From positions 62,001 through 126,000 of the IMG/VR virus record IMGVR_UViG_3300024054_000269: 64,000 bases of DNA; one strand, written 5' to 3'. This document shows, one piece after another, positions 1 to 64,000 of this stretch. How positions within the stretch are numbered: the stretch's first letter is position 1; each line of letters starts with the position of its first letter. The position numbers and the translations under genes were made by a program. The notes under the pieces were generated by a model that searched no databases, was not told where the DNA came from, and worked only from the letters and a program-made list of their open reading frames with translations. This DNA comes from a virus.

Positions 1-3000
1 GGAATATCGCACAATTTCTCAGCTGGTGGACAAGCAACTACTGTTCTTACGCTTACTGCTAAACGCAGCAAATTCATAGCACCAAGAAACATAGGACGAG
101 TTGACAAAACAGGCGCAAGTGATTCGCCCCCAAATAAAAATAAAAGCAAAATAAATAAGAAGCAAAAGAAAAATAGTAGTGTTGTTCTAAAAGAAGTTGA
201 TGAAATACCAAATTCCGAAATAAATCCACTTTTTAGAATCGAATTCCCATCAGAGACCGGTGAAACGATCGGTTTAAATCAAGCCAATACGACAAGAGAT
301 TGGGACCAACCAGTTATACTCCGACATCCAGAAACTGGAAGAATGCTCGGATTCCCAAATGCTGTTATGGTATATAGGACAACTTATGATGGTCAAAAAT
401 TAGCAACTATATTAGCAAAATCCGGTAGCATGGAACATGACAATCCAAAAGACAAAAACCCGAAGTCTGCTGAGGGTACGCCTTTAAATTATAACAAAGT
501 AATTGCTGAAGTTCGTGAGTTACTGCGCCAGCAAAAGAAATCTGAGTTAATTGGTAGGCTTAGATCACACAGATATGAAGCCGCTGTAACAAGTCTTGGT
601 GCTTATGACTATGCACATGATACTAGCGGTTATTTTAAAGAAATGGCAATAGTTCCAACAGAAAGCGTTACTTATTCATCTGGAACTACTGATCCGAACG
701 ATGCTATAAGAATTTCAAAGGCTTCTCCTAATGAAATAAAAAAGCAAAACACAGAGTTCAAAAAAACACGTAATGAACTTGAGAAAAAACTTAGAGACAT
801 AAAGAAAAAAGAAAAAGACGCTGAAAAGAAATTCAATCAAAAATTGGTGGAGTTAAGAAGGAAATCAGGAAATGACACAACAAAACAAACAAACTCAACA
901 AAAAAGCAGATATCGGATGTTGAAAAATCAATAAAAGAGTCTAAAACTAAACTTGAGAAGATACTTAAAGAGTTGGCTAAAGAAACTAAAAAACAATCGG
1001 ATTTAAGTATTGAACGTGATAAACTTGAACAGGCTATATTTAGTCTTGGGTACGTTCCGACTGCTAAAGGTTTTGTTTTACCGAAATCTGAATTAGATTC
1101 ACCAAAACAAGCCCTAAACGCAGACGCTAAAACTAAAATAAAAATTAATAAATCATCTCAATCTGGTAAGAATGCAGCCGAAGAGTATAAAAAACTAACA
1201 ACAAATCAAACGACAAACACAAATAACGCCGGAACTGACAGTGCACAATTTATTAAATTAAAGAACGACTATGATAAAGCTGTTTCAAATATTGAAAAAC
1301 AAAACGAAATAATAAACAAAATTCAAACTAGTCAAACTTCTGCGCAGCAAAAATTTAGTGAACTTGAAAATCAGTTGGCAGCTTTAAAAGTTTCACAAGG
1401 TGATTTCAAAACTGGTCAAATATCAAAATTAAAATCTGATATAAAAGAATTGGGAGAAAAAATAGATAAATTGCAAATCCGAATAGAAAAGCTTAAGTCT
1501 GGTGAAGAAGAAACATTAGATGAAACAGACAGAGCGAAAAAACTTTCTGATTCTAGAAGGGAACTCCAAAAGTTGGTAGTTGATTATGATCAATTACAGA
1601 AAAAATTAAGAGTAGCTGAAGATGAATTTGAGGAGGCCGCAACTGAATCTGACGATTTATTTAATATAAGAGTTCAACGTGCTGAACTTGAAAAACAATT
1701 AGATGACTTAAATAGCAAAATAGCAAAAAATAGAATTTTGCCAAATTTAAACATTATGATAAGGCCAGTTTCTGACGAATTTGGATTTGAAGTTATAGGC
1801 CATTATAGATACGGACGCGGAGCATTCATAGACAGAGGCAAAGTAAAAATCGAAGTTGGTGGTAAAGATCGTCCAATTGTGAATGATTTAGGCATTCAAT
1901 TTGCGGCGACTGGTTCATTAATTGAAAATTTTCCAATGGATGTTAACTTAGCAACCAACGGTCCTGAAACTTTAAACTTTGCTGAAGCATTCGAAGATAT
2001 GCGACCAGAAGATTGGATGACAGGAGCGTCATTTAAAGCTAATTTTTCTGGAAAGGATTCGCTTGACGGCATAAATTACACTGGCCAAGAAACTTATTCC
2101 TCAAATCTGAAAGCCTCAAAAACTACAACAGTCTTTGTCGAAGCTGATTCATTGAGGAAATCATTAACTTTAGCCGAATTGAAACCATCAATTAATATGG
2201 GCGCACTAAGTGAAGCGGTAGAAGATTGTGACTGTTGGTTAGGCAAAGCAGAATGGCTTTCGGTTTTGCCTAAAAGTGTTGTTGGTTCTATCCTAGGTAA
2301 AGAAAACATTAACAATCAGCTTCTAAATCCAACAGGAACCGAAACTCAAATCGGACTTCAAACACCAAGCCCGCAAGGATTTTTCAAAAAATTGAATGAA
2401 TTCTTACAAGACAAATTTGATCTCGAATACGGATATAATGTTTCCAGGGAAAAACAAAATACAACCGGTGGTGTAACTGTATTTGCACAACCTCAGTTAC
2501 CAAGAACTGATAACATTTTGGGTGATCTGCAATCTTCGCTTTTCCAACGCGCTGCACTTGGTGACCCAGATGCACTAGAAGCAATGAAAGCAGATGTTAA
2601 TTTTGCATTTGGAGAGACTGAGAAAGCATGGAAAGATTTCAATAAAGAACTTTCAGCTTCTGGAGCAAAAATCAAACAAGCTTCAGAAGATTTCAGAGAA
2701 TCACTTAAAATGCCAACGCCAACTGCATCGGTAACAACTAAGAGCCCGAACGAACAGAAACTGGAAGAAGCTCAAAAGCAATTGAAGGATGTTAAAGACA
2801 AGTTGAAAAAAGCACAAGAAATACTTCAACAACATCCTGATTCTGTGAATGCACAGGCGGATGTTAAGAAACTTCAAAAGGAAGAATCAAAATTGCAGGC
2901 TAAGGTTGATTTCTTGAAAAAGAAAGTTGACGGAACATCAACTGGTGGTCAATATCAACCAGAAGCAAAAGTACCGCCTGGGATATTTGATGCTGTACGT

Positions 3001-3111
3001 TTGGCTGCAGCACTTGAGTCTGAGCGGCTTTCAAGTCAAGAAAATCCAATGCCGGCAAAGGCTTTTTCTGAGAATCCAGAAGAATTCGAAAGAAAACTGA
3101 CAGGTGGTTAA
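1..3111 (+). CDS. Baseplate/tail hub-like protein with coiled coils (5' partial)
   Basis: The reading frame is open from the first base, so the gene starts before the window; about 1036 codons are visible and it ends at TAA 3109-3111. The first visible residues (HNFSAGGQATTVLTL) resemble the closing strand of late-control-D/gp27-like baseplate hub domains. Two Lys/Glu/Gln-rich stretches (about nt 730-1040 and 1240-1730) are strong coiled-coil candidates, and a third lies at about nt 2750-2930. Between them is a beta-rich part (about nt 1740-2100) with GHYRYGRGAF. The next plus-strand gene encodes a gp5/VgrG-like spike, the usual partner of a hub, which supports this reading. A tape measure or other tail-tube-associated protein is the alternative. 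Hub identity is inference; a large tail structural protein is well supported by context. Confidence 0.6.
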   Translation, partial: GISHNFSAGGQATTVLTLTAKRSKFIAPRNIGRVDKTGASDSPPNKNKSKINKKQKKNSSVVLKEVDEIPNSEINPLFRIEFPSETGETIGLNQANTTRDWDQPVILRHPETGRMLGFPNAVMVYRTTYDGQKLATILAKSGSMEHDNPKDKNPKSAEGTPLNYNKVIAEVRELLRQQKKSELIGRLRSHRYEAAVTSLGAYDYAHDTSGYFKEMAIVPTESVTYSSGTTDPNDAIRISKASPNEIKKQNTEFKKTRNELEKKLRDIKKKEKDAEKKFNQKLVELRRKSGNDTTKQTNSTKKQISDVEKSIKESKTKLEKILKELAKETKKQSDLSIERDKLEQAIFSLGYVPTAKGFVLPKSELDSPKQALNADAKTKIKINKSSQSGKNAAEEYKKLTTNQTTNTNNAGTDSAQFIKLKNDYDKAVSNIEKQNEIINKIQTSQTSAQQKFSELENQLAALKVSQGDFKTGQISKLKSDIKELGEKIDKLQIRIEKLKSGEEETLDETDRAKKLSDSRRELQKLVVDYDQLQKKLRVAEDEFEEAATESDDLFNIRVQRAELEKQLDDLNSKIAKNRILPNLNIMIRPVSDEFGFEVIGHYRYGRGAFIDRGKVKIEVGGKDRPIVNDLGIQFAATGSLIENFPMDVNLATNGPETLNFAEAFEDMRPEDWMTGASFKANFSGKDSLDGINYTGQETYSSNLKASKTTTVFVEADSLRKSLTLAELKPSINMGALSEAVEDCDCWLGKAEWLSVLPKSVVGSILGKENINNQLLNPTGTETQIGLQTPSPQGFFKKLNEFLQDKFDLEYGYNVSREKQNTTGGVTVFAQPQLPRTDNILGDLQSSLFQRAALGDPDALEAMKADVNFAFGETEKAWKDFNKELSASGAKIKQASEDFRESLKMPTPTASVTTKSPNEQKLEEAQKQLKDVKDKLKKAQEILQQHPDSVNAQADVKKLQKEESKLQAKVDFLKKKVDGTSTGGQYQPEAKVPPGIFDAVRLAAALESERLSSQENPMPAKAFSENPEEFERKLTGG

Positions 3112-3485
3112 TTTCTTAAAACCTGCAAAAATTTTTGATCACAAAGGCTTGGTTCGTAAACATATAATATAATATTTTCAACCATTCTGTTTACTGGCAT
3201 AACAGAAATCATGGTTTCTATTTTCTTTGTTTTTTGAGTTGTATCAAAACTATGTCTGATTGATTTGATTCTAAAATGAAGTGTTATTGTTTGATATTCA
3301 CCTTCTTCAACATAACAATCTTGTGAATTTAATCCTGAAATATACGAAATTAATTTTTGATTATCTGATGATATATCTATGAAAATACTTTGATTTTCTT
3401 TTATATAAGAATAATTATTCACAATCCATTTTGCCTTCTCAATAATCACTCCGTTAATAGCCGTAACTTGGATGAGAAGGTTCAT
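3108..3485 (-). CDS. Hypothetical protein, 125 aa, antisense within the tail module
   Basis: This is the only minus-strand gene in the structural half. It fills the roughly 400-base gap between the hub-like gene and the spike gene, which would otherwise be empty. Its stop overlaps the upstream gene's stop tail-to-tail by 4 bases. The predicted protein has a balanced composition (Ile/Ser rich, TITLHFRIKSIRHSFD, IILYVYEP) rather than the low-complexity look of a shadow frame. No clear Shine-Dalgarno precedes the ATG at 3485-3483 (minus strand). I do not recognise a family. The predicted beta strands would fit a small beta-sandwich protein, but this is weak. It could be a late-acquired cargo gene. 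Confidence 0.55.
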   Translation of the reverse strand: MNLLIQVTAINGVIIEKAKWIVNNYSYIKENQSIFIDISSDNQKLISYISGLNSQDCYVEEGEYQTITLHFRIKSIRHSFDTTQKTKKIETMISVMPVNRMVENIILYVYEPSLCDQKFLQVLRN

Positions 3486-3519
3486 TTAAACACAGTACAC
3501 CACCGTATCGTAAACAAGC

Positions 3520-5739
3520 ATGGCACGAAATCCAATGGATATGGACCCAGAGGGTCCGGCTAATATACCACCAATTCCGTCGTCCGACCCAAATTTAGGG
3601 CACGGTGGCATATTAGACCAAAGTCTAAACAACAAATTATCAAAATCATATTTGTGGTCCGGAAGAATTACGCATGTTGATTATGAAACTATGGTTTGTT
3701 CAATTAGGTTCGACACCGGTCTTGGAGAATGGCATGATATACCATTGCCCGCTCCAGCCGGATCAAGTAACAGATCATGGTCAGGAATAGTTCCAGAACC
3801 TGGAACAAAAGTAATCATCGGGTGGACAAAGTATTCTAACAGAGGGTTTAAACCTCAAATAGTTCAATTTCTTACAACTGGCGTTTTCCCAGCTAGGGAG
3901 TTTGAAGTTTTTTCTTCCGCAGATCCGACCATGGCGAAGACAGCTCTGGATATATTACCAGAGTTGGAAGACGACCCAGGTTTGTTTTTGCGTCCTGTTA
4001 GACTAAAGTTAAGAAAGGTTTATCCTGGCGATTATTTAGCCACGTCATCTAGTGGTGCTGATTTTATACTTGACAAAGATGTTTATTTCACAAATCGATC
4101 CGGGAATGAATTCAGATTAAGAGATACTGACCAAACTGCTATATTACAAACAGTCAACACATTTGAATCAAATTCTGCTGGGTATTACAGGAGGGGTCTT
4201 ATAAGAAGAAATGCGTTTGAACTTTTACCAGATCTTGGATTTGATTCAGAAACTGATACGTTCGACAAAACCAAAAACCCTGATGCATTTAACAAATTAG
4301 TAAATTTTGGGATAATCAAAAGTGACGGAACACCTAATTTTCCGGAAGACGCTGATAACATATATCCATTCGATGTCATGCCAGATGGCATGAGAATGAG
4401 TTATATTCATCATGGTGAGACTGATGTTCAATTTTCCGGAAATGAAGCACCAGAAGACTGTTACGTAGAAGATAGAATTGAATTAAGACATACGCACACT
4501 GGAGTGATGGAGGTAACTGAAGAAGGCGACGGATTTCAGTTAGAAAGATTTGATCCGTACATTGAAGATGTTAGCGGAACTGTAGTTGGAAATGATCCAT
4601 TTTCTGAAGATGGCAGAACTCTATACAAAAGAATTCTGTCAATGCGTTTGTTCAATAATTTTGACGCAGAGTGGAACCCGGGCATAAAACCAAGATTTTA
4701 CGCTGTAGATCAATTAGTAAGAGGATCTGAAGATGCTGATACGTTAGCGTTGGCTCGTCTTTTCAAAATAAAATGTCCAAGAAATAATAATCAATTTGTG
4801 TTTGGTATAACTAAAGAAGGAAGAGCTTTTTTACATGTTCCATCAAGTACCGGCAACATACCTGATGAAAAAGGAAAATCAATAGATATTTTTACAGCCG
4901 GAAAAATAAGAGCCGCTATAGGTAAAGATCCATCGGATAGTAGAAGCTTAGACGTAGCTTTTTCTGGCGGAATTAGGCTTGACATCGGTAGAAGTACAAG
5001 TGGGCATTCAATAGAAGTCAAATATTCAGGTCCGATTAGGCAGATTTTCGCTGGTAATGATGACAACGGAATAGCATCGCAAACAACTATTGGTGGAAGC
5101 TCATACGAAGCAACAAGTGGTGATAAATTTGTAAGCGTAAGCGGTGGTAGTTCAGAGGTCATCGGTGGTGATAAAACGATCGAATCAGAGAGACTAACAG
5201 TAAACTCCGGGACTGGCGGTTTCGCTTTAAAAGCTGCTGGAAACGTAAGTGAGACGATTCTTGGTAAAAAAGATTATAAAATAGCACTTCTTCAGAACGA
5301 AGTTTATGCTTTAGGTCGCGTTGCACTCACTTTGGCTGGCGGCATATCAGACACATTATTAGCCGGTGCGTATGCAAGAACTGTTACAGCTGGAACTATA
5401 GTTGATACAGTAGCGGCTGGTAATTATTCACAATCTGTTGGTGCTGGCAACATGTCAGTAGCTGTTGGTGCTGGCAACATGTCAGTAGCTGTTGGTGCTG
5501 GCAATTTGTCTTTGGTTACAGCGGCTGGTGCCGCAACTTTGGCATCAACCACATCAACAATTGTTGCATCGACTGGCGTTACACAAATACTTGGCCCAGT
5601 TGTTAAAATAGGAACGGTGCCAGGACCATTCGGTATTGGCAATGCGGTTGCTGGAGTGCCTGGCCCACCAGTTGTTTTTACGTGCTATATCACAGGACTC
5701 CCAGCACGTGGGATTTCAACTATTTTCTTAGGGCCATAA
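3520..5739 (+). CDS. Baseplate central spike protein (gp5/VgrG-like OB fold with beta-helix tail)
   Basis: A 739-aa protein. Residues about 40-125 look like the OB-fold domain of gp5/VgrG/gpV spikes: a short strand pattern (WSGRITHVDYETMVCSIRF), then VPEPGTKVIIGW and a final strand before a linker. The C-terminal third turns into short Gly/Ala/Ser/Val repeats, including an exact 27-base tandem duplication (AGNMSVAVG), typical of the triple-stranded beta-helix needle of spike proteins. It ends in a Gly/Pro-rich tip. No gp5-type lysozyme domain is visible in the middle, so this is likely a non-enzymatic spike. It sits between the hub-like gene and further baseplate genes. The ATG start has no clear Shine-Dalgarno, but the N-terminus (MARNPMDMDPEGP) looks natural. 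Confidence 0.75.
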   Translation: MARNPMDMDPEGPANIPPIPSSDPNLGHGGILDQSLNNKLSKSYLWSGRITHVDYETMVCSIRFDTGLGEWHDIPLPAPAGSSNRSWSGIVPEPGTKVIIGWTKYSNRGFKPQIVQFLTTGVFPAREFEVFSSADPTMAKTALDILPELEDDPGLFLRPVRLKLRKVYPGDYLATSSSGADFILDKDVYFTNRSGNEFRLRDTDQTAILQTVNTFESNSAGYYRRGLIRRNAFELLPDLGFDSETDTFDKTKNPDAFNKLVNFGIIKSDGTPNFPEDADNIYPFDVMPDGMRMSYIHHGETDVQFSGNEAPEDCYVEDRIELRHTHTGVMEVTEEGDGFQLERFDPYIEDVSGTVVGNDPFSEDGRTLYKRILSMRLFNNFDAEWNPGIKPRFYAVDQLVRGSEDADTLALARLFKIKCPRNNNQFVFGITKEGRAFLHVPSSTGNIPDEKGKSIDIFTAGKIRAAIGKDPSDSRSLDVAFSGGIRLDIGRSTSGHSIEVKYSGPIRQIFAGNDDNGIASQTTIGGSSYEATSGDKFVSVSGGSSEVIGGDKTIESERLTVNSGTGGFALKAAGNVSETILGKKDYKIALLQNEVYALGRVALTLAGGISDTLLAGAYARTVTAGTIVDTVAAGNYSQSVGAGNMSVAVGAGNMSVAVGAGNLSLVTAAGAATLASTTSTIVASTGVTQILGPVVKIGTVPGPFGIGNAVAGVPGPPVVFTCYITGLPARGISTIFLGP
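5434..5508 (+). repeat. 27-bp tandem repeat in the spike beta-helix coding region
   Basis: Copies at 5434-5460 and 5461-5487 differ only in their first base. A third partial copy follows at 5488-5508. They encode repeated (V)GAGNMSVA units of the spike's needle. The near-exact copies suggest a recent in-frame expansion; length variation here would lengthen or shorten the needle by nine residues per unit. Confidence 0.9.
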
Positions 5740-6320
5740 TGGCAATTAATCAAATCACAGTTCTACCAATTGTTACCGGTGCTTTGACGTCCAATGGCAT
5801 AGTTGGAGTATCAATGCCCCAATTAGCATTAGCATTAACAAATGGGCTTGTTCAATATGTTTTGACTGGCATAACAATAACATCTCAGGATGTTGGAACA
5901 GTCGGGTCTGGTGTTGGCACTGGTTTTGGAATTTCTCTTGAAGTTCCAATTTTATTTCAAAATTTTCAAACAACTTTTACAGCTGCTGGCATAAATGGAA
6001 CGCATTCAAGATTAATTATTAACGCAATTTCAACAGCTTATTCATCAGTGTTTAGAATAGCAAATATGGTAACAACTAACGTCGGAGTTGCAGTTGGTAC
6101 TGGTGTTGTATCAGTAATACCAAATACAATAATATCAATTCCAACATATATTGGTAATTTTACTGCTTCACTTTTGCTTGGTATATCAGCACCTGCTTTG
6201 GCAACTGCTATCGCTAAAGGCTTGGATCAATCGTTGCCAACAGCTAAAGGTACTGTCATAATAGCTGGTCCACCTTCATCAACATCATCTACAGGAAATG
6301 GGTTGGGCAAAATTCTATGA
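5739..6320 (+). CDS. Hypothetical hydrophobic virion protein, 193 aa
   Basis: Start chosen at the ATG overlapping the spike stop (TAATG, 5737-5741), giving MAINQITVLPIV. A longer frame opening at 5682 would run inside the spike gene and looks artificial. The protein is rich in Ile, Thr, Gly, Val and Ala, almost without charge, with patterns such as VGTVGSGVGTGFGI and a Pro/Ser/Gly-rich C-terminus. It probably belongs to the baseplate or spike tip because of its position between the spike and the next large baseplate protein, to which it is coupled by an ATGA overlap. No family is recognised. A membrane-active or highly beta-structured protein is possible. Confidence 0.75.
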   Translation: MAINQITVLPIVTGALTSNGIVGVSMPQLALALTNGLVQYVLTGITITSQDVGTVGSGVGTGFGISLEVPILFQNFQTTFTAAGINGTHSRLIINAISTAYSSVFRIANMVTTNVGVAVGTGVVSVIPNTIISIPTYIGNFTASLLLGISAPALATAIAKGLDQSLPTAKGTVIIAGPPSSTSSTGNGLGKIL

Positions 6321-9300
6321 GCATAGATCTATCAAGAGTTCTTTTAGAAGGGATAAGAGTAAGCACTGGCAACAATGCTTTTACATTTCCTTCTAATGTA
6401 GTCATCTTATCTGATTCAACGTTCCAATCATCATATTTAGATAGAGTTGAATATTGTGTCATAGCTGACAGTTTGAATTTATCATCTTTATCACTTGAAA
6501 TTGCAGATCCAAATTTGATATTTAAATGGACTAAAAACGAGTCAACCGCCATAAGATTTGACTACGATAGTTTTTCTGGTAGGTGGATGCCTATGCCTGG
6601 TTCTTCACCAGAAGAATTAGGTATGATTAGTAACACAACGAGATTGATTGTTCAAATCCCAGATCTAAATTTGACAAATTCGCCATTTAGTATTTACATA
6701 GGCAATCCAGTAAGAATAATAACCTTTTCAGTCCAACTTGTTAACACTCCAACAAATTTTACAAGTTTAACAACTGGAAATGTGCAAATCGCACAAGACA
6801 CGGGTGAGTTAAATTTCGCACAAGTAGATGTGGATCAATTTGCCGGACAAATTGTTCTTAATACGAGACAAGGTTTTTTTGATAGGTCAAGAACGACTGG
6901 TAAGATTGGATCTTTACCTGAATCATCATCTGTATCATACAATTTATTTTTAAACCCAAGACCAGCATCTGGACAGCGACCAAGAGTTCGTATAAATTAT
7001 AGAGATCACCTAACTCCTATCGAAGTTCCAAATGAATCATCATTCAGTCCTCCTGCATCTGGAACTTTTCAGTGGTCAGCTGACACCGGAAAACTTGCAT
7101 TCTCTGCTAGTGATATTAATAGTTTTAAATCTGAGTTTGTTTATTACGATGGAGTTTTTAACGGTTCTTTTCAATTAGTTAGAACTTCGCTTGGCCTCCC
7201 AACTGTTGGTTATCCAAGTATAACATTTAATGTTCCGTTATTTGTTGGTCTAGAAACTACTGACAGATATCTGATATTTGCGGAAAAAACTGGTGAGCCA
7301 AGAGTTTATTTTAAAATTAGACTGCGTGATTCAACAACACAATCACTTAGCGCGCCACCATCCGGAACAGTTTTGGTAGACACGTCAAATGGTAATGTGT
7401 ATTTAAAATCGTCTAATGTTTCTAATTTTTCTTCTTATACATTCTATTATTTAGATACGATTGGAGTTGTTGAAAATGGTGTTGGCGTACAATTTTTCAG
7501 AAGCGGCGCAAATTCTGGTTCAACATCAAGTGTTGGCGATTTTACTATAAAATATCACGTTGACAATCAATTCATAGGAAACATTTCATCTGATCTCATA
7601 TTTTTACCAACTATTCCGATCAACAATTCAAACCTTAGTTTTACAGTTAAAAAGGGAACTCTAGGTGGGACCTTTATTGGGGATTTAAAAAATAACGTAG
7701 ATTCAACACAACAAGGATCTGGTTATTTACCAGATTTTGATAACAAGAAAATAAACATCAGCTTTAGAAGGACTTCTAATATTGAACTTGATAAAGAATC
7801 ATCTATCATAAAAATTGAACCAACTGTAAGCCAATTCGGGCTTGAAATAGAAATTGACGGTTCAGCTTCTGAACCGGGCGTTGATTTTGATTTTAACCCT
7901 GATGCTGGATTTTTAGAATTCACAAAATCAATCGGTGAAAACAATCCAGAAAATGTGTTAAATGTATCTGGGGCAACTTCTTCACCTAACATATTTATAG
8001 CCAACGATGCAGTTTTTCCGATCAATGAGACGATAGGAAGTTTTTTGTATATAAATTCTGGTTCCAACGCTGGTATTTATAAAATAGTTGCTTTTATTTC
8101 ATCTTATCAAGTTTTAGTTTCGCCAAATTTTCAAGTTTTTGGGTCAGATACGGCCGATTTTAGAAAAAATGCTGATGTAATAGCTGATAGATTTTTTACT
8201 GATTTGCTTACGCCATTGAAAAAATTCAAACTCGAAAGAGCAAATAGCATTAATGATATTTTTACGCAAATCGACAATTCGTTGTTTACTTTGTTGGCTA
8301 CGAATGGGCAGGTTAACCTAAAAAACAGGGCTAAACCTGGTGAAGTTTTCAAAGTTATGTATGTTTATTTACAGTCTGATGACGAAGGCGTTACGACAAC
8401 GCCACAAAACATAACGGAATTTGCTTCTTTTCCGATTCGACAGGAAATTGCGACAACAACTATTGGGTCGAATACTGTAACTTTCAACCAAAATAATAGA
8501 CAAATATCAGATACGCAAATCAACGTCTATGTCAATGGTGTAACATTAGACACAACTCAATTCGAACTTAAGAATAACAATGAAATTGAATTATCAGAAC
8601 CTATAACAAGTTCTGACACGACTGTTACCGTTACTTATTTTGTAGACGAAGCCGTTGGCGGTGAAACTTCGTTTACAGTCAAAAATTCGCCAATAGACAT
8701 AGACACACCAAGTTTGACAGCCGGATCTAATCAAATATTGTTAAATGGTAATCAAACAAACATTATCCAACCTGGTTCGCCGGTTTTATTTGATAACGAA
8801 ATATTATTAATAACATTAGATACAACATACGATTCAACTAGTGACATAACAACAATTACATTTACTACAAATGCTCCGTCTGACATCACCAATCCGATTA
8901 TTCAAATTGCAGAATCAATTTTTGGATATACTGAACAAGACGCATCGACATTTGATGTTATACCGTCCGGTTCTGGATCAATAACTGTCTCTGGTAACAA
9001 CTTATTTAGACCGAATACTGTTATTACAATCAATGAAGATCCGTATTTTGTTATAGGATCAAATTATGACTCAGAAGATAATAAAACAACAATATCATTA
9101 TCTTCTCAAGCAATTAAAAATTACATTTTTCCAACTATAATCAAAACAATTAGACCGATATTTTTATCTGGCAAAGAATTCCAAACGTCAAATGATGCAA
9201 AACTTGACCCTGAACCAATCGTTATTAGAATGGGACAAGGACAAAAAATATTAGTACCAAATGTTGATTATACAATATCAGATGGCGGGCTTATTTCTTT

Positions 9301-11566
9301 GGTTGAAGAAATAGGTTATGGTCAGTCACTTTATGCAATGTATGTAGCCAGGTCACCAAAACCTGTTGGTACAAGTTTAACCATAAATTACGCAAATTTG
9401 GCTGCACCTGGTAATATGACTGGCCAAAGGTTACTTGCAACTTATGATTTGTTAGCCCCAGACTCATTTTTTTACAGAGTAGAGACAGTAGAGACATTTA
9501 TACCAGAAGCTCAACAAGTATTGGAAGCTAGTGCTAGGTCAGGCGGAGTTTCTGGCCCTAATATTGGTGATTCAGTTTCTTTAGCTACAAAAGATCAAGG
9601 TTCACCAGGTCTTTATTATAATGAACAACATTTAGGAAATTTAGATTATGTGTTTATTCAACTTTTGAAGCTGTACAACGATTTGATAAATGCATACGAG
9701 GATATACTAAGTAACACAGATGGAAGAGTAGTTGGTGGACTGCATGGTAAATTTAGATTCGACGGTATAACGGATAACTCAGCAAGAACTGAATATGATG
9801 AAATTACTAATGATATAGACGACAAAATCGAAATTTATAGAAAATTCAAATTAACATCACTTACGCCGTTGACGTTTACTGAGACACCAATTTATAGATA
9901 CATGTGGCAAGATAACAGGTTTTCTAGAGTCTTCCCAAGATCTAAGGTTGTTACAGCTGGAATTGGTAACAATGTGAATGCATCTAATTTTGGTGAAACT
10001 ATCGGATCTTTAGAAATTGAAGATATTACTTCAACCGGAAAAATGTCAAGTTCAAATGCACGTTTATTTTTTAATAGAGTTGAAGCTGGAAACACCTTGG
10101 TTGTTTCGACACCAAACGGTGAATCAATAAACGGAGACGTTGAAAACGGAATACCAGCGTTTGTCTCTGGTAAAGAAATAGAAATAAGAAGATTTGATGG
10201 CACATTAGAATTGACGGCTGACATTACAAGCATAACTACTGTAAATAATGAAGTAAAAATCCAATTAAATAATTCAGTTAGTTTGCAGAGAGGCACGATA
10301 TTTAGAAGCACATCCGACTCAAATGATTCTAGTAATCATTTTTATACGGTTGGACGGGATTTAGATGTTGATTCTGATAATGGTCAAATAATAAACTCTA
10401 GATTTTCCGGCCCGTTGGCTTCTTTGCAAACTCAAGTTGTTGGGTCTGAGCTAATAGATGTTCGTGTCAATTTTAGAAGATCAGACACTGAACCGTTTAG
10501 GCCGCCGGTTCTTGACGGTTCCATATTTGGAGATGATGGAAGATACCCGGAGCCATTAGTCAAACGAGACAACGAATTAAGAGTTCTTAGCAGTGAAGCT
10601 GATTTCATAGATGGTAACATAACAAAAGGTTCTGTATCAGCTAGCGGTTTTGAAGTAACATTCATACCAGCTGTTCAATTTGCGGTTGGCTATAAAATTA
10701 AATGGTTATCTGGGCCAAATGTTGGTACAGAAAGAACCATAACAGCTGTCGTTGGCGCTACTGTGTGTAAGACTAATTCACCATCAGCATCATTAACAAC
10801 CAATGATGCTCTTGTGTTTGGTCCGACATCTGAAACGATTGATGGCATATTTGATATAGAAACTAAATTGTTGATATCTAATGTTGAAAGTCCGCCTGCT
10901 TTTGATTCACTAATAGGTGTAGTCAATTCTCAAATTTTGTCATCAGAATTAGCAATTAGTAATTTTGGTAAACAAATCATATCTAGTACCGGAACTGTGA
11001 CATCAGCAAACATTATTACAGACACTAGTGTTAATTTTGTCTCAGCAGAAGTAACAAATGGACATCTTTTGTTTGTTATATCAGGCTCAAATAGAGGTTT
11101 ATATCAGGTTTCTTCTGTTACCACGAATTCCATAACAATTAACACAACAGATCCATACTCAAGTTTTCCATCAACTGGATCAACTAGTTATTTGATATAT
11201 CTTCCACATCCATTTTTAACATCGGATCAATTTGGGTTCATTTCAAAATTTGAAAGGAATGCTTTGGATTTCTTGTCGTCTACTCAAGCATGGTCATCTT
11301 CGATGGCATTTGCTGGCAAACTTACTAGAAGATCATCAGTTTACGATAGGATAAGTTATTTGAATGATTTCATTGAACAGATAACCGATGTACTGCAAGA
11401 CGGTGGACAATTATACGAAACGAGATACACATGGATAAAACAGAGGACGGACAAAGAAATCGGGACACTGATGCAGAAGAATCAAGCAATAGTGGACAGA
11501 TTAAAGAATGTGAGGAGGTTAGCAGAAGACCAGAAGAAACTGCTCATCTCACAAAACTTGGCGTAG
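6317..11566 (+). CDS. Giant baseplate/tail structural protein with internal repeats, 1749 aa
   Basis: It overlaps the previous stop (ATGA at 6317-6320). At least three related modules lie near residues 138-180, 224-285 and 332-380, each with a pattern like SGT/TGNV, then DTGxLxF, then a D-[VI]-xx-F turn and a Tyr-rich strand. The middle (residues about 690-870) has further Ig-like Thr/Asn/Val strands (INVYVNGVTLD, VTYFVDE). Around residue 1140, GRVVGGLHGKFRFDG looks like a conserved capping segment. The last 50 residues are Lys/Arg/Gln-rich and probably coiled coil. The position in the baseplate cluster and the all-beta composition indicate a virion protein, perhaps a wedge or a fibre anchor. 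The exact role is unknown. Confidence 0.8.
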   Translation: MSIDLSRVLLEGIRVSTGNNAFTFPSNVVILSDSTFQSSYLDRVEYCVIADSLNLSSLSLEIADPNLIFKWTKNESTAIRFDYDSFSGRWMPMPGSSPEELGMISNTTRLIVQIPDLNLTNSPFSIYIGNPVRIITFSVQLVNTPTNFTSLTTGNVQIAQDTGELNFAQVDVDQFAGQIVLNTRQGFFDRSRTTGKIGSLPESSSVSYNLFLNPRPASGQRPRVRINYRDHLTPIEVPNESSFSPPASGTFQWSADTGKLAFSASDINSFKSEFVYYDGVFNGSFQLVRTSLGLPTVGYPSITFNVPLFVGLETTDRYLIFAEKTGEPRVYFKIRLRDSTTQSLSAPPSGTVLVDTSNGNVYLKSSNVSNFSSYTFYYLDTIGVVENGVGVQFFRSGANSGSTSSVGDFTIKYHVDNQFIGNISSDLIFLPTIPINNSNLSFTVKKGTLGGTFIGDLKNNVDSTQQGSGYLPDFDNKKINISFRRTSNIELDKESSIIKIEPTVSQFGLEIEIDGSASEPGVDFDFNPDAGFLEFTKSIGENNPENVLNVSGATSSPNIFIANDAVFPINETIGSFLYINSGSNAGIYKIVAFISSYQVLVSPNFQVFGSDTADFRKNADVIADRFFTDLLTPLKKFKLERANSINDIFTQIDNSLFTLLATNGQVNLKNRAKPGEVFKVMYVYLQSDDEGVTTTPQNITEFASFPIRQEIATTTIGSNTVTFNQNNRQISDTQINVYVNGVTLDTTQFELKNNNEIELSEPITSSDTTVTVTYFVDEAVGGETSFTVKNSPIDIDTPSLTAGSNQILLNGNQTNIIQPGSPVLFDNEILLITLDTTYDSTSDITTITFTTNAPSDITNPIIQIAESIFGYTEQDASTFDVIPSGSGSITVSGNNLFRPNTVITINEDPYFVIGSNYDSEDNKTTISLSSQAIKNYIFPTIIKTIRPIFLSGKEFQTSNDAKLDPEPIVIRMGQGQKILVPNVDYTISDGGLISLVEEIGYGQSLYAMYVARSPKPVGTSLTINYANLAAPGNMTGQRLLATYDLLAPDSFFYRVETVETFIPEAQQVLEASARSGGVSGPNIGDSVSLATKDQGSPGLYYNEQHLGNLDYVFIQLLKLYNDLINAYEDILSNTDGRVVGGLHGKFRFDGITDNSARTEYDEITNDIDDKIEIYRKFKLTSLTPLTFTETPIYRYMWQDNRFSRVFPRSKVVTAGIGNNVNASNFGETIGSLEIEDITSTGKMSSSNARLFFNRVEAGNTLVVSTPNGESINGDVENGIPAFVSGKEIEIRRFDGTLELTADITSITTVNNEVKIQLNNSVSLQRGTIFRSTSDSNDSSNHFYTVGRDLDVDSDNGQIINSRFSGPLASLQTQVVGSELIDVRVNFRRSDTEPFRPPVLDGSIFGDDGRYPEPLVKRDNELRVLSSEADFIDGNITKGSVSASGFEVTFIPAVQFAVGYKIKWLSGPNVGTERTITAVVGATVCKTNSPSASLTTNDALVFGPTSETIDGIFDIETKLLISNVESPPAFDSLIGVVNSQILSSELAISNFGKQIISSTGTVTSANIITDTSVNFVSAEVTNGHLLFVISGSNRGLYQVSSVTTNSITINTTDPYSSFPSTGSTSYLIYLPHPFLTSDQFGFISKFERNALDFLSSTQAWSSSMAFAGKLTRRSSVYDRISYLNDFIEQITDVLQDGGQLYETRYTWIKQRTDKEIGTLMQKNQAIVDRLKNVRRLAEDQKKLLISQNLA

Positions 11567-11727
11567 CCAGAGAAAATAAGACGCATTGGACGCATGGGCA
11601 TGATCTGTCACCTGGTCCGATTATGAATAACCTTTTAAAATTAAAAGAAATACTAGAATTACAAATCAAAGAACAGAAAAAAGAATTAGAAAGACATCAA
11701 ACAGTTCTAAACCAATTTAAGAAATAA
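11431..11727 (+). CDS. Small charged protein overlapping the previous gene by 136 nt
   Basis: The frame starts at ATG 11431 inside the 3' end of the 1749-aa gene and continues to TAA 11727. The stretch after the upstream stop (WTHGHDLSPGPI followed by a Leu/Lys/Glu helix, KLKEILELQIKEQ) looks like real protein, and the only later ATG (11623) would leave just 34 residues with no Shine-Dalgarno. I therefore list the longer form, preceded by GAGA. The C-terminal 30 residues form a probable coiled coil. It may be a small baseplate chaperone or bridging peptide, but no family is recognised. The start is uncertain. Confidence 0.5.
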   Translation: MDKTEDGQRNRDTDAEESSNSGQIKECEEVSRRPEETAHLTKLGVARENKTHWTHGHDLSPGPIMNNLLKLKEILELQIKEQKKELERHQTVLNQFKK

Positions 11728-11732
11728 ATAAA

Positions 11733-14171
11733 ATGGCTGCACGTTGGGATAGCATCACAATCGATTTTGATCTTCTTGGCGATTTAAAACCGCCAATTGA
11801 AGCTGTCTTAAAAGTATTGCAAGCAATAGAAGCAATACTAGAATCGTTGCTTGATTTGTTGAAAATTTTTGCCCTTGATTTGTTAAATCCTTTGCGAGCA
11901 ATAATGGCTCTGTTACTTGCTGCTATACGGGCTATTATAAATCAACTTCGTGCTACCGGATTTAGTTTTCTTTTAGTTCATCCTGACTTTAATCAGACAG
12001 AATTAGACGGAATTTTAAATTCTGTATCGGGTGCTTACCCGGCGTTTGAATCAAAGGTTATTGGAAAGTTCTTCGATACTGGTGATTTATTTAGGCCGAC
12101 TTACCCACCTGGTTCTTCAGCTGCTATGATCGTGTTCTACATAGGGGCTGACTCACCGGGTGATTTACTTAGTGTAATTAGAGCATTGTTGAGATTATTT
12201 AGTTCACCAGTTCCGATCTCAATGCCACCAGCTCCGGTCGGGTTAAAAATCGGCCCAATAACAAAAGGTGGTAACTCTATAGCTCAATTCAGAAGATTAT
12301 TTGATTCTGATTTAGACAAAGCTTTATCAATTGAATGGAAACTTCCAGTTCCAAAAGCTGGTGGCGGTGCCGCTGGTGTTATTAATCAATTTTCATCGTT
12401 CATTCAATCTTTTGCGGTTCCGAATTTTATTATTGAGAGAAGTACAACTCCAGGTGGGAAAACAATAATTAAAAATATTGATACGATGACACAGGGGGTA
12501 GCCCTTAAGCCTAGATTAACAAGCTTAACTGGATTAACTGTAAACAACAAAGTCTCTGTTAGAGAAAAAATTCCAGGAGCAAAACCTGGTTCTGGCCCAG
12601 TATACAAACATTTCGAAAAAAGAATTGATGTCCCGTCTGAAGATTTGGTGCGCGGTGCTTTGACGGGGACATACAAATATATAGATAATGACGATGATTT
12701 AATTTCCGGTGCCACGTGGTATTACAGAATACGTGCATATTTTGGTGATGCAACTGCGTACCTTTCTGATTTTGTCACTGATTTTGCGTCTAACGGCACA
12801 AATAACATAATAAAACAAAATAGTGATTTCTATGAAATCACATTCGGTGATATTGATATTAGTCCACCAAGTGCTGTTGTTCAGGCCGTTGTTCCAGACG
12901 TATCAGCCGCCATGTCTGGGTTCAATGCATATGAAGATGTATACGACGCCGTAAAGGCTGCCATTCTCTTGAATTTTGAAATGCCACAACCTACTAGAAC
13001 GTCACCTGACTATGCAAGACAACCGAATGGCAGAGAAACGTATACAAGATATGATCAAAGATCAGGTTGGGGCACATTAGCTGCAATTGGTGGTCAGGTT
13101 GGTGCTCTAAAGGCTGCCTACTCAAAAGCAAGTCAACTTCGTAGAAACATAATTTTCAAACAAATTGCAAGAAGAATTACAAATATGGCTTTGGTTGACA
13201 TATATTCAAAACCTCAAATCAGAAATTTGTTGGCTGAAAAATGGAACGGCCCAATTGCTGGTGAAGTTGAAGAATTTTCAGCTGAAAAACTTAATTCACA
13301 ACCAGATTCTGTATACTCAATAGTTCATAAAGTTTTGTCAACAAGTATTGATTGGACGTTCATAGGAATAGTCGGTGGTAGTATAACTGAGGAAGTTGAA
13401 GAACAAATAGATGAATATTTATCTAGAGAAGATTCATATAACACGATAAAGGGAAAATCGAAAGCTGGGCCGCTCGACACATCAGTTGGTCCTTCAGCCG
13501 ATCCAAATGATCAAATAAAGTTAGCTCAATCTGATGTTGACGCTGAAACTCCGGCTGAAGTTCAGACATTAGAAACTGGGTCTGATCCAACACCTAAATC
13601 TAAATACAGTGGACCTTTGCCACTAGACGAAATAACAATTGAAGAGAGATTGGCTCTTGCTGAATTTCTTAGAATTGCTTTGATACCACTTAATGGAACA
13701 TCCGGTTATTTGGCTTGGTATGGGGTTACTCTTGGTGATATTTTCCCAAATTTAATGCCGTTTTTGTTTGATTTTGAGCAATTCATAAAGTCTTTGCTAA
13801 GAGCATTGGAAAGTGCTATCAAAGAACTTCAAGCAATAATAGAGGCAATACTCCAAAAAATTAGAATGTTGGAACAAATATTGAGATCATTGTTACAGTT
13901 AATAGATATTCTGTCAATTAGTGTAAGAGTTTCAGTTCTTACATTTTCTGACACAAATTCTTCAGCAACTGATTTGGCTAATCAAATACTTACATCAGCT
14001 GATAAGCCCTCAAATTCTCCATTTGGGCTTCATTCTGGCCTTGTTCTTACAGCCGGCGGGCCTGGGAAAGGATTCATAAAGGCTCTTGAAGCTATTAAAT
14101 TCGTTTTATCGTTACCTGTTCAGGGTGCTGATTCAACTAGTGAAGAGCTAGAATCAGCTCTTAGTACGTGA
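11733..14171 (+). CDS. Baseplate-region structural protein with hydrophobic helices and FN3-like part, 812 aa
   Basis: The N-terminus (residues 15-75) and residues about 680-740 are long Leu/Ile/Ala-rich amphipathic helices (VLQAIEAILESLLDLL; ALESAIKELQAIIEAIL), suggesting helical bundles or membrane-active segments. In between, residues about 155-350 look like a fibronectin-III-like fold (SIEWKLPVP, FIIERST, WYYRIRAYFG). A Ser/Asp/Pro-rich linker follows near residue 590. It lies between the giant baseplate gene and genes leading to the gp25-like and J-like wedge genes. A distal tail or baseplate scaffold role is likely by context, and no specific homologue is recognised. Only 5 bases separate it from the upstream stop. 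Confidence 0.75.
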   Translation: MAARWDSITIDFDLLGDLKPPIEAVLKVLQAIEAILESLLDLLKIFALDLLNPLRAIMALLLAAIRAIINQLRATGFSFLLVHPDFNQTELDGILNSVSGAYPAFESKVIGKFFDTGDLFRPTYPPGSSAAMIVFYIGADSPGDLLSVIRALLRLFSSPVPISMPPAPVGLKIGPITKGGNSIAQFRRLFDSDLDKALSIEWKLPVPKAGGGAAGVINQFSSFIQSFAVPNFIIERSTTPGGKTIIKNIDTMTQGVALKPRLTSLTGLTVNNKVSVREKIPGAKPGSGPVYKHFEKRIDVPSEDLVRGALTGTYKYIDNDDDLISGATWYYRIRAYFGDATAYLSDFVTDFASNGTNNIIKQNSDFYEITFGDIDISPPSAVVQAVVPDVSAAMSGFNAYEDVYDAVKAAILLNFEMPQPTRTSPDYARQPNGRETYTRYDQRSGWGTLAAIGGQVGALKAAYSKASQLRRNIIFKQIARRITNMALVDIYSKPQIRNLLAEKWNGPIAGEVEEFSAEKLNSQPDSVYSIVHKVLSTSIDWTFIGIVGGSITEEVEEQIDEYLSREDSYNTIKGKSKAGPLDTSVGPSADPNDQIKLAQSDVDAETPAEVQTLETGSDPTPKSKYSGPLPLDEITIEERLALAEFLRIALIPLNGTSGYLAWYGVTLGDIFPNLMPFLFDFEQFIKSLLRALESAIKELQAIIEAILQKIRMLEQILRSLLQLIDILSISVRVSVLTFSDTNSSATDLANQILTSADKPSNSPFGLHSGLVLTAGGPGKGFIKALEAIKFVLSLPVQGADSTSEELESALST

Positions 14172-14197
14172 TGTTTTATGGCCAGTTAAGGTAAAGA

Positions 14198-14923
14198 ATG
14201 TTTAATTTTACTGGAACATTTACTGTATCTCAATTTGAGGCTCTTAAAGTATTTGCTGAGACGCAAAAGGTTGATTTATTAGCTAGAAGGCAGTGGCTTG
14301 TAACACAGTTAAACAAACTTGGAACTTATGGCACTACGTATGACAAAACAACAGGTGAACCAATTAAATTTGTTGCTACACCGAGATCGTATGCAGAAAA
14401 ATTGTTAGAGGCTTATAGAATCCTTGGCGGTATACCCGAAAAAGACATGATGTTGAGAGATAGGAGTGATCCAGTATTCCTTCAAGAAGGTTCACCGATA
14501 AAAGAGACTGAAACTGATACTATTGGTGGTTTTTCTGATACATATAGTAACAACCGTCGTTATCGCGGTGGAATGCGATTTGACAGAGATATTGGTATGA
14601 TTGTTACAAAATTTAAGAAATGGCAATTTGACATCATAAAAAGGAAGAGGGAACATCTTGAATATAAAATGAAACGAGTTCTTGATGCATCTGATCAGAT
14701 TGCAAATGAAATTGCCGAAATTGATGTCTTACTCGGTGATGGAAGAAATTCATTTGATGCTTTAATTCAAAGAATTGAAGCCGCGATATCAGATCCGAGC
14801 AATATAAACGTGACTGATGGTGATGCTTTTGGTTTAGCCATTGGGAAACCTGCTGATTTGGCATACGAAAATCAGACATTTGAACAGCTTAGTGAACATC
14901 AGAGAGGCGGATCAAAGGCATAA
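14198..14923 (+). CDS. Hypothetical tail/baseplate protein, 241 aa
   Basis: Starts at ATG 14198, preceded by AAGGTAAAGA, a plausible ribosome binding site. The N-terminal half has helical segments (VSQFEALKVFAETQKVDLLARRQWL), then a Gly/Asn-rich loop, then a long Lys/Arg/Glu helix (KFKKWQFDIIKRKREHLEYKM) that could form a coiled coil. It ends Gly/Ser/Lys-rich. It is placed 8 bases before the gp25-like candidate, which suggests a baseplate wedge or chaperone role. No family is recognised. Confidence 0.7.
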   Translation: MFNFTGTFTVSQFEALKVFAETQKVDLLARRQWLVTQLNKLGTYGTTYDKTTGEPIKFVATPRSYAEKLLEAYRILGGIPEKDMMLRDRSDPVFLQEGSPIKETETDTIGGFSDTYSNNRRYRGGMRFDRDIGMIVTKFKKWQFDIIKRKREHLEYKMKRVLDASDQIANEIAEIDVLLGDGRNSFDALIQRIEAAISDPSNINVTDGDAFGLAIGKPADLAYENQTFEQLSEHQRGGSKA

Positions 14924-14931
14924 GGTAAAAC

Positions 14932-16107
14932 ATGTCGTATGACTTTAGTACAAGAACGATCTGTACCCATGAGGTATTTTTCGAAACGTTGACTTTAGAA
15001 AGTTCGAATCAGACTTCTAAATTTCTTAAACCACCATCAAGCTCAAGAGTTTCGGTATTCATTGATAATGTTGAAGTACCACGCAGTGGATTAGTGTCAA
15101 CACCAGAAATTTCATTCACTAAACCGGAACCATATACGATTAGAAAAAATCAAAATGATTTAATTTATATAAAAATTGGTAATGAGTTGCCAAAATTCAT
15201 TACTGTAGAATCAGGATCTAACATACGAGCCGTTGACATAGTAAGAGACTTAAAAAACAAATTGCCTGAATTAGATGTTGATGTTTTAAATGCTAGAGTT
15301 AGAATAAAAAATAAAGTTCCGTTTATTGGAACGGCTTTTTCTTTTCCAGACCCAAGGTGGACTGATAAAACCGCTGTATTAACTACGACTGCAAGAACAC
15401 TTGCTTTTTATAATGAAGTTGGTTTAATACCAGGTAGGTCGGTTGTCGGGAAAACCATACTTCCAGGGTGGGATGTTGTAAAAGATCCAAACGTGCTTTT
15501 TAGTGATGAAAAACTTATAGTTTTTAAAGAACCAATCAGAAATCAAGATTCTTATATACAAGTTCATTATGTCACGTCGGCTGCTAATTGTCGTAGGTGT
15601 GGTGGCATAAGAATAGAATTTGATTATAGTATTTTAAACACAACGTATGAAACTGTTACAGATACTGATCTTTTATCACAAGAACTTGACAAATTTTTAT
15701 TTACTAGAATTGGTAGCCATTTTAAATGGAATTGGCTTGGCTCTGGTTTGGTTAACAGAGTTGGTTCAAAAAGCAATGCTGGCGGGGTTGCAACAAACGC
15801 TGTATTAACTTCAGATATTGCACAAGCTTTTAACACATACAGAGACATCAAATCTCAACAAGATAGTAGATTTCCATTCCAACAAGTTTCTGACGCTGAA
15901 TTTCCATATTCACTTAATAACATAAATGTTGACATACCAGATGAAGACCCAACGATTGCAATAATTTCAGTTGAAATATCAAGTAGGAGTTTAGTACCAG
16001 TTCCATTGAAACGAATTATTGGTAACCCAAACCCATTCACATTAGCTCAAGACCCACAAGCTTATTTAAGACTAACCCAGAATACTGATTTTATGGTACG
16101 TGCTTAA
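14932..16107 (+). CDS. Possible gp25-like baseplate wedge protein, 391 aa
   Basis: Starts at ATG 14932 after GGTAAAAC. Residues about 245-355 have the outline of gp25/gpW-type baseplate domains: a helix (DLLSQELDKFLFT), a Gly-Ser and aromatic turn (GSHFKWNWLG), a second helix (SDIAQAFNTYRDIKSQQD), then two strands (INVDIPDEDPTIAIISVEIS). The N-terminal 240 residues are beta-rich, and a CRRCGG motif near residue 225 could bind metal. It sits two genes from the J/gp6-like gene, where gp25 homologues usually are. The match is by pattern only and the N-terminal extension is unusual for gp25. Confidence 0.5.
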   Translation: MSYDFSTRTICTHEVFFETLTLESSNQTSKFLKPPSSSRVSVFIDNVEVPRSGLVSTPEISFTKPEPYTIRKNQNDLIYIKIGNELPKFITVESGSNIRAVDIVRDLKNKLPELDVDVLNARVRIKNKVPFIGTAFSFPDPRWTDKTAVLTTTARTLAFYNEVGLIPGRSVVGKTILPGWDVVKDPNVLFSDEKLIVFKEPIRNQDSYIQVHYVTSAANCRRCGGIRIEFDYSILNTTYETVTDTDLLSQELDKFLFTRIGSHFKWNWLGSGLVNRVGSKSNAGGVATNAVLTSDIAQAFNTYRDIKSQQDSRFPFQQVSDAEFPYSLNNINVDIPDEDPTIAIISVEISSRSLVPVPLKRIIGNPNPFTLAQDPQAYLRLTQNTDFMVRA

Positions 16108-16125
16108 TAAAGTAGCGTGGGGTAG

Positions 16126-19100
16126 ATGGCGAACGCACCCCTGTTTACTCTTCCTGACGGTTCTGGCCAAGAACAAAACTTGACCATAACTACAAATCTG
16201 TTTTCTATGTTTTTGAATGGAACAGTAGATTCAAGCACAATTGATATTCAAATAAACGTTAACGAAGCAGGTTTTGTGTCAGATCCAAGTTTGGTTGATT
16301 TATCGGTTCCAGATTTCACAATTCCGAATCCAAACAGCTTTCCAGATGGTTTGTCGTTAGAAAAAGGTTACAACATAGTTAAAATAAGAGCCATAGACAT
16401 AAGTGGAAGTGTTAGCGCTGTATCAACTGTAACAATAAATGTTGTGTCAACCAATGATTTAACAACTATTCCAACAACACCGAATGGTGTGTCAATCCAG
16501 AGACAGGCCGATTCTGTTGATATTAAATGGTCGTCTCCGATTGAAATAAACTCTATGACTTTTAACACCAGCGATGATTCACCAATAAGTGGTTATAATG
16601 TTTATGCTTCAACTGGTTCTGGCGGCACTTTGTCTGGATATTTAAGGTTAAATAAAGATATAATACCGTCTAGTAATCCAATTGAAACAACTCTTGAAGA
16701 ATTAAGCACAACTGAATATGAATTTGATATAAATGACAATGATTCAAATACTATAAGAGTTGTGGCCGATCTTATAAATCCAGCCACAAACGCGATAATC
16801 AGGAGAGTCAGTACTAACACATTTTCATTGTTGAATTCACCACAAAATAGATATAAGACGTCTGTTTCTGAACTTTCAGAAACAAAAACTTATTCATTCA
16901 AACACGATCGAAGAGATGGTACATCCAAAGGAATACTGAACGCTGATGTGTGGCAAGCAGTTAATAATGACTCTCCAATATATTATGTAATAACATCAGT
17001 TGTGTTTGATAAAACTAAAGGTCTTTATACGGAAAGCAAATTCAGTCAAGAATTAGTTGGGACACCGTTACCAATTGACAGATTTATACGCGGCATAAGA
17101 ATACGTGATCAGAGACAAATAACACAAGATTATATAACAGAGATTTCGAGAGTTCAGCCAACTTTATCTCTAATACCTGGATCAACAATTCGTGAAGTAC
17201 ACATAGAACCATTTTCGAACGAATCGCAAAAAATTTATTTTTTGCTTGATTTTGTGCATAGATCAAAGTCTTTTGCAGCTTTGCTTTCTATCGATGATCC
17301 TGGAAGAACAAATTCTAGCATACCTGTAGCCAATTCTCCGTACAAACAAGCTCTTAGGACAGCTCTTGCAATAGAAGACGATGCCACCGTGCAAGCGTTA
17401 ATTAACGGTGCGTTTGAATCATTAGCCGGAAATTTTGGCATAGAACGAGCCGGAAGACGTCCAGCTGTTGTTACACAAATTTTTTATACAACTAGCAGGC
17501 CAACTAAAGACCTTTTTGTGCAACAAGGAGCTATTGTATCTTCATCTGTTGATTCATCGGCACCGAGATTCAGAGCCAACGGTTCTGTTATGATAGAAGT
17601 TGATAATGTTGATTCATTTTACAACGCAAACAGAGGAAGATACGAAGTTAAAATCCAAATGGTTGCAGAAACCCCAGGATCAATAGGAAATGTTCCTGCC
17701 AAGACGTTAGATACAGTTTCGTCTGGGGCTGATGGTTTGCTTACAATAAATGAGATAGCCGCCGATTTTGGTAGAGACGAAGCTAGCAATCTAGAACTAG
17801 CAGAAGAAGCTAGCAGAAAGCTTGTGTCACTTGATACTGGGACTGAAGGCGGCTATAGAAACATAGCCATATCAACGCCTGGTGTTCTTGAAGTTAGAAT
17901 TATTAAATCTGGTGACACGGCTATGATGAGGGATTGGGACCCGATCAGAAAAAAACATGTTGGAGGGAAAGTAGACATATTTGTAAAAGGAACAATTGAA
18001 AGAACCGTATCGGAAACCTTTGCATTTCAATTTAATATCGCAAATAATGTTAGATTTGATGTTATAGACGCAACAAATTTAATATTCAGGGCGCGTGATT
18101 CTAGGTTATCAGAAGATAACCCAATAGCAGAGATGTTGTTTAATCCATCTCAGAATCTTGGACTCAGAAATCAATCAATATCGCCTGTTGTTTCTTATGA
18201 TCTAACTGGGGTTAGCATCATTGACTATAAAACAATTCAGTTAAGTACAGCAATACCACAACCTTCAACGTCAACAGATGATTTTATTGAAGGTGATTAC
18301 AGATTTAGGAGCAATACTAAATTTATTCCAAATCTTCAACCAATCGAAAGAGTTGTATCAGTAGTAGGAGAAGTTTCTGGTTCATTAGATCAAGATGACG
18401 GATTCAAAGTTTATAGAACTGAAGACCCGTTACTAAACGGATTTAGTACAGCTGCGTCAGACAGTATAGAAATAATCCAAGTTGACGACATTCCAACTGG
18501 CGAATCAATCGTTATAAACGATGAACAACACATATTGATTGGACAAATAGAAGAACCACTAAACTCAGTTGGTATAAATACATTCACAATTGCGGTGTTT
18601 AATGAAGACAGAAGCCGGCAATTCCTTGGGCCAGACAATCCGAATCCTGATTATTTGATAATTGGTGGTTCACAGACTGAACCAGTAAAGATAGTAAGAA
18701 CAGCAACTTCTGGCATAGCAAATGGTGAAACTGTATCGATTGATTATGAACATGATGAGAACTTCACAGTTACATATGTTATAAATGATGTTTTGCAAAG
18801 AGTTCAAAGTCAAATAAATATATCAAAACATATAACTGCTGATGTTATTGTTAAAAAAGCAGTTGAAAATCCGATGTCAATTGAGGGAACAGTACAACTT
18901 TTACCGAACGCTGACAAAGCAAGAGTTGACATAGACGTACGAACCGCTTATACAATATTAACCGATTCTAAGGGTGTCGGTGGTGACATACATATTTCTG
19001 ATGTTGTAGCAGTAATAGATGACACAAAAGGTGTTGATTTTATAGTTCAGCCATTTGCTAAGATGACATTGCAAAATGGTGCGTTAAGAATACGAGAAGA

Positions 19101-19587
19101 AATTGCAAATGATGTTGATGAGATTCTGTCTCTTAGTAAATTTGCTAATAAAGTTTGGGTTTTGACACAACCATTACCATTTAATACAATTGATAAAGGA
19201 GGTGACGAATTCATACACCACGGCGTGTTTAAAGATGGTTTAATAATGTCCGAAGCTCGTTCTTTACAGGATCTTGGTGAAGGTGAAAATCGAGCGTTTA
19301 TAGTTGGTAAAGATGGTGCTATCATTGATGGTTATTCTGATGATTCAACTTTGACATCTGCTGGGTTTAACGATGTTGATGAAATAGAAGCTGAGAGATT
19401 AAGAAGAACAGCAAACCATGTGTTTATCTCATTGAATGTCGGAATTGATCCGCCAGATGACCCGTCTTACCATTCATTTTCTGCAACTTATGTCGTTGAA
19501 AATGATGTCGGTCAGAAAGACATCGAAATTTCTGAGATCGAATTCCTGACCAGTGGCGATTTGACACTCGTGTATAGAGAAGCATAA
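16126..19587 (+). CDS. Baseplate J/gp6-like wedge protein with FN3-like N-terminus, 1153 aa
   Basis: Residues about 516-620 carry the hallmark of baseplate J/gp6 proteins: ETPGSIGNVPAKTL, a loop, NEIAADFGRDEAS, an acidic helix with Arg (LAEEASRKL), then TPGVLEVRIIKSGD and GGKVDIFVKG. Such proteins form the iris-like wedge ring around the tail hub. The N-terminal 250 residues contain Ig/fibronectin-like modules (ISGYNVYAS, VDIKWSS), and the C-terminus adds about 500 residues beyond the usual J size. It therefore probably also bridges to fibres. It ends with a TAATG overlap with the next gene, in the order J then I-position known from P2-like and other contractile systems. Confidence 0.85.
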   Translation: MANAPLFTLPDGSGQEQNLTITTNLFSMFLNGTVDSSTIDIQINVNEAGFVSDPSLVDLSVPDFTIPNPNSFPDGLSLEKGYNIVKIRAIDISGSVSAVSTVTINVVSTNDLTTIPTTPNGVSIQRQADSVDIKWSSPIEINSMTFNTSDDSPISGYNVYASTGSGGTLSGYLRLNKDIIPSSNPIETTLEELSTTEYEFDINDNDSNTIRVVADLINPATNAIIRRVSTNTFSLLNSPQNRYKTSVSELSETKTYSFKHDRRDGTSKGILNADVWQAVNNDSPIYYVITSVVFDKTKGLYTESKFSQELVGTPLPIDRFIRGIRIRDQRQITQDYITEISRVQPTLSLIPGSTIREVHIEPFSNESQKIYFLLDFVHRSKSFAALLSIDDPGRTNSSIPVANSPYKQALRTALAIEDDATVQALINGAFESLAGNFGIERAGRRPAVVTQIFYTTSRPTKDLFVQQGAIVSSSVDSSAPRFRANGSVMIEVDNVDSFYNANRGRYEVKIQMVAETPGSIGNVPAKTLDTVSSGADGLLTINEIAADFGRDEASNLELAEEASRKLVSLDTGTEGGYRNIAISTPGVLEVRIIKSGDTAMMRDWDPIRKKHVGGKVDIFVKGTIERTVSETFAFQFNIANNVRFDVIDATNLIFRARDSRLSEDNPIAEMLFNPSQNLGLRNQSISPVVSYDLTGVSIIDYKTIQLSTAIPQPSTSTDDFIEGDYRFRSNTKFIPNLQPIERVVSVVGEVSGSLDQDDGFKVYRTEDPLLNGFSTAASDSIEIIQVDDIPTGESIVINDEQHILIGQIEEPLNSVGINTFTIAVFNEDRSRQFLGPDNPNPDYLIIGGSQTEPVKIVRTATSGIANGETVSIDYEHDENFTVTYVINDVLQRVQSQINISKHITADVIVKKAVENPMSIEGTVQLLPNADKARVDIDVRTAYTILTDSKGVGGDIHISDVVAVIDDTKGVDFIVQPFAKMTLQNGALRIREEIANDVDEILSLSKFANKVWVLTQPLPFNTIDKGGDEFIHHGVFKDGLIMSEARSLQDLGEGENRAFIVGKDGAIIDGYSDDSTLTSAGFNDVDEIEAERLRRTANHVFISLNVGIDPPDDPSYHSFSATYVVENDVGQKDIEISEIEFLTSGDLTLVYREA

Positions 19588-20414
19588 TGGCTATAACTAA
19601 AAAAGTTAACTTTTCAGATTATAACACTGGTGAACAGTATTTAAATCAACTTAATGACGCAGCGAATCGAAATTTGCAAATTTTCATGAGATTATTATCA
19701 AGTTATTTTTTATCAAGAATTGACGGACCAAATTATGTAAGACATCTTAAATCAATGGCTATTGAAGTTTCAAGAGTCAGGCTAGCCTTAGAAGAAATAA
19801 GAACTGACGCTTATTACACATCAACTCGCGGTGAATTTCTATATCAAATTTTAGTATCAATTCTATTCCCAGATGAAGTTCCTGATCCAAAGCTTGGTGA
19901 TATAGATTTTAAAGATTTTTTAAATGAAATAGTAGATATTTATTTTCAAGGCAGCATACCACCATCAATAAAACGAGTTGTTGAGTTGCTTACTAAAAAT
20001 GCAAACATTGTTATCAGTGAAAATTTTGAATTAGCTAAAAAACCGGGGGCAAAACTCGATATCTCAGATCAATTTGGATTTAATATAGATATTATTTTAA
20101 ATGGTTCTATTGATTTTGATTTGTTCTTAGCTGACAAGAACATAAGAATATTATTAAATATAATAAGACCAGCACATACTTTATACAGACTTAGGTACAT
20201 AATGGGCGATGAATATTTTGGTAATCAACTTGATCCTAACACTGGCGAAATAGACACAAGGTTAAAAAAAGTTACGGACAGTTTAAGGTCGTCTTTAGAC
20301 TCGTATTCTTATGAAGATTTCAGGAAATTTGTTGAGGGTGTTGAAGGAATAGATACTTTAGGAACAAAGAAATCAAAATCAATTATTTTAGAATCACATT
20401 CGGCAGATTTTTAA
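19587..20414 (+). CDS. Baseplate protein in the gpI position, 275 aa
   Basis: Coupled to the J-like gene by TAATG at 19585-19589. Predicted largely helical at the N-terminus (YLNQLNDAANRNLQIFMRLLSSYFLSRI split by loops), with a segment (TRGEFLYQILVSILFPDEVP) and a conserved-looking SIPPSIKRVVELLT. The C-terminal region is mixed, with IIRPAHTLYRLRYIMGDEYFG. The I.RPAH pattern also occurs in tail proteins that follow baseplate J (gpI or wedge gp7-like). It probably caps the wedge and connects to fibres. The assignment rests on order and a short pattern, so the family is only likely. Confidence 0.65.
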   Translation: MAITKKVNFSDYNTGEQYLNQLNDAANRNLQIFMRLLSSYFLSRIDGPNYVRHLKSMAIEVSRVRLALEEIRTDAYYTSTRGEFLYQILVSILFPDEVPDPKLGDIDFKDFLNEIVDIYFQGSIPPSIKRVVELLTKNANIVISENFELAKKPGAKLDISDQFGFNIDIILNGSIDFDLFLADKNIRILLNIIRPAHTLYRLRYIMGDEYFGNQLDPNTGEIDTRLKKVTDSLRSSLDSYSYEDFRKFVEGVEGIDTLGTKKSKSIILESHSADF

Positions 20415-20438
20415 ATTGAAATAATTCTGGAGTCCTAA

Positions 20439-22547
20439 TTGACCTGCAAAGGTGAGGTCGATTACGACATGTCTGTAGAAGCTCTAATAAAATTTACTCA
20501 GGGGTTTACGACGGACGTAGCTGGCAGAGCAGTTGCTGGGTCTATTAGTATACCAGTTGACATAACAAATGGTGATGATACTGGCGTAGATTTTTGGGAA
20601 TTTACCCTTTTAGACGTTCCGCCAGGAAGCATAACATCGACTGGGGTTAAGAGTTCTGGGGCATCGCCAACTGTTTCGTTTACACCAGATGCAACTGGTT
20701 GCTACAGATGGAAATTAACTGTCAGAAATTCAACGACAGGTGAAACTGATACTGATATAAGAAATTTTGGAGCACCTAATAATCGAGGATGGATAATACC
20801 ATCATATCAGAAGAATCCAGACCCGATAGATATTAGCATAAAACCTGACGAATTAAATTTTACTAATCAATTAAGAGGTTGGGCTGGTAATGGAGTTGAA
20901 GGTCTTTTAGTATACATATTAAATGATATTTTTTCCAATGGATTTGCTGGTGGTATAGGGACTGGATATTTAACAGTTCAAAATGAAGGTATAGCATTAA
21001 TACAACAAAATACTCTCAATTTTGTTGGTCCTGGCGTAAATGCATCAGATGATACAATCAGAACAAAAATTGAAGTTTATGAAGCAAGTGCTGTTCAATC
21101 TGGAACTATAAATTTAACGCAAGATTTAGCTGGAACTGCCACATTACCACAAGTTGTTGGATTACGAACTGTTGATCTTCACTCATCTGTTAGTATACCG
21201 AACAATAATGATGTATTGGTTTATGATTCTGGTCTTTTAGCGTATAAAGCAGCTGTACAACCAGGTGGTGATGCAGTTTCGTTAAGAAGCATAAATTTAG
21301 ACGCCGTTACGGTCGGTTCACCAACAACTAATAATATAATAACATTTGATGGAACTGATTATGTTGCTGGACCGTTGAATTTATCTGGCGGAACAGCCGC
21401 AGTGTCAGGGACTTTGCCAGTCATTCGTGGTGGAACTGGATTGGGCGCTCTAGGGTCCGCCAATGAAATATTAAAGGTAAACGCCTTAGGTACAAATCTT
21501 GAATATGGGTTTTTGGCAAATGCTAATGTATCTGCAGTTGCAGCCATAGATACAAGTAAACTTGCCCTAGCTCCAACAAACCCGGGGGATGACACAAAGG
21601 TTGCTTATGCTTCCGGTGGCGACATTTTGTATGCTAGCGGCATAACAACAGATGGAACAAATTTAACTGTAAGCGGCAAGTTAACAGTTGGTGGTTTAAT
21701 AGATCCAACCGGTTTAGTACTTGACCCGCAAGCTGCTTCACCAGGAACAGGAACGTTGTGGGTAAAAACCACAGTACCAACAACAATTGTTTTTACAAAT
21801 AGCGTCGGTACTGACACAACTTTAGGTGCGGGCGGTGGTGGACTTACACCACCAACAAATCCAGGAGATGATAACGCAATTCCGTTCGCATTAAGCGGAG
21901 ACTTGTCTTATTCAACAACTTGGCATTTGTACGGAACCCAAATGGATGTTTGGGACGATGGTTCTGAAATTTATTGTTCTGGCGGTGAATTTACGGTTCG
22001 TGCTGATACTTGGATGTACGTAAGCGGTGGTGTTGGAGAGGGTGTTATATTACAAACTAGTAACGGAACTATTGATTTGGCTAAATTCACAAATACTGAG
22101 ACCAAATTTTATAAACCAGACATCAATTTTGATACAACCGCTGGTACAATGTTCATAGATTTCGATCCGTTGACAGCTCCTACAGGTGCTCCACAATTTG
22201 GTATACCAAATTCAATTTATATGCAAGCACAGCATGCTGGCGCTGGTGGTGGTGCCGGTGGTGAAATTGTGTTCACTGCAGGTAATGGTAACGGAGGACA
22301 AGGCGGATTTTGTCAGTTAAAAGCATCGAGCACGGGAACAACCCCTGGGTTCGTACGTCTGTCTGTTGGTGCAACTAATGTTTTTGAAGTTGGTGGGTCA
22401 GCTGGAGCAAACTCAATTGGTTTTTATGGAACCACTCCCGTAACTAAACCAACTGTGTCTGGATCACGCAGTGGTAACGCTGCACTTGCTAGTTTGCTGA
22501 CGGCCCTGTCCGGACAGGGTTTACTAACAGACTCAACGACTGCATAA
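20439..22547 (+). CDS. Tail fibre protein with PKD/Ig-like domain, 702 aa
   Basis: Start chosen at TTG 20439 because a good Shine-Dalgarno (GGAG, 20429-20432) lies 6 bases upstream; the in-frame ATG at 20469 has none. Residues about 30-110 look like a PKD/Ig domain (FWEFTLLDVPPGS, GCYRWKLTVRNS). From about residue 330 comes a typical tail-fibre repeat (GGTGLGALGSANEILKVN; IDTSKLALAPTNPGDD), followed by Gly-rich shaft modules. It ends with a short helical tail. Presumably a trimeric host-binding fibre attached to the baseplate genes just upstream. Confidence 0.8.
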   Translation: MTCKGEVDYDMSVEALIKFTQGFTTDVAGRAVAGSISIPVDITNGDDTGVDFWEFTLLDVPPGSITSTGVKSSGASPTVSFTPDATGCYRWKLTVRNSTTGETDTDIRNFGAPNNRGWIIPSYQKNPDPIDISIKPDELNFTNQLRGWAGNGVEGLLVYILNDIFSNGFAGGIGTGYLTVQNEGIALIQQNTLNFVGPGVNASDDTIRTKIEVYEASAVQSGTINLTQDLAGTATLPQVVGLRTVDLHSSVSIPNNNDVLVYDSGLLAYKAAVQPGGDAVSLRSINLDAVTVGSPTTNNIITFDGTDYVAGPLNLSGGTAAVSGTLPVIRGGTGLGALGSANEILKVNALGTNLEYGFLANANVSAVAAIDTSKLALAPTNPGDDTKVAYASGGDILYASGITTDGTNLTVSGKLTVGGLIDPTGLVLDPQAASPGTGTLWVKTTVPTTIVFTNSVGTDTTLGAGGGGLTPPTNPGDDNAIPFALSGDLSYSTTWHLYGTQMDVWDDGSEIYCSGGEFTVRADTWMYVSGGVGEGVILQTSNGTIDLAKFTNTETKFYKPDINFDTTAGTMFIDFDPLTAPTGAPQFGIPNSIYMQAQHAGAGGGAGGEIVFTAGNGNGGQGGFCQLKASSTGTTPGFVRLSVGATNVFEVGGSAGANSIGFYGTTPVTKPTVSGSRSGNAALASLLTALSGQGLLTDSTTA

Positions 22548-22560
22548 CGTAGAGTATGCT

Positions 22561-22962
22561 ATGGTCGAAAAATTAAGCATAACAATTCCAGAATCTGTCA
22601 CTATAGGAAATGTTGGTTCCATATCATTTTATGAATTTATACGATTTCTTTGTTCTAGAGATCAAAGATTTCTTGGGTCGGCAAACAGAGTCAGAATGGG
22701 CGTAAAAATAGAATCTTTGTTTAAAGATAAAGAACCTGGTTCTATTGTTGACGTTGAACAAAGTGATTTTAATTTATTGTTAAAAGTTGCGACAGAACCA
22801 GCATGTGGGTATCCAAGATTAGACATAATAAGACAAAATGGTCAACGTGATACTGTGTTAACTGATAGAGCAATTATGGTATATGTTGAAGCCATTGAAA
22901 ATGCTGAAGTTGCTGAAGTTGCTGAAGTAGAACAAATAGAAAATAACGGAGGCGATGTTTAA
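22561..22962 (+). CDS. Hypothetical fibre-associated protein, 133 aa
   Basis: The ATG at 22561 follows TAGAGTATGCT, a weak ribosome binding site. The core (residues 1-105) appears alpha/beta (GSISFYEFIRFLCSRDQRFLG). The C-terminus carries an (AEV) repeat encoded by a 9-base unit repeated about three times near 22903-22929, then an acidic tail. It sits between a tail fibre and the first of the H-x6-H repeat proteins and overlaps the latter by TAATG. It could be a fibre chaperone or adaptor; no family is recognised. Confidence 0.7.
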   Translation: MVEKLSITIPESVTIGNVGSISFYEFIRFLCSRDQRFLGSANRVRMGVKIESLFKDKEPGSIVDVEQSDFNLLLKVATEPACGYPRLDIIRQNGQRDTVLTDRAIMVYVEAIENAEVAEVAEVEQIENNGGDV

Positions 22963-25742
22963 TGCCATCCGGCGGATGGGGCGGTTTATTCGGCGGCGGG
23001 CCTTGGGGAGGCTCTGGCGGCGTGCCTGGTGTTGAATTTGTAGCCCATGTTATAAGTTCAACAGAATTGCGTTTAAAATTTGAAGCACGCGTTGAAGACG
23101 ACGGGAATCCGACAGACATAACAAACTACATTTTAGATTCATTTGAGCCATTTGGTACATATTATTTACCTAATATTTTGTCAGTTAAATTCGATGACCC
23201 TGGAAATAGAGCTATAATAATAACCTTCGAAAAATCATTAACTTTGAATAAAACTTACAGAATACAAGCTTTAAATTTGAAGACCGCAATTGGTGGATTA
23301 GACATATCAGGATTACCGCATAGTTTTTTATCAACAGTTCCAGACCCGCCAAGGGCGCTAACATCTCATATTAGTGGCCTTGACACGATAGACATTGTAT
23401 TTGATAGATCAGTTGGTCCAACTTCGTCTTCAGCAACTGCCTCCATAAGACCGTCTGGTTCAACTGGACCTGGAACATTACTAACTTTAGTTCCATATGT
23501 TGCGTCTATTCCTGAAGATCATATCAGATTTACATTAAATCCATTAATGGTATCGGCAAATTCTCATGAAATTGTGTTTTCCGATGTTGTAGATGAATCA
23601 TTAAACGTTGGTACAAATGAAGTTGATTTGAATTTGAAGTTAAGGGCTCCATCACCGTTTGGGTATTCTGAGATAACTCAAGCACAAATCATAGGAGCAA
23701 CTGTAAACAGAGTCAACAACGATTATTTAGTTGGAACTTATTTATTAGTTTATTTTAATGTTCCAATGCTTCCTTCTGATATCACAAATTCTGCAAATTG
23801 GTCAATTTCAACACCAGGTTCTAATGTTATTCCTGATACAAGCAATACACTACTGCTAAATCCTTTAGTAGACCCGCTAGTGAATGTAGCAAATGAATTT
23901 AAAACAAATTTTAATAGTCACATAATTAAAACTGGCATACATGTTACAAAAGAATTTACTAAAAATTTGACGTTTGCTGATTTAGTTGATGAATCAAATC
24001 TCATAACACTTTCGAATGATTTAAAGAGAAAATATGAAGCACATAGAACACAAAGTGGCGTTCATCCATTTGTGTTAACAAGATACAACGATTTGTCTAA
24101 TATAATAACATCCACAGATGCATATGATGTTGCTTCTTCGATAATTTTATTAAATGAAATTAAAACAAAATATAATCTGCATAGAGTAAACACTCTATTT
24201 CATATCGTTGCTGATACAACAAATATCGTAACTGCTGCTAACGCGGTTGACATAACAACGGCGGCGGCTTTGGCTGAACAAATAAAAAATAAACTAAATT
24301 ACCATAGAACTCAATCTGGTGTACACACATCAGATGATACAATAAATGTTGTTACAGCAGTTGATGCAGCATTATTTATAACTTCACCAACGGCAATTGA
24401 TACACAAACATCAATCGATATATGTAATGAAGCACAGAACAAATACTTGGCTCATTTGTCAAAATCTGGTTTTCACGTATTTGAAGATACAATTAATACG
24501 TATATACCACTTGTAGTTAATCCTGGGAATGTCCCGTTAGCCAGGGCAATTTTTGATCAATACCTGTATACTAATTTTAACATACACATAACTGATAGTT
24601 ATCAAGTAACAATAACTAATATAAGAAATGAGAATTTTGTACCATATGATCCATTTTATGACGTAGCAGAAGTTCGTGTTGATGTATTTGATACTAACAC
24701 ACCTTTTAATATCGAAGTAACGGCAAATAATTTGAACAGTTCTAGCATAACAAATCCAGCAAATTATTCTGGGTCTATTGGCATAGATTCTGCTCGTTCT
24801 ATTTCTAATCAATTTACCAGTAATTTAATTTCAAAAAATGAATTCAATATCAGATTTGATAAGAAAACACTTGCAATGAATATTGACCAGTTTGTTTTAA
24901 CTGATCCATCGATGTTAACCACTCCAATTTTATCGATTCAACAACGTTCTTCAGTACCAAACGCATTTTTTATGCTTGATCATTTAGCTGATGTATATGA
25001 AATACACAGAAACGCTGTTATACATTATACACCAGATGTTACAAATATAATAACTACTCTTGATAGACCATATTTGCCAGATTTGCAAATTATTATTAAT
25101 TCATCTAACCTCATAAAGGACATTATTAATGAACATTTTCAATCATCGAGTCATTTTTCACCGGATCAAAACTTAATAACGGCCCCGAATGCAACTGATT
25201 TAGATTCACTAATTGTTTTGTTATCAGACATGGAAACAAAATATTTAGAACACATAAAAAATCATATAGCACATAATGGAGAATCACTAGTTTATTATTC
25301 AACAGGTCTTTTTGATTCAATTTCTGTAGCTTTTCCAGATTTAGTAGACGATGAAGAATACACATTAAATTTTGATGCAACAACATCTGTCGTTGATAAC
25401 GCTGAAAACACAAAATTCGAATCGAATTTGGTTACTTCTGCGTCTTTCTTCGGAGTAACCCAGCCACCAGCCATAGCACCAGCCCTATCAGAAATAGGCA
25501 TTAAACCAACTTATGAAGAAGGAAAATATCTAACACCAGATTCTGTTTTGGGGTTTATTTCAAAACCATTAAGACAGAAAGAATTGACTTCGTCTAATAT
25601 TCAAATACCAAGTGTTATAATTAAAAATTTTACCTGGATAAGTAATAGGAGAATCGCAACGTTTATAACAAACATGCAAAATTCAACTTATAATTTTACT
25701 ATAACTGGCATAACTGATAAAGCTGGAAACGACATCTTGTAA
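22962..25742 (+). CDS. Fibre/adhesin protein with H-x6-H repeats, 926 aa
   Basis: The start at ATG 22962 overlaps the previous stop (TAATG). The N-terminus is Gly/Trp rich (GGWGGLFGGGPWGG), followed by Ig-like strands and a T.DPPRAL linker typical of surface proteins. From about 23880 to 25300 there are roughly nine units with the pattern N-E-[LI]-K-x-K-[YF]-x-x-H-x6-H-x3-DTxNxVT (examples HRTQSGVH, HRVNTLFH), some degenerate. The C-terminus has further Ig-like strands. It is the first of three neighbouring genes with this repeat, so the three probably assemble together or arose by exchange. Probably a long host-contacting fibre; family not known to me. Confidence 0.75.
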   Translation: MPSGGWGGLFGGGPWGGSGGVPGVEFVAHVISSTELRLKFEARVEDDGNPTDITNYILDSFEPFGTYYLPNILSVKFDDPGNRAIIITFEKSLTLNKTYRIQALNLKTAIGGLDISGLPHSFLSTVPDPPRALTSHISGLDTIDIVFDRSVGPTSSSATASIRPSGSTGPGTLLTLVPYVASIPEDHIRFTLNPLMVSANSHEIVFSDVVDESLNVGTNEVDLNLKLRAPSPFGYSEITQAQIIGATVNRVNNDYLVGTYLLVYFNVPMLPSDITNSANWSISTPGSNVIPDTSNTLLLNPLVDPLVNVANEFKTNFNSHIIKTGIHVTKEFTKNLTFADLVDESNLITLSNDLKRKYEAHRTQSGVHPFVLTRYNDLSNIITSTDAYDVASSIILLNEIKTKYNLHRVNTLFHIVADTTNIVTAANAVDITTAAALAEQIKNKLNYHRTQSGVHTSDDTINVVTAVDAALFITSPTAIDTQTSIDICNEAQNKYLAHLSKSGFHVFEDTINTYIPLVVNPGNVPLARAIFDQYLYTNFNIHITDSYQVTITNIRNENFVPYDPFYDVAEVRVDVFDTNTPFNIEVTANNLNSSSITNPANYSGSIGIDSARSISNQFTSNLISKNEFNIRFDKKTLAMNIDQFVLTDPSMLTTPILSIQQRSSVPNAFFMLDHLADVYEIHRNAVIHYTPDVTNIITTLDRPYLPDLQIIINSSNLIKDIINEHFQSSSHFSPDQNLITAPNATDLDSLIVLLSDMETKYLEHIKNHIAHNGESLVYYSTGLFDSISVAFPDLVDDEEYTLNFDATTSVVDNAENTKFESNLVTSASFFGVTQPPAIAPALSEIGIKPTYEEGKYLTPDSVLGFISKPLRQKELTSSNIQIPSVIIKNFTWISNRRIATFITNMQNSTYNFTITGITDKAGNDIL
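23880..25300 (+). repeat. H-x6-H repeat array, first block (about 9 units)
   Basis: Protein-level repeat inside the 926-aa gene. Units combine a helix (NDLKRKYEAH, NEIKTKYNLH) with a second His seven residues later and a loop rich in D, T and N (DDTINVVTAVDA). DNA copies are diverged, so the array is old rather than a recent slippage product. Units near 24560 and 25110 are degenerate. Confidence 0.8.
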
Positions 25743-28700
25743 TGGGAACTATATCATTTACCGGTTTAAGTTCTGTTTCTGATAGAACTTTGTTTACAAA
25801 CAAAGGTCCTATCGTAAAAAGACCGCTATCACTTCTTTCCGGGTCAGATTTAAGAATTGTTTCGGAAAACGAAATTGAGATATTGTCAGGATCATTTACA
25901 TCATCAAATGTTGGACAAATAATAACAATTTCAGGGAGTTTGAATAATCGAAATGATGGGACTTTCACAATAGATCAAGTAAAAAATTCAACACGTTTAG
26001 TGTTAAAGAATTCGTCGTTTGAACTTATAAACGAAACTGACACGATCGAAAGTATTATTGATTTAGCGAATGATATTCGTAATAAATATGAATTACATAG
26101 AATTCAAGATGAAGTTCACGGATCAAATGATACAACAAATATAATATTCACTGCGATTGCAGTACCAACATTGGCAAATGCAATAATTTTGTTGAATGAT
26201 ATAAAAACTAAATTTAGTGCGCATATAATAGACATATCATCCCCTAGTCCAGGGGAGCCAACAGTCCACTTAGAAGCAGATGTAGAGAATACCGTGTATT
26301 TGCCTGATGCTGATGACTTGGCATCGGCGTTACAACTGGTTAATGAATTAAGAAAGAAATACTCGTTACATAGACAAAGTAACATCTATCATCAAAACGT
26401 TGATTCTGCAAATGCTGTTACAGTTGATAGAGTAATACCAACAGTTGGTACCTATCCGGGTTCTTTAACTGGGCCATTATCTTGGGTATTAAAAAGTCCG
26501 AGAATAGGGGAATTTGCGGACGTTCCGGAAGACGTTGATGTTTATGTTAATTCTACAGATGCTAGTGTTGACGCAGTGTTCGGATTATTAGGAGCTGTGG
26601 TTTTAACTTCAAAACCAACTAGTAGTGATACAGTTGAAATTGATTATGATTATTTAAACAACCCAGCTGTTCTGTTTACTGGTTTAAATTTTCCAGGCTT
26701 CACATTTAATCAAGCTGGCAACCACGGAATTGGGGGCTTGCCAAGCCACAAATACAGAATGCGTGCGTTTTTTATAGACCCAGAAAATCTTCCAAACCCG
26801 CATGGCGTTTCTTCTCCGTTTGCGCCGAGACTTGTTGGTTGGAGATATAAAGGATTTGAAAGGGCGTATACGGCATCTTTAAACGACCCAAATTTATTTA
26901 GACTAAATTCGCCAGCAAACAAAATACTTTTTCCAGTTGAAGAAGACCCAGCATTTGAAACGTCCGTATCATATGATCCAACTAATTTACCACAAAATGT
27001 AACAAATCCTTGGACCTCCAACGGATTTGGAACCGTTTACATATCAGGTAAACGTCTTATTATAATAGATGCCGATGATGGTTCAGGAACTGAGAGTCTG
27101 CCACCGTTTTTTAGCAAAGAAATAAATATTGACCCACCAAGCATCGTTTCAGCAGCTTTTAGAACTGAATTATCAAACGAAGGTCTTTTGCTTGACGGAG
27201 CTTTTACTGGTGTTGGGTTTGGGTTTTCTGATGGTAACAATGTAGCATTAATTGGGTTCATAATAACATCACAACCCGCTACAAACTTATCATCAGCTAT
27301 TTCACTAACAAATGAAATAAAAACCAAATTTAACTCCCATGTAATAGAGCCAACTGTTCATTTTGTTAATGATACACAAAATATTGTAGATCTCGTAAAT
27401 GCTACCAATTTGTCTCAACTATTAATTATTTTGAATTCGTTAAAGGCGGCTTTTAATTCTCATATTGTTAAAGTTCCAGAACATGCGATATCAGATACAA
27501 CTGATTTGGTAACGTCGCCAGACGCAGGCGATCTATATTCTGAAGAAATTTCATTACAACAAGCTATAACATTAGTAAATGAACTACGAGATAAATACAA
27601 TACACATCTGTCTCAAATAATAACATCAACTAATGTCCATCAAGTTAACGATACTATAAACGTTGTTCCGGACGTAAAACAAGTAGGAATTTTAACAAAC
27701 AGGGGACCATGGGAATTCGGAGAAAATTGGAACTCATATGCAATAGATTTCACAGAGACAAAATCATACAGGATAGCACGAAACATAGACGGAGGTGTTT
27801 CGTTATACTTGAGTGGTATGATAGATCCGATTGCGACGGTTGAAGCATCTGAACTACCGTCGATTTCAAATTTGAATGCTAAATTTGATCCTATACAACA
27901 AGTGTTTTTTGGTGCAATTAGTAAAGAGTCAACGTCCACAAGCAGGTGGTCATTTGTAAGAACTGTTATAACACCATTAGACCCAGATAGAATCAGCCGC
28001 AATAAATCCATAGATTATCAAGCATCAGTAACACCAGAACTTGATACAACAGCACCTTGGGTACCTGTAGGATTAAATGGATTTGAGAGAGTAAATAGTG
28101 GAATTTTATTGCTAGATTCAACTGCGTCAGCAAATACAAATGAACTAGATTCATTTGGTTTGAGCAGCGGTGCCTACAGGGGATTTTTAAGATTTGAACC
28201 AACTCAAACTATAAGAACATCGACTGTAATAGAATTTAGGACAAAAATCGACTATTACACATTTGGGATAAACAATAGATCGGCTGGTGTGTATTTAGAT
28301 GATAAGAATCTTCAGGTGCATTTTTCATTTTTGCAATATTCACCGTCAGCTCCAACAACGATTGGTAGATCTGAACTTTATCCGATAATACTTGGTGACA
28401 ATTTGTTGTTGAGGATAAATAACGGACAAATCATAACAATAACATTTGCTGCCACAGATACAACTGCTGCCACAGTTGCAGCCAAAATTAATTCTACCAC
28501 TGGTGTACCATCCGGTTTTGCATCGTCAAGCAGCGGGAAAATTAAACTTACAGGCGTAAATCTTGGTGTAGAGTCATCATTTGAAATTGTTGGCGGTACA
28601 GCTGTTACAAAACTTGGTTTAATTATAGGTAATTATATTGGTTCTGATTCGAACCCAGAGCCAAGAATTTCATATTTTGGTGCCGATTTACCTGATAAGG

Positions 28701-31700
28701 ACAACCCGGTTTGGGTTTCAAGTGGAGAACAAAGAGCCGAATTAATAAACAGGGCGCTTAGAATAACTGATGACAGTGTGACCGATTATCGTTTGTTTGA
28801 TTTGTCAAACATTCTTGTTACTGAGCCTGTACTAAAAGATCCGAATGATTGGAAATTGGACACAAGAATCACAGTTTATTCTTATACGCCTTCTTCTACA
28901 TACATAATTTACGGTTTGTATGTTCCAGTTAAATTTGCCGGTGCATTTATAAATATTGATGAAGGGGTTGGTGGTAAGAACTTAGAACTGCATCTATCTG
29001 TTGATCAGAATGGTAACAAATATGTAACTATTTTGTCGATTATTGCCAGTGCATACATAATAGTTTTTCAAGCACCGTTTAACTGGGATGATGGTCTACC
29101 ACATTCATATAATGTGTATATGAACAAAGCGTCTGGCTTGGTGTTTGTATTAGCTGATGGACAACCTATAAATGATGTTTTATCAGCAACCAATTCATTT
29201 TTGACTTCTGTTTTGAAACCGAGTGTGTCTGGTCCGTCTGTCACATTTGGTTCTGGTAGTATGCCAATCGGTGCAATAGATATAAACACAGCTAAATCAG
29301 TTGTTGATTGGCATTCAGTGGCAGTGTTCAAAGATAGTAAAATAAACGATTCGAATTCTTCTATAAGACGTTATATTGGTTTATATAAAGGTGGAAATGA
29401 GAACGAATTAAGCTCATATTATGTACATCAAATAGATTGGACTTCGTTTCATACATACAGAATAATTAGAAGTCCAGACGATTACGTGTCAATATTCGTT
29501 GATAACAATCCAACGCCTGTTATATCAATTAGTTATGACTCTTTAAGACTTCCATTAGTTAATACGAGTTTCTTGAATGGCATAACCGGTGGAATACCAT
29601 CAATAGCATTTGGATCGTTTAACCCGCAAGAGTTATCAAGAACAGAATGGGACTATGTAAAATATTCGTTGGGCAGAATCATACAAAGAAACAGGCTTGT
29701 GCCAAGGCATCATTTATTAAATTATGCCAATTTGATAACATCACCAGATCACCTTTTCACAAAAGCGCAACACATACATTTTGGTAAAGAAGTCTATTCA
29801 GAAGGAACAGCATCAGAAGAGTTGATAGCTAATGACACAGCTAGCAGTTATACGATTTTAGGAGAAGGAACGCCACCAATTCCAATGACTCAAAATCTTG
29901 AGTCAAGAGGCGGGTTGGTAAAATCAATAACCCAAACTAAGAATATAAACACCGTAGATTTCATTAATTCAAACGGTTTCCCGGCAGCGTTTGAAGACGA
30001 TTCAATAAATGTAATTCTTTCAGAGAATGCCTTTGATTTGTCGACTTCAATAGCATTAGTTAATGAATTAAAATCTAAATTCAATTCACACTTAACTCAG
30101 TATAGAGTCCACGTATCAAATGACAGAATAAATATTGTTGAAATAGACGACGCGTCTGACTTAACAACTGCTATAGACTTAGTAAATTTAATAAAATCAA
30201 AATACGGTTCGCATTTAATTCAATCCGGAATACACACAAACAATGATACAGTAAACATAATAACATTATCTGATGCAACAAATCTTGCCACATTGATAAC
30301 TTTGGTTAATGAAATTAAAATTAAATATGAATCGCATAGGATGCCAATAGTTGCGTTTGCAAATGATTTAAAGTCTAAATTCAATTCTCATCTCACACAA
30401 ACTGGCGTCCATGTTGTAAACGGAACAACTACCGTAACAACACAAGACGCAGCTGATCAATTGTCTGCGTTCGTCTTAATAAACGACGTTAGACAGAAAT
30501 ACAATGAACATTTAGTTGAGATTGGTGTTCACATAACTAATGACACTATAAATTCTTCAATTCTTCCACCTGTAACAAATTTCTCGTCAGCTTTAGCGCT
30601 AGTTAATGAGGTTAATTCAAAATACGATTTACACAGGGCTGACTTAACTTATCATTTGGTTGCTGATACAATCAATATAAATACATATTTCATATCATTA
30701 CTGTTAATACCTGACGTTCATTTGTCAACAGTAATAATAAGACTTGATCCGCCTTCAAGGGTTTTGTACGAAGCCATGAAATTTTACACATTTGCAGAGG
30801 GCGATGTTGGACATTTATTTCCATTTTCAGATGATGAAACACTCCATGTTCATGGCATTTCTTATGCTGGATCTCATTCTTTCTCATATGAAGGTTCTGT
30901 TTTACCGGAAGACGCTGCTGAATTTGCTGTTATAAACTTGGCAAATGACTTGAAATCGAAGTACAACTTACACAGATCACAATTTGGCGTTCATATGAAT
31001 GATGACATATTAAATGTCGTCACAGCTCCAAATTCAACTGACCTATCTTCTGCTATTACATTATTAAATGATATAAAAACCAACTATAATTTGCATTTGA
31101 TAACTGGAAGTGTTCACACAACGAATGACAATGAAAATAAAGCTATAAACATTAATGCAACAGAGTTGTATACGGCTCTTTCATTAGTTAATGAATTAAA
31201 GTCAAGATATGAAGCACACATAGATAGCATAGTTTACCACGTGTCAGTCGACACAACTAACGAAATATCAGTTGAAGATGCACCACCAGTCGCAGATCAA
31301 GGGTGGTTGTTAACAACTGAAGGACCAGGTTCAGCTTCCATATCATTGATAACAGTTGGTCCAACAACTGCGTTAGAATATGGAGCAGTTGGGTCTATAG
31401 AAACTATATATAAGAATAAGAATCCATTGCCAAGTATTGGTAACCAGAATTTTGAAATGTCATTAAGTCTAAGAATCAATGATGTTTATACGGTCGTCCC
31501 AACTTTCGATTCAAGAATTTATGCTGGTTTTACAAGTAAAATGCATGGCGGAATTGCGGCGGCTATTGGATTTGATTCAATAAATAGCGTTCCATATGTG
31601 AAAATTCATGATATGAATAATGATGAAACTGTGTATCGTGTCCCATTTGATTGGGGCGACGGTAATTTCCATTCATATCGTCTTGTAAGGGACATTAACA

Positions 31701-31732
31701 CAAACACAATAGGCCTCGTAATAGACTCATGA
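25742..31732 (+). CDS. Giant fibre/adhesin with laminin-G-like and H-x6-H repeats, 1996 aa
   Basis: TAATG coupling to the previous gene. About 15 H-x6-H units occur in four blocks (near nt 26050-26430, 27300-27670, 30050-30690, 30940-31280). Between them are laminin-G/ConA-like jelly-roll modules recognised by FNWDDGLPHSYNVYM, FHTYRIIRSPDDY and later FAFGSFNP-like edges, at about 27700-28000, 28750-29330, 29340-29690 and 31290-31732. One hook-IN-like module (about 28390-28630, ITITFAATDTTAATVAAKIN) matches those in the tailspike at 43614. The last laminin-G module stops short, directly at the next gene's start. Likely a carbohydrate-binding host adhesin on the virion. Confidence 0.75.
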   Translation: MGTISFTGLSSVSDRTLFTNKGPIVKRPLSLLSGSDLRIVSENEIEILSGSFTSSNVGQIITISGSLNNRNDGTFTIDQVKNSTRLVLKNSSFELINETDTIESIIDLANDIRNKYELHRIQDEVHGSNDTTNIIFTAIAVPTLANAIILLNDIKTKFSAHIIDISSPSPGEPTVHLEADVENTVYLPDADDLASALQLVNELRKKYSLHRQSNIYHQNVDSANAVTVDRVIPTVGTYPGSLTGPLSWVLKSPRIGEFADVPEDVDVYVNSTDASVDAVFGLLGAVVLTSKPTSSDTVEIDYDYLNNPAVLFTGLNFPGFTFNQAGNHGIGGLPSHKYRMRAFFIDPENLPNPHGVSSPFAPRLVGWRYKGFERAYTASLNDPNLFRLNSPANKILFPVEEDPAFETSVSYDPTNLPQNVTNPWTSNGFGTVYISGKRLIIIDADDGSGTESLPPFFSKEINIDPPSIVSAAFRTELSNEGLLLDGAFTGVGFGFSDGNNVALIGFIITSQPATNLSSAISLTNEIKTKFNSHVIEPTVHFVNDTQNIVDLVNATNLSQLLIILNSLKAAFNSHIVKVPEHAISDTTDLVTSPDAGDLYSEEISLQQAITLVNELRDKYNTHLSQIITSTNVHQVNDTINVVPDVKQVGILTNRGPWEFGENWNSYAIDFTETKSYRIARNIDGGVSLYLSGMIDPIATVEASELPSISNLNAKFDPIQQVFFGAISKESTSTSRWSFVRTVITPLDPDRISRNKSIDYQASVTPELDTTAPWVPVGLNGFERVNSGILLLDSTASANTNELDSFGLSSGAYRGFLRFEPTQTIRTSTVIEFRTKIDYYTFGINNRSAGVYLDDKNLQVHFSFLQYSPSAPTTIGRSELYPIILGDNLLLRINNGQIITITFAATDTTAATVAAKINSTTGVPSGFASSSSGKIKLTGVNLGVESSFEIVGGTAVTKLGLIIGNYIGSDSNPEPRISYFGADLPDKDNPVWVSSGEQRAELINRALRITDDSVTDYRLFDLSNILVTEPVLKDPNDWKLDTRITVYSYTPSSTYIIYGLYVPVKFAGAFINIDEGVGGKNLELHLSVDQNGNKYVTILSIIASAYIIVFQAPFNWDDGLPHSYNVYMNKASGLVFVLADGQPINDVLSATNSFLTSVLKPSVSGPSVTFGSGSMPIGAIDINTAKSVVDWHSVAVFKDSKINDSNSSIRRYIGLYKGGNENELSSYYVHQIDWTSFHTYRIIRSPDDYVSIFVDNNPTPVISISYDSLRLPLVNTSFLNGITGGIPSIAFGSFNPQELSRTEWDYVKYSLGRIIQRNRLVPRHHLLNYANLITSPDHLFTKAQHIHFGKEVYSEGTASEELIANDTASSYTILGEGTPPIPMTQNLESRGGLVKSITQTKNINTVDFINSNGFPAAFEDDSINVILSENAFDLSTSIALVNELKSKFNSHLTQYRVHVSNDRINIVEIDDASDLTTAIDLVNLIKSKYGSHLIQSGIHTNNDTVNIITLSDATNLATLITLVNEIKIKYESHRMPIVAFANDLKSKFNSHLTQTGVHVVNGTTTVTTQDAADQLSAFVLINDVRQKYNEHLVEIGVHITNDTINSSILPPVTNFSSALALVNEVNSKYDLHRADLTYHLVADTININTYFISLLLIPDVHLSTVIIRLDPPSRVLYEAMKFYTFAEGDVGHLFPFSDDETLHVHGISYAGSHSFSYEGSVLPEDAAEFAVINLANDLKSKYNLHRSQFGVHMNDDILNVVTAPNSTDLSSAITLLNDIKTNYNLHLITGSVHTTNDNENKAININATELYTALSLVNELKSRYEAHIDSIVYHVSVDTTNEISVEDAPPVADQGWLLTTEGPGSASISLITVGPTTALEYGAVGSIETIYKNKNPLPSIGNQNFEMSLSLRINDVYTVVPTFDSRIYAGFTSKMHGGIAAAIGFDSINSVPYVKIHDMNNDETVYRVPFDWGDGNFHSYRLVRDINTNTIGLVIDS
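26050..31280 (+). repeat. H-x6-H repeat arrays, second gene (about 15 units in four blocks)
   Basis: Same unit as in the gene before. Well-preserved examples are HLTQTGVH, HLIQSGIH and HRSQFGVH, each preceded by N-[ED]-[LIV]-K-x-K-[YF] and followed by NDTxN. Blocks alternate with laminin-G-like domains, so the repeat seems to be a spacer or trimerising stalk between binding heads. Confidence 0.8.
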
Positions 31733-32628
31733 ATTTGACTAGATTAACAACTATTTGTAATGATGGTTCCAACATTCTGTTGTTAAATAGCGATTATGAT
31801 AATTATGCAATTAAATTAGATGAATCATTTAATATAATCTCGAAGATCAAATTAAAAAACACCGTTGCAAGCGGATCACTACCGTTTTTTTCTATCAAAG
31901 ACAACACCGGGGTTTGGTTTTCTGACTTAGCATCAAGTCGTGTGTTCAAAATTATTAATGATGAAATCTCAATTTCACTTCAAATTGGCCAAGGTGGTAT
32001 TTTAGGAATAGCTACAACTCCTGATTATTTGTTTGTCGCTGAATTGGGACAAAATGGTATAACAAGAATTGGTTTGTCTGATACAGATAATAGGATTACA
32101 ACTGGCATACAAGCTCAACTTATAAAATTTGATGAATCATCTGGACTTATGTGGTTTGTAGATGCAAACACAAAATCAATTGGCGTCATTGACCCGAATG
32201 ATAAATTTGGATTTTCGTCTATTATTTATTCTATTGAATTAGAAACAACTAATATTTTTGATTTTGTAATACTTGACGCTGAAGTTTGGGTAACAACATC
32301 AAATGGTGTTGTAATAATAAACAAAGCTGAAAGAAGAGTAAACTCACAAATTTTTTTGTCAAAGTCTCAAATATGTTATTTTTCTGGTAACCATAACATT
32401 ATACATAACAGCAATAATAAAGTGTACATATCATTACCACACATTAAATCTTTAGCTGTAATAAATACAGCCACGAAATCTGTAGAAATCATAAATGTTG
32501 GTTTTAACATTGATTTAATCCATTTGTTTAATGGCAAAATATTTGCACTCGATCCATATGCCGATGTTGTGTTAAAACTAGATAGCAATGCTGGTCTTTT
32601 GATGAGTTCTGTGATAGAGGTTGGTTGA
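31729..32628 (+). CDS. Beta-propeller-like protein (NHL/YVTN type), 299 aa
   Basis: ATGA overlap with the giant adhesin. The whole chain follows a repeated four-strand rhythm: GVWFSDLASSRVFKI, LFVAELGQNGITRI, LMWFVDANTKSIGVI, VWVTTSNGVVII, VYISLPHIKSLAVI, IFALDPYADVVLKL. This spacing of about 40-45 residues with D/N-x-x-x-x-V-x-x-[IL] ends is typical of NHL/YVTN-like propellers, here six or seven blades. It has no catalytic motif and no signal peptide. On a phage it probably acts as a fibre head or a protein-protein platform. The fold is inferred from sequence rhythm only. Confidence 0.7.
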   Translation: MNLTRLTTICNDGSNILLLNSDYDNYAIKLDESFNIISKIKLKNTVASGSLPFFSIKDNTGVWFSDLASSRVFKIINDEISISLQIGQGGILGIATTPDYLFVAELGQNGITRIGLSDTDNRITTGIQAQLIKFDESSGLMWFVDANTKSIGVIDPNDKFGFSSIIYSIELETTNIFDFVILDAEVWVTTSNGVVIINKAERRVNSQIFLSKSQICYFSGNHNIIHNSNNKVYISLPHIKSLAVINTATKSVEIINVGFNIDLIHLFNGKIFALDPYADVVLKLDSNAGLLMSSVIEVG

Positions 32629-33362
32629 TGCCTCTTCCAATATTCATAACCCCAATATATCAAACACCAACCGGTGTTGTTCTTGGGCGTGTACCAATTT
32701 CGAGATTTTCTGGTCAACCAATTTCTGGACTGTTGACGCCAGTTACATCGGGGTTGGTCTTTTTTTCACCAGTTTTGCTCGAACAATTACCAAATAATGA
32801 AATAGACTTAGATTATATTAGGGTGGTTGTAAATTCGAATGATGTTTATACACCTCCGGTTGTAGAAAATTCAAGATTGTTCACATTTGGGCCAAATAGT
32901 AGTTCAAGAACGAATCAACCAAAATGGAGAACCCAACCAAAGGAGTATACAGCTATTGGCGGATTGGTTGATGAGACTTTGTTAATTACACTTGCAAATG
33001 ATTTAAGAGCTCAATATGAAGCTCATAGAGCATCAGCTGTATTCCATGTAATAGCTGATGGAATCAATACAATAACATCTCCGGCGGCCGTAAGCTTGGC
33101 AACAGCAACTACGCTTTTGAATGAGTTAAAATTGAAATTTGATCTGCACAGAACACAACCTGGCGTTCATTCAACTGATGATGTAATTGATGAAATATTA
33201 ACGGCAAATGCAGACGGTAACCCATTACCGGCTGCGTTTCTTGCAAATGAATTGAAACTGAAATATAATGTGCATAGAACTGCACCATTAATTCACGTTG
33301 TGAATGATGGCATAAACATAGTGACTGCAGCTGATCCGTCAGTTATAAGTAAACTAATATAG
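32628..33362 (+). CDS. Short fibre/adhesin protein with H-x6-H repeats, 244 aa
   Basis: Start taken at ATG 32628, whose A is the last base of the upstream TGA; a TTG three bases earlier is possible but unnecessary. The N-terminal half is Pro/Gly/Thr rich (FITPIYQTPTGVVLG) and the C-terminal half carries three H-x6-H units (HRASAVFH, HRTQPGVH, HRTAPLIH) at about 32980-33330. It is the third gene in a row using this repeat and by far the shortest. It may be an adaptor that joins the long fibres through repeat-repeat packing. Function is inferred from context. Confidence 0.75.
   Translation: MPLPIFITPIYQTPTGVVLGRVPISRFSGQPISGLLTPVTSGLVFFSPVLLEQLPNNEIDLDYIRVVVNSNDVYTPPVVENSRLFTFGPNSSSRTNQPKWRTQPKEYTAIGGLVDETLLITLANDLRAQYEAHRASAVFHVIADGINTITSPAAVSLATATTLLNELKLKFDLHRTQPGVHSTDDVIDEILTANADGNPLPAAFLANELKLKYNVHRTAPLIHVVNDGINIVTAADPSVISKLI
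32980..33330 (+). repeat. H-x6-H repeat array, third gene (3 units)
   Basis: Three adjacent units close to the C-terminus. Each has the helix N-[ED]-L-[RK]-x-[QK]-[YF]-x-x-H followed by His seven residues on and D-x-I-N. They form the end of the repeat-bearing region that begins at about 23880. Confidence 0.8.
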
Positions 33363-33377
33363 AAGGTAATGTAGGAC

Positions 33378-34031
33378 ATGTTTAAAGACAAATTCAAGAA
33401 AGCACAAGATTTCGTTCGTATGGCCTTGCATTTTAAACACCAAGATGCCTATCACTGTAGAGGTATCAAAGGCGAAATTTTTTGGGAAATGAATGATACT
33501 AAGACCGGTGAAATTACAAAAGGTAAGCTAAATAATATTGTTACTTTGGATGCTAGTATCCTTATAGCCAGACTTATGAAGTCAACTGCTATTCCATATA
33601 CGTCTGAACCAAGATTTGGTATTTATGCTTTGGCAGTTGGAACTGGAAATGTTGGGTGGGACCCACTTGACCCACCAGCTGGCACATCCACACAAAGATC
33701 GCTCGAAAATGAAATTGCTAGAAAACAAATAGCATCAACTGATTTCATAGACGGAACTGGAGCAATTAGTGGGATACCAACAAACGTAGTTGATTTTACA
33801 ACCACATTTTCTGAGTCAGAAGCAGTAGGAACGTTGGTCGAGATGGGTTTGTTAGGCGGTGATGTTGACACAAACATGGCAATACAAAACCCAATAATTC
33901 CGCCAAACGGACCATATGATGCAACAGTCGATGTTACTGGAAAAGACACGCTTGTTAATTATTTGACATTTGGTGCTATCACTAAACCGGCGTCAAGTAC
34001 TTTCAGTTGGACTTGGCGTTTATCATTTTGA
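33378..34031 (+). CDS. Probable virion protein, 217 aa
   Basis: ATG 33378 follows AGAAGGTAATGTAGGAC. The order of motifs (NIVTLDASILIARLM, then FGIYALAVGTGNVGW, a Thr/Gln linker, ENEIARK, then VVDFTTTFSESEAVG and TWRLSF) resembles small phage tail-fibre connector or base proteins that begin with a N-x-[IV]-[VT] helix and carry a [VI]AVGTG strand. The C-terminal aromatic ending is typical of assembled virion proteins. It closes the first adhesin cluster before a group of small genes. No exact family is assigned. Confidence 0.65.
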   Translation: MFKDKFKKAQDFVRMALHFKHQDAYHCRGIKGEIFWEMNDTKTGEITKGKLNNIVTLDASILIARLMKSTAIPYTSEPRFGIYALAVGTGNVGWDPLDPPAGTSTQRSLENEIARKQIASTDFIDGTGAISGIPTNVVDFTTTFSESEAVGTLVEMGLLGGDVDTNMAIQNPIIPPNGPYDATVDVTGKDTLVNYLTFGAITKPASSTFSWTWRLSF

Positions 34032-34049
34032 CGCATTGAGTTATATAAT

Positions 34050-34328
34050 ATGTCAGATATTTCTTTCAAAGACCTTTCAGAAGAAGATGTGAAAGTTGCT
34101 TCTGAAAAATTAAGTGAATTTGCTTGTTATGTGTTATGTTTACCAAGGAGCAGACTCAAAGAAGTAAAACTATTTGACATGACAGAACTTAATAACAAAA
34201 CAGGTCTTGAATTTATTTGGGACCCGCCATTATCTGAAGAACAAAATTCAAGGTTATTTGAAGTCCTAAAAATTGTAAATACATTACTTGGAGGTTCTGA
34301 GTTGCAAAAAATAGATAAAGAAGCATGA
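34050..34328 (+). CDS. Hypothetical protein, 92 aa
   Basis: ATG 34050 lies 18 bases after the previous stop. The protein is mainly helical and acidic (DLSEEDVKVASEKLSEF), with a Trp-Asp-Pro-Pro turn in the middle and a Leu-rich helix at the end. It overlaps the next gene by ATGA, so it probably belongs to the same operon of small genes. No motif allows a function to be named. Confidence 0.6.
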   Translation: MSDISFKDLSEEDVKVASEKLSEFACYVLCLPRSRLKEVKLFDMTELNNKTGLEFIWDPPLSEEQNSRLFEVLKIVNTLLGGSELQKIDKEA

Positions 34329-34528
34329 ACCACAAATTTAAAGAGATTTACTGCGGCCAAGACTTTAAAATATTAAAATGCAAAGTTTGTAGCAGTGTGT
34401 TTTACAATTTTGATTTTAACATTGACAACAAAAAATATGTAGAATATTCAAAATTCATACATGATGTTTTCAAGTCTGATTCAGAAGGGTGCGATGTAAA
34501 ATTAACTAGGGACGTTGTTGAATCATAA
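34325..34528 (+). CDS. Small CxxC protein, 67 aa
   Basis: Coupled by ATGA (34325-34328). One CKVC motif near residue 19 and two further Cys residues (positions 10 and 55) give a possible half zinc site. The rest is Lys/Asp/Phe rich. It is the first of three consecutive small genes with CxxC motifs, which suggests small zinc-binding regulators or scaffold peptides. No family is recognised. Confidence 0.55.
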   Translation: MNHKFKEIYCGQDFKILKCKVCSSVFYNFDFNIDNKKYVEYSKFIHDVFKSDSEGCDVKLTRDVVES

Positions 34529-34736
34529 AAAGATAAAATGCTTAGAATGCGGACGTAGTTCGTCCAGGTATTTTATTGACAGACATCCAAAATATTTTCG
34601 GTTGCTTAGTTTCTGTTTTATACACGCATCAACAAGAAAAAATTATGCATCAAGAGATTTGCAACTTTATATGTTATACGGATTATATGAAATAACAAGA
34701 AATGAATTTTTATCGTACGAGGTTTTAGAATCGTGA
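34515..34736 (+). CDS. Small CxxC protein, 73 aa
   Basis: No ATG is available; two adjacent TTG codons (34515 and 34518) overlap the 3' end of the previous gene, with AGGGA just upstream. The protein begins MLNHKKIKCLECG and contains a further Cys and His-rich part (RHPKYFRLLSFCFIHAS), compatible with a treble-clef or HNH-like zinc site, although no HNH catalytic signature is complete. The rest is helical (LQLYMLYGLYEI). It shares a GTGA overlap with the following gene. Start and function are uncertain. Confidence 0.5.
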   Translation: MLNHKKIKCLECGRSSSRYFIDRHPKYFRLLSFCFIHASTRKNYASRDLQLYMLYGLYEITRNEFLSYEVLES

Positions 34737-35038
34737 CAGATCATGGTCCATATCGTACAGCAGCAATTGTTGTGCGACACAGCAGGCCAAAGCGAACCAT
34801 ATCAGGTCGATTTCGTTCGTTGCTTCGTCGTTTTGCTGTTCGTTGGTATGGAAAATTTCTTATTAGATATCCAGTTAAATGCCCGACATGCAACAAACGA
34901 AGTTGGAATCCGCACGCTATCCGTCGCAATGGTCCTGGCTTGCTTTCAGCTGGTGATTATTCAATAAGAGCTAATCGTTATCGGTGTGGTCATGGTGGCA
35001 TGCGTGTTGGACTCAGTGGAATGGTCAGATTAGGATGA
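34733..35038 (+). CDS. Arg-rich zinc-ribbon-like protein, 101 aa
   Basis: GTG start overlapping the previous TGA. The N-terminal part is very basic (RHSRPKRTISGRFRSLLRRFAVRW). A CPTCN motif near residue 50 pairs with RCGHGG near residue 84, compatible with a zinc ribbon. The composition suggests nucleic acid binding. The next gene overlaps by ATGA (35035-35038). No named family. Alternative frames here give low-quality proteins, so this one is preferred. Confidence 0.55.
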   Translation: MTDHGPYRTAAIVVRHSRPKRTISGRFRSLLRRFAVRWYGKFLIRYPVKCPTCNKRSWNPHAIRRNGPGLLSAGDYSIRANRYRCGHGGMRVGLSGMVRLG

Positions 35039-35421
35039 AACGCGCTTTTTACTTTGGTTCTTTAGGTTACGGTCACTTTTTGCACGACGATACTGGCAGA
35101 AGCCGATTGAAGCCAAAAGTGCTAGACGTCAACTTCCCATGGGAAATGGAACTATTAGACACAGGCCTACTCAAAAATGGTAAAGTGCCAGACTGGCCAG
35201 ATGGCCGTGTCTTCTGGACATGCGGTAAAGATGCACAAGCTCACCTTTGGTTTGCTTTCTTTTGGTGGGATCGTTCAGGTGACAAACGTCCTGGTTCAAA
35301 TTCTGGTTTTTACGTAAATGGGTTTAATTTTAATGAACGTAACGAAGCATTTGAATTTGCATGCAAAGAATGGCCGTCAGTTATCAAACGTCAAGAATTT
35401 CCATTAATGTTGCAACCATAG
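35035..35421 (+). CDS. Conserved-looking hypothetical protein, 128 aa
   Basis: Start set at ATG 35035 (overlap with TGA, preceded by TTAGG) rather than an upstream ATG at 34984 that would lie inside the previous gene. The sequence is rich in aromatic residues: AFYFGSLGYGHFLHDD, then FPWEMELLDTGLL, DGRVFWTCG, HLWFAFFWWDRSGD and KEWPSVIKRQEFPL. The dense Trp/Phe/Gly pattern suggests a compact enzyme-like or ligand-binding fold, but I do not recognise it. It is the last gene before the AT-rich leader of the second fibre block. Confidence 0.65.
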   Translation: MKRAFYFGSLGYGHFLHDDTGRSRLKPKVLDVNFPWEMELLDTGLLKNGKVPDWPDGRVFWTCGKDAQAHLWFAFFWWDRSGDKRPGSNSGFYVNGFNFNERNEAFEFACKEWPSVIKRQEFPLMLQP

Positions 35422-35629
35422 TTATGCCACCAGAAATTGTTAATCTTATTAAACACAATAACTATTTCAGTTTTCTTTGATTGTTCTCTAAGTTTTTAAG
35501 CAATCATTTTATATATTGTTTTACAATTATTTCTGCTAGGTTTTTCTTAATTGTGTTTTGTTCCATACAAACATTTATCAGTATCGTCCTGTATATCATC
35601 TCCTCTTAATCAGTCGAGACAATTGAAAC
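35422..35629 (+). promoter_or_regulatory. AT-rich leader before the second fibre block
   Basis: About 208 bases without a convincing gene, the longest gene-free stretch in the structural half. It is very AT-rich and carries TTTTATATATT around 35506 and CTGCTAGGTT near 35533, which could be -10-like elements, but no clear -35/-10 pair stands out. There is no GC-rich hairpin and no tRNA cloverleaf. An 18-codon frame (35424-35480) is probably chance. A promoter for 35630-48005 is expected here but not proven. Confidence 0.35.
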
Positions 35630-38224
35630 ATGGCGTATAAGAATCTTGGCGCTGGGGTAAGTCAAACTCCACAAAGCATACCAGCTGGTGATCAATTTTC
35701 TGGTGAAGACAAAGCTTATGAAAGTTTAGTTATTCAAGATACTAAGCCGGTAATCGATTGGGAGTTGAATTTACTTGGTGAAATCAAAGGCGACTATGGC
35801 TATCAACAAAGCAACCAAAGACTTCTTCCATCAGTCTGGTTACTTGGTGACTTTCAAGAAAAATCTGATATATCAGGATCTTACGAATTTCTTTCACCAA
35901 TAGTTGGTAATGAAAACAAATTCAGGATCAAAGGATCAACTCTTCAAATCAACGGTTGGACCGTAAAATTTGAATATTCTGACATATCGACATCTGATTT
36001 AAACGAAATAACCGTCCCAGCTCCTCCTGTAGCCGGTACAAGAACTGATTTGGTTGTTTTGGAAATTTGGAGAGCTTTACTTTCTCCATTTCCATCTGTT
36101 GCCAATAAGAGTCCAACCGGACTAATTTTAAGGCATGGGAACGTAAAAGCACCTGATGCCGTTAATTTTGTTGATGATTTAATAGACCCAACTTACACGC
36201 TTGAATCGACTAAACGTGTTCAAATTCAATATAGATATAGAGTTATTCAAGGCGTTAACATTACGACCTATCCAGACGGACTTGACGATCCAGTAGTTTT
36301 TGCTAATTCAGTCTCAGATTTTTCGGGTCCTGGCGCCGACGGTTCCGTAACGATTTATAATTATTCAGCCATGTCTGGCGATTCAGGACTATGGGTTGCC
36401 GGGACTGGTAATGCAGCGTCTGCCACGGCTATTGGAACAGTCGATGGTTACATGTACGCAATACCAATTTGTGCAGTTTTTAGAAGAAATACAACCGCGT
36501 TTGACAGAACATTGAATTTAAATGGTGGGTCAGCGATTTTATCAGGAACATCAACAAGGCCTGACGGACTATTCAATGATCAAATAGCAATAAACGATGT
36601 TAAAGACTTAAGAAAGACTGTATTTTTTGACTTTCTTCAACCATTGCAAAAAGGATCGCAACAGTTATTAAATAACAACCTTTCAACAAATCATGAAACT
36701 CTTTCTGGAGTAACTGGAACATCAGTCTTAGTTAAAGATGATATAAGCTTAACTGGTGTCATGATAAGTTCTGACCAGGTTAGGTTTAGATTTAGTGATA
36801 GATCAATCACAGAAAGGATAACGGTAAGAGTTGATGTTGGCGGCGTTGGGGTAGCGTTCATACCGTTATCACTAGCAGCATTGCCAATAGCAACTGATTC
36901 AACAATAACCACGGTTAACGTTGTAGCAAATTCACCACCTACAACAAAATTTTCTGGTGTTGGTGAAATAAGAGTTGTTGATTTTGTTGGAATTACTGAT
37001 ACTCAAGTTGTTTTTGGTGCTGGTGCGAATGACATATCATCAATATCAATTATTCCAGCCGCGATACAAATAAATTTTAACGTTTCGTCATTGACTAATG
37101 TTTCATACTTTATTATTATTGAAATTGAATATCCAATTGGTTCTGGTCTTTCAAGGAATTTTTTAAATGGTTATGAGTTGTGGACGCCAAACCCAGGTGG
37201 TGGCGTAGGGCAATTGCCAGTATGGGCAACAGCTGCGCAATTTACAACTTCACCAGTGCCAAGTGATGTAAATAGATCAGAATTGTCAACAACACGTTGG
37301 AGCACTGATCGTCTTCATAGAGAGTTATCTGTTTCGTTGCTTACAACAACTCAAACTGTTTCATTTCCGGCTGCAACCACAACTACAGTAAAAATTCCAG
37401 AGAGAATAGATTCGGTTGTATCATTAAATGGTGGTGCGTTAGCTGTAGTTGGTTTCACATATAATGAACCATACACAACAATAACTTTTTTCCCAGCCGT
37501 AATTTTACCAAGTTTAATAACTGTTGACTATGTTGCAATAAGGGCTTTACCAGTTGTATCCGGAGCGCCAGCTGATTCATATCAAATTTTCTATGAATCT
37601 AGAGCTATTCAATCGTTAGACGTCCCAGCTGGGAATGTTACTCTTGATTTAATACCAAGGTCGATACTAAATGAATTAGCTGTAATGCAAGTCGGTTCTG
37701 GTAGCCCGGATGATTGTTATCCATATATTGACCCTAGTAGCCAAATACCGGTGTCAGCAACACCGTCGCCAAATTATCCAGAAGCCAGACTTAACTCTCT
37801 TTCAATTATGTCTATTTCTAGTTTTTCATCTAATTTTGGTTTTGCACAATTAGGGACAGTTATTCCATATTCACCAGACACTGGTGAAGTTGTGTTGGAA
37901 CGACAAGCTGGTGATAATGATATAGATGCTGAAGGCAGACATTTTTGGGCACGTGGCGATGCATCATTCTATCTTCCATCAGCGTATACACTTCCAATTG
38001 CTGGTCCAACTAGACATAAAACCGCGTTATTTACAATTATGGAGTTAAAATCTGATTTTGCGTCAATTGGTAGAAAAGGAACTCTTGTGTTAGTTGTGTT
38101 TTCAACTTGGAATGAAATAGTAACTTCTAACAGTATAACATTGTTAAGTGTTCCAAGTGGAACTGGTGCATCGGTTTATAGATTAAGAGGTAATCCTCTT
38201 AACCCACACAGGACTAACACATGA
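35630..38224 (+). CDS. Large fibre-base structural protein, paralogue A, 864 aa
   Basis: The N-terminus (AYKNLGAGVSQTPQSIPAGD) resembles that of the protein at 38940 (ELGAGVSRYLDGRDAQF). Both share an ordered set of blocks: ID.ELNL near residue 40, FLEVW/VLEIW, TKRVQIQYR (residue 194 here, 199 there), IQGVN with YP, GLW.AGTG, GTVDGY.YAIP.CAVFRRN and RPDGL..DQIA. Downstream parts are Ig-like beta modules. Probably an attachment or wedge protein that holds fibres, encoded at the head of the second fibre block. Its ATG has GAGAC about 11 bases upstream. The last four bases overlap the next gene (ATGA). Confidence 0.7.
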   Translation: MAYKNLGAGVSQTPQSIPAGDQFSGEDKAYESLVIQDTKPVIDWELNLLGEIKGDYGYQQSNQRLLPSVWLLGDFQEKSDISGSYEFLSPIVGNENKFRIKGSTLQINGWTVKFEYSDISTSDLNEITVPAPPVAGTRTDLVVLEIWRALLSPFPSVANKSPTGLILRHGNVKAPDAVNFVDDLIDPTYTLESTKRVQIQYRYRVIQGVNITTYPDGLDDPVVFANSVSDFSGPGADGSVTIYNYSAMSGDSGLWVAGTGNAASATAIGTVDGYMYAIPICAVFRRNTTAFDRTLNLNGGSAILSGTSTRPDGLFNDQIAINDVKDLRKTVFFDFLQPLQKGSQQLLNNNLSTNHETLSGVTGTSVLVKDDISLTGVMISSDQVRFRFSDRSITERITVRVDVGGVGVAFIPLSLAALPIATDSTITTVNVVANSPPTTKFSGVGEIRVVDFVGITDTQVVFGAGANDISSISIIPAAIQINFNVSSLTNVSYFIIIEIEYPIGSGLSRNFLNGYELWTPNPGGGVGQLPVWATAAQFTTSPVPSDVNRSELSTTRWSTDRLHRELSVSLLTTTQTVSFPAATTTTVKIPERIDSVVSLNGGALAVVGFTYNEPYTTITFFPAVILPSLITVDYVAIRALPVVSGAPADSYQIFYESRAIQSLDVPAGNVTLDLIPRSILNELAVMQVGSGSPDDCYPYIDPSSQIPVSATPSPNYPEARLNSLSIMSISSFSSNFGFAQLGTVIPYSPDTGEVVLERQAGDNDIDAEGRHFWARGDASFYLPSAYTLPIAGPTRHKTALFTIMELKSDFASIGRKGTLVLVVFSTWNEIVTSNSITLLSVPSGTGASVYRLRGNPLNPHRTNT

Positions 38225-38871
38225 TTAGGGCAGTAATTGCTGATGACATAGGACCAGCCGATGGAACAATTAATGCAATACACGATTCAACTATAACATC
38301 ACAGATAAACGGGTTCTACATAATAGAACTGCCAAATAATTTTGATTATAGTACTGTTCCGTCAACAGTAGAAAATTTAATTACTGCAAAGGATAATGCA
38401 TATCTTGCGGCCAATCCAAGCTTTAGTAACGCAAAATCTACAGAATTTTTAAGTTATTATGAATGGCCATCTATTGTCAATTCAGATATGATTTATTATG
38501 GTGATAATAAATTAACTGGTATAGAAACTGGTGGGCAACTAACTACTATAGGTGTAGTAGTTCCAGCCACAACTGATTATTTTATACATTTAGATTTGTT
38601 TAGAATATATTCAATAAAGGATACTTCAACAACAAATCCGTCATTAATTAAAAAATATTATAACTTTGACGGAACAACCGCGCAAGAAATAACGGCTTCA
38701 ACGGCCGTTACTGTTGAATTGGATGACGGCGGTGGTTCTGGGTTTCAATTCATATCACTTGATACATCATTTCCAGCACCAAGTGGCGGGTCACGTACTC
38801 AGGCCAAATTGAGAATTACACCTACTGGTGCTGGTTTAATGGTTTCTAGTATAACTATTTTGACGGTATAA
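38221..38871 (+). CDS. Hypothetical virion protein, 216 aa
   Basis: ATGA overlap with paralogue A, so both are translated together. The N-terminal 100 residues are mixed alpha/beta; residues about 110-216 look like a jelly-roll or lectin-like beta-sandwich (TDYFIHLDLFRIYSI, FQFISLDTSFPAPSGG, AKLRITPTGAGLMV). It is probably the tip or ligand-binding partner of paralogue A. No equivalent follows paralogue B. No named family. Confidence 0.65.
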   Translation: MIRAVIADDIGPADGTINAIHDSTITSQINGFYIIELPNNFDYSTVPSTVENLITAKDNAYLAANPSFSNAKSTEFLSYYEWPSIVNSDMIYYGDNKLTGIETGGQLTTIGVVVPATTDYFIHLDLFRIYSIKDTSTTNPSLIKKYYNFDGTTAQEITASTAVTVELDDGGGSGFQFISLDTSFPAPSGGSRTQAKLRITPTGAGLMVSSITILTV

Positions 38872-38939
38872 TGGAAAGCTGGATAGATCCCTTATGTCCT
38901 GCTTAAGCTGAACCGTCTATTGGCGGAGATCTCTATATA

Positions 38940-41900
38940 ATGGCTACAAACGAGCTGGGCGCTGGAGTTTCGAGATACTTAGATGGGCGTGATGCCCAGT
39001 TTGCTTTCGTGGTCTATCAATTTAACAGGCCACCGCTTGACTCAGAGTTAAACCTAACTGGTCTAGCTGAATTAGAGACAAAAGCTGAGTCAATCAGATC
39101 CAGATATCCGTCTGGATGGTTAATGAATGAATTAAGTCCAAAGAGTGACTTTGGTACAAACTCTAACTATTCAAATTTCTTTTATTTTGGAAGGAATACA
39201 ACAAATGAGACTAGGAACCCATCTTGGGCTATAGTAAATGGCTGGCTTGTGCCAGTTACAGGAACTAGAACTGGACAACCGCCATTAAACCCAAACAATT
39301 CAGATACGCATAACAAAATAGAACTTAACCCACCTAGTACTTCAACTGGCGGAAGTAAGGCAGAATTTGTATTTCTCGAAGTTTGGTTGCAGCGCATAGA
39401 TGTTGACCCGCCTTCTCCTGCGATAGCACCCGGAAAACCACAAAGAGGTTTCCTTTATAGATTTGGAAATGTCGAATGTGGATTTGACAATCTCCCAGAC
39501 GGACTGTTAGACCCAGATCTTAATTTTGAAACAACTAAACGCGTACAAATCCAATATAGAATTAGAACAATCCAAGGTGTTAATTTAATTCAATATCCAG
39601 AAGGATTTGACCCAGTAACAGTGTTAGCACAAGGCCCGTTATCATCTCCATCAACAATTCCGTTTGAAAACATGAGGGAAGACCTTGGTGATCCAGGTCT
39701 TTGGAGAGCCGGAACGGGTGACCCGACTACGTTTGGAACAGTTGACGGATATGTTTATGCCATACCATTGTGCGCAGTATTTAGAAGAAATGGTGCTGGG
39801 TTCAACGATGTAGGTAATCTTGCTGGCGCATTTAATAGGAATAGCATAGCTGTAGCAAGGGAAGATGCAACGAGTTTTACAGCTGTTCCGCAACTTCCAG
39901 CTACAATATCAGAAACAGATACAGTTTTAAATTTTACAAGCATAACTGGGACTGTTCTTGAGACTATAAATTCATTTGGGGAGGCGTTTTTTAGAATAAA
40001 CCAAGAAATTGTGCGCGTAACCAGTGTTGTTGATACTGGTGCAGTTTTCCAAGTCACAATAGATCGTGGGCAACTTGGAACAACAACCAGATCACATGAT
40101 TCTGGTACAGATATGGTTTTATATACGGTAAGACCAGACGGTCTATACGCTGATCAAATAGCAGTTACTGATATATTAGATCTGCGCCATGCCGTGGCTG
40201 ATCATTTCGATTATACTGAGATTTTAAAAACTAATCTTGTTTCGCTCATGAAAGGTGAATTGAGAACAACTTGGAAAAGATTTGGGTCATCAAATCCAGC
40301 TGGTCCAGTTGTTTTGTATGGGGATAGAATTACAGATTCTACAACATTTGTTGGTGGTTTATCTCGTCTTGACGCCCCAAACGGCAACAGACGTGCGTTT
40401 TCAGATTCAATTGTAACAGAGCGTTATGTTGTGTCTGTGCGTGCTCCGACAAATACAACAAATGATCCAACCGTATCTCTTTCTCCATTACAAATTGCAG
40501 TTGTTCCGTATAACATTGAAGTTCTGTGGACAGCTTCGGCGACTGGCCGACCTGGTGCTGGTACTGCTAGCCCAGCCGCCAGGAATTTTGCTAGCGTTCC
40601 ATATTGGTTTAATGGCGATGAAATAACTGTCCAACTTTCAGATTTTCAAGTTGGTCTGCCAGCAAGCGATGCTGACCAGGTTAGATTTGTTTTAGCAACA
40701 GAAGACGCTGATGCAGTTGTCCTTCATTTTGAAGGTATGACATCTGATCCAGCCGGTGGCGAGCCAAATAGCCCGGCAACTACTGCACCAACCACAACTA
40801 ATCCGACTCTTGGCGTTGCGATTGCCGGTAATAGAATTTTGAAAAATGGCCAAGGCATAACTGTAACATTAGATGGTAGCGGCAATCTAAAAATAACATT
40901 TGACAGTGGAACAGCTGGAACAGCTTTACAAGAGTTTACTGATGCGTTGCAAGGATCAGTTGACCCAGCGTTTGCACAAAACATTTTATTACACATACAA
41001 TTTTCGGTAGTTTATGGATCAGGCAGAGGTCTTTCGCATAAGCCTGATTATGTGCACGCAGCTCAATATTTAGGCACACCAACGAACACGTCAAAATTTA
41101 TGTTACGTCCTGGTCTAAATGGAAAGAACAGGATGGTCCCAACGTATGTGTGTGAATCGCCACTTGTACAAACTGGCAGATACAGACATTTGGCAGCAAC
41201 TTCTGAAGTTATGGTTGATACTGGATCAAAGACTGTTTACGTTGCACCATATAGAAATATCCAAATACAGAAAACTCTGGTTAGAAATGGGACTTCGTCA
41301 TTAAATTGGTATTACCCAGGACCAACATTCCAAGGTGGGATGCCGACTCTATCGCAAGACGGTTCCTCAGTTATTTACACAGTTGTAGACCCATTGAATT
41401 TGTTCCATAACGGTGGTGATACCAGATACGTTGACATACCGTTTGAGTATGCTTTAAGACCTGGGCCACACCACGTTCCAATAATACCTACAACAAATAG
41501 TGTTTTCCCGTCCGGAATCAACTGTTTCTTGATGGCTCAAGAAGGCTTGGTTGCTAACACATCTCTTTATAATCCGCATCTGGTTGCTTATCCAGCTAGC
41601 AGGCCCGGATATTATATAGCAATTCCAAATACATCAATTGGAGAGGCTTATGGTGCTTCTTTAGGAAGCTACACAATTTTTGGTCAAAGATACACAAATA
41701 GTAACATAAGATCAGAAAACGGCGGTCCATTCAGAGGAATACAATTTCCTCCATATATGGCACCTGCAAGAATAACTGGCATATACGCTAGAATTCCACC
41801 TGCTGCAGAACCAACTTTATCACCATTCGACAACAACCGTGTTTTCATAAATGCGCCTGGAAGCGACGAAAATTTATTGAAGGATGATTTTGACGGACCA

Positions 41901-43601
41901 ACTTTCTTGTTAGATGTCAATGAAGAAGGAGACGTGTCGTTTGTATTAAACGCAGACGTTATAGATTTCACAAAACTTTCGCCAGGATCAACATTTGATA
42001 ATACTTATTTCTTTGTTGAATGCACTTTGTTTGCATTTGACCGTGGATTCGGTCAAACTAACGCAAGATTGCTTACAACAACTTCCGGGTTTGGCGGTCC
42101 GTTGGCCGTAAACAATTTTATTAATTCAACTGACGGATTCATCGGCTTAATAACACCAGCACCATTGACTCTTAATTCTAATAACAATGAACTTACTGTT
42201 TATTATAGCAGAATGCCATATCAGGGCGACGCATTTGGGACGCAAGGCGCATTTTCTGATGATGTTCAAAGATTAGGCCCACTATCAGTATCAGAAGCAA
42301 ATTCGATACATAATAACCCAACTACTGAAGACACGGCTTCATATCCAAATAAAGCAGGTTATGAAGTTCTTGCATCACAAAGTTTTGTAACGACAATGGG
42401 AACTGGTAGACTTTCAGGACCTGTTATTATTCCATTACTAGAACCACAAGACAACCCAGACCAGGTTACTGATTATGAAGGGACTTTAGTTGACGTTACA
42501 AGAAGATTTTCTTTGAACAGGGTTGGGTACGAAAATTGGGCTACACCTAAATTCCCAGTTCTCTCAAGTTCATTTGCTGCAAGACCGTCAATTAATCTTG
42601 GGGCTTTGTCTGAGATTTTTGATTCTGATACACACCCAGACTTTTCTGGGAGTATTGCGCATCTCCCACTTGGAATTTATTTCAGAGACAAAGACTTCAT
42701 AGGAAAAGTTCTTTACCAAGTAAAAACTCACAGTGGCAATGCAGCAGTAAATCTTGGAACTTTGTCTTTGACAGATACATTCGCACCTACTTTCCAGGCC
42801 CCGTATGGAAGAACAACTTGGGAGGGTACTGAATTTGTGGTTGGGAATTCATCTGCAACAATTGGAGCCGGCGGAGAAGCAATAATCAAAGTTGATGGAA
42901 CAACAACTACAAGCGATAACACTAAATTCAAAGTAACACGTGGATCAGCTGCTTATTCAGCATCAGGTGATCATCCAGGCGGGCCAATAGCTGTTAGATT
43001 CCCGAAGTCAAGACCAAACACAGATGTTGGTTCAGTTTTAGTTGGAACAGCCTATTTAGTTAGATCACAACCTGAATCTGTTGGCGGATCAGAGATTCAC
43101 CAAGGCCACGAGTTGCAAATGATAATAGCAACACAGGCCATACCAGCTTATTTCAAAGAAACAAATCTTGAACACTCAGCAAATGGAACTTCTGAAGGAT
43201 TCTCAGCAATTGATAGGTTCAGGTGTTTAGGTCATCCATTAGAGAAGCGAAGGGGAGACATAGATACATCTATGTCTCCAACTCGTACTCCTATATTTAA
43301 AACCCAAATAACAAGTAACGACATAGAATTTGGATCAGGTGACCTTCCACTCATAACTGTCAAACAGGAAGTTTTGCCTGTTACAGTTAATGGGCAAACA
43401 GCATTTGTTTTGTCGTTGCGTCCAGCAGACGTTACGACTGTGCAGTTATTTGCACGCGGTGTCAAATTGACTTATGGAACTGATTATACAGTTGGTGGGT
43501 TTGGGTTATCTGATCAAGACGTTACATACATACCATCATTCCCTGATAATCCGCCGTTGATAACAACTGACACCGTAGAAGCATTTTATGTTGTTCTATG
43601 A
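38940..43601 (+). CDS. Large fibre-base structural protein, paralogue B, 1553 aa
   Basis: Paralogue of the gene at 35630 (shared blocks listed there), almost twice as long. It has an insertion of about 85 residues between CAVFRRN and RPDGL (EAFFRINQEIVRVTSV, TIDRGQLGTTTRSH), and a long C-terminal half with aromatic beta-sandwich modules (LNWYYPGPTFQGG, DIPFEYALRPGPHHVPI, GFRYTNS-like turns). The ATG at 38940 is preceded by GGCGGAG with a spacing of about 10. Likely a fibre-base or tail-attachment protein. The two paralogues may occupy equivalent sites or form one hetero-oligomer. Confidence 0.7.
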   Translation: MATNELGAGVSRYLDGRDAQFAFVVYQFNRPPLDSELNLTGLAELETKAESIRSRYPSGWLMNELSPKSDFGTNSNYSNFFYFGRNTTNETRNPSWAIVNGWLVPVTGTRTGQPPLNPNNSDTHNKIELNPPSTSTGGSKAEFVFLEVWLQRIDVDPPSPAIAPGKPQRGFLYRFGNVECGFDNLPDGLLDPDLNFETTKRVQIQYRIRTIQGVNLIQYPEGFDPVTVLAQGPLSSPSTIPFENMREDLGDPGLWRAGTGDPTTFGTVDGYVYAIPLCAVFRRNGAGFNDVGNLAGAFNRNSIAVAREDATSFTAVPQLPATISETDTVLNFTSITGTVLETINSFGEAFFRINQEIVRVTSVVDTGAVFQVTIDRGQLGTTTRSHDSGTDMVLYTVRPDGLYADQIAVTDILDLRHAVADHFDYTEILKTNLVSLMKGELRTTWKRFGSSNPAGPVVLYGDRITDSTTFVGGLSRLDAPNGNRRAFSDSIVTERYVVSVRAPTNTTNDPTVSLSPLQIAVVPYNIEVLWTASATGRPGAGTASPAARNFASVPYWFNGDEITVQLSDFQVGLPASDADQVRFVLATEDADAVVLHFEGMTSDPAGGEPNSPATTAPTTTNPTLGVAIAGNRILKNGQGITVTLDGSGNLKITFDSGTAGTALQEFTDALQGSVDPAFAQNILLHIQFSVVYGSGRGLSHKPDYVHAAQYLGTPTNTSKFMLRPGLNGKNRMVPTYVCESPLVQTGRYRHLAATSEVMVDTGSKTVYVAPYRNIQIQKTLVRNGTSSLNWYYPGPTFQGGMPTLSQDGSSVIYTVVDPLNLFHNGGDTRYVDIPFEYALRPGPHHVPIIPTTNSVFPSGINCFLMAQEGLVANTSLYNPHLVAYPASRPGYYIAIPNTSIGEAYGASLGSYTIFGQRYTNSNIRSENGGPFRGIQFPPYMAPARITGIYARIPPAAEPTLSPFDNNRVFINAPGSDENLLKDDFDGPTFLLDVNEEGDVSFVLNADVIDFTKLSPGSTFDNTYFFVECTLFAFDRGFGQTNARLLTTTSGFGGPLAVNNFINSTDGFIGLITPAPLTLNSNNNELTVYYSRMPYQGDAFGTQGAFSDDVQRLGPLSVSEANSIHNNPTTEDTASYPNKAGYEVLASQSFVTTMGTGRLSGPVIIPLLEPQDNPDQVTDYEGTLVDVTRRFSLNRVGYENWATPKFPVLSSSFAARPSINLGALSEIFDSDTHPDFSGSIAHLPLGIYFRDKDFIGKVLYQVKTHSGNAAVNLGTLSLTDTFAPTFQAPYGRTTWEGTEFVVGNSSATIGAGGEAIIKVDGTTTTSDNTKFKVTRGSAAYSASGDHPGGPIAVRFPKSRPNTDVGSVLVGTAYLVRSQPESVGGSEIHQGHELQMIIATQAIPAYFKETNLEHSANGTSEGFSAIDRFRCLGHPLEKRRGDIDTSMSPTRTPIFKTQITSNDIEFGSGDLPLITVKQEVLPVTVNGQTAFVLSLRPADVTTVQLFARGVKLTYGTDYTVGGFGLSDQDVTYIPSFPDNPPLITTDTVEAFYVVL

Positions 43602-43613
43602 TGAGGAAAGACA

Positions 43614-46600
43614 ATGGTACGTCCGCGTAAAGAACAAATTTTATCAATAAACACTAGACATGCCAGATACACAGCTGATGTGACAGCTGGTACGTCGTTA
43701 ACAACCATTACTGCAGCATCGGTGAACCCATATTTAATAACAGATACGCAAGGTGGAGCGCAGGAAGACTGCCCAGCATTTGTTAGAGGAACAGTTTCAG
43801 AAATTTTTACGATCGTAGCTTCTGACGCAATAAATATAAGTGTTGATGGTGGTTCAACAATAACCGTTACATTTGCTGGAACTGATACTATAGCTTCAAA
43901 AGTTGTTGCCAGAATAAATGGAACTGTTGGGATACCAGCCAATTTTGCCAGAAATGAAAATGGAAAGGTTTTACTAGTTAGTACAACAACCGGTTCTACG
44001 TCGACAATTCAGTTATCTGATTTTGTGGCTGGAACATTAGCAAAATTAGGGTTAACAGCTGGAACTACAACTGGAGCTACAGCACCAATCCGTGGTGTTG
44101 TTACAAAATCTGCTGATTTAAAAGGTGGTTTTGTTAGGCTTTCAAGATCAGAAGGAAACACAATAGTTACGAATGCAGACGAGCTTATTTCTATTAGTAA
44201 TGACATCAAGTTTGGCCATGGATTAACAGCTAACATTAAAGGCGGGCTTCCATTACATGGAAGATTACTACCAAGTGGTTCTAACTATGAATTAAGTTAT
44301 TTCTGTAAAATCCCACAAAGACCAGAAGTTGTAACTGGTGATTCTAGCTTTGCATCGTTAAATGGTACAGATTCATTCACCATAACAGTTTCTGGACCAA
44401 ACGGAATTTTTGGTCCATTCACCATAACATTCCCGGCTTTTCCGTATACGACAGCTGCGTCAATAGCTGATAGAATAAACACTGTGTTTGCTACAACTGC
44501 AAACACAGTCACTGGAACAGGTAATGCATTTGTTGACAGTGTTGAAGTTCAACCGTTCGACATGGAAGGTGGCGATACCTTTTATATATCAATAGATGGC
44601 GGCGTTACAACGCCAGTAACATTTGCTGGAACCGAAGTAACAGCTGCAGACGTGGTAGCGACTATTAACGCTGCACTTGGCGTCACTGGCACAGCTTCAA
44701 CTTATACAGATTTGTTAGGTAATATTTCGTTCAGAATTCAAAGTAATAACACGAATGGTAGAACGTCTTCTGTAGAAATTTTCGGTCCACCTGATAATAT
44801 CACAAAAAAGCTTGGGTTGTCAGTCGGTAAAATACGTGGGTTTATATGTGCAGATTTGTACGGAACACAATCTGTAAAAATATTTTCACCAACACGTGGA
44901 GCTTTAAGTTCACTCGTTATAGGCGGTGTAAACCCAACAACTTTAACACGCATGGGACTGACAGCTGGAACATATCCAGGTTCAGACTCTTATGTGGAAG
45001 AAAGCGTCAATTTACCAGTTGTTAGCGGATTCGCCTCTACTTATACACTTAAATGCTTAATACCAGAAGAATTAGAATTTGGTGAAGTTAACCCAGCAAC
45101 TGAGTCATTTTTAGAAAATTTTGACGATATATCAGCAGGAAATAATAATTCATATTCTGATGATTTGTATGCATCCGGTGCTTATCCGTATTTTGCTGCT
45201 GAGTCAGGTCTTGGAACACAAGGCGGGAAAGATCACGGAAAAGTTGTTTTAGCAAATCATTTTGGGGTACTTGATGAAGATTTATTAGTTCCAGCTCAAA
45301 CTTATGCAAACAGATTTTTCAAAAAATTTCTTAGAACAGCATCAAGTGGTGGATACAGGAGAGGTGAAGTTGCGGCGCTAGTAGCTTCATCTATAGAAAC
45401 CCCAGGTACAAGTGGTAACCCATTACCAACATCAAACATATTCACAGTTGATGTTGATCCAGATAATTCGTATACAGATGCTGAGTTTAGAATTCAAAAA
45501 GACAGACTTGGAACACCAGTTGTTCCGTTCAGAGTAAGGGAACTTGGTGGGGCATCACCGACAGCACTTGATTGGGTTTCCGATGCTGGAACAGGAACAA
45601 TTGATTTTGGATACGGGTCTGTACTCAGCAGATTATGGTTATACGACGTAAATACAATTGCAGCTGGTGGAGCTGAATCAATACCGTTTACAGATGCGAC
45701 ACAAACAGCTTTAAGAATCGGTGACGCGCTTGTAACAAGCGGTCTTTCTTTACTGAAGAAAGTAAACTCAGTTTTTACCATCACATGTGGTGATGGTGTA
45801 AATAGTTTTGGCGATTTCAACGGTGCGAACGCCATACAAGATGCGGTTGCCTACATAATATCAACGATATCATCTGATACATTTAGAATTCAAATAAAAC
45901 AAGGCACGTACACGGTTGACACTGGAGCTGTTAACGTAACTGGAACAATCGATCCAACTAACAGTGGTGCAATATCAAACGCAACTTTCATATTTGAAGC
46001 TGTTGGTCCCAACGCTGTTATAATTGCTTCATCAAATGCAACGGTGTTTGAAGGCGGTATATCAAATAGGCTGGAGTTAATAAATCTTAGAATTGAAACG
46101 TTTACTGCACCGTATTCTAGATTAACAAATATTGGCCAAAATTCAGTTTGTTATGCAACTGGTTGTAGCATAGTTGGTTCTCAAATTAGGGCTGTTGACT
46201 CAGAACGTGTAATATTTGACAAATCTACAATTGATATGTCAGCCGATGCAGCTTGCGATAGGCCAGCTTTTTTGTTTGAGTTTGGCGATGGGGCTGCAGA
46301 CACGCATCAGTTATTCAAGTTTGTAAATTCTAAAATAACATCTGGACAAAACAATCCAATACTTAGAGTTAGAGCAACTGGAGCTGCGGTTTCATATACA
46401 GTTTGTGAATCAATTGTGTTCGAAGATTGCAAACTTTCGACTAAATCAACAACCGTTGATGGCAATGGAAATTTGACTGGAAACTGTGGGATTTTTGATG
46501 TCGACCCGAATGGATCGATTGCAGTTGCTGGTTCAACTGGCGTATTAATCAATAGCCTGAATTTTACTAGATGCGATGTTCAGGCTAACACTTCCTTGGG

Positions 46601-48005
46601 TCCGGTTTCAGTATTGATTCATTTTATACCAACTGCCAATGGAGTTTTCACAAATGCTTCACCTTGGACATTTGGTGTGTCACCGTATCTAGCTGTGAAT
46701 TATTTAACAATAGATGGTGGTGATTGGGTAATTCCTGGCGTAAACACCTCAATAAATCCGTTCACAATAGGTGGTGTTGCCGTCAAGTTGACAATAAACA
46801 ATATTTCGTATGGAACACCACAATCAACTGGCGTTACGCAAGGTGCCGCAACAGCTGATGTTGGTGGATTCTTTACATCGCTAGTAGGCCCGTCAGGCGC
46901 CCCAGCAACAAGTTTCTGGGGGTCGATGGCTTTGTCTGCATTCAACTTGGATCTTGACAACATTAAGATCCACGAGATGACTAGAGCAGGCAATTCTGGG
47001 GATCTATTCGTTTATTGTTTACAAAACTGTAGGATGAAAGACATTAGTATTACTGATTACATTGATGCTGCGCCCGGCTCGGTTCCGAATCAGCGCGTTA
47101 GGTTTAGATTTGGTGATCCGATAGCATATAATACGTTGAACGCAAATATTAAGAGATTGATAATTAAGGGTGCAAATGGAACTGGCAACTGGACAGCTAC
47201 ATCAACTGGCGATAATGACTATGCCATTATCGTGTATGAACCAGTACAAGAAGTGTTTGGTATCAACAAACATGCAGTAACTTTTGAAAATTGTGAAGTT
47301 TCTGATTTCTTAAATGCTACCATTCAAAATAGCATTGGGTTTGCATTTCATGATATAGCCGGTGGTGCATTGTTCGGAACTGGACTTGGTGTGAATGGGA
47401 CAATGTTTACTGGTGTTAAATTAATAAATAATAAATTTGACCAAAACACAGTTGGTATAAGTTATGTTAATTCAAACACTGTTGTCAGAAATTTGGAAAT
47501 AATAGATAATAAAATAACAAATTGTTCAGATTGGGGCGTGTATTTATATGATACTACCACAGATGCGTTAGGTCTTTTGACAATAAATGATAATAGGATT
47601 TTTAACTGCGGAAATACGTCTGGCAGAGAAGGCATCTATGTGAATACAGCAGATTGGGATAACACTTATTTGATTATGAATCATAATTACGTGCACAATA
47701 ATAACACGGCAGTTACAGGCATACAGGTGAATATTATAAATAGTGCTATTCCTGGTTCGACATCACCCAGGGGTGTTGTCATGGGTAATTCAGCAAGAGC
47801 TAGCACTGGATTTGTTGGACAATTCAGAATACAAACCAACAACACGCCAACACTCATAACTGGTACATACCCGGCTGCTTTTACGCCAGCTGGTGAGCCA
47901 TTTAGAGGTGTTGAGACAGGGTACGTTGGCGGAGCTGCTCCAGGTGATAGTAGATATTTCCAGCCTGCTACACCAATGTTCCATAATGACGCGACATTGA
48001 CATAA
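43614..48005 (+). CDS. Tailspike-like protein with hook-IN-like modules and right-handed beta-helix, 1463 aa
   Basis: The ATG at 43614 follows GAGGAAAGACA, a good ribosome binding site. Residues about 65-155 and 310-405 are hook-IN/flagellin-IN-like modules (ISVDGGSTITVTFAG, TIASKVVARIN, a Gly/Thr loop, then LGLTAGT), with further partial copies. Residues from about 720 form a probable right-handed parallel beta-helix: GDFNGANAIQDAVAYI, GTYTVDTG, then many short strands with Asn ladders (NKITNCSDWGVYLYDT, NRIFNCGNTSGREGIYV, NYVHNNNTAVTG). Such folds occur in polysaccharide-degrading tailspikes. Catalytic residues cannot be assigned from sequence alone. Probable receptor-binding spike acting on surface glycans. 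Confidence 0.75.
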   Translation: MVRPRKEQILSINTRHARYTADVTAGTSLTTITAASVNPYLITDTQGGAQEDCPAFVRGTVSEIFTIVASDAINISVDGGSTITVTFAGTDTIASKVVARINGTVGIPANFARNENGKVLLVSTTTGSTSTIQLSDFVAGTLAKLGLTAGTTTGATAPIRGVVTKSADLKGGFVRLSRSEGNTIVTNADELISISNDIKFGHGLTANIKGGLPLHGRLLPSGSNYELSYFCKIPQRPEVVTGDSSFASLNGTDSFTITVSGPNGIFGPFTITFPAFPYTTAASIADRINTVFATTANTVTGTGNAFVDSVEVQPFDMEGGDTFYISIDGGVTTPVTFAGTEVTAADVVATINAALGVTGTASTYTDLLGNISFRIQSNNTNGRTSSVEIFGPPDNITKKLGLSVGKIRGFICADLYGTQSVKIFSPTRGALSSLVIGGVNPTTLTRMGLTAGTYPGSDSYVEESVNLPVVSGFASTYTLKCLIPEELEFGEVNPATESFLENFDDISAGNNNSYSDDLYASGAYPYFAAESGLGTQGGKDHGKVVLANHFGVLDEDLLVPAQTYANRFFKKFLRTASSGGYRRGEVAALVASSIETPGTSGNPLPTSNIFTVDVDPDNSYTDAEFRIQKDRLGTPVVPFRVRELGGASPTALDWVSDAGTGTIDFGYGSVLSRLWLYDVNTIAAGGAESIPFTDATQTALRIGDALVTSGLSLLKKVNSVFTITCGDGVNSFGDFNGANAIQDAVAYIISTISSDTFRIQIKQGTYTVDTGAVNVTGTIDPTNSGAISNATFIFEAVGPNAVIIASSNATVFEGGISNRLELINLRIETFTAPYSRLTNIGQNSVCYATGCSIVGSQIRAVDSERVIFDKSTIDMSADAACDRPAFLFEFGDGAADTHQLFKFVNSKITSGQNNPILRVRATGAAVSYTVCESIVFEDCKLSTKSTTVDGNGNLTGNCGIFDVDPNGSIAVAGSTGVLINSLNFTRCDVQANTSLGPVSVLIHFIPTANGVFTNASPWTFGVSPYLAVNYLTIDGGDWVIPGVNTSINPFTIGGVAVKLTINNISYGTPQSTGVTQGAATADVGGFFTSLVGPSGAPATSFWGSMALSAFNLDLDNIKIHEMTRAGNSGDLFVYCLQNCRMKDISITDYIDAAPGSVPNQRVRFRFGDPIAYNTLNANIKRLIIKGANGTGNWTATSTGDNDYAIIVYEPVQEVFGINKHAVTFENCEVSDFLNATIQNSIGFAFHDIAGGALFGTGLGVNGTMFTGVKLINNKFDQNTVGISYVNSNTVVRNLEIIDNKITNCSDWGVYLYDTTTDALGLLTINDNRIFNCGNTSGREGIYVNTADWDNTYLIMNHNYVHNNNTAVTGIQVNIINSAIPGSTSPRGVVMGNSARASTGFVGQFRIQTNNTPTLITGTYPAAFTPAGEPFRGVETGYVGGAAPGDSRYFQPATPMFHNDATLT

Positions 48006-48068
48006 ATTATTTCAATGTATTTTGTAAATAGATACTTATAGTGGGTATCTGCTCCAGAAGGAGTAGAG

Positions 48069-49067
48069 ATGAAAACAAAACATAGTCTTCTTTTGGTTCC
48101 TTTTGGTTTCTTTGTGTTTTTAGCGTGTGGTGGTGGTGGTGACGAGACGGGTTTGACAAAAGCGTCTTCTGGCGGTCAAGCCGGGGCGTCTTCTGGCGGT
48201 CAAGCCGGCTCTGGGTCTGGCGGTCAAGCCGGTGGTCAGTCCGGGTCTGGCGGTCAAGCTGGAAACACTGGAGGGTCTGCTGGATCTGTTATCGATTCGG
48301 GATCTGATGTTATCGATTCGGGATCTGATGCCATACTTGATTACAATCAAGATATTTTGACTGATTCACAGTCTGATGTTGAAGCATGCGTCCCCCAACC
48401 ATGCGCAAATGACGGCAAGACTTGTGGTAGTCTTCCAGACGGTTGTGGTGGGATGTCTAAATGTTTGTACCAGTGTTCTTATCCAAAAACTTGTGGTGGC
48501 AATCCGAATGACCCTAATGGGTGCTATTGCAAAATGAAAACACAAACTGAAATAAATTCTGTTTGTGCTACATATAGCTGTACTGATGGTGCGAGCGTTT
48601 CAGACCCGTGTGCTAACGGTGGTGCCGTTTCGTGTCTTCTTTATCCAAATCAGAAACGATGTAAGTATTTGCAGACATGTAAAGACGCTGGCGCAACCCC
48701 GACAGATTTTACTTGCCAGGGATGCACAGACAGTAGCATCGACACTGGTTGTTCACAAAATCAACCATTTGCTTATACATGCCCTGGAAATGTGACACCA
48801 CCAACTAGTGAATGCACATGGAATTCCTCCACTCAGAAATGGTGTTGCAAAAAGAATACGGCTGGTTGTTTTGTCCAGTTTGAAGAAACTTCATGCAATC
48901 CAACATTTGGATGCACATGTCCGGCCGGTAAGAAGGTTGTTTTTGATTGTGGTGCTTTTGGTACGAATCCTATTGCTAATGATTTGATGCCCCAGTTTGG
49001 ATGCATCAAATCTACAAATCAATACGCACTTGATAAGTGGTGTTGCCCAACTAATTCTGTTGGTTGA
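48069..49067 (+). CDS. Myxobacterial-type Cys-rich outer lipoprotein, 332 aa
   Basis: Starts at ATG 48069 with a strong Shine-Dalgarno (AAGGAG, 5-6 bases upstream). Residues 1-19 are a signal peptide and FLAC (17-20) is a lipobox, so Cys20 would be lipidated. A Gly/Ser/Gln linker of about five SGGQAG units (residues 33-65) follows, then a duplicated VIDSGSD, then a Cys-rich domain with C-x4-C-x6-C and DGCGG (residues about 107-136) and several more Cys pairs. This architecture is typical of lipoproteins in Myxococcota (established for that group in general terms). It is not a tail protein: it is placed alone, followed by an intrinsic terminator. Likely a cargo gene acting on the host surface, for example receptor masking or superinfection exclusion (inference). 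Confidence 0.85.
   Translation: MKTKHSLLLVPFGFFVFLACGGGGDETGLTKASSGGQAGASSGGQAGSGSGGQAGGQSGSGGQAGNTGGSAGSVIDSGSDVIDSGSDAILDYNQDILTDSQSDVEACVPQPCANDGKTCGSLPDGCGGMSKCLYQCSYPKTCGGNPNDPNGCYCKMKTQTEINSVCATYSCTDGASVSDPCANGGAVSCLLYPNQKRCKYLQTCKDAGATPTDFTCQGCTDSSIDTGCSQNQPFAYTCPGNVTPPTSECTWNSSTQKWCCKKNTAGCFVQFEETSCNPTFGCTCPAGKKVVFDCGAFGTNPIANDLMPQFGCIKSTNQYALDKWCCPTNSVG
48165..48263 (+). repeat. SGGQAG-coding repeats in the lipoprotein linker
   Basis: Five near-copies of a segment containing TCTGGCGGTCAAGCCGG, noticeably richer in G and C than the surrounding phage DNA. They encode the flexible Gly/Ser/Gln linker after the lipidation site. The copies are similar enough to allow slippage. Confidence 0.85.
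48288..48329 (+). repeat. 21-bp perfect tandem duplication (VIDSGSD twice)
   Basis: Two exact 21-base copies (48288-48308 and 48309-48329) encoding VIDSGSD twice at the end of the lipoprotein linker. Perfect identity points to a recent duplication. Confidence 0.9.
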
Positions 49068-49070
49068 TAG

Positions 49071-49108
49071 AAAGCCCTGATAGGAGTAAATCTCCTATCA
49101 GGGCTTTT
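49071..49108 (+). terminator. Rho-independent terminator after the lipoprotein gene
   Basis: A perfect 16-bp stem (49071-49086 pairing with 49092-49107) with a 5-base loop (49087-49091). It ends in TTTT (49105-49108). It begins 4 bases after the lipoprotein stop and ends 5 bases before the next ATG. The A-rich left side means it may also work weakly on the other strand. Confidence 0.9.
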
Positions 49109-49112
49109 CCAT

Positions 49113-49619
49113 ATGAAAAAATTATGGTTGTATTTGAAAGCCCTTGGTAAAAGATTATTTCAAATAATAATAAGATACCCGTTAGCAACAGCTTTAACTG
49201 TTTTGTTAGTAATTGGTACGATGTTTCTGTTAATTTTTGGCCAAAAAGTACAAATCGGTGGTTTACTTGGTTCAATATGGGGCAAGAAAAAAATAAACTC
49301 TAGAGCCATCCCACCAGAAGACAGAAAAGATAAAGATGGCAAGCCAATCCAACCTGGTGAATCAGACGACAAAGGATACGTACAAGCGCCAGTATCAACA
49401 AAAATAAAGGAACCAACAATTTTTTCAGACCCGAATGTTGTTGAAATTGAAGAACAAAATGGTGAAGTTAAAAAAATACCGTTACCAACGGGTGTGTCAA
49501 ATACTGATGTACGAGAAGTGACAAAAATTTCACCAAATATATATGAAGTAAAAAACAAAGATAAAGGAACAAAAAAAGAAGAACTATCAACTCTAATAGA
49601 ATTATTGGGGGATAAATGA
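49113..49619 (+). CDS. Inner-membrane-anchored protein, 168 aa
   Basis: The ATG at 49113 follows directly on the terminator. Residues 1-20 are basic, then a single membrane helix at about 24-43 (ALTVLLVIGTMFLLIF), then a hydrophilic Lys/Asp/Pro-rich domain, presumably periplasmic (N-in, C-out by the positive-inside rule). The soluble part ends in a helix. The gene overlaps the next by 4 bases (ATGA), and that protein looks periplasmic or outer-membrane, so the pair resembles a two-gene envelope unit such as a spanin pair, but the coiled coil typical of an i-spanin is missing. Function is therefore open. Confidence 0.65.
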   Translation: MKKLWLYLKALGKRLFQIIIRYPLATALTVLLVIGTMFLLIFGQKVQIGGLLGSIWGKKKINSRAIPPEDRKDKDGKPIQPGESDDKGYVQAPVSTKIKEPTIFSDPNVVEIEEQNGEVKKIPLPTGVSNTDVREVTKISPNIYEVKNKDKGTKKEELSTLIELLGDK

Positions 49620-50230
49620 TCCCATTACTAATTTTGATGCAACAAGACCCAGTTAATGTTAACGCAGCGGTTGTGCCGCAACCGGAAGAACAAGTTTGTA
49701 TAAATAAAGAAGAAGCAGACAAGTTAGCTCAGGCTTTAAGAGAATACAAGAATATAAAAGAATCACCAGCTAAGTTGGAAATGAAAGAACCAATCATAAT
49801 TATTCGTGATTGGGAAGACAGAGTATATGTAAATGGTGGTGAAAAAAGTCCAATAAAACTCAGATTGAGGATAGGTGAATATGTTGATAGAGAATTTGAA
49901 GCAGTTTTTCCCGTCCAGGTTTTTTACAGAGAAGAACCTCCAGATCCGCCATTCAGACTAAGAATAAAAGCACAAGCCGGTTTTCTTTTGCCGCAGTTAT
50001 TTACGGCTGTGAAAGATGGCGGTGTTGACTCAACTATTGACATGGGCATAGCGTTTGATTTTTTCCACTACGGACCAGTGAACATAAATATTTATACTGG
50101 CATAAGAAGTATCGGAGCGGGCCTTGGTTTTGACATAACTAAAAATTTTGGTGTGTATAGCGGTTATGCTCTATCATATAGAGGTTTAGAATCTGGTGCT
50201 TTGACTGGCGTATTCTTTAGTTTTAATTAA
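49616..50230 (+). CDS. Envelope protein with beta-barrel-like C-terminus, 204 aa
   Basis: ATGA overlap with the membrane protein gene. The N-terminus (MIPLLILMQQ) is a short hydrophobic stretch that could be a weak signal sequence. Residues about 24-50 form an acidic/basic helix with one Cys (VCINKEEADKLAQALREY). The C-terminal half shows alternating strands ending in aromatic residues (FRLRIKAQAGFLL, MGIAFDFFHYG, NINIYTGIRSIGAGLGF, FGVYSGYALSYRG, GVFFSFN), typical of a small outer-membrane barrel. With its partner it may span the envelope for lysis or for host-surface change. No family is recognised. Confidence 0.65.
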   Translation: MIPLLILMQQDPVNVNAAVVPQPEEQVCINKEEADKLAQALREYKNIKESPAKLEMKEPIIIIRDWEDRVYVNGGEKSPIKLRLRIGEYVDREFEAVFPVQVFYREEPPDPPFRLRIKAQAGFLLPQLFTAVKDGGVDSTIDMGIAFDFFHYGPVNINIYTGIRSIGAGLGFDITKNFGVYSGYALSYRGLESGALTGVFFSFN

Positions 50231-50244
50231 TGTAAATTTAAGGC

Positions 50245-52323
50245 ATGTTGGAAGAACTTAGAAAAATAAGAAACCTTGAAAACCCAAAATTGAAACCATC
50301 ACCATATTTGAAAGACAAATTCATAGATGAATTTGGTGAAGAACAAAATGTTAAATTGAGAGATTACCAATGTTCTGGGATTATGAATATTTGTATGTCA
50401 CCAAGGCATATAAATGGATTCGACACAGGATTAGGAAAATCGCTTATTTCATTAGCTTCAGTAAGTTATATTTGGTTAGTAGAACCGACTTATGTTCCAA
50501 TTGTTGTAACAACGAAATCTTCATTATTTCAATGGGAATCAGAGTGTCACAAATTTATGAAAAACATGAGTGTGTTGGTTGTTAGTGGACAACCAACACA
50601 GCGGCATTCAACGTATGCTGAATTTTTTGATAATTACAATATAAATAACAAACGCATTATGATTGTTACTTACGACTCGATATTTAGAGATCTACGAAGT
50701 GGGATAATAAGTGAAAAGACTAAAGGACAAGGGTCTACAAAATTAAAAGAAAACACGAAAATATCTAAACAAAAACTAGAATTGGCCAAAAAAGAATTAG
50801 AAGAATACTCTCAGATATTTAATGACAAATTTTTGAGTTTACCATATGAGATTCAATCATGTGCAACAAATTTGATTCGCGGCAAAGACGTTATGCAAAG
50901 GCCTGATGGTTGGATTTCAGAATACGATAATTGGGTTTTAGATTACATAACTAAAAAAATAATTTGGTCTCAATGTTTAGATGAATACAACAATTCGAAA
51001 TCATTATCAAGTCCAACTAGAAATGTTAGGGGCATACTTGATTATATTCAAGATTTGAAATCAAATCACCCAGATACACAGTTTATGCTGATTATGGACG
51101 AAATGCACAAATTAAAAAATCACAGAAGTCAAATACATGAATCGGTTAAAGAATTATCCATGAATTGCAATAGAATTTATGGATTAACAGCCACCCCGAT
51201 TAAAAATCGGTTGATGGAATTCTTCAGTCTTTTTAGGGTGATCAAATCAGATTTGTTTCCAAAAATTTCACATTTCATGAATGATTATTGTGTTACAAAA
51301 CTCCAACCAATTGGAGGTGGAAGACAAGTTCCGATAGTTGTAGGTTACAAGAACTTGCAGCAATTTATCTCAAAAATTGAACCATATTACTTCTCAAAAA
51401 AGAAACACGAAGTTGCAGAACAACTTCCAAAGTTAATAAGCAGAGAAATACCGTGTGAGCTTTCTGATATACAAGAAGAATTGTATGACATGGCAGAGTC
51501 AGGTTTGCTAGGCAAAAATACTGATATTACACAAGCTGAAATGCTTCAATCTTTAACTCTATGTCAACAAGCAGTGAATTCTCCTTATTTGATTAAAGAT
51601 GAAAATGGCAATCCATTTGAAGGTCCTTCTACAAAAGAAGAAACCCTAATTGATTTATTAGAAAATGATCTGAGTGAAAAGAAAGTTATCATTTTTTCTA
51701 GATTTGAGAAAATGATTAGTAGACTTGAAAATTTGTTAGATGAAGCAAAAATAAAAAATGTTAGGATAACTGGAAAAGAACATAAAGCGCAGGATAGAGA
51801 GAAAGCAAAGAATAAATTCCAAGATCCGAATTCAGGGATGAATGTCATATTAATTACGACCGCTGGTTCTGAATCAATTAATTTACAAGCCGCTGAATAT
51901 ATAATATTCTTTGATTCATGCTGGAGTTTTGGAGATTATATTCAACTTGTTGGACGTGCTGTAAGAATCGGAAGCAGAAATGACTCAGTTGTTGCCATAC
52001 ATTTCGTTGGTGAAAAACAAAACGGAGAAAAAACTATAGATCAACATGTTTTAAATATTCTTAGAAAAAAGAAAAAATTGATTGATGTTGTTGCTGGACA
52101 AAATATACCAGATGCTTTAGATTTTAAGTCTAAAAACGAGATGTTTGAGTTGTTTTCGGAAATGTATTCTTCTTCTGCTTCTGAGGCAAATAGCAACAAA
52201 ACGAACAAAAGACAAGAAGATAAAAAGAAACCAAAGAAGAAACCAAAAGAAGACGTGTTAAGCGTAAAATCGGAAGATAACTGCAAAATATCATTGGTTT
52301 CTTTAGATGCATCAGACATCTGA
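50245..52323 (+). CDS. SNF2-type (SF2) DNA helicase/translocase, 692 aa
   Basis: All core SF2 motifs are visible: Walker A GFDTGLGKS (residues 58-66), motif Ia VVTTKSSLFQW, Walker B DEMH (285-288), motif III TATPI (315-319), motif IV VIIFSRFEKM, motif V-like ESINLQAA, and motif VI QLVGRAVRIGS (567-577). This fits SNF2-like ATPases that move on double-stranded DNA. An unusual Lys/Glu-rich insertion of about 120 residues lies between motifs Ib and II (about 155-275). The C-terminus is a Lys-rich tail. Starts at ATG 50245 and opens the replication block, overlapping the loader-like gene by 17 bases. Confidence 0.9.
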   Translation: MLEELRKIRNLENPKLKPSPYLKDKFIDEFGEEQNVKLRDYQCSGIMNICMSPRHINGFDTGLGKSLISLASVSYIWLVEPTYVPIVVTTKSSLFQWESECHKFMKNMSVLVVSGQPTQRHSTYAEFFDNYNINNKRIMIVTYDSIFRDLRSGIISEKTKGQGSTKLKENTKISKQKLELAKKELEEYSQIFNDKFLSLPYEIQSCATNLIRGKDVMQRPDGWISEYDNWVLDYITKKIIWSQCLDEYNNSKSLSSPTRNVRGILDYIQDLKSNHPDTQFMLIMDEMHKLKNHRSQIHESVKELSMNCNRIYGLTATPIKNRLMEFFSLFRVIKSDLFPKISHFMNDYCVTKLQPIGGGRQVPIVVGYKNLQQFISKIEPYYFSKKKHEVAEQLPKLISREIPCELSDIQEELYDMAESGLLGKNTDITQAEMLQSLTLCQQAVNSPYLIKDENGNPFEGPSTKEETLIDLLENDLSEKKVIIFSRFEKMISRLENLLDEAKIKNVRITGKEHKAQDREKAKNKFQDPNSGMNVILITTAGSESINLQAAEYIIFFDSCWSFGDYIQLVGRAVRIGSRNDSVVAIHFVGEKQNGEKTIDQHVLNILRKKKKLIDVVAGQNIPDALDFKSKNEMFELFSEMYSSSASEANSNKTNKRQEDKKKPKKKPKEDVLSVKSEDNCKISLVSLDASDI

Positions 52324-53119
52324 AATTATTTCGTGTTCCGAATGTGACGATATTGGTGTAATAGAAAAAAATGGAAAACTGTTTGAGTGTGAATGTGCAT
52401 TAGTACGTAGAATATCTGCTTCAATGCCGCCCTACATAAGGAAAGCAGAAATTTTACCAGCACATCTTGAACTCGGATTCTTTAATAAAATTAACAAATC
52501 GTTATACGTAATATCTTCTTGGCCTGATACAAAATCAATAATAAAAGCATGCATAATAAAATTCAACAAAAAATATTTTCGTATAACAAGTGATAGAGAA
52601 ATAAGGGATGTTTATGTTGGTTCCAGATCATCAGCTGCATCAAGTGATCAGGAAAAAGTTCTAAATACGTTAGAAGATTTGATGGATCCGCCAGATTTGG
52701 TGGTTGTTAGACTTAATGAGTTATCATATAAAAACAAAGCCGCGCCTGGTGCACTAGAGGAAGCAATATCATACAGATGCGATAGGGATAAACCAACTTG
52801 GCTAATTTCTGATATTGATCGAGTATTTGGTGTTGGCAGCCACGCATACTCAGAATCAGTATGGAATCTTATTAATGATGCATTTGAAATAACAAAGATT
52901 CCGATGATTTTGCCAAGAACTGTAACAAATGTAGATTCGGTTGTTCCGGTTCAGTTTGAACAAAAACACAATGAACAGCAGCTAAAGGAAAAAGAAACAA
53001 AATCTGACGAAAAACCGGCTAAGATAAATCGAATTTCAAATGAAGAGTTGACAGGTGGTTTGTCTATGTACGGTAGTGGTTTTGATAGATTAAAGCCGAA
53101 ATCGAAATTACGAAAATGA
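52307..53119 (+). CDS. DnaC/DnaI-like helicase loader relative with degenerate P-loop, 270 aa
   Basis: N-terminal Cys cluster (C10, C13, C28, C30) followed by a basic helix resembles DnaC/DnaI-type loaders (CSECDDIGV, CECALVRR). Where a Walker A should be (about residues 70-78) the chain reads SSWPDTKSIIKA: the helix and the Lys-Ser are kept, but the glycines are lost. The Walker-B-like strand is PDLVVVRLNEL (129-139), without the usual acidic pair, followed by R-C-DRDKPTWLISD, like the sensor region of AAA+ loaders. It lies directly before the DnaB-like helicase gene, overlapping it by ATGA. It probably loads or holds the helicase without ATP hydrolysis. Identity is inferred from layout plus pattern. 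Confidence 0.55.
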   Translation: MHQTSEIISCSECDDIGVIEKNGKLFECECALVRRISASMPPYIRKAEILPAHLELGFFNKINKSLYVISSWPDTKSIIKACIIKFNKKYFRITSDREIRDVYVGSRSSAASSDQEKVLNTLEDLMDPPDLVVVRLNELSYKNKAAPGALEEAISYRCDRDKPTWLISDIDRVFGVGSHAYSESVWNLINDAFEITKIPMILPRTVTNVDSVVPVQFEQKHNEQQLKEKETKSDEKPAKINRISNEELTGGLSMYGSGFDRLKPKSKLRK

Positions 53120-54606
53120 ACAGATTATTCAGATCAGTAATTCAAATTGGAAGCGTACCCGATGAAGAAGACGCTTTACAGAATTGGAATAGACTACAAG
53201 AACATATTGTAGAATTTGATGACGAAGAAGGGAAGAAAGTTTTTGATTATTTAGTTCAATTTTATAGCCAGATGAATTCTCCACCAGATTTTTCTTTGGT
53301 TAGAGAATTTTTTGAAAAACAAGATGAGATAGAAGTTCTCGAAAAATTAGAGGATATTAAGAAATCGCAACACTATATTAGAACAAATTTCTTAGCCATT
53401 TTAAAAACGATAGTAGAACAACAACAGGTCAAAAATTTTATTTTAGCGTGTAGAGATGCTCAAACAATAGCTGAACATGGAAGAAATCTAAACAAACCAA
53501 TAGAAGGGAAGAAAATATTAAAAGGCGTAAACGATGCAGTTAATTTTATTTATTCAAAATTGTCTGATTTTACTAGAATAGAAGCTGGAACAAAACTTGA
53601 AGGCGTTGTTTCAGAAGATTCTGAGGAATTTATTGGTGAGTATGATAAAATTTCAGCAGAAGGCAATTTTACAGATAGAAATTTATTTGGACTTGAACCA
53701 GTTGATGTGGCTTGTATGGGTCACAGACGTGGTGAATATTGGATTCACGCTGGATTTTCAGGGGAATTGAAAACTACCTTAGCATTAAATTATGCATATA
53801 ATAATGTAATGGTTTATGGTCGAAATATATTTTATGCAATTTTAGAAATGCCTTATGAACAGCTTAGAAGACAATTATACGTAATTCATTCTTCGAACGG
53901 AAAATTCGTAACAGATTGGCATAAAGAAGACGGTTACACTGGGTTAGATTATAGAAAAGTTCGCGATGGTATGTTGTCTGATAGGGACTACAAGAGGTTA
54001 AAAATCGTTGCACAAGATTTTAAAGCTACAGCGAAAGGAACATTGTATGTCTGGAGGCCAGATGACGAAGTTACTTTATCAGATATTAAACGAAGAGCGG
54101 AGATGTTTCACAACAAATATGATTGTGATGGAATAATAATTGATCATTTGGGTTTAGTTAGACCAAAACGAACAGTTTCTGACTATGTTGTTTCTTTGAA
54201 TAACACGGTAAGAGAAACAAGGTTGTTAGCTTTAAATTTTGCACGCGGAAGAGCTGTTCCATTATTAGCTCTTTTTCAAATTAACCGTCAAGGAAAAATG
54301 CGAGCCGATAAAAATGATGGTAGATATGACTATGCGTCGATAGCCTACGCAAATGAGGCAGAAAAATCAGCTGACGTAATAACGTATACATATTTAAATG
54401 ACCAACTTAGAAAAGACGGAAAGTTCTTTCTTGGGTGTCTAAAGAACCGCGACAATCCTTTATTCGAGCGTATGATTGGAAAAATTATTTGGCAAAGTAA
54501 AAGAATGAGAGCACTGGAAAATGATTTGATTGATTTTGATAACGATAGAATAGTTAGTGCTTCAAAACGAATAACAAATCTTACTACTTCTGATCTTCTG
54601 TCGTAG
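53116..54606 (+). CDS. DnaB-like replicative helicase, 496 aa
   Basis: The C-terminal RecA-like domain is clear: a Walker A region at residues 213-220 (GFSGELKT), YAILEMPYEQ (motif H1a), Walker B CDGIIIDHLG (337-346), a segment with Arg (VRETRLLALNFARG), then ALFQINRQGK (H3) and a C-terminal beta element KFFLGCLKNRDN. The N-terminal domain (1-170) is helical. The Walker A is unusual: Leu replaces the Gly before the catalytic Lys. It would unwind the fork ahead of the family A polymerase. Coupled to the loader-like gene by an ATGA overlap. Confidence 0.85.
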   Translation: MNRLFRSVIQIGSVPDEEDALQNWNRLQEHIVEFDDEEGKKVFDYLVQFYSQMNSPPDFSLVREFFEKQDEIEVLEKLEDIKKSQHYIRTNFLAILKTIVEQQQVKNFILACRDAQTIAEHGRNLNKPIEGKKILKGVNDAVNFIYSKLSDFTRIEAGTKLEGVVSEDSEEFIGEYDKISAEGNFTDRNLFGLEPVDVACMGHRRGEYWIHAGFSGELKTTLALNYAYNNVMVYGRNIFYAILEMPYEQLRRQLYVIHSSNGKFVTDWHKEDGYTGLDYRKVRDGMLSDRDYKRLKIVAQDFKATAKGTLYVWRPDDEVTLSDIKRRAEMFHNKYDCDGIIIDHLGLVRPKRTVSDYVVSLNNTVRETRLLALNFARGRAVPLLALFQINRQGKMRADKNDGRYDYASIAYANEAEKSADVITYTYLNDQLRKDGKFFLGCLKNRDNPLFERMIGKIIWQSKRMRALENDLIDFDNDRIVSASKRITNLTTSDLLS

Positions 54607-54886
54607 GAGATTCAACATACTTATCAAGTTTTGTGTAGTAATCTGAGACTTCCAAAAGATGTGCTAACGCTATTCTAGCGGCTTTTTCTAAACTATGACC
54701 TATAACATCAGTTTGGCCACCATCATCGCCATGTTCCATTTCAATTTCAATGCCGCGACGAAATTCATTTATATCGATGTCCCCCCAATTTATTCCAATT
54801 TTATCACCAAGCTCTTTAGCTTGCTCGAAAGACACTGGTTGTTTCCATGTTCCAGCAATACGATATGCAATGGTTGATAATTTCAT
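54584..54886 (-). CDS. DUF5661-like protein, 100 aa
   Basis: Start placed at the ATG at 54886 (MKLSTIAYRIAG); a longer frame to 54979 has unnatural composition and overlaps the plus-strand gene at 54932. Residues about 22-90 show the outline I associate with DUF5661: KELGDKIGINW, then D-x-x-EFRRGIEIEMEHG, a short loop, then ARIALAHLLEVSDYYTKL. The same outline occurs in phages and bacteria with no known function. The 3' end overlaps the helicase gene's 3' end by 23 bases (convergent). A plus-strand promoter-like site (54874-54903) overlaps its start. Confidence 0.65.
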   Translation of the reverse strand: MKLSTIAYRIAGTWKQPVSFEQAKELGDKIGINWGDIDINEFRRGIEIEMEHGDDGGQTDVIGHSLEKAARIALAHLLEVSDYYTKLDKYVESPTTEDQK

Positions 54887-54903
54887 ATTAAATGTCTTAG
54901 AAT
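54874..54903 (+). promoter_or_regulatory. Promoter-like site A (shared phage promoter sequence)
   Basis: -35 TTGATA (54874-54879), 18-base spacer, -10 TAGAAT (54898-54903). The spacer contains ATATTAAATGT, also present at the same distance in the site before the sigma-like gene (24 of 30 bases identical by my alignment). It would serve the plus-strand gene at 54932, with its start about 28 bases downstream. Confidence 0.65.
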
Positions 54904-54931
54904 AAAGATTCAAACTGATGTAATTTTTAAA

Positions 54932-55159
54932 ATGATAGATTCTCAACACATTTTTATTTCGATAAATGGTAAAATCCATTTGTTTAAACGTGTTTTGCGT
55001 GTTAATTATGCAAAAAGCGTGTCATTCTGTGGTTTGGAACCAATGCCTGCAAGGCCGATAACAATTCAATCGACAGATTTAAGTGAATGGGATAAAAAAA
55101 GTTGTTTGTGCCAAGAGTGTAAAAATCTAATATTTACATCAGAGGTCTGTGATGGTTGA
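54932..55159 (+). CDS. Small CxxC protein, 75 aa
   Basis: ATG 54932, with promoter-like site A upstream but no clear Shine-Dalgarno. N-terminal strands (IFISINGKIHLFKRVLRV), then a Pro-rich turn and a C-terminal CLCQECKNL, a CxxC site. A third and fourth Cys (positions 33 and 73) might complete a zinc site. Its end overlaps the start of the CHC2 zinc-finger gene, suggesting that both belong to primer synthesis or its control. Family unknown. Confidence 0.55.
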   Translation: MIDSQHIFISINGKIHLFKRVLRVNYAKSVSFCGLEPMPARPITIQSTDLSEWDKKSCLCQECKNLIFTSEVCDG

Positions 55160-55751
55160 ATTTTCTGATTCAGAAAAAAGATTAATAAAACAGAGAGTTG
55201 CAGCAGTTAATTCTGTTTTTACAGCATTTGACGCCCTAAATGAAAACGGTGTTATTATCACTGATAGGGGCTCGCCAATTCAAATTTCGTGTGTTTTACC
55301 TCAACATGGCCCAGACAAAAAACCAAGTGCAAGATATTATCCAGGAGAGGGCGGAGAAATACCTCATTTTTATTGTTTCAAATGCAAAGTTAGAATGAAT
55401 AGTGTTGAGATTCATGCAAAATCAAAAGGAATAACATTTTTCCAAGCATTATCTGAATTAGAAAAAAGATTTGACATCAAACCACCAAAGAAATCAGATC
55501 AAATTGACGATAATAAACCAAAAATTGATGTAGTTGCACGTCTTTTTCCATTAGCAGAAAAGAAATTAAGAAATATCAGAAACAAATGCGGGATGAACGA
55601 TTATATAAAAATTTGCAGAACACTAGATTCAATAGATTGGGATTTAAGACATGGAAATGGTAAACCAACACCAGAGATGGAAGCAGCGTTAAAACAAATA
55701 TTGGAAAAAATTAGAAACTTAGATTCAGAGAACAGTCATGGAATTGAATGA
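55152..55751 (+). CDS. CHC2-type zinc-finger primase-like protein, 199 aa
   Basis: Start at ATG 55152, which has AGAGG 6 bases upstream; the GTG just before is less likely. Zinc ligands C47, H52, C75 and C78 (CVLPQH and FYCFKCKVRMN) with KPSARYYP between them match the CHC2 zinc finger at the N-terminus of DnaG-type primases. A helical C-terminal part follows, but there is no TOPRIM or primase catalytic core. Such stand-alone zinc domains may position a separate primase or take over an RNA polymerase. It lies in the replication block before the polymerase gene, overlapping the next gene by 14 bases. Confidence 0.75.
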   Translation: MVEFSDSEKRLIKQRVAAVNSVFTAFDALNENGVIITDRGSPIQISCVLPQHGPDKKPSARYYPGEGGEIPHFYCFKCKVRMNSVEIHAKSKGITFFQALSELEKRFDIKPPKKSDQIDDNKPKIDVVARLFPLAEKKLRNIRNKCGMNDYIKICRTLDSIDWDLRHGNGKPTPEMEAALKQILEKIRNLDSENSHGIE

Positions 55752-56166
55752 ATATTCAATTCTCCTGAACACCGGAGAAAGATTTGAAATCGTAGAAATA
55801 AGAAAAGATCAAATAACTAATATAGATTTGAGTTTAGTTTTAGACAAATGTCCGGTAATACCTCGTGAAATTGTTGAAGAAGCAAAATTGGGGCATAGTA
55901 AAAGATTCCAATTGTTGTTGAATACTAATCCAATTGGCTCTTTGATGAAATTTAAAAAACCAAACTGTAGGCTTATAAATAACTGTGCAATGGCCGATAA
56001 GAAAATTTGTTTAACAACAAATGTTAACAACAAATCTGGAAATTTTCCTGAGTGTTGGGAATTCACAAATGATATAGATACAGAATTTTTGGACGAAAGT
56101 TCTGAATTAATAACTAAAATCGTCCATTTGTGGAAAATGAATAAATATGTGATAATCAGTGATTAG
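55738..56166 (+). CDS. Hypothetical protein, 142 aa
   Basis: ATG 55738 overlaps the end of the CHC2 gene by 14 bases. The protein has an N-terminal beta part (YSILLNTGERFEIVEIRKDQ), a central Cys-containing region (NCRLINNCAM, then KICLTTN and ECWEF), and a C-terminal helix. Four to five Cys residues could bind zinc. It is translated with the primase-like gene, so it probably works in replication, but no family is recognised. Its end overlaps the minus-strand dnaJ end by 11 bases. Confidence 0.6.
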   Translation: MELNEYSILLNTGERFEIVEIRKDQITNIDLSLVLDKCPVIPREIVEEAKLGHSKRFQLLLNTNPIGSLMKFKKPNCRLINNCAMADKKICLTTNVNNKSGNFPECWEFTNDIDTEFLDESSELITKIVHLWKMNKYVIISD

Positions 56167-57238
56167 TTTTGTTAAATTCAATTTTCAACTCCTCAACCAA
56201 CTTTCTGGCTCTTGGTGTCAATGTTGATGGCAAAATTGCTTTTAATACAACAATAAGATCACCTTTGTTTTTAGTTTTTATGTTTGTTGCTCCAGCACCT
56301 TTGACTATTACTTCATGATCTGGTTGCATGCCGGGCAATATGTCTATATTGACGTTGCTTCCATTTGGTAACTTTATGTTTTGTTTCAATCCGATTAAGA
56401 AATCAATAATTGGCGTATAATGAATAATCTTTAAATTGTCGCCAATTCTTGAACATTCTTCTCTTTGATCAACATAAATCGTTACGTAAAGGTCGCCTGG
56501 TTCACCATTTTCTATAAAATTTCCTTTTCCTTGAATTCTTAATTTTTGTCCAGCTTCAACACCTGGTGGAATAAAAATAGACACAAACTTTATTGATTTT
56601 GTTTTACCAGAACCGTGGCATGTTTTACATGACGAAATGAACAAAACACCAAGCCCGTTGCACACATCACATGTGATTACGTTCATGACGTGTTTTCTAG
56701 ACGAAATGATTTTCCCATGGCCAGCACAAGATTTACACGGTATCTTTTTACCGTTCACATCCTTGCCTGATCCAGAACAATCATTACAATTCAAATCTCT
56801 TTTTACGGATTCTATTTTAAGTTCCTTCTTACACCCATTTAATGATTCTTCAAGAGACAGTAATATATCAACTTCTATATCTTTTCCTTTTCCTTTTCCT
56901 ACTGAATCATCAAACCCATCAAACCCATCAAACCCATTATTAAACATGTCTTGAAAATGATTCATAAAATCAGAAAATCCTGGACCACTGGTTCTTGACC
57001 ACCTAGTCCCAGGGCTAAATTGAAATGATTTCGAATTATCGTATTTATTTCTTCTATCTGGATCAGATAAAACTGAATAAGCCTCAGACGCAGCTTTCAT
57101 TTTGTTTTCTGAATCTTGGCAGCCTGGATTTTTGTCTGGATGATATTCTTTGGCTATTTTTTGGAATGCTTTTTTTATTTGTTCAGAAGTGGCATTTTTT
57201 GGGATGCCAAGAATGCTATAATAATCGGTGTTGTTCAT
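56156..57238 (-). CDS. dnaJ: DnaJ (Hsp40) co-chaperone, 360 aa
   Basis: J-domain at the N-terminus with HPD at residues 33-35 (EYHPDKN), then a Gly/Phe region (GFDGFDGFDD, 102-111), then four zinc motifs CxxCxGxG at 151-158 (CNDCSGSG), 168-175, 190-197 and 204-211, then a typical DnaJ C-terminal domain (IFIPPGVEAGQKLRIQGKG). The full type I layout makes the call safe. It stimulates an Hsp70 partner; the phage partner is presumably host DnaK. It lies on the minus strand between replication genes, with its start 29 bases from the polymerase start (divergent). Confidence 0.95.
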   Translation of the reverse strand: MNNTDYYSILGIPKNATSEQIKKAFQKIAKEYHPDKNPGCQDSENKMKAASEAYSVLSDPDRRNKYDNSKSFQFSPGTRWSRTSGPGFSDFMNHFQDMFNNGFDGFDGFDDSVGKGKGKDIEVDILLSLEESLNGCKKELKIESVKRDLNCNDCSGSGKDVNGKKIPCKSCAGHGKIISSRKHVMNVITCDVCNGLGVLFISSCKTCHGSGKTKSIKFVSIFIPPGVEAGQKLRIQGKGNFIENGEPGDLYVTIYVDQREECSRIGDNLKIIHYTPIIDFLIGLKQNIKLPNGSNVNIDILPGMQPDHEVIVKGAGATNIKTKNKGDLIVVLKAILPSTLTPRARKLVEELKIEFNKTNH

Positions 57239-57266
57239 TTGAATGACCTAGTAATGTAATCTGACA

Positions 57267-59993
57267 ATGATGGAACTCCAGCAACTTGATGACAAAGTAG
57301 ACATTAAAAAATCTTGGTTTTCTGAATATTCGTTTCATTTAGTATCAAACCAAGAGCAGTTTTCTAAACTTGTTGACATGTGTGTTAAACGTGGTTTGTG
57401 TTCACTCGATGTCGAAACGACAGGTGTTGATAATCGAATATATCCCGATACACACTTCAATGACGGAAAAAAATCTAAACACGGAATAAGAACTATTGAT
57501 AAGGTTGTTGGATTATGCATTTCTTTTGATGGCAAAAATGGGTACTATGTTCCTCTGAATCATGAACCATCAGATTCAAACAATTTACCTTGGGACTCTA
57601 CCTGCGATGATTTAACAAGGCTTTGCAATGGTTGTAGGATAATTTTTCATAATTCGAAATTTGATCAAGAAATGTTATACCCGATGACGGGTAAGGAATT
57701 TTGGAAAATTAACGAATATGAAGATACAATGCTTATGGCAGGCGTTTTAAACCCGCTTAAAGCATTACCAAAAGGTCTTAAACAATTATCAAAGCTACAG
57801 TTTGGTATTGATATGATAGAATTAAATGAATTGTTTACTGAAGAACAAACCAAACAATTGGAATTAAACAAACAAGGCAAAAATTTCGGTATTTTACATC
57901 CTAAAGAAGGCCTTGAATACGGATGTTCTGACGGAATTTTTACTTACAAATTGTTTTTTTCTTTGAAAGACAAATTGAGAGAGAATGATTCTAGTATATA
58001 CGACCTAGAAAAAACATTTTGCAATATTTTGAGAAAAATGGAAAGAAACAGAGTAAGGCTTAATATAAAATTAGTTGAAGAACTAAATAATGAATGCAAT
58101 AAATCAATGCAAAATATCGGAGACTCAATAAGAAACTTTATTGAATCAAAAACTGGAAATACTGGAAAGTGGCTAAGTTTGAATGTCGGATCTGGCGATC
58201 AATTAAGGAAAGCTATTTTCCTTGATGTTGATGGTTTGAAATTAAAACCAATACCAGAAATGTTTGATTCTGAATCTGGTTCTGGATCAGACGATGATGA
58301 TGCTGCTGCTGATGTTACTTTTACACTAAAAGATGAAGCGCTCAAGGCTCTTTTAAAGGCATATTCAAAGTTGGTTATAAAAATTGATGGCACTGAAAAA
58401 ACAATATTTGGATGGGTTCTTGATTATAGGCATTATGAGAAGATGGAAGGTTCATTCACGTCTAAATTTATACAATCACATGATAAATACGGAGAGGTAA
58501 GGCCTGATTACAAACAAATAGGTACTGACACTGCTCGTCTTTCTTCGAAAGCCGGTGAAATCAAACATGGCTATTCTGGTGTCAATTTTCAAGGAATGCC
58601 AAGAGACTCTGATGATGATAAACCAGAAACATTTAAAAGATTAAGAGAATGTATAATACCAAGAGATGACTATGTTCTCGTAAAAATAGATTATGCTGGG
58701 GAAGAACTGAGGGTTGTTACAAATTTGTCAGGAGACCCAATTTGGACGAAATCATTCTTGCACGAAGACGGTGATGTCCATTCAATTACAACCAAAATCT
58801 TGTATGGAAAACAAAATATAACAAAAGATGAAAGAAATAGGGGGAAAAGGTGCAATTTCGCCGTTATTTACGGCGGAGGGGCTGGCGCAATATCTAGAAA
58901 TATTGGTTGTTCAATTGAAGATGGCGGGCGCATGCTTGACAATCTTAGAAGTGGCGTCCCAATTTTAATGGGGTATTCAGATCAACAAAGGCGCTTTGCA
59001 AAACAAAATAAATGCATCTACACAGCTTTTGGCAGAAGAATACCAATACCAACAATAGATCATCAAGTTGTTGCAATTAGAAGAAAAGCAGAAAGATGCG
59101 CCATTAATTACACCATTCAGTCAACATCAGCAGACGTATTGAAATTGGCAATGTGTTTCGTCGATAAAAACATAAGAAAAAGAGGGTGGGAAGACAAATT
59201 AAAATATGTTATGACTGTTCACGATGAAGTCGTTTATGAAATAAAACCAGAAATACTTCAAGAAGCTATACCATTATTAAATGAATGGATGGTGTTGCCT
59301 TGGAAATTGCCAAAGGCACATGGTAAAGCATGGGTTGTTCCGCTCGAAACTGAACCAGATATTGATTTGAGTTGGAGAGCAAAATACAACTTCTTCAAGA
59401 TGGTTGATGGTATAAAACCAAAACCAAGTGATGTTGATAAAAATGGCAATTTTGTTGGTGATTTAAAAAAGAACGAATATTTCCATAATGGAAAAATATA
59501 CCAGAGTATACCAGATTTTTTGAAGCCTTGGATAAAAAGAACCGATCAACTCGATGATAACGACGTCGACAATGATGAAATAAAATTAGACACGAAATTA
59601 AAGGAAGATGATGAAGTAAAATCAGATATAGTGGTTGTTTCAAATGAAGAAACTGTCTCTGTGGACGCAACATTATCTGATGTTGAAGTACATGATAATG
59701 TTGCGTCAGTTTCACCAATAAAAGATCTTGCTGGGCTTTCAACTAATACAGAACAAAAAGAACAAGTTGAACCTAAAAAAGAATCAAATGGCCATATTTT
59801 AAATTGGATAATTAAATCACCGTTGAACCACATGAATGTTAAAAAATTGCAGGCCATATGTTTATTAACCGACGGTGAAACACCATTAAGAATAAGTTTA
59901 CCAAACGGCGTAATTGTGGTAGACGATTCTAAAGGCATAAAAGTTAAAGAGGATGAATTTGTTATATTGACAAGGTTGTTTGGACTTGGATAA
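57267..59993 (+). CDS. Family A DNA polymerase with 3'-5' exonuclease, 908 aa
   Basis: DEDDy exonuclease: LDVETTG (D48, E50), FHNSKFDQEM (D133) and Y218-x3-D222 (YGCSD). Polymerase motif A DYAGEELR (475-482), where DYS-x-I-ELR would be usual; motif B RNRGKRCNFAVIYGG (523-537); motif C TVHDEVVYE with HDE at 652-654. A long C-terminal extension (about residues 720-908) includes an acidic linker and a small beta domain (GETPLRISLPNG), beyond the usual family A end. No 5'-3' nuclease domain. This is the phage replicative polymerase. The start could be ATG 57267 or 57270. Confidence 0.9.
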   Translation: MMELQQLDDKVDIKKSWFSEYSFHLVSNQEQFSKLVDMCVKRGLCSLDVETTGVDNRIYPDTHFNDGKKSKHGIRTIDKVVGLCISFDGKNGYYVPLNHEPSDSNNLPWDSTCDDLTRLCNGCRIIFHNSKFDQEMLYPMTGKEFWKINEYEDTMLMAGVLNPLKALPKGLKQLSKLQFGIDMIELNELFTEEQTKQLELNKQGKNFGILHPKEGLEYGCSDGIFTYKLFFSLKDKLRENDSSIYDLEKTFCNILRKMERNRVRLNIKLVEELNNECNKSMQNIGDSIRNFIESKTGNTGKWLSLNVGSGDQLRKAIFLDVDGLKLKPIPEMFDSESGSGSDDDDAAADVTFTLKDEALKALLKAYSKLVIKIDGTEKTIFGWVLDYRHYEKMEGSFTSKFIQSHDKYGEVRPDYKQIGTDTARLSSKAGEIKHGYSGVNFQGMPRDSDDDKPETFKRLRECIIPRDDYVLVKIDYAGEELRVVTNLSGDPIWTKSFLHEDGDVHSITTKILYGKQNITKDERNRGKRCNFAVIYGGGAGAISRNIGCSIEDGGRMLDNLRSGVPILMGYSDQQRRFAKQNKCIYTAFGRRIPIPTIDHQVVAIRRKAERCAINYTIQSTSADVLKLAMCFVDKNIRKRGWEDKLKYVMTVHDEVVYEIKPEILQEAIPLLNEWMVLPWKLPKAHGKAWVVPLETEPDIDLSWRAKYNFFKMVDGIKPKPSDVDKNGNFVGDLKKNEYFHNGKIYQSIPDFLKPWIKRTDQLDDNDVDNDEIKLDTKLKEDDEVKSDIVVVSNEETVSVDATLSDVEVHDNVASVSPIKDLAGLSTNTEQKEQVEPKKESNGHILNWIIKSPLNHMNVKKLQAICLLTDGETPLRISLPNGVIVVDDSKGIKVKEDEFVILTRLFGLG

Positions 59994-60477
59994 TTCATCA
60001 ATTTTTTTAAATGAAGGTGAAGTAAAAGTTCTTAGTGTGGATAAGAGTAACAGACAGGCGTTGTTATTTTTCAATGTGCCGTTATATTTAGCCCAATCAG
60101 CATTGCCAGCTCTATTATACAGTGGTGTTATTGAGTCATTTTCATTGTCAAATCCAATATCAGTTTTTATACCAAATTTTAAAGACGAAGATGTTGTTAA
60201 TAAATTGCTCACAAATAAATTGAATTCAAAAGTGTCGAAATCAATATCTGATTCAATCTCGCTTTACAAACAATCATTACAAGTTCTAAAACGACCATCT
60301 GATATAATTTCATTATTACCAGTTGGTGTTTATGTATCATTTGCATATAAATGCAGTATAGATGCGTTTATTTCATCAATGAACGATAGATGGGTAATTG
60401 AAGAAAACTCATACGAACATGAATTTAAATGGGCTGTATCTAAAATTATGGCATCAATTCTAAATGACATTGGTTGA
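59980..60477 (+). CDS. Hypothetical protein downstream of DNA polymerase, 165 aa
   Basis: No ATG; the best start is TTG 59980 with AAGG 4 bases upstream, overlapping the polymerase end by 14 bases. A second TTG at 59986 is possible. The chain alternates strands and helices (SVDKSNRQALLFFNVPLYLAQ, FIPNFKDEDVVNKLLTN, KWAVSKIMASILNDIG), rich in Ser/Leu/Ile. Translated with the polymerase, so perhaps an accessory factor. I considered and dropped a thymidylate synthase reading, as no signature is present. Family unknown. Confidence 0.6.
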   Translation: MDLDNSSIFLNEGEVKVLSVDKSNRQALLFFNVPLYLAQSALPALLYSGVIESFSLSNPISVFIPNFKDEDVVNKLLTNKLNSKVSKSISDSISLYKQSLQVLKRPSDIISLLPVGVYVSFAYKCSIDAFISSMNDRWVIEENSYEHEFKWAVSKIMASILNDIG

Positions 60478-61326
60478 ATTTCTTAACAACTTTGGTGAAC
60501 GCACCTTTACTTTTACAGAAAACCATTTGTGTTTTGTGTTTGAATTTTCAGTTACTTCAATAACGTCACATGATATAATGTCGTCGTATTTTAGCATTAG
60601 TTTTTTAGCAACGAGTGCTCCATACATATGGGCTCTATGAAAATTCATGTTCATTGATTGATATTCACCATCAATGTGTTCTTTACCAACTTCTATAACG
60701 TCGTCTATTGCGTTATCAGTTAATTTTTCGATTTTAACACCCATTTCCAGTAACACTGATTTAGTGTAGTCAATTATGGAAACTGGATTCAACATATGTT
60801 CGAATGTTGATTTCAATGCCGGATTTTTTGATATTTTATCTAAAGCTAACTCTTTTTGATTATTCCTTTTTTCATCTTCATATTTCTTAAGACCTAGTGA
60901 TGATGATATGCCTGGGTGAATTATCAAGCCCGGGTGATGAATGTTCCCATTCTCATCAGTCCAGTCTTGCGGTCTATAAAATGATGATTCGTCTGCCTTT
61001 ATAATAGCTCTTCCGGTGTCTGTGTCTATTATGTATAAGCCCGGGTTTTCTTTTTGATATTTGTATTCATCTGCAATTATATTTGCGGCAATTTTTAAAA
61101 AATCGTCGTCGCTTATTTCTTCATTATTTAAATTTTTAAGGAAATTAATTATATTATCAGCTGATTCAAGAGCTGAAAAATTGTTTTCTTCAATTTTGGC
61201 TCTTATGAAATTTAATCTTGATACAGTTATTCTTTTTTTAAGTTCTTTTATTGACTCGATGTCACCATCAGTTTCAGCTTTAGTCAATGCCAAAAAATAA
61301 TCTTTAATTTCTGTCATTTCTGTCAT
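60460..61326 (-). CDS. Hypothetical protein, 288 aa
   Basis: Minus strand, convergent with the previous gene (18-base overlap). Largely helical N-terminus (EIKDYFLALTKAETDGDIESIKELKKRI), a middle with PGLYIIDTDTGRAIIK and HHPGLIIHPGI, and a helical C-terminus ending in WFSVKVKVRSPKLL. The central His-rich turn (NIHHPGLIIHPG) may bind a metal. The ATG at 61326 overlaps the stop of the upstream minus gene at 61323 (ATGA), so the two form an operon. No family is recognised. Confidence 0.7.
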   Translation of the reverse strand: MTEMTEIKDYFLALTKAETDGDIESIKELKKRITVSRLNFIRAKIEENNFSALESADNIINFLKNLNNEEISDDDFLKIAANIIADEYKYQKENPGLYIIDTDTGRAIIKADESSFYRPQDWTDENGNIHHPGLIIHPGISSSLGLKKYEDEKRNNQKELALDKISKNPALKSTFEHMLNPVSIIDYTKSVLLEMGVKIEKLTDNAIDDVIEVGKEHIDGEYQSMNMNFHRAHMYGALVAKKLMLKYDDIISCDVIEVTENSNTKHKWFSVKVKVRSPKLLRNSTNVI

Positions 61327-61853
61327 TTGTCATCACCAAATGTGAATGTTCCGCCAGGGTCCATAAAAACTTCTGCATCATTTTTAACCATAGACCCTTG
61401 AGTAAATTGTGTATTTAATTTCTTGTCTATTTTATTTGAAACTTCTGTTTGCTTCTCAATCTTCTTTTTTTGTTTTTTTTCTTTTTTGTTTTTTTCAATT
61501 GGCTGTGTGATTTTAATGTCTTCCACGATCGGTTTTTCAATGATTTCAGTTATCGGTTTTGTATCTGGTATACTTTCATTTGGTATCGAGTAAACTTTGA
61601 TCGGATCTGGTTCGATTGATATAAAATGTTTGGCTCTTATGGCATCATACCTATTATCATTATCATCTGCACGCGGGACCTTTAAGAATAATCTATCTTC
61701 CCATTCATTTACTCGTTTGTTGAACAGAGATCCGGCCGCACTTCGCACACATGCGGAATTCGCACATAACCTGCAATATTGATTATTAAAATTATCTATC
61801 GGGGTTCGTTCAAATCCAGACATGCAATCTTTGAGAAAATCTTGTTTGCTCAC
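61323..61853 (-). CDS. Hypothetical protein with N-terminal Cys cluster, 176 aa
   Basis: N-terminal C-x2-C-x4-C (YCRLCANSACVRS, residues about 27-35) plus an upstream Cys at 11 may bind zinc or an iron-sulphur cluster. A segment NEWEDRLFLKVPRADD follows, then a long Lys/Glu/Ile-rich, probably disordered part (KKEKKQKKKIEKQ), and a short C-terminal motif with PGGTFTFGDD. The first gene of a minus-strand pair; the sigma-factor promoter-like site lies just upstream on the opposite strand. Function unknown. Confidence 0.65.
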   Translation of the reverse strand: MSKQDFLKDCMSGFERTPIDNFNNQYCRLCANSACVRSAAGSLFNKRVNEWEDRLFLKVPRADDNDNRYDAIRAKHFISIEPDPIKVYSIPNESIPDTKPITEIIEKPIVEDIKITQPIEKNKKEKKQKKKIEKQTEVSNKIDKKLNTQFTQGSMVKNDAEVFMDPGGTFTFGDDK

Positions 61854-61873
61854 AACGTACTTTACACAATCAA

Positions 61874-61903
61874 TTGCGAATTTTGTATTAAATGTGCTAG
61901 AAT
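61874..61903 (+). promoter_or_regulatory. Promoter-like site B before the sigma-like gene
   Basis: -35 TTGCGA (61874-61879), 18-base spacer with GTATTAAATGT, -10 TAGAAT (61898-61903). It matches site A at 54874-54903 in spacing, in the -10 and in most of the spacer. The sigma-like gene starts at 61932, 28 bases after the -10. The position and the shared spacer suggest a phage-specific promoter rather than chance. Confidence 0.7.
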
Positions 61904-61931
61904 CAATGATTCACAATAGAGGGAAATAAAC

Positions 61932-62588
61932 GTGATAGCTCAAGAGCTGAATCGATCTAGGACTATCAAGGTAAAAAACCCCATTAAAACACAACGGCTG
62001 CCATGGCCAAGATTATCAGAAGACGAACCAAAAGTTCAGCTTGGAGTTGACGTTGTAGCAAAACAACAAGATATAATAAAAATTGTATACAAATTTTTTA
62101 GAGTCGAAGATATATCAATGGACGAACTTTTACAAGAAGTATATCTTGCAATATTGCATAAAAATCAAACAAGAAGTGCGCATGATCAAAGGAAATCGAG
62201 TTTTGGGCATTATGTTTATATGGTAGCAGATAATGTATGCAAGAATTTGGTCAATAAAAGAAAACGACGAGACAGAGAAAAAGAATCGCTTGATGCACCG
62301 TGTAATGTAGATGGCAGTAGAAGAACGAATTTAGAGGTCATAGAAGATTGTGGGTTTTTGAATGTTGAACCAATTAATAATGATATAGAACCTGCTCAAG
62401 AATTTGAAGAAATCCTTAGAAAAAACGGCAAAAGAGAGCTTGCAAGATATATTAGGGCGGTTAGATACGGTGCAAGGCCTGAGATAATAAAAGAAGCCCT
62501 TTCCTTTGGTCAAAAAAGGTATTCTGCAAAGATGGTAAGAGATTTAAAAACGAAAGTCAAAGAAGCAGCTAAAGAATTTAGTCTTTAA
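61932..62588 (+). CDS. Sigma-70-like (ECF-type region 2) factor, 218 aa
   Basis: ATG 61932, preceded by AGAGGGAAATAAACGTG; an alternative GTG lies just before. Residues about 60-115 resemble sigma region 2: SMDELLQEVYLAILHK, then an Arg/Lys/Ser stretch, then FGHYVYMVADNVCKNLVNKRKR, comparable to the -10-binding and core-binding helices of ECF sigma factors. Region 4 is less clear: the C-terminus (REL.RYIRAVRYGARPEII, KMVRDLKTKVKEA) might contain a divergent helix-turn-helix. It may steer the host RNA polymerase to phage promoters such as sites A and B. The 3' end overlaps the next minus-strand gene end by 11 bases. Confidence 0.65.
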   Translation: MIAQELNRSRTIKVKNPIKTQRLPWPRLSEDEPKVQLGVDVVAKQQDIIKIVYKFFRVEDISMDELLQEVYLAILHKNQTRSAHDQRKSSFGHYVYMVADNVCKNLVNKRKRRDREKESLDAPCNVDGSRRTNLEVIEDCGFLNVEPINNDIEPAQEFEEILRKNGKRELARYIRAVRYGARPEIIKEALSFGQKRYSAKMVRDLKTKVKEAAKEFSL

Positions 62589-62814
62589 TTTTCCATTTAG
62601 AAATACTTTCAATAAAACTGTTTATCGATTTATCCAAATTTTCTTTTGACATTTCATTTTTTAACAAAATTGTTAAATTGCCTCTAATTAGCGATAATCC
62701 AGTTGTTGGGTTTTTCAGCAGTTCCCAACATCCCTTGCAGACATATAAATTGGAACCGTCTTCATCTTTTCCCCTAAATTCACCGTCATTCACACAAAAA
62801 TAACATGTGTTCAT
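62578..62814 (-). CDS. Zinc-ribbon-like small protein, 78 aa
   Basis: Two CxxC pairs (CYFC at residues 4-7 and CKGC at 26-29) in an N-terminal ribbon, followed by a helical C-terminus (ENLDKSINSFIESISKW). It overlaps the upstream minus gene by 4 bases (62811-62814, ATGA), so it is cotranslated with the YkgJ-like gene. Plausible zinc ribbon of unknown function, perhaps nucleic acid binding. Confidence 0.6.
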   Translation of the reverse strand: MNTCYFCVNDGEFRGKDEDGSNLYVCKGCWELLKNPTTGLSLIRGNLTILLKNEMSKENLDKSINSFIESISKWKIKD

Positions 62815-63416
62815 TGATTAAACTCATTAAATAAAATTGACACCACCTGCTCTATGTCTTTATTAGACTGAGAATATATATTTTCAGCAAAAATTAGCGC
62901 CATTGGTATTGGTAATTTTATTTTAAGAACACCATACGAATCGATTTTTGAATTTATTAGCTTATCAAATTCCAACATTATTTCATCCATGTCAACTGGT
63001 TTATACAGACCGGTCTCACTACTCCATGGGTTGCAATATTCAGGATTTGATGAAACAAAATGTGTTGAACACGTCGGCGGCCTAACCGGATAAGCTGAAC
63101 ATTCACCTTTTTCGTTTAAGACCGGGCATTTTATATTCATTTTAAACCATGATACTGGATTAGAATTTCTAATAACTTTAATTTGATCCAACGATTTAAC
63201 TTTGGTTATTTTCCATTGATTATTGAGTAAATATTCATACATAATTATTGCTTCAGCGACTGTTATGTATAATAATCGGCTACAACAGCCATTGCATCCA
63301 ACCTTGCAAGATATAACGTCTTTGTAAATTGAAAGTCTTTTTTTATCTGACTTGTAAGCCGATTCTATTATTGATAATTTAATCGAATTTAAAGCTTGAG
63401 ACAGTTGAAAGTTCAA
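62811..63416 (-). CDS. YkgJ-family-like zinc/iron-binding Cys-cluster protein, 201 aa
   Basis: Shows the family outline: CKVGCNGCC (C37, C41, C44, C45) with ITVAEA following, then CPVLNEKGECSAYPVRPPTC (C97, C106, C116) and a later Cys (C128). This is the layout of YkgJ/UPF0153 proteins, thought to bind zinc or iron. In bacteria their role is unclear. In this phage it lies in a minus-strand operon with a zinc-ribbon protein, and a small gene lies just upstream. Role in the phage unknown; possibly metal handling or modification. Confidence 0.75.
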   Translation of the reverse strand: MNFQLSQALNSIKLSIIESAYKSDKKRLSIYKDVISCKVGCNGCCSRLLYITVAEAIIMYEYLLNNQWKITKVKSLDQIKVIRNSNPVSWFKMNIKCPVLNEKGECSAYPVRPPTCSTHFVSSNPEYCNPWSSETGLYKPVDMDEIMLEFDKLINSKIDSYGVLKIKLPIPMALIFAENIYSQSNKDIEQVVSILFNEFNQ

Positions 63417-63424
63417 TTAATTTC

Positions 63425-63760
63425 TCAATTTATCGATGGTATAACATCATCAAAATCACATAGATATATTTCTTTCATTATCATTCTTTTCTCATTTTGA
63501 GATAAATCTAGTGTTTCAACTTTATTTAAAGCCGTAATTTTTATATAATTTTTAATTTGTTCTTTTGCTTCGTCGATTTTACCATATTCAAGAAATGATA
63601 ATATATCCTCATGAAGTTTAGACTTTGCAATGTTAATCAATTCTCGCTCAGTAATAGTAACTAAATGGTCATCCCCACATTTTGTTCTTAACAAACACAT
63701 CCTAGCAAATCTTTTGGCAAACACTTTAGAAGAATCTAATATCGGACCTAGGTGTAACAT
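63425..63760 (-). CDS. Hypothetical protein, 111 aa
   Basis: The ATG at 63760 (minus strand) has AGAGG 5 bases upstream, so the start is well placed. Helical, with basic N-terminal (SSKVFAKRFARMCLLRTKCG) and acidic C-terminal parts. A helix-loop-helix might be present at residues about 35-75 (ERELINIAKSKLHEDILSFLEYG). It lies 12 bases downstream of a perfect 38-base palindrome and 8 bases upstream of the YkgJ-like gene. Function unknown. Confidence 0.65.
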   Translation of the reverse strand: MLHLGPILDSSKVFAKRFARMCLLRTKCGDDHLVTITERELINIAKSKLHEDILSFLEYGKIDEAKEQIKNYIKITALNKVETLDLSQNEKRMIMKEIYLCDFDDVIPSIN

Positions 63761-63772
63761 ATGAACCTCTTT

Positions 63773-63810
63773 CTTCCTTTGGCGGTTCTATATAGAACCG
63801 CCAAAGGAAG
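63773..63810 (-). promoter_or_regulatory. 38-bp perfect palindrome in the intergenic gap
   Basis: All 19 base pairs match about the centre 63791/63792, with no mismatch, leaving a small loop of CTATATAG-type sequence. It sits 9 bases after the stop of the partial gene at the window end and 12 bases before the start of the 111-aa gene, on the minus strand. There is no T tract on either side, so it is not a classical terminator. It could be an operator, a T-less terminator or an RNA-processing hairpin. Confidence 0.85.
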
Positions 63811-63819
63811 CACAACATA

Positions 63820-64000
63820 TCAAATTACGGTCGCGACGTCAGAAGAGGCTTTTACAGAACTCAGAAGCCTATCAACATCGGCTTCCGATTTAGCTTTTGA
63901 GCCATTTGTATTAGAAAGTTCTACTTTATCGTCTTTGCCAATCTTAAACAAATTCTTGTCTTTTAGCGCATTGTATAATGACTGGCGAGACCATTTACCG
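63820..64000 (-). CDS. Partial protein, C-terminal 59 aa visible
   Basis: Minus-strand frame open to the window's right edge and closed by TGA at 63822-63820. The visible end reads KWSRQSLYNALKDKN, then KIGKDDKVELSN, a Ser/Lys/Ala linker and DRLLSSVKASS. The N-terminus lies beyond the window, so the protein cannot be named. The first part (W-S-R-Q-S-L-Y-N-A-L) would fit a small DNA-binding helix, but this is only a hint. Confidence 0.55.
   Translation of the reverse strand, partial: GKWSRQSLYNALKDKNLFKIGKDDKVELSNTNGSKAKSEADVDRLLSSVKASSDVATVI

Follow-up and report, generated by a model that had tools for sequence, protein, structure and literature searches.

What kind of protein module is built from the short histidine-bearing repeats that run through three neighbouring putative virion genes of a virus recorded in IMG/VR, and what do the histidines do? 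The window, meaning the whole stretch of 64,000 nucleotides analysed here (positions 62,001 to 126,000 of record IMGVR_UViG_3300024054_000269, which comprises 182,302 bases), had been read in an earlier note as carrying about 27 repeat units in three consecutive genes (9, 15 and 3 units). A profile built from 22 hand-picked units returned identical counts, with 9 units in ORF 22962-25742, 15 in ORF 25742-31732 and 3 in ORF 32625-33362, spanning window positions 23847 to 33329. Each unit is about 41 aa long with the consensus ITLPNATDLSSAIALANELKSKYNLHRTQSGVHVTNDTTNIVTA, and 25 of the 27 have i-Evalues of 5e-9 or better, the remaining two, both in ORF 22962-25742, being degenerate (0.15 and 1.5). 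The genes are not strictly consecutive, because a gene without units (ORF 31729-32628) separates the second from the third. Profile (HMM) matches and the resulting unit table define the following features:

22962-25742, plus strand: 926-aa protein with nine units forming three triplets (aa 296-556, two in tandem; aa 658-781)
23847-24233, plus strand: triplet 1 (units 1-3), six His
24228-24629, plus strand: triplet 2 (units 4-6), five His, the degenerate unit 6 keeping its first His only
24933-25304, plus strand: triplet 3 (units 7-9), H-x5-H retained in unit 8 despite its degenerate score
25742-31732, plus strand: 1996-aa protein with fifteen units forming five triplets
26021-26425, plus strand: triplet 4, six His (x14 spacing in unit 2)
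27263-27673, plus strand: triplet 5, six His (x10 spacing in unit 6)
30014-30340, plus strand: triplet 6 (units 7-9), five His, its third unit broken off just past its first His and joined to triplet 7
30341-30688, plus strand: triplet 7, six His
30896-31273, plus strand: triplet 8, six His, folded with AlphaFold2 as window 30887-31291
31729-32628, plus strand: intervening 299-aa gene without units (no HMM match)
32625-33362, plus strand: 245-aa protein with one triplet, which makes up its C-terminal half and holds all six of its His
32949-33329, plus strand: triplet 9, six His

The layout of ORF 25742-31732 recurs in homologues from six further loci (L014, L015, L033, L045, L085 and L087). 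Gene neighbourhood, rather than a family match, suggests that the repeat proteins of the window may be of baseplate or fibre type. The proposed alternation of the units with laminin-G-like and Ig-like modules was not borne out, as the stretches between the arrays gave no significant Pfam match. Vgb_lyase matches the intervening ORF 31729-32628 weakly and below threshold (E 0.0037), which suggests a beta-propeller.

The spacing of the paired histidines is mostly x6, so that the H-x6-H signature stands as the usual form; as a fixed spacing it does not, since x5 to x14 are found, many relatives have x10-12 in unit 2, and two window units (unit 6 of ORF 22962 and unit 9 of ORF 25742) have no second His. 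The latter unit directly abuts the helix of unit 10 (window 30260-30341), as if its loop and the start of the next helix had been deleted. The six-His spacing was never reproduced in residue-shuffled copies of the unit-bearing ORFs.

The earlier note had suggested a profile search of phage and bacterial proteins; here, relatives were collected by scanning DNA motif patterns against IMG/VR and GTDB genomes, followed by a profile search. Units occurred in about 146 loci, nearly all on contigs of uncultured viruses. Complete, de-duplicated arrays contained 3 (n = 93), 6 (n = 11), 9 (n = 4), 12 (n = 1) or 18 (n = 1) units, such that 110 of 138 were multiples of three, and the other 28 mostly comprised one or two units where weak units had been missed. 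Window arrays are likewise grouped as 6+3, 3+3+6+3 and 3, giving nine triplets. This predominance of multiples of three argues that the triplet (~125 aa), rather than the single repeat, is the evolutionary unit and, as far as array organisation can indicate, the functional unit as well. Within bacterial and archaeal genomes, triplets were present in only 3 of 41 pattern matches (L123, L140 and L141), and the domain is therefore nearly confined to viruses and prophages. Among 50,697 annotated phage records, tblastn with eight queries produced one match (MW202476), and plasmids produced none by tblastn. One of these three, an Oligoflexia MAG contig of 8.9 kb and of either phage or bacterial origin (L123, JAADHA010000170), contains an open frame spanning 2666 aa or more, in which two triplets lie near aa 1225-1475. 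Two 932-aa ORFs (L057 and L040) carry 18 units in one protein, the first of which lie only ~26 aa apart; these early units, with a helix and His and no long loop, could possibly be a compact variant of the repeat.

How the three units come together was addressed by predicting the structure of window 30887-31291 with AlphaFold2 from 82 diverse triplet sequences. The model is a single compact domain (mean pLDDT 95.6, pTM 0.89) with helices at residues 8-30, 53-71 and 94-112, joined by long, ordered and confidently predicted return loops, and any strand in it is shorter than three residues. With high confidence, the triplet is thus predicted to be a three-helix, single-chain domain. The first His of each unit (residues 29, 70 and 111) is modelled as the final or penultimate helical residue, and the second (36, 77 and 118) in the loop that follows. 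All three first His lie 41-60 degrees off the centre of the hydrophobic face, on the same side of their helices.

These features bear on the model of the earlier note, in which the units were rods of a trimeric fibre whose His pairs, one heptad apart on a helix, formed metal sites between chains and helped the three proteins to join. His6 sites are known in trimeric fibres (PMC6116203), and parallel helices with His near the inward face would suit such an arrangement. However, the predicted H-x6-H would not be a heptad helix, because the first His ends the helix and the second sits in a non-helical loop; the spacing also ranges between x5 and x14. The units, moreover, come in threes within one chain; all six His are supplied by that chain within one predicted domain, and a triplet folding as one self-contained monomer would need no chain trimerisation to gather them. 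With the virion settings described below also weighing against it, we regard this trimeric stalk as very improbable.

The six His are the most conserved residues of the domain. Across the 82 triplets, which share 17-56% identity with the query, four His were invariant and two were conserved at 95% and 94%, compared with 85% for the best-conserved non-His residue. As a search pattern containing His could inflate such values, conservation was counted again with a His-masked profile; with units selected by no search pattern, this His-blind count recovered His in 379 of 386 (98%) and 323 of 335 (96%) units. The second His is followed, three to four residues on, by an Asp that was 87% conserved where aligned. 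Five-His cases exist and weigh against a shared six-His site, comprising two of the nine window triplets (triplets 2 and 6) and a small clade of relatives with five His only, in which Ser replaces the first. Mutual information placed positions 27 and 32, beside the His, of different units among the top pairs, although phylogeny was uncontrolled in this analysis and it is not taken as proof. Clusters of histidines can act as pH sensors, and the six could instead hold no metal and work as a switch that responds to pH, or serve a purely structural purpose through hydrogen bonds. We consider this improbable, as near-invariance of all six His down to 20% identity, and through the circular permutation described next, exceeds what hydrogen bonding would lead one to expect, and Asn, Gln or Glu, which can also hydrogen-bond, are nearly absent as replacements.

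Twelve triplets have no second His in unit 3, and all 12 have a His upstream of unit 1 instead. In eight of these it lies 30-35 residues before the first His of unit 1, which is the normal inter-unit distance. Other triplets have an upstream His in 13 of 82 cases within a wider 30-50 residue interval (Fisher p 1e-8) and in 6 of 86 within the strict 30-35 aa interval (p 7e-6), both p-values being too small given that the loci are mutually related. The permuted cases are drawn from different virion genes, and include L167, where the spacing is H-33-H-7-H-34-H-7-H-34-H as opposed to the canonical 7-34-7-34-7, and an 812-aa protein of L033 (34-7-33-7-34). Their His spacing marks the permuted triplets as the same ring opened at another point, with the six-His count kept. 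A model of the permuted L140 protein reached pLDDT >90 for most of residues 41-160, but the N-terminal arm that should supply the extra His scored poorly (pLDDT about 52 for residues 31-40), which weighs against the single six-His site.

Permutation also bears on how the six ligands might be divided. The same triplet domain could hold two three-His sites, one of helix-end His and one of loop His; each would hold Zn or a different ion, or the conserved Asp would contribute to a mixed site. Pseudo-symmetry would make the three first His equivalent to one another, and likewise the three second His, and the 87% conservation of the Asp fits a mixed site. Both His of a pair are nevertheless retained together, and permuted forms restore the lost second His at canonical spacing, which is most simply explained if all six belong to one site; two separate sites are therefore unlikely in our judgement.

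The reading that we favour, and hold to be probably correct, is of a single-chain domain of three units whose six His bind one transition metal, used as an interchangeable module of the virion. Each repeat would be one third of the domain, and three would fold into one pseudo-threefold chain, with each helix ending at its first His and the long, ordered return loop carrying the second. The three equivalent His pairs would then converge at the pseudo-threefold axis around a single transition-metal ion, probably coordinated octahedrally, and the metal would staple the three helix-loop units into a rigid, stable module. Such modules would be deployed as two insertions in the tail sheath, as arrays in large window proteins of probable baseplate or fibre type and, in other phages, as a small protein whose gene adjoins that of the major capsid protein.

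The sheath setting was uncovered in the same viral record, where a fourth unit-bearing gene lies outside the window (G000:C1:36332-41329, equivalent to L151:4332-9329) and encodes 1665 aa. It carries six units as two triplets (aa 700-829 and 960-1083), and the best PHROG families for its C-terminal region are those of tail sheaths (phrog_2839, E 5e-26; phrog_279, E 7e-15); two triplet modules are thus part of this phage's contractile sheath. The full-length protein matched only DUF2460 in Pfam, and a profile of the C-terminal part had no PDB sequence match. At 1665 aa, the protein is roughly three times the usual size of a tail sheath. Including this gene, repeat-bearing sheath relatives were found at 14 loci. 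Extra domains of sheath proteins are usually Ig-like and located away from the tube (PMC9230969).

The head provides a further setting. Small proteins of 170-300 aa with a single triplet are encoded directly after major capsid genes or within their head module, and the adjoining major capsid genes span five unrelated PHROG families (9953, 247, 10, 212 and 334). In MW202476, the triplet gene (record positions 70234-70770, encoding 178 aa) lies three genes after the capsid gene. A candidate head-gene region with the module is also present on the Polyangium contig NZ_JASBQE010000002. Genes for head decoration or fibres occupy this capsid-neighbour position. The triplet may have a role at the virion surface, displayed outward. 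Presence of the domain in sheath proteins, which are subunits of a helical tube, and in small capsid-neighbour proteins adds to the case against a trimeric fibre stalk; we found nothing to indicate that the repeat joins the three window proteins, and its distribution argues instead for a general plug-in module. On several virion parts the triplet behaves as such a module, as Ig-like domains do in phages, and most likely it serves to stabilise and space virion parts mechanically or to bind surfaces weakly.

Two further genes of the window deserve mention. The protein at 48069-49067 has a lipoprotein-like start (FLACGGGG) followed by SGGQAG repeats and a Cys-rich part, a style known from myxobacterial lipoproteins. 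Together with the Polyangium locus L140, this protein hints at a possible Myxococcota host. On the minus strand at 56156-57238, the phage encodes a full-length DnaJ-like co-chaperone, in whose translation a J domain and CxxCxGxG repeats can be read.

Recognition of the triplet makes accessible a class of module that sequenced phage isolates almost lack and that uncultured viral contigs contain, and would allow unannotated parts of the virion proteins of large phages to be named. The domain, at ~130 aa, is short enough for quick expression and structure solution and may be a useful scaffold for protein design, whilst its circular permutation amounts to a natural experiment that preserves all six ligands.

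Comparison with known families agreed with the earlier view that the repeat has no named family. Whole window proteins returned nothing usable from Pfam, NCBIfam, PDB sequences or PHROG, with no Pfam score above the cut-off, and 93 triplets searched against Pfam hit only four families, with one member each at E 0.001 or worse. By structure, Foldseek matched neither the triplet nor the L140 model to PDB or BFVD at E 0.001 or better, and VIA-align recovered no relative of either (best Z 3.5). Weak single-unit PDB matches to triosephosphate isomerase and designed proteins were rejected as short helix matches without the His pattern. No earlier description of the domain was found in the open-access literature searched. 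Taken as a whole, the balance tips modestly towards an undescribed domain family and possibly a new fold, namely a single-chain pseudo-trimer with one six-His metal site kept through circular permutation, which uncultured phages would exchange freely, as a metal-stapled module, among sheath, baseplate and proteins associated with the capsid.

Of the known phage families, PHROG 6994 ('head fiber protein') and PHROG 37030 (unknown) resemble the repeat through weak single-unit matches (best 2e-5 and 3e-6, respectively) and a head-gene setting. They differ in being profiles of 67 and 76 positions that align over about 25-65 residues; PHROG 6994 matches are partial, covering 28-59 of 67 positions in L140 (E 1.3e-4), with a window triplet at 1.5e-4. 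Ig-like decoration domains of phages (Hoc, extra sheath domains and tail proteins) share with the triplet an interchangeable, often tandem use in sheath, tail and head-associated proteins. They are beta sandwiches, whereas the triplet is predicted as three helices and loops with a His6 signature; with no beta sandwich in the model, Ig-like identity was rejected, and the triplet would work like such a domain without being one.

For the site itself, calprotectin, an animal S100 heterodimer, has one of the rare protein sites in which six His coordinate a transition metal; it serves as an analogy only, being unrelated to the triplet in sequence or setting. Six-His metal sites are also a trademark of trimeric phage fibres. 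T4 gp37, P2 gpV, the phi92 spike and the R-pyocin fibre each combine HxH motifs from three chains into an octahedral six-His Fe(II) site (PMC6116203). The earlier analogy with T4 fibres holds insofar as His conservation fits a metal site; the threefold arrangement between molecules gives way to a putative pseudo-threefold within one. Both are phage virion proteins with six His as three pairs, and they differ in that the HxH motif gives way here to H-x6-H across a predicted helix end and loop, and three chains would be replaced by one helical chain. The HxH shaft motif was accordingly rejected as an identity for the window domain, whose motif is H-x5 to x14-H, and the same ligand set was seemingly reached within one chain by tandem triplication.

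Follow-up and report, generated by a model that had tools for sequence, protein, structure and literature searches.

The DNA analysed here, called the window, is a stretch of 64,000 nucleotides corresponding to positions 62001-126000 of a 182,302-bp (~182 kb) virus record. It carries an intact reading frame with an ATG start for a cysteine-rich protein (31 Cys in 332 aa), which was recovered at the same place in the whole record. As described in the first-pass annotation, this gene lies between a putative tailspike gene and a membrane/envelope pair. The features of the locus are as follows.

43614-48005, + strand: putative tailspike/receptor-binding gene (1463 aa), directly upstream, assigned by position and sequence style
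48056-48063, + strand: ribosome binding site AGAAGGAG, 5 nt before the ATG, read directly
48069-49067, + strand: 332-aa Cys-rich lipoprotein gene, called as an ORF in the window and in the whole record
48069-48128, + strand: lipoprotein signal peptide by sequence pattern, with lipobox FLAC, Cys20 and Gly at +2
48162-48287, + strand: SGGQAG-type Gly/Ser/Gln linker with 24-bp DNA repeats, from repeat search
48288-48329, + strand: two copies of VIDSGSD in identical 21-bp DNA repeats, from repeat search and sequence
48381-48500, + strand: Myxococcota-type DGCGG Cys module, residues 105-144, from profile score and genome distribution
48534-48722, + strand: middle Cys-rich segment, residues 156-218; a search for relatives found none
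48747-48848, + strand: first WCC-ending unit, residues 227-260, for which a small beta domain is predicted, with local pLDDT of about 71-81 over part of it
48909-49046, + strand: second WCC-ending unit, residues 281-326, from sequence comparison and structure prediction
49070-49108, + strand: perfect 17-bp stem-loop with a 5-nt loop, probable terminator with a weak U-tract, from stem-loop search
49113-49619, + strand: 168-aa protein with an N-terminal transmembrane segment, first of the envelope pair; ORF call without significant family match
49616-50230, + strand: 204-aa protein whose start overlaps the preceding stop (ATGA), possible spanin-like partner; ORF call without significant family match

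The strong ribosome binding site claimed for the lipoprotein gene was borne out, whereas the "perfect intrinsic terminator" was only partly so: the 17-bp stem is indeed perfect, but the T-run is only TTTT, partly within the stem, and the structure is absent from the list of the terminator scanner. A second perfect 17-bp stem-loop (4-nt loop) of similar form lies in an intergenic position at 63773-63810 of the window.

The protein elements that had been read from the sequence are all present, namely the lipobox, the SGGQAG linker, the doubled VIDSGSD and the Cys-rich part with DGCGG. By pattern reading, FLAC occupies residues 17-20 and is preceded by MKTKHS and a hydrophobic stretch, that is, a lipobox after an N-terminal hydrophobic signal as in the Myxococcota-type DGCGG lipoproteins. 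SGGQAG occurs four times, and the linker between lipobox and module spans 86 residues, 84% of which are G/S/A/D/T/N/Q/P. The repeats at the DNA level suggest recent changes in the length of this stalk, and not a recent arrival of the gene. DGCGG itself corresponds to residues 124-128, and the second WCC unit may be a divergent copy of the first. An AlphaFold model made without an alignment had a mean pLDDT of 44.7, with local confidence in the first WCC unit only, and a Foldseek search of the PDB with this model returned nothing meaningful.

Direct comparison of the protein with Pfam, PHROGs, NCBIfam and PDB sequences gave no match, no close relatives were found in IMG/VR, phages or plasmids, and tblastn against 50,697 phage records gave no match at E 0.1. 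All GTDB species genomes, across every phylum in the collection, were scanned with an alignment (A1) of the Cys-rich part; apart from the phage row, only conserved positions were left unmasked. As the module letters of those further rows were those of the myxobacterial motif, the scan favours that motif. Tblastn against the phage lipoprotein confirmed 89 stretches and, among the 80 of these that were listed, nearly all came from Myxococcota or "Deltaproteobacteria" MAGs, with one Acidobacteria MAG and one Rokubacteria MAG. From the scan loci, 26 real Myxococcota-type modules were collected into a profile with the phage query left out. Residues 105-144 of the phage protein, which carry the C-x4-C-x6-CG-x3-DGCGG pattern and are 44-57% identical to the sampled modules, scored 50.7 bits against this profile (E 1.8e-15 when searched among the ORFs of this phage), compared with -38 bits for the best of 2000 shuffles. 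The architecture is therefore not a product of chance.

The module is concentrated in Myxococcota, as judged from three sampled phyla together with the pattern scan of all GTDB. With alignment A3 and E <= 1e-5, it was detected in 61 of the 189 sampled genomes of this phylum (that of Minicystis rosea), often in many copies, compared with 4/199 genomes in the phylum of the Acidobacteria MAG (Acidobacteriota) and 1/95 in that of the Rokubacteria MAG, the latter two counts including the seed genome. At the fetched loci, a lipobox precedes the module in 47 of 85 module ORFs, mostly followed by a Gly/Asp/Ser linker, and the order lipobox, Gly/Ser/Asp linker, module recurs in dozens of Myxococcota proteins. 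Linker composition is also similar, with a median of 79.5% G/S/A/D/T/N/Q/P in the cellular proteins (n=58) versus 84% in the phage. The phage protein thus shares with Myxococcota lipoproteins such as those of L011 (Nannocystis), L028, L040 and L066 the lipobox, the Gly/Ser/Asp-rich linker and a C-x4-C-x6-CG-x3-DGCGG-C-C-TCGG module. It differs from most of them in having a single module, where they are longer and carry several in tandem; tandem modules are common but not universal in the cellular members, and cellular ORFs with a single DGCGG also exist. A further difference lies in the middle Cys segment and the WCC units, which have no known relative.

Taken together, the profile score, the phylum counts and the shared domain order support well the view that residues 1-155, and only these, follow a Myxococcota lipoprotein design (lipobox, Gly/Ser/Asp linker and C-x4-C-x6-CG-x3-DGCGG module), the match at the level of sequence being limited to ~40 residues (105-144). 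The earlier reading of the protein as Myxococcota-type, for which a search with the Cys-rich part (residues 100-332) had been proposed, was upheld in part: residues 105-144 match Myxococcota, but for residues 156-332, which make up most of that part, neither the 237 Myxococcota genomes nor any other source yielded a detectable relative. Matches confined to phage structural proteins or to unrelated phyla, foreseen as the outcome contrary to this claim, did not arise, and lipoprotein relatives were found in Myxococcota. The weak matches to the C-terminal half in the 237 genomes were set aside as chance, those that aligned being out of frame or mismatched at the Cys positions.

The gene had also been proposed to be taken from, or active in, such a host; a recent capture is not shown by its codon use. 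Its raw codon fit was 0.08, against 0.174-0.293, but after correction for amino-acid make-up it was only the 15th most deviant of all 110 genes (z -2.5, spread 2.4), close to one spread from the median. As the raw outlier vanished, the notion of a recent foreign gene was dropped; corrected codon use within the spread of the phage makes a long-kept gene probable, one that has probably had time to adapt in this phage or in genomes of low G+C. The window has about 36% G+C, while the loci of related phages have 53-65% and the loci of the module relatives a median of 69%.

The lipoprotein had been called the best clue to the host in the window, and we found no better one; it points to Myxococcota, and we consider a host in this phylum fairly probable. 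The difference between 36% and 69% G+C counts against it. To seek a host link, we searched 331 Myxococcota genomes for the fibre gene of the phage and found none, but this is a weak test and uninformative.

The genomic setting is that of a variable slot that recurs in a clade of large phages. In LR745208 (485 kb) and several IMG/VR contigs the order is kept as tail fibre, SNF2 helicase, 270-aa protein, DnaB-like helicase, further genes and DNA polymerase, with an interval between fibre and helicase that varies from 28 bp in L166 to three small ORFs in L163 and a holin-like gene with others in L160. In the present phage, a second, tailspike-like gene occupies this interval together with the lipoprotein gene and the envelope pair (window 43614-50230). 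No DGCGG module was found in the related phage records searched. Given the variable interval and the absence of the gene from relatives, the lipoprotein gene lies where cargo would be expected. The LR745208 helicase (just after the Walker A region) and DNA polymerase contain long intein-like inserts (L121 18204-21197 and 28785-34061), which are missing from the helicase and DNA polymerase of the present phage.

Searches of IMG/VR and phages found relatives neither of the tailspike-like protein, which matched no family, nor of the product of 49616-50230. The latter protein combines a start resembling a signal with a stretch of coiled-coil character and a C-terminus rich in strands; its AlphaFold model (pLDDT 30.8) was unusable. 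It is plausible that the overlapping genes at 49113 and 49616 form an unrecognised spanin pair, and they are better candidates for this than the lipoprotein gene.

Several other genes of the phage were noted. It encodes a sigma-70 factor comprising regions 2, 3 and 4 (L006:8554-9618, minus strand), through which it might specify late promoters of its own. There are, in order, an RRM protein (L007:9177-9587, minus strand), a VanW-like protein (L006:15678-16667, minus strand), a patatin phospholipase (L002:11128-11997) and a GDP-mannose dehydratase/epimerase (L002:3045-4022). A protein with a CxxCxxCC putative metal-chelating domain (PF03692) is encoded at 62811-63416 of the window (minus strand). 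By eye, unrelated ORFs (L006:16885-17274, L007:1730-2149, L003:4296-4832 and L008:13837-14202) share a start of the type "...IAxKIA/RIAxKI", perhaps a common propeptide or targeting tag.

What might such a protein do? The first-pass annotation proposed that it may change the host surface or exclude other phages, roles that are still inferences. The known exclusion lipoproteins of phages are small, have one disulfide and act from the periplasmic face. In T5, the gene of the lipoprotein Llp, which inactivates the receptor FhuA, adjoins and lies downstream of the receptor-binding gene pb5 (PMC9586334), and Rtp45 of phage Rtp, of ~6 kDa, blocks the outer-membrane receptor LptDE in a similar way (PMC12685063). 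The present protein resembles Llp and Cor in being a phage-encoded lipoprotein, and its gene lies directly downstream of a tailspike-like gene whose receptor-binding role is putative, family searches having matched nothing. Its product shares with Rtp45, which acts at an outer-membrane receptor, the nature of a phage lipoprotein. Nevertheless, Llp and Cor are small with a single disulfide, and Rtp45 is about 6 kDa with one disulfide, in contrast to 332 aa and 31 Cys here, and tblastn over the 50,697 phage records (E 0.1) revealed no sequence similarity to Llp/Cor or Rtp45. Because of its size, its Cys number and this absence of similarity, the protein should not be called a member of the Llp/Cor group.

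Given the position directly behind the putative tailspike and the analogy with T5 Llp and Rtp45, we tentatively favour, as one possibility, a Myxococcota-type outer-membrane lipoprotein, made in a likely Myxococcota host, that would mask or alter the receptor of the upstream spike or the nearby surface. The protein would be exported in the host, its signal peptide cut at Cys20 and this Cys lipidated. Under the E. coli rule, Gly at +2 corresponds to outer-membrane sorting, and the protein might be kept at this membrane, where the flexible Gly/Ser/Asp stalk would carry a disulfide-rich head composed of one DGCGG module and two WCC units, probably held by disulfides. Masking of the receptor of the putative tailspike, or of the surface around it, might keep later phages off and spare the progeny from sticking to debris. 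A bolder extension, which we regard as improbable, is that large Myxococcota-infecting phages possess a novel class of surface-display exclusion proteins, combining the host disulfide-module design with phage-specific WCC domains and a length-variable stalk, that mask from outside and maybe spread to neighbours by outer-membrane exchange.

The same gene might instead encode a surface protein of the lytic-conversion type, a host-like adhesin or shield on the infected cell that alters cell-cell contact, predation or protease resistance and leaves phage adsorption unaffected. This would agree with a design matching abundant host lipoproteins and with a long flexible stalk whose DNA repeats are able to vary in length; however, a large phage that looks lytic would gain little from altered social behaviour, and the host families have no known function. 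We consider it unlikely, though by no means negligible. Somewhat harder to accept is an unselected passenger, a captured host gene sitting in a hotspot for insertions that separates fibre from helicase genes. The absence of the gene from related phages and the differing content of the junction among relatives speak for it; against it stand the intact frame of 332 codons, the strong ribosome binding site, the gene's own stem-loop and a codon use within the spread of the phage, which makes long retention probable.

A role in lysis, in which the protein would act as an o-spanin-like outer-membrane lipoprotein together with the adjoining envelope pair, appears improbable. The lipobox, the overlap of the next two genes, as often seen in spanin genes, and a holin-like gene at the matching junction of LR745208 (a weak match, E 0.0075) speak for it. 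On the other hand, the lipoprotein gene is neither paired with nor embedded in a partner as an o-spanin gene would be, being separated from the pair by 45 bp that include the 17-bp stem-loop; 332 aa and 31 Cys are unlike o-spanins, and the proteins related to it by the module are lipoproteins of cells and not proteins of lysis. Finally, the short match of ~40 residues and a remainder without relatives could mean that the Cys-rich ORF arose by chance, or that it encodes a structural protein of the phage, with no true Myxococcota link. We find this very hard to credit in view of 50.7 bits versus -38 for the best shuffle, the strong phylum bias (61/189 versus 4/199 and 1/95) and the intact signal peptide and ribosome binding site, and it is contradicted by the same domain order in Myxococcota proteins.

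To conclude, the taxonomic reading survived a fair test, and the protein is a phage-borne lipoprotein. Few Myxococcota phages have been isolated, and most large phages known from metagenomes lack an identified host; an envelope gene of host type provides a testable host link for such a phage. If the exclusion role of the lipoprotein is true, the superinfection-exclusion lipoproteins, so far small plugs in the periplasm, would come to include large surface proteins rich in disulfides, and cargo genes would also offer a route to host identity.
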